The notes below the pieces were generated by a model. It was not told where the DNA came from. It searched no databases and worked only from the letters and a program-made list of their open reading frames with translations. A program made the position numbers and the translations under genes. A stretch of DNA of 34,829 nucleotides from Planctomycetota bacterium (GTDB taxonomy: Bacteria > Planctomycetota > Planctomycetia > Planctomycetales > Planctomycetaceae): the NCBI GenBank assembly GCA_003669615.1, contig QWOO01000270.1, positions 1 through 34,829 of the forward strand, read 5' to 3'. Below are positions 1 to 34,829 of this stretch, piece by piece (the first letter of the stretch is position 1; each line of letters starts with the position of its first letter).

Positions 1-367
1 AACGTGATGCCGAAGGCAAACAGAAGTGATCGACGCATTGCATCCCTCCGAGGTCGAATACACAGTTAAAATTTGCCGTTACACCAAGTCCCTGGATTAA
101 CGAGCAATGTGATTCTTTTTCTTCATCGGACGCCGACCGCTCAGTTTCTGTGGCAGAGGTCCAGGAAAAACGGAGCCCTTCCAAGTCTGCGCCGTACGCA
201 TATTTCGAACGGTCCGACCGTCAAATCTTGACTTCACGCGAATGAGTTCAATTTCTCCTGGCAGCCGATCAAAACAGTGTGTAAATCAAAGTCTCCGGAT
301 TCGTAATCTCGCTGCTCCGGATGTCTGTTTTTTTGTCCGTGGCGATCTTTACTGGGAGCATCTTCGA

Positions 368-859
368 ATGCAACTGCAGCTCTTCTCTCGAAACAGTGGT
401 CAACACTCGGTACTCATGGCAGCACTAATCGGCTTGCTCACGGTAAATTCTGCGGCGGCAGGCGAACTGTCATCGCTCTTTGGACACGGATCCGGCTGCA
501 ACTGCAACTCAGCTCCCGTCCACTATCAGCCCAGCTACAGCATGGTCGCGACAGCGCCAGCCGTCTACATGGCCCCGATGGTTGAAAACGCGTGTGCCTG
601 CTCGGCAGTAGCTTCAGCGTGCTGTGGTGTTGGTGGCGGAATGTTGCCACTCGGCGATCTGTATGGATCAGGCAGTTTGTATGGCACTTCGGCAAACCAT
701 GGCTACGGCAGTCCTGCACCCGGCAGCTTTCTGAGCGGCTATGAAGGTCTCCCTAATATGGATGGCGGCGGTATTCACCATCGATATCCGTATCACAGTT
801 ATCGGCGTCCCTGGGCGCACCCCGGCACACCATCAACAAACGTCACAATTGTTTGGTAG
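368..859 (+). CDS. Cys-rich exported hypothetical protein
   Basis: ORF 242..859. The internal ATG at 368 has an upstream GGGAG (about 353-357) and is followed by a signal-peptide-like segment (MQLQLFSRNSGQHSVLMAALIGLLTVNSAAAGE). The mature region is Cys/Gly/Tyr-rich. Confidence 0.6.
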   Translation: MQLQLFSRNSGQHSVLMAALIGLLTVNSAAAGELSSLFGHGSGCNCNSAPVHYQPSYSMVATAPAVYMAPMVENACACSAVASACCGVGGGMLPLGDLYGSGSLYGTSANHGYGSPAPGSFLSGYEGLPNMDGGGIHHRYPYHSYRRPWAHPGTPSTNVTIVW

Positions 860-899
860 TGCATTGAGTCGTTTTCATCGGGAATGAATGATCGACCAC

Positions 900-931
900 A
901 GTATTTTGCATTCCCAGTATTTTGCATTCCC
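900..931. repeat. 16-bp direct tandem duplication (agtattttgcattccc x2)
   Basis: Two identical adjacent 16-bp units read directly. Confidence 0.8.
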
Positions 932-1562
932 AGTTTCAGGGCGATTCGTGTCAGGCTCATCTCTCACCAGCCAGTCATCCTGACCTATTTGGAAATTCGT
1001 CACAAACATCGAATTTTGGACGTCGCTGAATCTGTGGCTGCAATCTACATCGTGCGGCTGTTTGCCTTCATCTCAGTGCGGCAGCCGGCAGAAGCAAACT
1101 CGGAGCGATGAAAACTCACCTGCAGTAAGTGGTCTGCAGGCCAGGATGATGGAAGTCCCGACTGTCAGACAGCTGAAAACCGCCCCGGAACTCTCCTCGT
1201 CTCCCGCTTGAACACCATCGCTGAGTCGGATTCGATCCATGGCATCAAACGGCGTAATTTGCCGGTTGTCAATCAGCTTCCGGACCCTCAAATGAGGGGT
1301 AATACCGTTTCATTTTACGCAATCGTCTGGACTGACAGAACATTAGGGGCGGTTAAACGACAACGTGCCTGATGCCTCATTGGTTCGCAAGTCGCCGCCG
1401 ATAGAAAGGTTGAAAACTGTACTTTGCCCAGGTCATTACTGCGGCGCGCTGATTTGCTGATCACACGGAAATGTGAAAGGTGGCCAGTTTGAAAGAGCTA
1501 CAGACGCGAGAGAAATCGATTAGGGTCTCTTGCGAAGTTGCGACACGGAAGGAGCACTTCGA

Positions 1563-3629
1563 ATGTCAGCTGAAGATACGGCGTCGGGATTTCCACTTAA
1601 AAGTTGGTGTGAATTCCTCCACAACATGCCGTTGCGGAAAGTGCTCGCGGGAGCAATTGGAAGTCTTGCACTTATGCAGGGCACGTTGAAGGCTCAGCAG
1701 GCCGATGCGTATTCACCGCAGCCTCAGCCAGCCAACAGGCCTGCTCAGATGCAACCTCTTCGGCTGGAAGATTCCTCAAACTCCGGACAGGTGGATGCCA
1801 AACTGAGTCCCCATGTCGATAAACTGCTGAATCCTCAATACCACCTGGAAATCGAGCGTCGACATAGCCAGCTGGTCATCACCAGCAAGCGTGTCCGTCG
1901 AATTGCGGTGACCGATTCGACCATCGCAAATTACGTTCAATATTCCGAATCAGAAATCAGTGTTGTCGGCCTTGAAATGGGCAAGACAGACCTGACCCTC
2001 TGGTTCGAGGACGAAACGACTCCTTCTATCTATGAAGTTTCGGTCGTTCGTGACGCAAGCCTCGAAGAGCAGCGGACTGTCGACTTCGGTAAACTCGAAC
2101 GACGTCTGCGAGATCTCTTCCCCAACTCCACTGTGGCTCTCATTCCCGTCGGAGCGCAAGTTCTGGTTCGCGGTCAGGCTTATGACGGTGAAGAAGCTCA
2201 GAGCATCCTGCAGATCGTCCGCTCGGAAGTTCTTCGTTCTCTCGGCCGATTCAACGACCTCGACAACGGAGTTGGTCTGAACGCTCTGGCAGCGTCAGGT
2301 ATTCTGGCTGGTGGCGGCGGCGGTGCTGGTGGCGGCGGAGCCAACAATGGATTCCGTGACATCGTCATCAATGAACTTTCGATTCCAGGCGAATTCAACG
2401 TAAAGATGCGAGTTCTGGTAGCGGAGATTAACCGCTCAGAACTTCGAAATGCCGGGTTCGACTGGCGAGTGCTGTTCGGCGATGGCCGACACGCGGTGGG
2501 CTCCTCAATGGGAGGCAGCACGGGCACTACACTCAGCGGAATTTTCGAAAACAGTGAGATTCAGATTTTCATCCGCTGGTTGCAGTCCAACGGTACGATC
2601 AAACTTCTGGCCGAACCGCAGATCGTCTGCATCAGCGGAACGGGCGCCAGTATTCTTGCGGGTGGTGAATTTGCTGTACCAACAATCATCGGACTGGGCG
2701 GCGGTCAATCCACCTCGTTCCGCGGATTCGGTACCAGCCTGGTTGTGACTCCGACCGTTATGGATCGTGACCTGATTCGATTGCAGGTTGTTCCGGAATT
2801 CAGCGAACTGAATGCTGCGAATACCGTGAACGGTATTCCTGGCACTAACGTAAAACGAGTGCAGACGACTGTCGAATTGCGTGAAGGACAGACATTTGCG
2901 ATCGGTGGTCTGATCTCACGGCAGACCCTTTCCGAGACCAGCCGCATTCCATTCTTCGGCGATATTCCCTATGTCGGTCCTCGTGTCTTCCAGTCCAAGA
3001 ATGCGTCTGAAGTAGAAACAGAACTTCTCGTTCTGGTCTCTCCGGAAATCGTCCGACCGATGGAACCGGATGAAGTTCCGCCTGTTCCGGGTCATAACTC
3101 GACTCATCCAACGGATGACGATTTCTGGCATCGTGGCCAGACAGAAGGACGTCCGGACAATCAGGTCTATCAGGTATCTCCTTACGGCAGCGGTTCGATG
3201 CACGGAGTTCCGCAGGGATACAGCCTGTACAACCCGGCTGTGACTCACGGCGGATACACTCCTGGCCCCGGGCTCGGAGCGGGATCTGTTATGCAGAGTC
3301 CCGGCCACATGGGAATGCAGCAGTCCTACGGCCCGCCTATGCAGCCGCAGCCTGATTATTCGGTACCTCAGGGGAATCCTTATCAGAATGCTCCGGTACA
3401 GCAATATCAGCAGATGCAGCCTATGGGAGCTCCACCGTCCCAATACATGAACCAGCCGGCAACGCCACTGCCTCCAGCTCCGCCACAGATGTTTCCTGCT
3501 CAGGGAAGCAATTCGACGGCGAAGCCCTCCATGATGTCAAAAGTGACATCGGCGTTTCGAAAGAATGACGAACCCCAGAACAAGAACAATGTACGGCCAG
3601 CGGGTTGGAGCCGCCCCGTTCAGCGATAA
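1563..3629 (+). CDS. Secretin, type II/III secretion / CpaC-RcpA-like pilus assembly family
   Basis: Pilus-assembly N-terminal segment (LEIERRHSQLVITSKRVRRIAVTDSTIANYV), BON-like segment (LERRLRDLFPNSTVALIPVGAQVLVRGQA), and secretin core (LAEPQIVCISGTGASILAGGEFAVP...VELREGQTFAIGGLI...IPFFGDIPYVG...ELLVLVSPEIV). GGAAGGAG at 1547-1554 is 8 nt before ATG 1563. Confidence 0.9.
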   Translation: MSAEDTASGFPLKSWCEFLHNMPLRKVLAGAIGSLALMQGTLKAQQADAYSPQPQPANRPAQMQPLRLEDSSNSGQVDAKLSPHVDKLLNPQYHLEIERRHSQLVITSKRVRRIAVTDSTIANYVQYSESEISVVGLEMGKTDLTLWFEDETTPSIYEVSVVRDASLEEQRTVDFGKLERRLRDLFPNSTVALIPVGAQVLVRGQAYDGEEAQSILQIVRSEVLRSLGRFNDLDNGVGLNALAASGILAGGGGGAGGGGANNGFRDIVINELSIPGEFNVKMRVLVAEINRSELRNAGFDWRVLFGDGRHAVGSSMGGSTGTTLSGIFENSEIQIFIRWLQSNGTIKLLAEPQIVCISGTGASILAGGEFAVPTIIGLGGGQSTSFRGFGTSLVVTPTVMDRDLIRLQVVPEFSELNAANTVNGIPGTNVKRVQTTVELREGQTFAIGGLISRQTLSETSRIPFFGDIPYVGPRVFQSKNASEVETELLVLVSPEIVRPMEPDEVPPVPGHNSTHPTDDDFWHRGQTEGRPDNQVYQVSPYGSGSMHGVPQGYSLYNPAVTHGGYTPGPGLGAGSVMQSPGHMGMQQSYGPPMQPQPDYSVPQGNPYQNAPVQQYQQMQPMGAPPSQYMNQPATPLPPAPPQMFPAQGSNSTAKPSMMSKVTSAFRKNDEPQNKNNVRPAGWSRPVQR

Positions 3630-3725
3630 ATTTCGGTTGAACTGCGACGGGGCTCTCCCGGTGCTTTGTCGCTCTCTGGTCCCTGACAATGTTTATTCAG
3701 ATGTGTGAACAGGAAGAGCACGGAT

Positions 3726-4385
3726 ATGAATCTTAAACATACTCTTCGGGCGAAGCTCGCCTTCGCAGCGCTCACGGGGCTGGTAACCACCGGTTGCTGC
3801 TCCACTCAAGACTGCTGCTCGACGTCTGAATGCAACTCGTGTGAATCCAACTCGTGTGAATGCAACTCGTCTGAGTGCAATTCCTCGGATTGCTCACCGG
3901 GCTGCTTCGCATGGTGTGGTGCCAAGCACTATCCTCGCGGTCGGTATGCAATTCCGGACGTGATTCCATTGGGTGCCGTGAACCGCGCTCACTGGCACAT
4001 GATGGAGACAAACGGCGAGGCCGGCGACTTTGTGATTTATCGCAACGAGTTCGTCGACAACTCGTCCGAACTGACCCCGTACGGTCGCGATCATATCATG
4101 GAAATTGCCGCACGGATGCCGTCGGCTCCATTCCCGGTGCTTGTGCAGAGAACCCTGCATAACTCCGATCCGGAACTGGACCATATTCGACGTGATATCG
4201 TTGTCCGCGTGTTGACCGATCTGGGCAATCAGGATGCCGACCAGCGAACGGTTGTGTCACAGCCTTACAGCAACGGCATTAACTCAATGGAAGGCGAACA
4301 GGACTACGGTCGCTTCCGTCAAATTCGCGGTCGTAACAACGGTGGTGGTGGTGGCGGTGGTGGCGGTGGCGGCGGGGGACTTTGA
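3726..4385 (+). CDS. Cys-rich lipoprotein with poly-Gly C-terminus; possible CpaD-like partner of the secretin
   Basis: ATG 3726 inside ORF 3705..4385. Lipobox-like LTGLVTTGC, repeated CNS/CES/CEC motifs, C-terminal run of Gly. Lies directly downstream of the secretin. Confidence 0.7.
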   Translation: MNLKHTLRAKLAFAALTGLVTTGCCSTQDCCSTSECNSCESNSCECNSSECNSSDCSPGCFAWCGAKHYPRGRYAIPDVIPLGAVNRAHWHMMETNGEAGDFVIYRNEFVDNSSELTPYGRDHIMEIAARMPSAPFPVLVQRTLHNSDPELDHIRRDIVVRVLTDLGNQDADQRTVVSQPYSNGINSMEGEQDYGRFRQIRGRNNGGGGGGGGGGGGGL

Positions 4386-4420
4386 TACGGCCGACTCACC
4401 ACAATAAACATCCAATATCA

Positions 4421-4457
4421 CGGCAGCTGTTCCATTCCAGGGGCAGCTGCCGTTTTT
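4421..4457 (+). terminator. Rho-independent terminator
   Basis: cggcagctg(4421-4429)/cagctgccg(4444-4452) perfect 9-bp stem followed by TTTTT. Confidence 0.8.
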
Positions 4458-4661
4458 CGTTTCCATCGCAAACTGTTTCAAATCAACGAGTTACACCACC
4501 GGTGATCTCATCTCGACACAAATTACATTCTTGCGATACAACCCCGGTTCTCAAACCTCTCTCATTGCAATCGCAAATCTGTAATCTCTCCTCTCTCAGT
4601 CAGTCCGCTCCCGCGTACTGCCTCTCTCCCATCTCACCGTGTTTCGTCTGGAGACCTGACT

Positions 4662-6797
4662 ATGTCAGGACATCGCTGGTCTTCTCTCCTGTACTTTTGC
4701 AGTATCCTTGCGCTTATTGGTTGCCAGTCGGACGAGTCTGGCAAACGCGCCTGGAACCCATTTCGGCGGGCCACAGCTCAGGCAGAAAGTTCAAAAGACG
4801 AGTCTCCATTTTCACTGCCCGGTTTCCCAAAGAAGAATGCTGACGAACTAAAGTCCGCATCAGCGACTTCCGACTTCAATACCCCGGTGGCTGAGGAGCA
4901 GGTCGAACAACTTTTGGCAGACGGACAACTGGCACTTCAGGAAGATCGTCTTCAGGATGCTCGTCGCGCTTACACTCAGGTGCTAACCCATTCGCCGGAC
5001 AATGCGACCGCTCATCATGGCCTCGCCATGGCCGCCGACTTAACTCAACAATGGGCTGATGCGGAATACCACTATCGCCAGGCACTGCGAATCCGTCCGC
5101 GTGATGCCAATCTTCTCTGTGACATTGGTTATTCTTATCTGTTACAGAATCGCTACAGCGAAGCGTCTCGTTATCTGAATCATGCGGTGGAAATTAATCC
5201 TCAGCATGAAAGCGCGCAGATGAATCTGGCTCTGCTCGATCTGCGACAGGGAAATCGATCGGCCGCAAAAAATCGTATTACGGCTCGATTTGGAATTTCC
5301 GCTGAAGCCGCTCAGGTGATGGCTCAACTGGAAAGCCAGACCGGCGTCGATGCAGCTTCCTTTACGACCGAAGCAAAGACGGAACCGCTTGCGAACTCCT
5401 CGTTCGAACAGGTCCAGGAACTGGCTCGCCAGGAACGCATTGAAGCGGAACGGCGACGAGCTTCTCAGGGAACGCCCCTGGCACCTCAGACAGGCACCGA
5501 CGAACTTCAACGAGTGGCCGTTCTGTCAAATCAGCTTCCACCAGGCCCCGGAAGTGCGTACGCTCCAAATGCAGCTGCTCAGTCCAACGCAGTTGCTCAG
5601 TCCAACGCAGTTGCGGCGGCTAACCCTGTTAATGCGTCCGCCCCACTTGGAAATGGCACCCTTTGGGCGCAGTCATCCGGCATCACTCCCCCTGCCCTGC
5701 CCCTGCAAGCGGCAGCCAACTCTGCGTTGCCTAACAGCCCGCCGAATGGCGTTCAATCGAACTACAACCAACTGCCAATATCCATTTACCCGCCCGGCGT
5801 TGGCAATTCCAGCCATGCGAACCTGACTCTTCCGGCTGCCTCGAGCACCGGAGCTGCTGCGAACCTGTCTCAGCTTCCCGTCGGTTATCCACAGCCTCAG
5901 GTCAACTCATTTTTTCAGCCGTCCAATCCCGCACCGCCGGTCATGAATGGCTCGCCGAATTATTCTGGGGCACCAGCATCTGCAATGGCGGCATCTTCAT
6001 CGCCCACTGGAGCTGCTCCAGTTTTTTCCGCTCCAAACCTTTCCGTAAACAACGGTCCGTCCAACAACGGTGCGTCCGGCAGAATCGTTCCGGTTCATGC
6101 GTCAGGTACGTTCCAGACGCCGAACGTGGGAAGCGTCAGTTACGGGCAGCCACTGGGATTCCAACCCGGCTCTTCGGGAACGGGCCCAGCTTCGCCCCTC
6201 AATGTCAACAACTCGGGCAGCGCAAATCCAGCTCAAATGAATCCTGGCTTTTCTGCCGCGTCGATCGCCACGAATAGTCTGAATCCACCCGTGATGAATG
6301 CATCCCAGCCGATTTATCTGGACGGCCTGAATGCAGGTCCCGGGACCATGTTTCCTATTGGGCAATCGCCCGATCAGCGATCGAATACACCGCAGCCGGG
6401 TGCTGCAAACAGCAATCCGCTCCCAAATCCGGCTCCGCAAATCAACATGAACAATGTCAGTTCGCCGGGTACGAATTCCCTGCTGAATGGCGCTTTCTAC
6501 GCCCAGCCGGATTCCAGTCTGCCGGCCCAGGAATGGGCCAATCAGCAACAACAGCAACTGCGAGCCCAGCAGCTGCAATCTCAGCTGTGGCAAAATCAAC
6601 AGCGTCAGGGATCGTCAGGCGCGCCGGTCTCTGCGCCAATCAATCCGTCCGGGCCTGCACCCTTTCCTTCTCGTCCGGCTCCGATCAATCCTCTGGAAGC
6701 CTACGAGCAACAGCGGCTGCAACTGGATACGGAGTACAATAAAACCTTGCAGCAGATGGACCAGAAGAATGGCCGTCAGGTTCCACAGTTTCCGTAA
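4662..6797 (+). CDS. TPR-repeat lipoprotein (TadD-like) with a long low-complexity C-terminal region
   Basis: Lipobox (MSGHRWSSLLYFCSILALIGCQS); TPR segments (QLALQEDRLQDARRAYTQVLTHSPDNATAHHGLAMAADL...AEYHYRQALRIRPRDANLLCDIGYSYLLQNRYSEASRYLNHAVEINPQHESAQMNLALL); then about 450 aa rich in Asn/Ser/Pro/Ala/Gln. Confidence 0.85.
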   Translation: MSGHRWSSLLYFCSILALIGCQSDESGKRAWNPFRRATAQAESSKDESPFSLPGFPKKNADELKSASATSDFNTPVAEEQVEQLLADGQLALQEDRLQDARRAYTQVLTHSPDNATAHHGLAMAADLTQQWADAEYHYRQALRIRPRDANLLCDIGYSYLLQNRYSEASRYLNHAVEINPQHESAQMNLALLDLRQGNRSAAKNRITARFGISAEAAQVMAQLESQTGVDAASFTTEAKTEPLANSSFEQVQELARQERIEAERRRASQGTPLAPQTGTDELQRVAVLSNQLPPGPGSAYAPNAAAQSNAVAQSNAVAAANPVNASAPLGNGTLWAQSSGITPPALPLQAAANSALPNSPPNGVQSNYNQLPISIYPPGVGNSSHANLTLPAASSTGAAANLSQLPVGYPQPQVNSFFQPSNPAPPVMNGSPNYSGAPASAMAASSSPTGAAPVFSAPNLSVNNGPSNNGASGRIVPVHASGTFQTPNVGSVSYGQPLGFQPGSSGTGPASPLNVNNSGSANPAQMNPGFSAASIATNSLNPPVMNASQPIYLDGLNAGPGTMFPIGQSPDQRSNTPQPGAANSNPLPNPAPQINMNNVSSPGTNSLLNGAFYAQPDSSLPAQEWANQQQQQLRAQQLQSQLWQNQQRQGSSGAPVSAPINPSGPAPFPSRPAPINPLEAYEQQRLQLDTEYNKTLQQMDQKNGRQVPQFP

Positions 6798-6807
6798 GGA
6801 CCGCAGA

Positions 6808-7611
6808 TCAGACGATTGGATGCTGACACCGGTATTGATGCAAAAAAATGCCTGACGAGACCGCAACATTCAGCGAGTCTGTCCCGTTAAGCATGGGAAT
6901 GGTCATGCGATGAGAGGCTTCAGCAATCGCCTCTGCGGAGACGCCGTCATATTCGTTGCCCATGAGCAGCACCGTCCGTTCGGGAAAATGAAAATCCGAC
7001 AACGGAACGGCGGCGTGGTCGAGCACCGTCGAACAAGTCTTAAACTGATGTTGGATGTTCAGCTCTCTCAGGCAGCCGGGCAGATCGTCGGTTTCCACGA
7101 TGGGAAGAAACAGCACATTGCCCATAGAAACCCGGAGTACGCGCCGTGAGAACGCATCGGCCGATCCTTTGCCAAAAATCACAGCCACGGCTCCGAACGC
7201 TGCTGCAATTCGAATGAGTGCTCCCACATTTTCCGGATCGACAATTCTGTCGCCTGCCAGCACCAGCGCGGGACCAGTTTTTGGCACCCACATCTCCGGA
7301 GGTGGTGTGGTTCTTTTGACCGCACAAGCCATCACGCCGCAGTGAAAATGGAAACCCACCAGCGTATCGGCCAGTTCGGCTCGCATCCGGTAAACCGGGA
7401 TGTCAGACGGAAGGCGACCTTCAAACGATGCAAACTTGCGATCGCTGATCAACAGGCTGCGAACTTCAAAACCGCTTTGCAGAACCCTTTCAACAACTGT
7501 CGGCCCTTCTGCGATGAACAGCCGTTGATCGCGTGCCATATTTTGGGCCTTCAGGCTCCGAAATACGTCCAGGCGAGGATCTTCCAGCGATTCAATTCGT
7601 TCATGCGACAT
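6808..7611 (-). CDS. TrmH/SpoU-family RNA methyltransferase
   Basis: Start at MSHERIESLEDPRLDVFRSLK. Conserved segments RLFIAEGPTVVERVL, LVLAGDRIVDPENVGALIRIAAAFGAVAVIF, VLLMGNEYDGVSAEAIAEASHRMTIPMLNGTDSLNVAVSSGIFLHQ. Confidence 0.9.
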   Translation of the reverse strand: MSHERIESLEDPRLDVFRSLKAQNMARDQRLFIAEGPTVVERVLQSGFEVRSLLISDRKFASFEGRLPSDIPVYRMRAELADTLVGFHFHCGVMACAVKRTTPPPEMWVPKTGPALVLAGDRIVDPENVGALIRIAAAFGAVAVIFGKGSADAFSRRVLRVSMGNVLFLPIVETDDLPGCLRELNIQHQFKTCSTVLDHAAVPLSDFHFPERTVLLMGNEYDGVSAEAIAEASHRMTIPMLNGTDSLNVAVSSGIFLHQYRCQHPIV

Positions 7612-7732
7612 GCGGCGGAAGTCTGACGTCCGAATGCTTGAAAATAAAGGCTTCCGCAGGAACTTCCTCGCCTCAAAATCGGCTGCCATTCGATCCGCCG
7701 GCCATCGTTGTCCCTTCTCCTGTCTCGTCAGC

Positions 7733-7780
7733 CCCGGCGACTCCTCCAGCCGGCCCGGCGACTCCTCCAGCCGGCCCGGC
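7733..7780. repeat. 21-bp tandem repeat (cccggcgactcctccagccgg), about 2.3 copies
   Basis: Two exact 21-bp units at 7733-7753 and 7754-7774, plus the partial cccggc. Confidence 0.85.
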
Positions 7781-7967
7781 AGAAACGAGTTCGGCCCGAA
7801 GAAGTCGGAATTTGAGTGTTCAATTCTCATTGGAACGCCGTCTGCTATGATCGCGACAACACGAGTCGGCCGAAAGGCCGGCTGCCACAGAAACGGGCCG
7901 CTCGGTTTATCAGCCCAGCCATATTCAGAGATCAGAAGATACGCAGGCAGACCTGCAGAGAACATCT

Positions 7968-9020
7968 ATGTCGGATCAACCAAACGAAGTCTCGGTCGAC
8001 GCCGTGGACCTGCTTAGCAAAGCCTACAAACAGCTGCAGGAACAGATTCGCAAAGTCATCGTCGGCCAGGACGAAGTCATCGAACAATTGCTGATCGGTC
8101 TCTTCAGCCAGGGTCACGTCCTTCTGGAAGGCGTCCCCGGACTTGCCAAGACGCTGATGGTCAGCACACTGGCTCGCAGCCTGTCCATGACGTTCTCCCG
8201 GATTCAGTTTACTCCCGACCTGATGCCGGCTGACATTACGGGTACCGACATCCTGCAGGAAAACCGCAGCACGGGTCAACGCGAATTCCGCTTCATCCCC
8301 GGCCCCCTGTTTCATAACGTTGTGCTGGCAGACGAAATTAACCGCACGCCGCCTAAGACTCAGGCAGCGTTGCTCGAAGCGATGCAGGAACGTCAGGTGA
8401 CCGTCGGTCAGACGATCCACAAACTCAGCTCCCCATTCTTCGTACTGGCAACTCAGAACCCGATCGAACAGGAAGGAACCTACACGCTTCCCGAAGCGCA
8501 GCAGGACCGTTTCATGTTCAAGGTGTTTGTGAAGTACCCGACGTTTGAAGAAGAGCGTTTAATCGCGCGTCAGACCACATCCAACTTCCGCCCGGAGATT
8601 CAGCCTGTCCTGACCGGCGAACAGGTGCTGCAGATCCAGACGACCGTACGCCAGGTTCCGGTGTCTGATCACGTCATCAATTACACGCTGGCCATTGTGC
8701 GACAAACCCGAGTCCGTGAACCGGGGACTCCGCAGTGGATCAACGAATGGCTCGGCTGGGGCGCTGGCCCACGAGCTGTCCAGAATCTGCTGCTGGGCGC
8801 GAAGACTCGCGCACTGCTCAACGGCCGCACCACGGTTTCGACAGACGACATCCAGAAGCTGGCAGCTCCTGTGTTGCGTCATCGTATCGTGCCGAATTTT
8901 ACGGCTCAGAGCGAAGGCATCACGTCAGACAAAGTGATCGAACGCCTGATTCAGGAAACACCCGCCCGAGAAAGCGAACTGACAAGTGACCCAGGACTTG
9001 GAAAGATTTTTGCGGCCTGA
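7968..9020 (+). CDS. MoxR-family AAA+ ATPase
   Basis: Walker A region [18 protein letters not shown], Walker [54 protein letters not shown]. Confidence 0.95.
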
Positions 9021-9879
9021 GGAGATCGCGAGGATCTCGCGTCTGGAACTGCGGGCACGTCGAGTGGTCGAAGGATTCGTCTCGGGGCTTCATCGCAGTC
9101 CGTACTTTGGACAGTCGCTGGAATTCCTGCAGCACCGTGAATACGTGGCCGGAGATGACCTGCGCCGCATCGACTGGAAGCTGTGGTCGCGTTCCGACCG
9201 CTACTATCTTAAGCAGTTCGAAGAAGACACTAACGTTCGCATCATGCTGGTTGTCGACGGCAGCGAATCGATGCAGTTCAAGTCAGGAGCGATGTCGAAG
9301 TTCGAGTACGCTCAGACGATTGCCGCCGGATTCGCCATGTTGGCTCTGAAGCAGCACGATTCCGTCGGAGTCAGCGTGTTTGATTCCGCGATCCGCGCCC
9401 AGATCCCGGCCAGCAGTCGTAACAATCATCTGCAGGCGATTCTGGCTGGTCTGGAAACTCAGACAGCCGGGGGCAAGACGGATATCCTCGGCGTGCTGCG
9501 ACGAGTCAACGAATCACTGACGCGACGCAGCATTGTGATCCTGATGTCAGACCTGTTTTGCCCGCGTGAAGAACTGTTCAAAGGTCTGACCATGCTGCGT
9601 CAGCGAGGCCATGAGGTCATCGCAATGCATGTGATGGATGATGAAGAACTGGAATTCCGTTACTCGGGCACTCTTCGTTTTGAAGGTCTCGAAGACGGCG
9701 GTAAGCTGACGTGTGACCCAGCGGCCCTGCGAGCTGGCTACATGCAGGCGCTCGAACGTTTCCTCGATGCCATTCGCAAACGCTGTGCTGGCAGCGCAGT
9801 GGATTACAAATTGATTCGAACAAGCGATAATCTCGACGCCGCATTGGCTCATGTGCTCATGCAGCGAAGAAGGAAATGA
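8986..9879 (+). CDS. DUF58 / vWA-like protein
   Basis: GTG start overlapping the moxR-like gene by 35 nt. [72 protein letters not shown] (DxSxS MIDAS motif). Confidence 0.93.
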
Positions 9880-9882
9880 CCC

Positions 9883-10006
9883 TCGTTCCAGGGCTCCAGC
9901 CCTGGAACGCAATGCCCGCGAGGCTCCTGCCTCGCGAGCACCGAAGTAAAGGACAGGAGGCAGGAGCCTCCAGGCAGTGTGTTCCAGGGCTGGAGCCCTG
10001 GAACAA
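9883..10006. repeat. Family-1 palindromic repeat block A (full left + right, BIME-like)
   Basis: Hairpins gttccagggctccagccctggaac (9885-9908), cgcgaggctcctgcctcgcg (9917-9936), ggaggcaggagcctcc (9956-9971), gttccagggctggagccctggaac (9981-10004). Confidence 0.95.
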
Positions 10007-10052
10007 GAGAGAATTCTTTGGTTATTGAACCTTAGTCATTGGTCATTCTTCC

Positions 10053-12406
<2,354 letters not shown>

Positions 12407-12410
<4 letters not shown>

Positions 12411-15196
12411 GGGAGAATAGTTTTCAGTTTTCGGTTTTCAGTTTTCAGAAGAATAGCGTTCAGAGAGAGCTCGTGCAGACAGACGACGCTCGGAGAGATG
12501 CTGGTCATTTGAGATTTCCAATTTCAGATTTCAAATCGCCGAAGGACCTGCAGAAGGATACTGCGAAGTTCGGTTCGCCGCAGTTCACCAGCTATCAATC
12601 AGAAGGCACAGCATCAGTTCCCGTCACTCAGGCGGCGACACAATCAGGCACACAGATCGACACTCAGTCCTTTCAAACGACTGAGCTGGATCTTCCGGAA
12701 ACCACCACCGGAATCCTGCTGCTGTTTGGCGGACTGGCGGCTCTGATTGCACTAACGGTCCGAACCTCGCTGCAGGACTCTCGTTTTCTGCAACGCAGTT
12801 CGCGAATTGCACTACTGGTCCCGAGACTCATTCTGCTGCTGCTGTTGCTTGTGATCGTGCTGAATCCGCAAAAACGGACGCAGCTCAGTCGCGTGGAAAA
12901 ATCTCGTGTCGGAATTTTACTGGACACTTCGCTGTCCATGGCGTGGCCAGCAAATGATGAGGCAGGCGGGCCAGCGGAGGAGCGAGGCGGCGAGGGAGGA
13001 GATCAGGGGCAGCCTGAGACAAGTGGGCCTGCAGAAAATGGTACTCGCGCGGATGCGGCGTTAAAGTCGTTGGTGGAATCAGGTGTTCTTGCAGAACTCA
13101 GCAAGACCCATTCGATCACCTTCTATACGTTTGATTCACAACTGGCTGGCCCATGGGCCATCGTCAGCGATAACAGCGTGCGATTTGTCGACATCGAAAG
13201 CAAGGCCACGACAACCTCTGCAAATGCCACATCGAACGCGGCCACCATGTCGCTGGATGAAAAGAGCGACGACGCACATAAGATTGCCGATCCCTCAGCC
13301 ATCGCCAAATGGCAGCGCATCCTGCAGCCGCGCGGCGCGGAGACACGGCTCGGCGATTCCTTGTATCAGATGATCGGGCAGATCACGGGACGAACGCTCA
13401 GCGGTGTTGTCGTTCTGTCGGACGGGCAGTCCAATGCCGGACTGAATGTCGAACCGGCTCGCGTCCGCGCGGAGCGGACCGGTACAAAACTGATCACAAT
13501 CGGGATTGGCAGCCAGAAGCCTCAGATGAATCTCTGGATTGCGGGAATGCAATCACCCACTGACGTGCATCAGGGTGATCCATTTGACGTCAACATCATG
13601 GTGCAAGGCACTGGTGCGGCCGGACAACAGGGGACGGCCCGATTGTTTCAGCAGTCGACAGATGGCGATGGTAAAGACCGTCGCCAGATTTCTGAACAGA
13701 CAATCGAATTTACGGACGACACTTTGCCCACGTCCATTCGCTTTAATCAACAACTGACTGTGCCCGGCAAGTACGACTTCGTCATTCGCATAGAATCGGC
13801 TGCCGGTGCAACGGAAATGACACTGGAGGACAATGAGCGTCGGCGAACCATCGAAGTTAACGATCGACGCATGAAGGTTCTTGTCATTTCCAGCGGACCA
13901 ATGCGAGATTATCAATTCGTTCGCAATGCCCTGTTTCGTCACAGCGGCGTCGAATCAGATGTATGGCTGCAGTCCGTGACGGATGAGAACGTCGGTTTTG
14001 TCTCACAGGAAGCAAAGACCCTGCTGACCAAATTTCCCGCAACCGAAGCGGAATTATTTTCCTACGATGTCATCGTGGCCTTTGATCCGGACTGGAGCAG
14101 GCTGTCATCCGAACAACAGACTTTTCTGAACCGTTGGGTGTCTGATCATTCGGGCGGACTGGTCGTCGTCGCGGGGGAAATTTTCACTCCCAAACTGGCT
14201 CAGGACTCAGATGCCTATCGCGACATCAGCGTGCTCTACCCGGTGCTGCTCAATCGCATGCTTCCGGAAATGCAGCTGACACAACGTGCCGACGAACCAT
14301 GGCCGCTGACGTTAACACAAGAAGGCCGTGCCACAGAGTTCTTGAAGATCGCGGATGCCACAGGCAATGCAAGCGTTGACCTTTGGTCCACTTTCAAAGG
14401 CATTTATCGATCGTATCCTGTTCGCGGTCTTCGCGATGGCGCGGTCGTACTCCTGGAATATGGTAACCCGCGTGCTCGCACAGAACTCGGCCAGCCGCCG
14501 TTTCTGGCTTCACAGTTCTTCGGTACCGGGCGGTGCATTTTTATTGGCTCCGCTGAAACGTGGCGTCTGCGTGAGATCTCGTCTGAAGGTCATCAGCGAT
14601 TTTGGACCAGTCTGATTCGCGAAGTCGGTCAAGGCCGTCGCAGTCGTGGCACGGCACGCGGTCTCTTGCTGCTGGATCGTACCGAAGTCGCGCCCGGCCA
14701 GCCGGTGAACATTCGAGCTCAGTTGTATGACGCTCGCCTGCAGCCGCTGGTGATGGAATCCGTCCCGCTGAATATTGTGGACAGCGAAGGCAAAGCTGTC
14801 AGCATCCCGGACCGACTGAACGCCGATGGTCGAGGTGCCGGTCAGTACGTCAGCAGTTTTCGACCCACTCGATCAGGCGCCTATCGAATTTCTGTACCGA
14901 TTCCAGAATCGTCCGATGTACTGCAGACTACGATCGACGTGGTCCTGCCCAATCTGGAGTCACAAAACCCCACTCAAAATGCCGAACTGCTGACCAATCT
15001 GACGAAAGAAACTCAGGGCCAGTATCTGAGTCTCTCACAGATCAGCACCCTGCCCTCTTTGCTGACCGATCAGAGTCAGCCAGTGGTCGTGGACGAACGG
15101 CTGCAGACCCTTTGGGATCGTGGATGGATCCTGTTCCTGATGGTCACTCTGCTCGCCTTCGAATGGATCCTGCGCCGCGTGTGGCGATTATCGTAG
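12407..15196 (+). CDS. Large vWA / glutamine-amidotransferase-like membrane protein of the MoxR operon
   Basis: ATGA overlap with the upstream gene. TM segments; GILLDTSLSM (MIDAS); SGVVVLSDGQSNAG; amidotransferase-like region RMKVLVISSGPMRDYQFVRNALFRH...; C-terminal TM segment. Confidence 0.9.
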
Positions 15197-15274
15197 GGCG
15201 GACGACGATTTACATTCAAGATTCCTCAGCGTTTCCAACGTCGTTACCAATCGCTCCTGACGCAGGACCTGTTC

Positions 15275-18200
15275 ATGTTGCCCGTCGTCGAATCTTCACA
15301 AGCACCATCAACCATACCATCTTTTCCCATCGTCGGCATCGGAGCGTCGGCAGGTGGACTGGCTGCGTTTGAGAAATTCCTGTCTGGAATTCCCGAGGGT
15401 GTCGGTCCGGGCATGGCCTTCGTGCTGGTTCAGCATCTGGCTCCCCATCATAAGAGTATTCTTGCGGAGCTTCTGGGACGCAAGACTTCTCTCACCGTGG
15501 TTGAAGTCGAAGGCGATATGGTCGTTCGGCCGAATTATGTCTACGTGATTCCGCCCAGGCATGATATGGCTCTGCTCAACGGAGTTCTGCAGTTGTTGGA
15601 ACCAACCGAGCCGCGAGGACATCAACTGCCGATCGATTTCTTCTTTCGTTCGCTGGCTCAGGACCAGCATCAGCGAGCCATTGGCGTGGTGTTGTCCGGG
15701 TCCGGCAGCGACGGTACGCTCGGTATTCGAGCCATCAAGAGCGAAGGCGGAATAATCGTCGCTCAGAAGACGGAGACCGCCGAGTTCGACGGCATGCCGC
15801 GCAGTGCGATCGCGACGGGGCTGGTTGATTATGAGTTGCCGCCGGAAGAAATGGTCGCTCAACTGATGAGCTACACATCCCAACTGTTTGTGAATTTTCC
15901 GCAACCTGTTGCAGGGCCTGAACCTGCATTGGTCGGTTCTCTGACGAAGGTCTTCGGGTTGTTGAGATCTCAGACCTCGCACGACTTTTCTCAGTACAAG
16001 CCAAGCACCATCTATCGCCGCATCGAACGTCGGATGGCCGTGCGTCAGATTGAGACCATTGAAAAATATGTGAAGTACCTGCAGCAATCGCCAACAGAGA
16101 TTGATGCACTCTTTCGAGATCTGCTGATCGGGGTGACGAACTTCTTTCGTGATCCCGAAGCGTTTCAGGCTCTCGAAGCTCAGGTGATTCCACAGCTCGT
16201 AGCCTCAAACTCTGCGGCAGATTCCGCGACAAAAGAAGCGATTCGAATCTGGATCTGCGGATGTTCGACGGGCGAAGAAGCGTATTCGATCGCGATTCTG
16301 CTGCGCGAACAGATGGATCTCAGCCGCAGGAATATCACGGCTCAGATCTTTGCCACTGACATCGATAGTCGAGCGATCGAAAAAGCGCGGGCCGGAGTGT
16401 TTCCCATCGGCATTGCGTCGAACATCACTCCGGAGCGGCTGTCGCGATTTTTCATCGCGGAACCAGAAGGCAGCGGCTATCGCGTGCAGAAACAAATTCG
16501 AGATATGGTGGTGTTCGCAGCGCATGACGTCAACAAAGATCCACCGTTTTCGAAGCTTGACTTGATCAGTTGCCGCAATGTTTTGATCTATCTGGGGGCC
16601 GAACTGCAGAAGAAGCTGATTCCTCTGTTCCATTTTGCACTCAAACCGAACGGTTTTCTGTTTCTGGGTTCTTCGGAGGGGATCAATGACTTCAACGATT
16701 TGTTCTCGACGCTCGACCGAAAAGCCAAGCTCTATCAGAGACAAGCTGGTGAAGCAAAGATGCAGAACTCATTCCGCGGACGAGTTCTGGCACCTCTGAA
16801 CACAATTGATACGTTTATGCCAATGATTTCTGTAAAGGTTGCCGGCCCTGTGAAACGTCCTCTTCGTGAACTTGTTGAACAGACTTTGCTGCATCATCTT
16901 GGTGTCTCGGCCGCGCTGGTGAAAGCCAATGGCGACATTCTTTATCTGCATGGTCGCACGGGCCTGTATCTGGAGCCTAGTTCGGGTGAAGCAGGCATCA
17001 ACAACATTTTGAAGATGGCTCGCGAAGGACTGAGGCATCAGCTTGCCGTATCATTGCAACGGGTCGTGGCGACTCGGGAGATCGTGCACGCCCCGAGAGT
17101 GTCTGTCAAAACCAACGGCCATTTTACTCAAGTGGAGCTCAGTGTCTGTCCCGTCATTTCTTCGACGCTGACGGAAGTCAATGAGGCCGCTGATCCTGCG
17201 GACGGGCCGTTGTGCCTGATTATTCTGCAACAGGCGACGGAGTCATCGGCTGCTGTCTCCTCAGCGGCTTTCTCCGGCGAAGCGGCTCAAGTCCCAGAGG
17301 CGTCTTCGGAAGCCGAGGCAGTCATAGCGGCCTTGAGAAAGGAACTCCATGCTCAAGATGAGTATCTGCAGTGTACTCAGGAAGAACTGGAGAGTTCGAC
17401 TGAAGAATTGAAGTCGTCCTACGAAGAGATGCAGTCCGTCAACGAGGAGCTGCAGTCGACAAACGAAGAACTGGAAACCTCGCGTGAGGAAATGCAGTCG
17501 ATCAATGAAGAGCTCTCGACAGTCAATACCGAGCTGCAGGAGAAGGTGCTGGGGCTGACTCGTTCCAACAACGATATGAACAACCTGATATCCGGTACGG
17601 GCATTGCCACGATCTTTGTCGATCAGCAGTTGCGCATACTTCGATTTACGCCAACGGTCGCTCAGTTGATCAATCTGATTCCCACTGATGTGGGGCGACC
17701 GGTCGGTCACATTGTTTCGAATCTGGTAGGTTACGATAGTCTGATGGTCGATGCTCAGGCTGTGCATGACTCTCTGGAATCTCGCGAACGACAGGTGCAG
17801 ACGACGTCCGGTTCCTGGTTCACGATGCGGATTCGACCTTATCGAACTCTGGGCAATGTGATCGAAGGTGTCGTCATTACGTTCGTCGACATTACCGAAA
17901 CGAAACACATTCAAGAAGCACTCGCAAAGGCGAACGATCAGCTTCGTCTGGCGATTGTTGTGCGAGATTCCAGTGACGCCATCACGGTGCATGATCTGGA
18001 GGGCCGCATTATCGCCTGGAATCCGGCTGCTGTTCGGCTGTATGGTTGGAGTGAGGCCGAAGCGTTGTCGCTGAACGTCAGGGAGTGTGCTCCTGAGCTG
18101 TTGCGAAAAGACTTCTTCGAGAGTGTTTCCACGCATAATCGCGAAGAACCACCGCAGCCATTGCGCACGAAACGCCTGACGAAGGATGGCAGAATTCTTG

Positions 18201-18304
18201 ATGTCTGGGTCACGGTTTCGACACTGATCGATGCATCCGGGCAAACCTACGCATTCTCAACGACCGAGCGATTGATCAGGTCCATTGCGGAAACGGGAGA
18301 GTAA
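15275..18304 (+). CDS. CheB-CheR-PAS fusion (chemotaxis methylesterase/methyltransferase with coiled coil and PAS domains)
   Basis: CheB: GIGASAGGLAAFEKFL, VLVQHLAPHHKSILAELLGR, VLSGSGSDGTLGIRAIK. CheR: YRRIERRMAVRQIETIEKYVKYL...FRDLLIGVTNFFRDPEAF...IWICGCSTGEEAYSIAILL. Coiled coil: EELESSTEELKSSYEEMQSVNEELQSTNEELE. Two PAS-like segments follow. Confidence 0.95.
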   Translation: MLPVVESSQAPSTIPSFPIVGIGASAGGLAAFEKFLSGIPEGVGPGMAFVLVQHLAPHHKSILAELLGRKTSLTVVEVEGDMVVRPNYVYVIPPRHDMALLNGVLQLLEPTEPRGHQLPIDFFFRSLAQDQHQRAIGVVLSGSGSDGTLGIRAIKSEGGIIVAQKTETAEFDGMPRSAIATGLVDYELPPEEMVAQLMSYTSQLFVNFPQPVAGPEPALVGSLTKVFGLLRSQTSHDFSQYKPSTIYRRIERRMAVRQIETIEKYVKYLQQSPTEIDALFRDLLIGVTNFFRDPEAFQALEAQVIPQLVASNSAADSATKEAIRIWICGCSTGEEAYSIAILLREQMDLSRRNITAQIFATDIDSRAIEKARAGVFPIGIASNITPERLSRFFIAEPEGSGYRVQKQIRDMVVFAAHDVNKDPPFSKLDLISCRNVLIYLGAELQKKLIPLFHFALKPNGFLFLGSSEGINDFNDLFSTLDRKAKLYQRQAGEAKMQNSFRGRVLAPLNTIDTFMPMISVKVAGPVKRPLRELVEQTLLHHLGVSAALVKANGDILYLHGRTGLYLEPSSGEAGINNILKMAREGLRHQLAVSLQRVVATREIVHAPRVSVKTNGHFTQVELSVCPVISSTLTEVNEAADPADGPLCLIILQQATESSAAVSSAAFSGEAAQVPEASSEAEAVIAALRKELHAQDEYLQCTQEELESSTEELKSSYEEMQSVNEELQSTNEELETSREEMQSINEELSTVNTELQEKVLGLTRSNNDMNNLISGTGIATIFVDQQLRILRFTPTVAQLINLIPTDVGRPVGHIVSNLVGYDSLMVDAQAVHDSLESRERQVQTTSGSWFTMRIRPYRTLGNVIEGVVITFVDITETKHIQEALAKANDQLRLAIVVRDSSDAITVHDLEGRIIAWNPAAVRLYGWSEAEALSLNVRECAPELLRKDFFESVSTHNREEPPQPLRTKRLTKDGRILDVWVTVSTLIDASGQTYAFSTTERLIRSIAETGE

Positions 18305-18337
18305 ACGGTAAAGTCGCCCTTGCGGCCGGGCTGCGTA

Positions 18338-18393
18338 GTGTCGTCTTTCGCTCTGCGAAAGCCACGCAACTTTCGCGGAGCGAAAGGCGACAC
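18338..18393. repeat. Family-2 palindromic repeat (two CTTTCGC..GCGAAAG hairpins in a larger inverted repeat)
   Basis: ctttcgctctgcgaaag (18345-18361) and ctttcgcggagcgaaag (18370-18386). The outer arms gtgtcg/cgacac extend the inverted repeat. Confidence 0.9.
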
Positions 18394-18540
18394 TTCTAAA
18401 TCAACAATCTGCTGTGGCCCCGCGGCTGATCTGATTCGTATTGATCTGCACTAACACCTTAACACCTATTCGACTCTCAACACCTGAAATACCCCGGCCG
18501 AGTACCTGCTCGTGTTTTCATTTCACCGGAGTCATTTGAA

Positions 18541-21156
18541 ATGAACCGCCCCCTACGTGTTGTCGACACGCAAACCCTGCGACAAAACGCGGAACAACAA
18601 CTTCGCCACGAACCTCAGGTGATTGCCAAAACCGCCGAGACGATGTCTCCGGAGTTGATGCAGATCCTGATTCATGAACTGCGAGTTCACCAGATCGAAC
18701 TGGAACTACAGAACGAAGAACTCCGGCGAAAACAGGCCGAGTTGGATAGTTCCCGTTCAATGTATTTCAATCTCTATCATCACGCCCCGGTTGGGTATTG
18801 CACGCTGAACGCCCAGGGGTTGATTTTGGAATCCAATCTGGCAGTCTGCAATCTGCTCGGCGTCACTCGTAGTTCGATCGCCATGGACCGATTTCGTAAA
18901 TTCATTGTGCCAGACGATCAGGATGTTTTTTACCATCATCGTCACCGGCTGATGATTTCTGGAAAAACCGAATCCTGTGAATTGCGTTTGCGTCACAAGG
19001 ACGGAATCACGACTTGGGTTCAGCTCGACTCCAATTTATCTCAGGACGCAGGCGGCGCGTTTCTGCAGCGGATTGTGCTGACGGACATCACTGCGATCAA
19101 GACAGCCGAATCAGCACTGCGAACACGTGAAGAATTTCATGTTTCGATATTTGACTCCATGTCGGAGCACATCGCTGTGCTTGACGAGAATGGAGTGATC
19201 ATTGCGGTCAACGAGGCGTGGCGACGGTATGCCAGAGACAACGGTGGTTCGGCCGAGTTGGCAAATCCGATTGGGGTCAACTATCTGCAGATTTGCAATC
19301 TGCCTGGCAGGGAATGTAGCCGTACCAATTCCGCTCAGTTGTTGACAGGAATACGAGCGGTTCTGGAAGGACGCCAGTCAGAATTTTCAATGGAGTATCC
19401 GTGTCATTCGCCGGATCAAAATCGCTGGTTTCATGTGCAAGTGACTCGGATGCTGGGGCTTCGGCCGGGGTTAATCGTCAGTCATCAGGATGTGACGAAT
19501 CGAAAAACGGCCGAGCTGGCTCTGGAAGAAAGCCGCCGTGAACTTGCCCTGATCGCCAATCATGTTCCCGGGCCGGTTGCTCGAATCGACAGAAATCTGC
19601 GTTACCAGTTCGCCAACAATCACTATGAACACTTCTGTGGAAGATCTCACGATCAGGTGATAGGACACCCGATGCCCGAAGTTTTGGGGGATGATCTCTT
19701 TCAGCAGGTGGAGCCGTTTACTCGCCGGGCACTGGCGGGTGAGCACGTCACATTTGATAGCGTCTTTTGGTCTCCGGATGACAAGGCCTGCCATTTTCTC
19801 GTGAACTATGTACCTGACCTCGATGCAGATCAAAACGTGATCGGATTTTTTGTTCTTGCGATCGACATTACAGAACGGAAGCATGCGGACGCAGCCAACA
19901 AATCGCTGGAATCTCAACTGCGTGAATCGCAGAAAATGGAAGCCCTTGGAACGCTCGCCAGCGGCATCGCACATGACTTCAACAACGCTCTCGCCGCGAT
20001 CCTTGGGAATGCAGAACTGGCTCAGAAGGAAATCCAGGGAAATGAGTTACTCGCGCAGTACCTCCGGGAAATCTACTGGTCCGGAATCCGTTCGAGAAAT
20101 CTCGTGCAGCAGATTCTTTCTTACTGCCGACAGCAACCGACAGAGCTGCGACCTATCCCTCTTGCAGCCGTTGTTCATGATGCGTTGGCGATGCTGAAAT
20201 CCACATTGCCAGTCCGGTTTTCATTGATAGTTCACTGTGCAGCGGAACCGTCTTGGATACTGGCTGACAAAACACAGATTGAGCAGATTATCATCAACCT
20301 CGTCACGAACGCCGCGCAGGCGATTGGCAGTCAATCGGGCACGATCGAGATTGGTGTCGAACTGATCAATGCAAATGCTCCTGAACTGGCAATTTGTCCG
20401 CTGCCTGCAGGTCCATTTGATCACACCTCCCGAGTTGTCCGACTCTCCGTCAGTGACGACGGCCCCGGAATTGCCCCGAAGATTCAAGACCGACTCTTCG
20501 AACCATTCTTTACGACAAAGCCCCTCGGTGAAGGAACAGGACTGGGTTTGTCTGTTGTTCAGGGGATCGTAACAGTGCACGGCGCTTCTATTCACGTAGA
20601 CAGCGAGCTGGGCAAGGGAACGAAGTTCAGCATCGACTTCCCGGAGGTCGTGGGCGATACTGCTGACCGGCCGCTCGAGAATGAACCCTACCAGCATACC
20701 CTGACCACGGATGCTGTGGCCGCCGTCTCTGTGGCCGCAGGTACTGTAGCCGCAAGTAATGTAGCCGTAGTTGACAGACCCATCCCTAACGAGAGTCGGC
20801 ATATCTTGTTGATCGACGATGATGCGTCCGTGCTGAAGATGTCGACGCTGATGCTGGAGCGCATGGGGTACACCGTCAGTGCGTATGACAATCCGCTCGC
20901 GGCACTTGATGCGGTTCGTAACGATCCGACCGCGTTTCAAATTGTCATCACAGACTACAACATGCCCGTCATGCCGGGCCTCGAGATTGCTGCCGCCGTG
21001 CGAGATCTCTGTCCCAACCTTCCAGTCGTCGTGATATCGGGATTTATCGACGATCAACTGCGAACCGGCGCGGCTCGAGCGGGTGTTGCCGAACTGATTT
21101 CCAAGCCGTTTACCGTGAGAGATTTTTCCGCAAAGATCAAGCGCGTCCTGAGGTAA
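18541..21156 (+). CDS. PAS-domain hybrid sensor histidine kinase with C-terminal receiver domain
   Basis: Several PAS segments; H-box SQKMEALGTLASGIAHDFNNALAAILGNAEL; N box IIINLVTNAAQAI; DDGPGI and GLGLSVVQGIV; receiver ILLIDDDASVLKMSTLMLERMGYTV...VITDYNMPVMPGLEIA...SKPF. Confidence 0.96.
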   Translation: MNRPLRVVDTQTLRQNAEQQLRHEPQVIAKTAETMSPELMQILIHELRVHQIELELQNEELRRKQAELDSSRSMYFNLYHHAPVGYCTLNAQGLILESNLAVCNLLGVTRSSIAMDRFRKFIVPDDQDVFYHHRHRLMISGKTESCELRLRHKDGITTWVQLDSNLSQDAGGAFLQRIVLTDITAIKTAESALRTREEFHVSIFDSMSEHIAVLDENGVIIAVNEAWRRYARDNGGSAELANPIGVNYLQICNLPGRECSRTNSAQLLTGIRAVLEGRQSEFSMEYPCHSPDQNRWFHVQVTRMLGLRPGLIVSHQDVTNRKTAELALEESRRELALIANHVPGPVARIDRNLRYQFANNHYEHFCGRSHDQVIGHPMPEVLGDDLFQQVEPFTRRALAGEHVTFDSVFWSPDDKACHFLVNYVPDLDADQNVIGFFVLAIDITERKHADAANKSLESQLRESQKMEALGTLASGIAHDFNNALAAILGNAELAQKEIQGNELLAQYLREIYWSGIRSRNLVQQILSYCRQQPTELRPIPLAAVVHDALAMLKSTLPVRFSLIVHCAAEPSWILADKTQIEQIIINLVTNAAQAIGSQSGTIEIGVELINANAPELAICPLPAGPFDHTSRVVRLSVSDDGPGIAPKIQDRLFEPFFTTKPLGEGTGLGLSVVQGIVTVHGASIHVDSELGKGTKFSIDFPEVVGDTADRPLENEPYQHTLTTDAVAAVSVAAGTVAASNVAVVDRPIPNESRHILLIDDDASVLKMSTLMLERMGYTVSAYDNPLAALDAVRNDPTAFQIVITDYNMPVMPGLEIAAAVRDLCPNLPVVVISGFIDDQLRTGAARAGVAELISKPFTVRDFSAKIKRVLR

Positions 21157-21327
21157 TCGCGGCCACGTTGCCCCCTCTCCCAACGCCGTTACGGATTTTG
21201 AATCGTTTAACCCGTGGCCGAGAGGAGCGAGTTCCGGCTTGTTCCGGTTGACTGCGAAGTTTGCCATCAATCGCTGATCTTGTCACCATGCGACTTCTGT
21301 TTCTGCTTCGCCCACTCGGAGCCCACC

Positions 21328-24300
21328 ATGAAGATCGCGTTGAGTTCGCTCTGTTTCAGTCTGCTGCTGTCATTCACATCCGCTCTGCTCGCGCAGGAGG
21401 AACGCATTCCGCACGCTCAGGACAAACCGCCGGGGCCGGCGCTGAGTCCCGCGGAGGCGATTGCGAAGATGACGATGCCGGAAGGATTCACCGTCGAGCT
21501 GGTCGCGTCGGAACCGGATATCGTCAACCCTGTTGCCATGACCATCGACGAACGAGGTCGCTTCTGGATCACAGAATCGCTCGAGTATCCAAGGCGTTCA
21601 CCGGGCCCGGGTCAGGACCGCGTCAAAATCCTGGAAGACACCGACGCCGACGGCAAGGCGGATAAGTTCACCGTGTTCATGGAAGGCCTGAACATCCCCA
21701 GCGGAATTGCCGTCGGACATGGTGGAGTCTGGGTTGTGAATTCACCCGACATTTTGTTTGTTCAGGATACGGATGGAGACGGCAAGGCCGACACGTCGGA
21801 AGTCGTCGTCACCGGTTTCGGTCGCGATGACACTCACGAACTTCCCAACTCACTGACATGGGGACCCGACGGCTGGCTGTATGGACTGAACGGAGTTTTC
21901 AATCCCGCTCACGTAGTTTACGGTCCGAAGAATCCGAATTTTAAGGAAGGCCAGAAGCCCTGGGACTTCACTTGTGCGATGTTTCGAATTCACCCGAAGA
22001 CTCGCGAGTTTCAGGTGTTTTGCGAAGGCACCAGCAACCCGTGGGGCATTGCGTTCAACGATGAAGGAGAAGCCTTCATCAGCGCGTGTGTGATCGATCA
22101 TCTGTGGCATCTGACAGAAACAGGCTACTACCATCGTCAGGGAGGCCCGTATCCGCCGTTCACGTGGAAGATCGAAAGCATCGTCAGCCACAAGCATCAA
22201 AAGGCGGCGTATTGTGGCATTCACTGGTACGACAGCGATGCGTATCCGGAGCAATATCGCAAGCAGCTTTACATGGGCAACATCCATGGCAGTTGCATCA
22301 ACGCAGACAGCATCGAACGGTTTGAATCGACGTACAAGGCATCTCCCGAACCCGATCTGCTCAGTGCCAACGATGCGTGGTTCATGCCGGTAGTTCAGAA
22401 GACCGGGCCGGATGGATGTCTTTACATTCTCGACTGGTACGACCGCTATCATTGCTATCAGGACGCGAACCGTGATCCTGCGGGAATCGACCGTCTGAAA
22501 GGGCGGCTTTATCGACTGCGATACAAAGACACGCCGCGCGCAAAGTCGGAGGATATGGCGACGTTAAGCGATGACTTATTGATTGCTCGCCTCATTTCTG
22601 CCAACGGCTACCATCGCGAGATTGCTCAAAGGCTTCTGACCGAACGACTGTTGTCTGACTCTGCGAGTCGGGATGACAAGCCACAACTCTCGGATCGCCT
22701 CGTGCTCGCGTTTTTGCTTGGCGGATCTTTAGAGGCTCACGGACGGGCGTTTGGTGTCCTGGTTGGCGCGAATGCGGTCTCGGAACAACTGATGACCGAT
22801 TACCTGGAGACCCGGGAGGGAGTGCTCCTAGCGCAAACGGTGCGTGCTGCCGGCGGTTTGCAAAGCCTGTCTGAACCAGTGAGCGAAATGATCTTCGAAC
22901 TCCGCAACGACCCATCACCACAGGTCCGCCTTCAAGTCGCGATTGCTGCCGCCAAGCAGGAATCCATTCCGACCATTCCAACGCTCGTCGCCGTGCTGGC
23001 TCAAGCTGGCGACGATCCGCTGGTCCCGCGAATTGTCTGGCAGAACCTGCATCCGCTGCTGGAGAAGCAAACGGCGGAATTCGTGGCGGAAGTTCAGAAG
23101 CTGCGAGCGGCGGATTCAGGCACGTATCCAAAGCCAGTCATCGATCTGCTGCCCCGCGCGGCAGATCGCATTCTTTCAACCAGCAAGCCGGATACTCTGG
23201 CCGTGGCGGAACTCGTCACACTGCTGCTCAGCACCGAGGCCACCGATGATCCGGCCGATCGCTGTCTGCAACTACTGACGGCTCGCATTCGATCGGGCGA
23301 AATCACGGGCGACTCGCTGGTCAGCATTCAGAAGGAACTCGATGAATCACTGCGGGCCGCGATGAAGAACGATTCCGTCCGAGCATCGACGGTTTCAGCA
23401 ATGGAACTGGCCGCGTCGCTTCGGATCAACGACGGAGTCACTGCGGCGACGAAGCTGGCTGAACAGTCCAAAGATGAAACGATTCAGTTGCGATTGATCA
23501 ACGCATTGGTGACCGCGAGGAACGATGTCGGACTCAGTCTCGCCGAGTCCCTGCTGAAGTCGTCAACATCGACCGACGTTCGTCGCAAAGCGGTGCAGGC
23601 CATTGGGCGCATTGGTTCATCTTCTTCGACAAACGTGCTGATGCGGCACCTTGAGACTCTGCCTTCCGACGTGCAGCCAGCGGCGATTGAAGCTCTGACG
23701 GATCGAGTCGACTCGGCGACGGAATTGCTACAACTGGTACGCGACAAAAAGATCCCGTCGACGCTGATCAACGCGAACCAGGCTCAGAAGATGCTTAGCC
23801 TGAAGAGCGAGCCTCTTGCAGATCTGGTCACCAAACACTGGGGCGTTGTGCGAACAGAACGCGATCCGGCCCGAGTCGAATTGATTGCTCGCATGCGTAA
23901 CGAGTTACGTACAAGTCACGGCGATCCAGTCGCCGGACGAGTCGTCTTCAAGAAACTCTGCGCGCAGTGTCACAAAATGTATGGCGAAGGAGCCGAAGTG
24001 GGTCCGGACATTACTCGCAACGGTCGTGCGTCGTTTGAACAGTTGCTGTCGAATGTGTTCGATCCGAGTCTGGTCATCGGCTCGGCCTATCAGGGGCTGA
24101 CGGTCGTCACGAAAGATGGCAAAGCGATTTCCGGCTTGCCAGCGGAAGACAGTGCTCAACGAGTCGTTCTAAAAGTTCAGGGGGACAAGCAGGAAATCAT
24201 CGCTCGTGCGGATATCGAAGAAGTCGTGCCGAGCAAACTGTCTCTGATGCCGGAAGGAATTGAGAAGCAGTTGCAGCCTCAGGAACTTCGCGATCTGTTC

Positions 24301-24816
24301 GCCTACATTTCGCTCGACAAACCGCCGGAAGATCCAAACGCAAAACTGCTGGTGGGATCTCGGATCATGCCCGGAGAAGCGACGAAGGCAGACGACTTTC
24401 CAGCTTTGATCGAACAATTACTGCCGGGCTACGCAACCAGCAAAGCCGGCGAAGGCGGCCTCGCTGTAATCTCCGACTATCATGGCCGCCCTGCCCTGCG
24501 GACTCATCCCGTGTCTCGTTCCGAAGCTTGCCAACTGACGGCTTCCACGACACTGCCCACGGCAGCCAGCGTCACCCTGCGTCTGAGTGTCGCGTCGCAC
24601 GAACAGGGCGACTGGCAGCTGATTGTGAACGTCAACGGCCAGACTCGCCATCAGTCCATCGTCAAACGGGGGCAGAACGGTGTCGAATGGAAAGACGTCT
24701 CCATCGACCTGACCGACCTCGCCGGACAACCGGTCACTATCGATCTATTCAACAAAGCCAACGACTGGTCCAACGAATTCGCCTTCTGGAACGCCGCCGA
24801 AATCGTCTCCGAATAA
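21328..24816 (+). CDS. PVC-type membrane-bound dehydrogenase: sorbosone-dehydrogenase-like propeller + HEAT repeats + cytochrome c heme-binding domain
   Basis: Signal peptide at ATG 21328 (MKIALSSLCFSLLLSFTSALLAQEE). MPEGFTVELVASEPDIVNPVAMTIDERGRFWITES; HEAT-like repeats; heme motif VFKKLCAQCHKMYGEGAEVGPDIT (CxxCH). Confidence 0.92.
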   Translation: MKIALSSLCFSLLLSFTSALLAQEERIPHAQDKPPGPALSPAEAIAKMTMPEGFTVELVASEPDIVNPVAMTIDERGRFWITESLEYPRRSPGPGQDRVKILEDTDADGKADKFTVFMEGLNIPSGIAVGHGGVWVVNSPDILFVQDTDGDGKADTSEVVVTGFGRDDTHELPNSLTWGPDGWLYGLNGVFNPAHVVYGPKNPNFKEGQKPWDFTCAMFRIHPKTREFQVFCEGTSNPWGIAFNDEGEAFISACVIDHLWHLTETGYYHRQGGPYPPFTWKIESIVSHKHQKAAYCGIHWYDSDAYPEQYRKQLYMGNIHGSCINADSIERFESTYKASPEPDLLSANDAWFMPVVQKTGPDGCLYILDWYDRYHCYQDANRDPAGIDRLKGRLYRLRYKDTPRAKSEDMATLSDDLLIARLISANGYHREIAQRLLTERLLSDSASRDDKPQLSDRLVLAFLLGGSLEAHGRAFGVLVGANAVSEQLMTDYLETREGVLLAQTVRAAGGLQSLSEPVSEMIFELRNDPSPQVRLQVAIAAAKQESIPTIPTLVAVLAQAGDDPLVPRIVWQNLHPLLEKQTAEFVAEVQKLRAADSGTYPKPVIDLLPRAADRILSTSKPDTLAVAELVTLLLSTEATDDPADRCLQLLTARIRSGEITGDSLVSIQKELDESLRAAMKNDSVRASTVSAMELAASLRINDGVTAATKLAEQSKDETIQLRLINALVTARNDVGLSLAESLLKSSTSTDVRRKAVQAIGRIGSSSSTNVLMRHLETLPSDVQPAAIEALTDRVDSATELLQLVRDKKIPSTLINANQAQKMLSLKSEPLADLVTKHWGVVRTERDPARVELIARMRNELRTSHGDPVAGRVVFKKLCAQCHKMYGEGAEVGPDITRNGRASFEQLLSNVFDPSLVIGSAYQGLTVVTKDGKAISGLPAEDSAQRVVLKVQGDKQEIIARADIEEVVPSKLSLMPEGIEKQLQPQELRDLFAYISLDKPPEDPNAKLLVGSRIMPGEATKADDFPALIEQLLPGYATSKAGEGGLAVISDYHGRPALRTHPVSRSEACQLTASTTLPTAASVTLRLSVASHEQGDWQLIVNVNGQTRHQSIVKRGQNGVEWKDVSIDLTDLAGQPVTIDLFNKANDWSNEFAFWNAAEIVSE

Positions 24817-24817
24817 C

Positions 24818-24868
24818 TCGTTCCAGGGCTCCAGCCCTGGAACGCACTGCCTGGAGGCTCCTGCCTCC
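24818..24868. repeat. Family-1 palindromic repeat block B (left half only)
   Basis: gttccagggctccagccctggaac (24820-24843) and ggaggctcctgcctcc (24853-24868). Confidence 0.95.
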
Positions 24869-24936
24869 CCACGACTTGCAATGCACCACTACGCCAAGTC
24901 ATAATGTCTTAAGTAAAAACAACTATCCCCGCCCTC

Positions 24937-25065
24937 TCGTTCCAGGGCTCCAGCCCCGGAACGCACTGCCTGGAGGCTCCTGCCTCCGCCGTCTTTCACA
25001 ACAACCAAACACAGGAGGCAGGAGCCTCCGCCCAGTGCGTTCCGAGGCTTGAGCCTCGGAACGAG
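24937..25065. repeat. Family-1 palindromic repeat block C (full left + right)
   Basis: gttccagggctccagccccggaac (24939-24962), ggaggctcctgcctcc (24972-24987), ggaggcaggagcctcc (25014-25029), gttccgaggcttgagcctcggaac (25039-25062). Confidence 0.95.
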
Positions 25066-25082
25066 CGGTAAGGAACTTCACC

Positions 25083-25619
25083 ATGGCGCGGACTCGATAC
25101 CGGTTCTCTTCCGAGCAGCGACCCCACTTTCTCACCAACACAATCGTCGCCTGGCTGCCTGTTTTTTCCTACCCGGACTATGCCAACATCGTTCTCGACA
25201 GCTGGAGATTTCTGCAGAGCAAACGCGACATCAGGATTCTGGCGTGGGTGATCATGGAAAATCATCTTCACTGGATCGCCACGGGGCCGGAGCTGGCAAA
25301 GCGAGTCGGTGAGTTCAAGTCATATACGGCCAAAGCGATCCTCGAAAAGATGAAGCAGAACAACGCTTCGATCCTGCTGCAGGAATTGGAATACTACAAG
25401 TTACGGCATCGTGTCGATCAGACGTATCAACTTTGGCAGGAAGGCAGCCATCCCAAAGTGATTGAATGCGACGAAGTTTGCTGGCAGAAGGTGGAGTATA
25501 CGCACAATAACCCCCTGCGCCGTGGATTTGTGGATCAACCGGAACATTGGAGATATTCAAGTGCGAGGAGCTACATGGGGATGCCGGGGCTGATTGATGT
25601 GTGCACGGACTGGCGGTAG
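25083..25619 (+). CDS. REP-associated tyrosine transposase (RAYT, Y1/HUH family)
   Basis: HUH motif in VIMENHLHWIATGPELAKRVGEFKSYTAKAI and Tyr segment VEYTHNNPLRRGFVDQPEHWRYSSARSY. SD AAGGA 8 nt before the ATG. Flanked by palindromic repeats. Confidence 0.92.
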   Translation: MARTRYRFSSEQRPHFLTNTIVAWLPVFSYPDYANIVLDSWRFLQSKRDIRILAWVIMENHLHWIATGPELAKRVGEFKSYTAKAILEKMKQNNASILLQELEYYKLRHRVDQTYQLWQEGSHPKVIECDEVCWQKVEYTHNNPLRRGFVDQPEHWRYSSARSYMGMPGLIDVCTDWR

Positions 25620-25654
25620 TGACGGAAGGCTGAAGACGGGAGCAAAAAAAGGGC

Positions 25655-25708
25655 GGGGAGGCGGGAGCCTCCAGGGCAGTGCGTTCCAGGGCTGGAGCCC
25701 TGGAACGA
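25655..25708. repeat. Family-1 palindromic repeat block D (right half only)
   Basis: ggaggcgggagcctcc (25657-25672) and gttccagggctggagccctggaac (25683-25706). Confidence 0.95.
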
Positions 25709-25949
25709 GGGCGGGCTGAGGAAACTGTGCTTTCCTGAAATGTGGGGCCTCGAATAGACTTTGCCGGGTTATTCAGCGTCGATGGAATCGACGTAAAGTT
25801 TTTGCTGAAGGGGGCTTCAGGTTTTCGCACGGACGCAACAACCGAGCCGGCTGCTGCTGGTTGTCCTGCTGTTTTTCGGTGCCAGCGGATGTGTTCATCA
25901 ACCTTCGCTGCCTCGAGGATTTGAAGCTGCGCGCACGCTCGACGGCCGC

Positions 25950-26858
25950 ATGCTCCCACCTCAGCGACAATACTGGACCGCGTTCCGAAATCCATCGCAA
26001 TCCAATGCAACGGGATTGTATCTGCTGCAACCGTATCAGCCCGGTCGCGTCCCACTGGTCCTGATCCACGGACTGGCATCAGATGCGCTGACCTGGGACG
26101 AAACTGTCGCAGCATTGAATGCGAACCCGGAAATCACCGCCCGCTATCAGATCTGGCTGTATCAATATCCAACCGGCCTGTCTTACCTTCGAACCGCAGC
26201 CGAACTGCGCAAAGAGCTGCTCGGCATTCGATCGCTCCTCGACCCGGCAAACAACGATCCGGCGTTTGAACAAACCGTTCTGGTCGGCCACAGTATGGGA
26301 GGTGTCGTCGCAAAACTGCAGGTCAGCTACAGCGATGATCACCTCTGGCGGGCAATTTCCGACGTACCACTCGACGAGGCTTTGAATTCTGGTCCCATTT
26401 CCGACGACGCCGTAGCCTCCGTCCTGTTTCAACCCGTGTCCTTCGTCAAAAAAGTTGTCTACATCGCAACGCCCCATCAGGGATCCAACTGGACTCAACG
26501 ACCACTTGGACGAATCGGTAGCTGGCTCGTCAATATCCCCGACACAGTCGAGCAGGAATATGCACGACTGACTCGCAATCCCGGTGCCCGGCCGCCCACC
26601 AGCCTTGACCTGCTGATCCCTGGCAACAACATCATTCGAGCCACCAATTCACTCCGATATGCCGACGGTGTCGCCACCCACTCCATCATCGGAACCGGCT
26701 ATCGTTCGCCGGACGGATTCATGGGCGACGGAATTGTCGCGATCGTGAGCGCTCACCGGTCCGAGGTGCGCACGGAATATTTCGTCAAAGCGACGCATTC
26801 CGGCATTCTCAAGAACTCCGCAGCGGCTGCCGAACTGACCTGCATCCTGACTCATTGA
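25950..26858 (+). CDS. Alpha/beta hydrolase (lipase/esterase-like); true N-terminus probably lies upstream as a lipoprotein
   Basis: PLVLIHGLASDALTWDETV and nucleophile elbow TVLVGHSMGGVVAKLQ. The open frame upstream of 25950 encodes SRLLLVVLLFFGASGC, a lipobox-like sequence. Confidence 0.85.
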   Translation: MLPPQRQYWTAFRNPSQSNATGLYLLQPYQPGRVPLVLIHGLASDALTWDETVAALNANPEITARYQIWLYQYPTGLSYLRTAAELRKELLGIRSLLDPANNDPAFEQTVLVGHSMGGVVAKLQVSYSDDHLWRAISDVPLDEALNSGPISDDAVASVLFQPVSFVKKVVYIATPHQGSNWTQRPLGRIGSWLVNIPDTVEQEYARLTRNPGARPPTSLDLLIPGNNIIRATNSLRYADGVATHSIIGTGYRSPDGFMGDGIVAIVSAHRSEVRTEYFVKATHSGILKNSAAAAELTCILTH

Positions 26859-26884
26859 GGATCGTTGGATCAGTCGCAGTCGCA

Positions 26885-26937
26885 GTCGTGTTTCGCTTTG
26901 CGAAACAACGCTTCTTTCGCGGAGCGAAAGGCGACGA
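26885..26937. repeat. Family-2 palindromic repeat between convergent genes
   Basis: gtttcgctttgcgaaac (26890-26906) and ctttcgcggagcgaaag (26914-26930). Confidence 0.9.
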
Positions 26938-26952
26938 TGGAGCCGTTCGCGA

Positions 26953-27636
26953 TCAGCACAGGTGGCTGAGATGCTCACAAACGACGGTTTGAATCTCAGT
27001 CCCTACGTCGTCAATCGTCCGGAGCGAACCGTCTTCGCTGAGACCATGTATGGTTCTCCAGTCCAGACGACTGTGAGCCAGCGCCAGGTAGCAGCGGCGC
27101 ACTCGTTCCAGATAAGGCAGATCGGATTCCTGCAGATCGGCCTCCTGATCGGTGTAGTCACGCGTCGCTTTTCTTGAGACCAGTTCGCGACTCATCTGCG
27201 ACGACATATCAATGAGCACCGTCAGCGCCGGACGAGGCAGCTGGAAAACTTCGTACTCGATATTTTCGATCCAGTCCACAAGCGCCGTGCGTTCCGCTCC
27301 ATCCAGTTTGGCCGACTGATGCGCCAAATTGGATCCCACAAATCGGTCCAGAACAACGACGTCATTGTCTTCCATCAACTGCATCAGCAGCGGACGCGAT
27401 TCAAAGCGATCTCCGGCATACAAAACCGCAGCCAGTTGCGGATGAACCTGATTCAACGATCCAAAACGGCCGTTCAGGAAATCGCCGATCGCACCACCAA
27501 AATTGGTCGCGCTGTATCGAGGAAACTGCAGCGTATCCACTCGCAGCCCCATCTCGCGCAATGACGAAACCAGCCGACCGGCCTGAGTTCCCTTGCCGGC
27601 GCCGTCAATTCCCTCAATCGCGATCAGCGTGGCCAT
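26953..27636 (-). CDS. tmk: dTMP (thymidylate) kinase
   Basis: P-loop MATLIAIEGIDGAGKGTQAGRLVSSL; LDRFVGSNLAHQSAK (DR motif region); PRPALTVLIDMSSQMSRELVSRK. Confidence 0.9.
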   Translation of the reverse strand: MATLIAIEGIDGAGKGTQAGRLVSSLREMGLRVDTLQFPRYSATNFGGAIGDFLNGRFGSLNQVHPQLAAVLYAGDRFESRPLLMQLMEDNDVVVLDRFVGSNLAHQSAKLDGAERTALVDWIENIEYEVFQLPRPALTVLIDMSSQMSRELVSRKATRDYTDQEADLQESDLPYLERVRRCYLALAHSRLDWRTIHGLSEDGSLRTIDDVGTEIQTVVCEHLSHLC

Positions 27637-29114
27637 GAAACAGCTCCCGTGTTCAGAGTCACGCCTTGAGGAATGCCGAGCGTCACAAAGTCGCCTGGTT
27701 CTGCCCCGCAGCTTTCTTCCACCGAGTCGAAGGCAACATCAGCTTCGGCATGGACATGTGTCCGAACCACGTCACGTTCCGCCCGCAGTGGTTCGCATCT
27801 CTCTGCCAAAACCCCTTCCCGGTTCGCAGCCACCGCGCGACATGTCAGAAAATGCCCCAGATCAAACGCATTGCCCGGCACTTCCACCGGCATGTACCAG
27901 CGATCCGTTCCACGCACGTAACCGGGGCGAGTTTCTGATTCCCGTTCCGCCAGCACTTCCAGGACCTGCAGATCTTCGCGCGGCACCGACTGGCCAAATG
28001 CCAGACCATTCACACGACTTCGATAAAACTGCTCAGCCAGCTCGCGTTCCAGATCTCCCAGGATACGAACACGTTCGCGGAGCACATCCGGCCGCACCTG
28101 ATCGGGCATTGTCGCGGCCGGAGTTCCATCGCGACGACTGAAGGGAAACACATGCACTTTCATAAAGCGTGCTTGACGACATGTTTCCAGAGTCTCTTCA
28201 AACTCTGCATCAGTCTCGCCGGGAAAGCCGACGATCACATCGGTACTGAACGCAGGATCGTTGCCCAGCATGTCTCGAATCTGATCCAGACGTTCCACGA
28301 ACCTTTCGACTCGATAACGACGACGCATGCGAGTCAGCACACCGTTGCTGCCACTTTGCAAAGCCGGATGAAACTGCGGACACATGTGCTCGCAGTCTCC
28401 TGCCGCTTTAATAAAGTCATCATTCACTTCCACAGTTTCGATACTCGAAAGTCGCATCCGCCAGTTGCCGGGAATGCGATCCAGTCGACGCAGCAGATGC
28501 CACAATCGCTCGGGCTTGTCACCTGGCTGCAAATTGTTCGTGTCGACACCGAAGTGTCCCATGTGAATTCCGCTGATCACAATTTCGCGATAGCCGTGTT
28601 CGACGAGCGCACGTATCTCGTCTTCGATGTCGACCGGCCGACGACTCCGCAGACCCGGTCGCACTGTCGGTATGATGCAATAGGAACACTTCAGAATACA
28701 GCCGTCCTGAATCTTCACAAAGGCACGCTGATGGCCTTCGAAGTCCGTGATGCCGTTGGGCATATCCACGATACCGAAACGGCTGAGCACGTCCGGCAGT
28801 TCACGCTTGTCGGTCACCACTTCAATCACGTTGGGCAGTTCCGACACCGCACGCGGATCACGAGTCGCATAGCAGCCCATGACGATCGTTTTCGTGCCCG
28901 GATTCTGGCGCGACAGTTGTCGAATTACCTGGCGAGACTTTGAGTCACCGTTATTGGTCACTGTGCACGTATTCACGACGCACAGATCGGCCGACTCCTC
29001 GCCGCGAGCTTCACGGTAACCACTCTGCAGCAATGCTTCGCGCACAAGCTGAGTTTCATACTGATTGACTTTGCAGCCGAGCGTCACCAGTCGGCAGGTT
29101 CGAAGTTCAGACAT
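27624..29114 (-). CDS. mtaB: tRNA t6A37 methylthiotransferase, MtaB-type (radical SAM)
   Basis: CRLVTLGCKVNQYETQLVREALL, VVNTCTVTNNGDSKSRQVIRQ, IVMGCYA, radical-SAM cluster FVKIQDGCILKCSYCIIPTVRP, VIVGFPGETDAEFEETLE. Confidence 0.93.
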   Translation of the reverse strand: MSELRTCRLVTLGCKVNQYETQLVREALLQSGYREARGEESADLCVVNTCTVTNNGDSKSRQVIRQLSRQNPGTKTIVMGCYATRDPRAVSELPNVIEVVTDKRELPDVLSRFGIVDMPNGITDFEGHQRAFVKIQDGCILKCSYCIIPTVRPGLRSRRPVDIEDEIRALVEHGYREIVISGIHMGHFGVDTNNLQPGDKPERLWHLLRRLDRIPGNWRMRLSSIETVEVNDDFIKAAGDCEHMCPQFHPALQSGSNGVLTRMRRRYRVERFVERLDQIRDMLGNDPAFSTDVIVGFPGETDAEFEETLETCRQARFMKVHVFPFSRRDGTPAATMPDQVRPDVLRERVRILGDLERELAEQFYRSRVNGLAFGQSVPREDLQVLEVLAERESETRPGYVRGTDRWYMPVEVPGNAFDLGHFLTCRAVAANREGVLAERCEPLRAERDVVRTHVHAEADVAFDSVEESCGAEPGDFVTLGIPQGVTLNTGAVSWPR

Positions 29115-29775
29115 GGCTCTGGAACAGAAAAAGGTTTCGAGGCATCGCGTGATTGAGACTGCGAATGGTGCACCTTCCCGCGTCGAATCTCAATGGCGGA
29201 CATCAATGCGGCTGAAATTTGGCTCAATTACATCCCCGAACGACGCTTCAACGCCTCTTTTCCGAAGAAAAGTCTCAGCTTCCGAAACATCCCCTCCCAT
29301 TTTGCCCGCATTTCCGATGTCAAATCTGCAATCTGAAATCGCTCCACTTCGATCGCGTTCTTGCCCCCTCCCTGTTGATCCGCGACAGCGGCATTCCCCG
29401 GAGCATGCTCATGCTCGCCCTGCGCAATCCTCCAACGTCGCTTGTGGTTGTGACATCACTGCAGTCCGAAATATCGGACGATATTTACGTGGTCTGATGG
29501 ATCAACAGGCAATGATTCCGGCAAAAGCTGCACGCAGGGGCGGGAAACACCTCAGGTGAAGCAAATGAAATTTTTACGTGATACTTTGAGTTTCACGGTT
29601 TTCACGAACAAATCAGCGTCTCTTACGCAATCGGAATTTTACGTTAAGCGATCTGACAGCTTCGCCCGATAACTTGCTTCAGATCAGAGGAGGAAGAGAC
29701 TCTTTCTCATGTGTTTTGCAGGATGCGAGGCACAGAAAGATGTCCCTATAAAAGAAGTGCGTGAAGGATTCACGA

Positions 29776-30000
29776 ATGCGTCCCAAATTGAAATTGTTCG
29801 TTGGCGCCGATGAGCCAGAGACTTTGACATTTCCCGAGCCGGAGGTGTCCATCAGTCTCGGCGAGTTGAGTCGCATTATTGCCGATGCCATGATCTGGGA
29901 TCGCACCTGGGTGGCCGATTTTGCCGATGACGAAGTAAAGATCTCTGCCGATCTCTACGACGTGCTCGCAACCTACGCCCATCTGCGCCCCAGTGCCTGA
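29776..30000 (+). CDS. Small hypothetical protein
   Basis: ORF 29761..30000 with ATG at 29776 preceded by AAGGA (29764-29768). Isolated between long non-coding DNA and a clear terminator. Confidence 0.6.
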   Translation: MRPKLKLFVGADEPETLTFPEPEVSISLGELSRIIADAMIWDRTWVADFADDEVKISADLYDVLATYAHLRPSA

Positions 30001-30045
30001 TCAGCCGCAGAACTTCCATTCTGCTCCGCTGTTATCAACCATATT

Positions 30046-30079
30046 AAAGCGACGGTCATCTTTGGCCGCCGCTTTTTTT
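30046..30079 (+). terminator. Rho-independent terminator
   Basis: aaagcgacgg/ccgccgcttt stem (one mismatch) followed by a T tract. Confidence 0.75.
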
Positions 30080-30306
30080 GTTTCATGACTGCGGGAGATC
30101 CTTCGCTAATCGCGTCAGGATGACAGCGGCAGCAGCAGCAGGACAACAGAACGACATCGCGTTCGTCGCGATATTCTTCCACCTGGGCTCTTCATCGTTT
30201 CACTTCACGCGGGACGCGACTATCCTGCGAGCCATCTGTTCCGGCGGATCTTTCGCCGACGAATTGGATTGCCGAAATCATCCGTTGATAAAAGTGAGTC
30301 CAGCGC

Positions 30307-31743
30307 ATGTCTCTTCGCGAAGATGCCGAAACCATCTGGCGAGCTGGCGTAGCCGCCGTTGATTCGTCACTCGCCGTTCAGCAACAGTTCCGCATCGACG
30401 GAAATATGTTTCACATCGCGGATGTGGATCTGAATCTGGCAGATGTCGGTCGCATTGAAATCCTGGGTGCCGGCAAAGCCGGAGCCGGGATGGCAAGCGG
30501 TGTTGAGCGTGCCTTGCTTCCTCAAATTCCCAGCGATCGAATTTCTGGCTGGGTCAACGTCCCGGCCGACTGCGTGCGGACTCTGCAGCGCATCCATCTG
30601 CATAATGCACGCCCCGCCGGCCTGAATGAACCGACGGCCGAAGGCGTTGCGGGCACCGCAGAAATTTTGCGACGCATGAACAGCCTGACGCCCCGTGACG
30701 TCTGCATCGTCTTGCTGTCGGGCGGTGCCAGCGCGTTGCTGTGCAGTCCGGTTCCGCAAATCACGCTGGCAGAAAAACTGACCGTCACACGGGCTCTGGC
30801 CGGCGCGGGCGCACCTATCCAGGATTTGAACGTTGTGCGAACGCAGCTCTCGCGAGTTAAAGGTGGACAATTGGCAGACGCCTGCCAGGCCGGAACCCTG
30901 CTTGCGTTGATCATTTCCGACGTCATCGGAGACCCTCTGGAAATCATCGGCTCCGGCCCCACCACTTCGGCTCCTCCTCGCCCGCAGGAAGCCATGGACA
31001 TTCTGCAGAAGTACGATCTGCTGGATCGTGTGCCGAAAAATGTGATCCAGTTTTTGAGCGCTCGATCCAGCGCAATCGAAACTCCCGCAGCCGAAACACC
31101 GTTGTCCCGCACGCCTCCCGATCGATCTCATTTCGTTCGTCGGAATGTGATCGTCGCCAGTAACTCGATCGCCCTGAAGGCCGCCGAACAAATGGCGACT
31201 CAGCTGGGCTATCAGACGGTTTCACTCGGATCAGACAATGCGGGCGAAGCGGCCGACGAAGGCCGACGATTGATAGACACCATGCGACTGGCACGGTCCC
31301 AAATGTCGGCCGTTCATCCTCAGCCCTTCTGTGTGCTGAGCGGCGGTGAGCCGACCGTAAAACTGCGAACAGGCGGCGACGCGGGTGACAGCATAAGTTG
31401 CGGTGCGGCTGCTTCGCCAGCGACCGCACGCGGTGGCCGAAATCAGGAACTTGTTCTTGCTGCCATTGCGCAGTATCCGACGGCAGAAGACTGGAGCGGC
31501 CTGAGCCTCCTGTCCGGCGGGACGGACGGAGAAGATGGTCCGACCGATGCGGCCGGAGCAGTCGCGAATCAAGTTTTGATTGCTCGAATGGCGGCCGATC
31601 GTATCGATCCGATTCCCTATCTGGCCCGACACGATTCTTACACCTTCTTCGACGCTGTCGGCGGCCTTTTGAAAACCGGGCCCACGCATACCAACGTTAT
31701 GGATCTGCGAGTCGGCCTGGTGGACTCCTTTGCATCCGATTAA
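30307..31743 (+). CDS. Glycerate 2-kinase / MOFRL (DUF4147) family
   Basis: ILGAGKAGAGMASGVE, VCIVLLSGGASALLCSPVPQITLAEKLTVTRAL, LNVVRTQLSRVKGGQLA, LALIISDVIGDPLEIIGSGPT, ARGGRNQELVLAAI, LLSGGTDGEDGPTDAAGA. Confidence 0.93.
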   Translation: MSLREDAETIWRAGVAAVDSSLAVQQQFRIDGNMFHIADVDLNLADVGRIEILGAGKAGAGMASGVERALLPQIPSDRISGWVNVPADCVRTLQRIHLHNARPAGLNEPTAEGVAGTAEILRRMNSLTPRDVCIVLLSGGASALLCSPVPQITLAEKLTVTRALAGAGAPIQDLNVVRTQLSRVKGGQLADACQAGTLLALIISDVIGDPLEIIGSGPTTSAPPRPQEAMDILQKYDLLDRVPKNVIQFLSARSSAIETPAAETPLSRTPPDRSHFVRRNVIVASNSIALKAAEQMATQLGYQTVSLGSDNAGEAADEGRRLIDTMRLARSQMSAVHPQPFCVLSGGEPTVKLRTGGDAGDSISCGAAASPATARGGRNQELVLAAIAQYPTAEDWSGLSLLSGGTDGEDGPTDAAGAVANQVLIARMAADRIDPIPYLARHDSYTFFDAVGGLLKTGPTHTNVMDLRVGLVDSFASD

Positions 31744-31795
31744 TCAATCTCTTCGCCGTTTGCGGTCTGCGTTAATCACATCTATCATCCGGCCC

Positions 31796-32674
31796 ATGCA
31801 GGAATTGACTCAAAATAAAGCCGAACGCAACATCATCATCGTAGGTGTAGGACTGATCGGCGGCTCCATCGCAGCCGCGATTCGTCAACGCTTTCCCGAC
31901 TGCAATGTCATGGGCATCGGTCGAAATCGTGAACGCCTGGAAAGTGCTCGAAAAGCCGGACTGCTGACTTCCTGGTCCGACGAAATCACTGCGGACACAA
32001 TTCCCACCGGCAGCCTCGCAGTTGTTTGTCTGCCTGTGAATCAAATTGCCGACACCGTCAATCAGCTGTTGAATGCCGGCTGTGAACTGGTTACCGATGC
32101 CGGCAGCGTCAAAGCTTCGATCATCGCCGCTTTGGAAGATCAACCGGGCCTTCGTTATGTCGGATCGCATCCGATTGCCGGCAGCGAACACAGTGGCTTT
32201 GAACATGCGGATGCCAATCTGTTCGCAGGCCGGCTATGCGTTGTAACGACGTCTTCACCACAACTGGCGAATCACGAGAACGTGCAACGCGTCGTTTCGT
32301 TCTGGAAGAGTCTCAATGCTGCAGTTCATCTCATGTCCCCGGAAGAGCATGATCGAGTTCTGGCGCTGACAAGCCATTTGCCGCATATCCTCGCATCCGT
32401 CGCAGCCGGTTGTGTGGAACCCGATCTGCTGAATTTCACAGGCACAGGTTATCGGGACACCACACGCATCGCAGCAGGGTCCGCGAGTTTGTGGGCCACC
32501 ATTCTTCTGGGAAATGCAAAGCATTGTTTGGAAGCTATTGATGCCGCCGAAGAGATCCTGCATCAGTTTCGCACGGCTTTAGAAACGGGCAACGCGAAAC
32601 AACTGGAGTCGCTGTGGGAATCGGCCGCCGAAAAGCGACGCCTGTTGAACCGCGACAAAACGGACAGGGGTTGA
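31796..32674 (+). CDS. tyrA: Prephenate dehydrogenase (TyrA family)
   Basis: NIIIVGVGLIGGSIAAAIRQRFPDCNVMGIGRN; LVTDAGSVKASIIAAL; YVGSHPIAGSEHSGFEHADANLFAGRLCVVT; LTSHLPHILA; FTGTGYRDTTRIAAGSASLW. Confidence 0.93.
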   Translation: MQELTQNKAERNIIIVGVGLIGGSIAAAIRQRFPDCNVMGIGRNRERLESARKAGLLTSWSDEITADTIPTGSLAVVCLPVNQIADTVNQLLNAGCELVTDAGSVKASIIAALEDQPGLRYVGSHPIAGSEHSGFEHADANLFAGRLCVVTTSSPQLANHENVQRVVSFWKSLNAAVHLMSPEEHDRVLALTSHLPHILASVAAGCVEPDLLNFTGTGYRDTTRIAAGSASLWATILLGNAKHCLEAIDAAEEILHQFRTALETGNAKQLESLWESAAEKRRLLNRDKTDRG

Positions 32675-32694
32675 TTTTTGCTTGAGGATTGGCG

Positions 32695-32725
32695 ATCTAA
32701 AATCGCAAATCTCAAATCTCAAATC
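32695..32725. repeat. Short A/T-biased tandem motif (caaatct x3 within aaatcgcaaatctcaaatctcaaatct)
   Basis: Direct reading. Related motifs also occur near 4567-4590, 12510-12540 and 29316-29340. Confidence 0.6.
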
Positions 32726-33086
32726 TATTGTTCCCCGATGTGCTTTCCCGAATGCGGAATCTGTCCAGCTCGAACTGTTGCAGCAGGGCTATCAGGTGGG
32801 ACACTCTTTCATCGACCGATGTCCCCGCACGGATCCCCACGGCAATGGTGCCGGCTGTTAGCGCGACAACGCGAGAAACCGTGATGGAGATCCCAAAGGG
32901 TTTCAGATCCGCAAAGAATTCTTCATCACTGCAGACTTCACTGAATTTGATTCCCTGGTAGGTGAACTCGATGCCATACAGGTCCCCGCTCCATTGATAG
33001 ACGAAGGGCCCAAACAGCGCATTGCGACTGACAACCCAAAAACGGTCGTCATCCAGAATAATTTCGTTGTTCACAGGCCGAGACAC
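32712..33086 (-). CDS. Hypothetical protein
   Basis: 124-aa ORF with mixed, protein-like composition (IILDDDRFWVVSRNALFGPFVYQWSGDLYGIEFTYQGIKFSE). No competing sense gene. Confidence 0.6.
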   Translation of the reverse strand: MSRPVNNEIILDDDRFWVVSRNALFGPFVYQWSGDLYGIEFTYQGIKFSEVCSDEEFFADLKPFGISITVSRVVALTAGTIAVGIRAGTSVDERVSHLIALLQQFELDRFRIRESTSGNNRFEI

Positions 33087-33257
33087 CAGAGCACACTCCT
33101 GAGCCGACTGTAGCGATTTTGATTCGCGCCGGCAGGAAAGAAAGTTCCAATTTTAGTAACAACTGCAGTACGATCGCGTTTCATCCGAAAAGAGGACAGA
33201 CCATTTCCGGCAGTTGAAAAGCCCGGAATTTTGTTCCACTCAATGGAATGCACGGGG

Positions 33258-33287
33258 TTGACAAGGGATTCCCTGTCAAAGTATCAA
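33258..33287 (+). promoter_or_regulatory. Candidate sigma70-like promoter overlapping an imperfect palindrome
   Basis: TTGACA (33258) with TATCAA about 18 nt downstream. TTGACA-A-GGGA-T-TCCC-TGTCAA forms an inverted repeat at 33258-33279. Confidence 0.35.
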
Positions 33288-33353
33288 ACGCGTGAAATTG
33301 GCAGCAGAAGCGTTCAACCACAAAGGTACGGGACTTACAAAAGGTTACTGGTC

Positions 33354-33662
33354 ATGGTTTTGACTCTGGAAATAGGCGAAGTCACAGAGAAAGACAGTCT
33401 GTCGGTCTTCGCCGGGATCGAACATTTTGGAATCGCCGTCAGTCCTGGCCTTCGCGGCGATGACGACGATGACTTCGCTGACGAAAGTTTCGCCGACGAA
33501 GACGTCGAAGATGACGAGGACGATGAATTCGAAGAAGAAGCCGACGACGACTTTGAAGATGATGATGACTTCGAAGACGACGACTTCGACGACGACGATG
33601 ATGATGACTTCGACGACGATGATGAAGAAGAGGAAGAAGAAGAGGAAGAAGAAGAGTTCTGA
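33354..33662 (+). CDS. Small protein with an extreme Asp/Glu-rich C-terminal tail ending in Phe
   Basis: ATG 33354 with AAGG 9 nt upstream. MVLTLEIGEVTEKDSLSVFAGIEHFGIAVSPGLRG followed by about 65 residues dominated by D/E with spaced F; followed by a perfect terminator. Confidence 0.7.
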   Translation: MVLTLEIGEVTEKDSLSVFAGIEHFGIAVSPGLRGDDDDDFADESFADEDVEDDEDDEFEEEADDDFEDDDDFEDDDFDDDDDDDFDDDDEEEEEEEEEEEF

Positions 33663-33674
33663 TTCTTCGCTCGC

Positions 33675-33744
33675 AGTGACTGCCTAGCATCTCAGTGACT
33701 GCCTAGCATCTCAGTGAGTGCACAGCATCTCAGTGAGTGCACAA
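33675..33744. repeat. 19-bp tandem repeat (agtgactgcctagcatctc), about 3.7 copies
   Basis: Units 33675-33693 and 33694-33712 are identical. 33713-33731 and 33732-33744 are the diverged agtgagtgcacagcatctc form. Confidence 0.9.
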
Positions 33745-33786
33745 TGCGGTTACTTATTGAACAGACGCGGATTCGCAACAACGCTT

Positions 33787-33818
33787 AAGGGCGCTTCATT
33801 TTCGAAGCGCCCTTTTTT
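33787..33818 (+). terminator. Rho-independent terminator
   Basis: aagggcgcttc/gaagcgccctt perfect 11-bp stem, 6-nt loop, T tract. Confidence 0.9.
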
Positions 33819-33910
33819 GTTGCCCGCGTTTTCATTCACCGACTGTTGCCCCAATCACTTCGATGCAGCCAGCCCTGCGGTTCCTTAACACCGTGCGGCT
33901 TTCGATAGTC

Positions 33911-33960
33911 GCCTTTCGCTCCGCGAAAGATGCGAACGTCAACGCGGCTTCCGCGGAAAG
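33911..33960. repeat. Family-2 palindromic repeat (one intact hairpin plus degenerate second half)
   Basis: ctttcgctccgcgaaag (33913-33929), then the ttccgcggaa palindrome. Confidence 0.75.
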
Positions 33961-33971
33961 GCTGTGAATCT

Positions 33972-34142
33972 ATGGCCCAGCACTCCTCCGATCAAGATAA
34001 GCATTTCCATACAAGCTCGATGCTCAATCAAGACGTTTTCCGAACCATGCGCCATTCGCTGACAACGCGTCTGGAGTATGAAAAAGAAGCGGTAAGGTTT
34101 CAGCCCACGAACTTCCCCTGTACAACTTGCCCTGCCCGTTGA
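33972..34142 (+). CDS. Small hypothetical protein
   Basis: 56-aa ORF from ATG 33972 (MAQHSSDQDKHFHTSSMLNQDVFRTMRHSL...); weak evidence only. Confidence 0.3.
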   Translation: MAQHSSDQDKHFHTSSMLNQDVFRTMRHSLTTRLEYEKEAVRFQPTNFPCTTCPAR

Positions 34143-34187
34143 CTCATCAACCGGCCCGACAGCCATTCGCACTGGAGTAAACATTCA

Positions 34188-34829
34188 ATGGACGGACTTT
34201 GGGAACAGATCGAGGAAGCAAAAAGCTGGTTGGCCAGCCGCTGGTCAGGATCACCGAGAGCAGGACTGATTCTTGGCACCGGACTGGGCAGCCTGGCTGC
34301 GCAGATCAAAGTGCAGGCGGAATTCGCCTATGCCGAAATCCCACACTTCCCGCGTTCCACTGCTCCTTCCCATGCCGGCAAGCTTCTTTGCGGGACTCTG
34401 GAAGGCGTGCCTGTGATGGCGATGGAAGGTCGCTTCCATTATTACGAAGGCTATTCATTAAGGCAGGTCACGTTTCCAGTGCGAGTAATGAAAGCCATGG
34501 GCGCCGACACGTTGGTGCTCACGAGCGCCGTTGGCGGAATGAATCCGCAATACTCACTGGCCGACATTGTGATCCTTGAAGATCACATCAACCTGATGCC
34601 CGACAGCCCTCTGCGAGGGATCAATGACGATCGTCTGGGCTCGCGATTTCCCGACATGAGCGAACCGTACAATCGCGCCCTTGTTGAACGAGCAAAAGCT
34701 ATCGCTCTGCGTCTGGGAATCGCGGCGCATAAAGGCGTGCTGGTGGCCGTGCCGGGTCCGAATCTCGAAACGCGCGCGGAGTACCGCATGCTGCGAACCA
34801 TGGGGGCCGATGTGGTCGGAATGTCGACC
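34188..34829 (+). CDS. Purine nucleoside phosphorylase, truncated by window end
   Basis: Not in the ORF track because it has no stop in the window. Translation: [122 protein letters not shown]. Confidence 0.95.

Follow-up and report, generated by a model that had tools for sequence, protein, structure and literature searches.

A REP-associated tyrosine transposase with two-hairpin repeats in a Planctomycetota genome and a possible residue-to-base-pair rule for repeat recognition

The RAYT gene and its two-hairpin repeats

The window, i.e. the whole stretch of DNA analysed here, comprises 34,829 nucleotides of contig QWOO01000270.1 from a Planctomycetota bacterium. It contains a gene on the plus strand (25083..25619) for a REP-associated tyrosine transposase (RAYT) of 178 amino acids, the motifs of which match the published subclass 2.6/group 5. 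A first-pass annotation had described an HUH/Y1 transposase at 25083-25619 with an HLH motif and a downstream tyrosine, and we found both as described. The HUH motif NHLH occupies residues 60-63 (25260..25271, plus strand) with N60, H61 and H63 invariant in alignments A1-A3. Tyr139 (codon 25497..25499, plus strand), the putative catalytic tyrosine in the sequence YTHNNP, was equally invariant in these alignments.

The protein scored 100.4 bits with the NCBIfam profile NF047646 (REP-associated tyrosine transposase; cut-off 80) and slightly below the cut-off with Pfam Y1_Tnp. The IS200 profile NF033573 yielded only 14.5 bits at a cut-off of 55. An AlphaFold model calculated from a 62-sequence alignment had a pLDDT of 94. 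A Foldseek search with this model returned 4ER8, the complex of E. coli TnpA-REP with a REP hairpin, as the best PDB match (E 3.2e-8), followed by the transposases of ISDra2 and IS608. The protein was classed as a RAYT on the basis of a profile score above the curated cut-off, an HUH motif with a single tyrosine and the TnpA-REP fold. In the model, the loop that connects helix 96-105 to the WQ strand contains residue 113, five positions ahead of the WQ tryptophan. Residue 113 is a glutamine in the window protein (codon 25419..25421, plus strand) and covaries with a base pair at the hairpin tip of the repeats (see below).

The repeat unit has a length of about 52 nt and consists of CT, a first hairpin H1 of 26 nt (CGTTCCAGGGCTCCAGCCCTGGAACG), a linker close to CACTGCCT and a second hairpin H2 of 16 nt (GGAGGCTCCTGCCTCC). 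Block B (24817..24868, plus strand) is a left-type unit with H1 at about 24819-24844 and H2 at 24853-24868, and starts directly 3' of the stop codon of the upstream gene. Another left-type unit, block C-left (24936..24987, plus strand), forms an inverted doublet of 130 bp with the right-type unit C-right (25014..25065, minus strand; GAGGCT). Downstream of the RAYT gene, block D (25655..25709, minus strand) is an inverted two-hairpin unit with H1 outermost, which has a 35-nt perfect inverted repeat in common with B. Block A is a dispersed doublet of 126 bp between the DUF58 and BatA genes, made up of unit 1 (9882..9933, plus strand) and its inverted partner, unit 2 (9956..10007, minus strand). 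All four blocks had been recorded in the first-pass annotation and were confirmed with slightly refined ends, as were the left type of B and of the left part of C. The position of the transposase between oppositely oriented ends also held, with B and C-left on the plus strand and C-right and D on the minus strand around the gene. Block D had been taken for a right-type half element in inverted orientation; its orientation was correct, but its H1 carries the left-type sequence AGGGCT, and the right-type H1 (GAGGCT) is that of C-right.

The H1 pattern occurred at 6 places of the window (12 strand matches), compared to 0.01 matches expected from shuffles, and the H2 pattern 6 times with 0.53 expected. 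Folding of block B as single-stranded DNA gave H1 with an 11-bp stem and H2 with a 6-bp stem (z = -7.3), while doublets C and A folded into long imperfect hairpins with z-scores of about -11.5 and -12. H1 has no bulge, and the GT[AG]G tetranucleotide, the hallmark of canonical GTAG REPs, was absent from the 5' foot of the hairpin. For the window genome, the listed sense-strand units have CT 5' of H1; in relatives this foot is CT or AT, the latter in Pseudomonas and some others. An Rfam search of the block produced just microRNA-type and other chance matches far below the gathering scores. The sequence between B and C (24869-24935) was considered as leftover host spacer. Its alignment to the spacer of the empty site (see below) was not clearly above shuffles (p 0.1-0.3), and this assignment was dropped.

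The window belongs to a metagenome-assembled genome of 3.77 Mb, which is 62% complete. A genome-wide count of the repeats, as proposed in the first-pass annotation, started from 67 BLAST matches including palindromic double counts; together with one further unit seen separately these correspond to at least 41 units, a lower bound from searches. Sixteen inverted doublets with H1 outermost and a length of 111-144 bp account for 32 of them, B and C-right (249 bp), the 17th pair in the script output, being left out. The script listed 8 single units, all of left type, and B is the ninth. In 13 of the 16 doublets one left-type (AGGGCT-like) end is joined to one right-type (GAGGCT) end. This arrangement suggests that, as with REPINs, it is the doublet that spreads. 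The RAYT gene itself was present in one copy by search with the window protein. The same genome contains a second RAYT (L031, contig C289, 5940-6389), which scored higher with 180.8 bits and is flanked on both sides by a GTAGGGTGTGTG...CACACC palindrome; it looks like a GTAG-type REP system.

Homologous loci and covariation of residue 113 with the hairpin tip

A scan of public genomes yielded 80 loci with proteins 42-81% identical to the window RAYT, spread over Planctomycetota, Pseudomonas, Desulfobulbus, Bacteroidota, KSB1, Campylobacterota and others. Most genomes with a match had a single one, and no relative was found in the viral contigs scanned. With the strict pattern of this first scan the double-hairpin unit, or at least H1, was detected near the gene at 66 of the 80 loci, and most of the remaining 14 had variant units, e.g. 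with GTTACC or GGTTCC stems. At two loci, L151 (2501-3215) and L170 (2501-3294), the RAYT match was about 185-275 nt longer than usual, suggesting an insertion within the gene. In an alignment of H1 stems 98.6% of the cells were paired, a value which is partly by construction because the script that selected the sequences required pairing. The informative part is that at 5 of the 11 pairs both bases had changed, more than in any shuffle or slide. Judged from these sequences the H1 stem is maintained through compensatory change.

The third base pair below the loop, here termed the tip, varies between species. The tip base was the same in H1 and H2 at 52 of 62 loci, whereas shuffles, which ignore relatedness, had a mean of 20.8 and a maximum of 35. 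Among all columns of the RAYT alignment, column 113 tracked the tip best. After addition of loci from new searches and removal of proteins at least 97% identical, 113 labelled, non-redundant proteins were available, and 104 of these fitted a simple rule. Arg113 was found with a C:G tip in 43 of 43 proteins, Gln113 with G:C in 23 of 23 and Ser, Thr or Asn113 with A:T in 38 of 46; the single protein with Pro113 had a G tip. The agreement of the tip pair between H1 and H2 and its prediction by RAYT residue 113 are, relative to the literature searched, the new observations of this work.

Eight tip labels were assigned manually upon inspection of the hairpins. The T.G wobbles at L208, L296 and L143 were scored as C since the 3' base is G, and for L308, L112 and L139 unrelated hairpins had contaminated the automatic labels. 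The remaining two, L147 and L163, received the label T and thereby speak against the rule. The discovery set (n=78) includes about 16 proteins whose hairpins were read only after the rule had been seen. In a held-out set, in which some genomes share a family with the discovery set, residue 113 predicted 32 of 35 automatic labels, and 35 of 35 after correction by eye of L208, L296 and L308, made with the residue known.

The nine exceptions among the 113 proteins are the lineage of L117 and L132, the Calditrichota, four proteins with Ser and a G:C tip in H1, and the one with Pro. L117 and L132 combine Ser113 with a C:G tip, and Calditrichota Ser113 with a T.G tip. In the lineage of L117 and L132 (and L271) the residue may have changed recently, or a second determinant may be involved. 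The four serine proteins (L127, L133, L139 and L155) have a G:C tip in H1 but A:T in H2; their residue agrees with H2, which hints at H2 as the hairpin being read. On a diverged RAYT branch with Asn113 (L307, L308 and L315 in genomes G777, G785 and G780), L307 and L308 are adjoined by GACAGT-tct-ACTGTC hairpins, in which the tip base is still A.

The link between residue 113 and the tip could be indirect, with both being inherited along clades while another part of the protein reads the DNA. Indeed, residue and tip are both strongly clustered on the tree. Independent switches of tip and residue numbered up to 11 on the best tree, with 4 on well-supported branches and none in the opposite direction, and the four supported pairs are too few to reach significance in a conservative sign (paired) test. 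Yet column 113 stands far above all others, with a normalised mutual information of 0.61 compared to at most 0.28 for any other column and a held-out accuracy of 1.00 (corrected labels) compared to 0.83 for the next-best column. Among 2767 simulated characters, which changed about as often along the tree, the mutual information reached 0.58 at most, while the observed value was 1.28. Furthermore, the combination of Gln113 with G:C recurs in separated lineages, including L153, L193 and L206 of KSB1 and the L110-L120 clade. Finally, three genomes possess two RAYTs with different residues, each gene beside hairpins with the matching tip: Arg with C and Ser with A in G222, Ser with A and Gln with G in G404, and Arg with C and Asn with A in G777. 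We consider an indirect link unlikely on these grounds. We rather favor, with some confidence, the view that residue 113 acts as a specificity switch for the tip in both hairpins (Arg for C:G, Gln for G:C, Ser, Thr or Asn for A:T), and that repeated changes of the residue gave rise to new repeat dialects and so to separate repeat families within one genome.

Repeats and RAYT in related genomes

We examined 59 related genomes, seven of which have a close RAYT (at least 48% identical). The unit pattern CTCGTYCC-N8-16-GGRACGCA was scored as present with at least three matches per genome, a threshold chosen after the control counts (at most 2 per genome) were known. The pattern was present in 6 of the 7 genomes with a close RAYT and in 2 of the 52 others (Fisher p=4e-6); just two of the four matches in G009 are true units, and a stricter count leads to 5 of 7. 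The two genomes with the pattern and no close RAYT are G018 from the same family (10 matches) and G051 from the same class (13 matches). They have distant RAYTs only. We considered whether their orphan repeats are served by these distant RAYTs, but the flanks of the latter contain no such units. G018 is a single-contig genome given as 100% complete.

The near relatives G004, G005 and G016, whose DUF58 protein is 93-95% identical, have neither RAYT nor repeats. The RAYT block of the window has a DUF7133 gene and a hydrolase gene as its neighbours; in these three genomes the two genes adjoin at a distance of about 310 nt, and the block is missing. Similarly, the spacer between the DUF58 and BatA genes has 92-97 nt and no repeat in G005, G016 and G015, compared to 173 nt with block A in the window. 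The suggestion that block A is a dispersed copy is borne out in that three relatives have the same two genes but lack this dispersed doublet between them. The junctions of the empty sites were not base-exact because the spacers have diverged. Equal abundance of the repeats in relatives without a RAYT had been named beforehand as the finding that would speak against a RAYT-repeat pair; the close relatives favour the pair, but G018 and G051 do keep their matches.

These data bear on the possibility that the block from 24817 to 25709 is an autonomous insertion sequence, which transposes together with its gene and from which the doublets derive as ordinary MITEs. The block does end in inverted two-hairpin units, and three relatives lack it between the same neighbours. 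In G001 and G012 the same DUF7133 gene is followed on its 3' side by a close RAYT in the opposite orientation, and G001 has a second RAYT, 65% identical, plus a fragment. Against these points stands the single gene copy found with the window protein in a genome with at least 41 units, like the single RAYT match in most genomes that have any. Moreover, published RAYTs resemble housekeeping rather than transposase genes (PMC8266576). We regard an autonomous insertion sequence as improbable. The related proposal of a mobile unit of 0.8-0.9 kb extending from B or C-left to D was right insofar as the block is missing in relatives; yet the search with the window protein returned the gene once in this genome, the boundary is not base-exact, and the doublets have multiplied rather than the gene. 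As a separate observation, the unit at the G001 and G012 loci (L214 and L215) starts one base past the stop codon.

That the repeats are host elements such as terminators, RNA stabilisers or gyrase sites, kept for their own function with the RAYT as a mere neighbour, is very improbable: their hairpins are strong, G018 and G051 retain them without a close RAYT and host roles have been reported for REPs elsewhere (PMC8266576), but they are absent in near relatives without a RAYT, and their tip sequence follows the RAYT residue across phyla.

Proposed mechanism and relation to known systems

The unit architecture, the H1-outermost inverted doublets, their dispersal, their absence together with the RAYT in near relatives and the covariation of both hairpin tips with one RAYT residue, all features of the sequences themselves, are probably best explained by a REPtron/TIRtron-like locus, in which a subclass 2.6 (group 5)-type RAYT, found once in the genome, would bind its cognate two-hairpin repeats, read their tip, cleave them and mobilise the doublets. 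The pairing of the RAYT with probable cognate palindromic repeats, as envisaged in the first-pass annotation, is supported by profile, fold, copy number, doublets, presence and absence in relatives, empty sites, the flanks of homologues and covariation.

We propose that the RAYT binds the folded single strand carrying the TCn loop and that residue 113 recognises the tip pair, three positions below the loop. Arg113 would contact the G on the 3' strand, either of C:G or of a T.G wobble, while Gln would go with G:C and Ser, Thr or Asn with A:T. Reading of the G of the 3' strand by Arg would explain why T.G wobbles occur with Arg. Tyr139 may then cut near the CT at the foot of H1, and the doublets of about 110-145 bp may be moved or copied as non-autonomous elements. 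The RAYT gene would stay in place and be inherited, duplicated or lost more slowly, and orphan repeats could outlive it. TnpA-REPs that have been assayed bind REP as a folded single strand and cleave it at CT, and one member of group 3 cleaves at CA as well (PMC8266576). In E. coli TnpA-REP the REP is contacted by the alpha-3 helix and by the beta-1 region and the surroundings of beta-4, and for groups 2 and 3 the recognition of repeats in vitro involves a GTAG foot and contacts to the loop or the bulge (PMC8266576).

Among the published classes, subclass 2.6, equivalent to RAYT group 5, is characterized in Table 1 of Quentin et al. 2018 (PMC6006769) by the motifs NH[LIV]H, WQ and YIH[QN]NP and a length of 179 amino acids. 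According to the parts of this paper available to us, its members occur mostly in Bacteroidetes and are flanked by 'atypical secondary structures' without GT[AG]G. The window protein with NHLH, WQ, YTHNNP and 178 amino acids fits subclass 2.6/group 5 by motifs and length, T replacing I in the Y motif, and it is likewise flanked by atypical secondary structures which lack GT[AG]G and recur at other places of the genome. The account, as far as it was accessible, gives no consensus structure. Our results differ from it in that the structure is defined (two hairpins, TCn loops and a common tip pair), Planctomycetota, Pseudomonas and others fall within the range, and we put forward a rule that links residue to base.

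TIRtrons, as described in the accessible text of Di Nocera and colleagues 2013 (PMC3733652), consist of a RAYT-like gene (TIRYT) flanked by inverted, sometimes double-palindromic repeats, which are also dispersed as dimers; cases include Pseudomonas and Rhodopirellula baltica. The window RAYT resembles them, by description, in being flanked by inverted repeats unrelated to GTAG REPs. We found no covariation of residue and repeat in that portion of the TIRtron description. In the REPIN/BIME systems with GTAG REPs and RAYTs of groups 2 and 3, inverted doublets are the apparent replicating unit (PMC3116915, PMC8266576). Inverted doublets at regular spacing, a single RAYT gene, an HUH-Y1 enzyme and CT adjoining the hairpin are common to both, whereas the units described here have no GTAG foot, two hairpins instead of one and no bulge in H1. 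With the IS200/IS605 elements IS608 and ISDra2 the locus shares the HUH-Y1 fold and hairpins with T in the loop. Yet the Y motif is YTHNNP and not Y[IV]ENQ, the repeats are long, nearly perfect inverted units, and the genome has one gene copy.

RAYTs, REPINs, TIRtrons with double palindromic repeats and subclass 2.6 with its atypical structures were known before (PMC3733652, PMC3116915, PMC6006769). The titles listed by a text search for the letters of the repeat dealt with unrelated subjects. We found neither a two-hairpin unit defined across phyla nor a residue-to-base rule in the passages covered, mostly from openly accessible text. What is proposed here is a new recognition rule for a known kind of element, which is testable by one point mutation. 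If true, it explains how several pairs of RAYT and repeat coexist in a genome without crosstalk, and cognate repeats become predictable from the protein alone. It would also be a natural example of an evolving code of one residue to one base pair for folded single-stranded DNA.

Apart from the RAYT locus, the predicted start of a large gene in the window (12407-12450) reads NSFQFSVFSFQK and looks like the translation of a short DNA repeat, so that translation may in fact begin further downstream.
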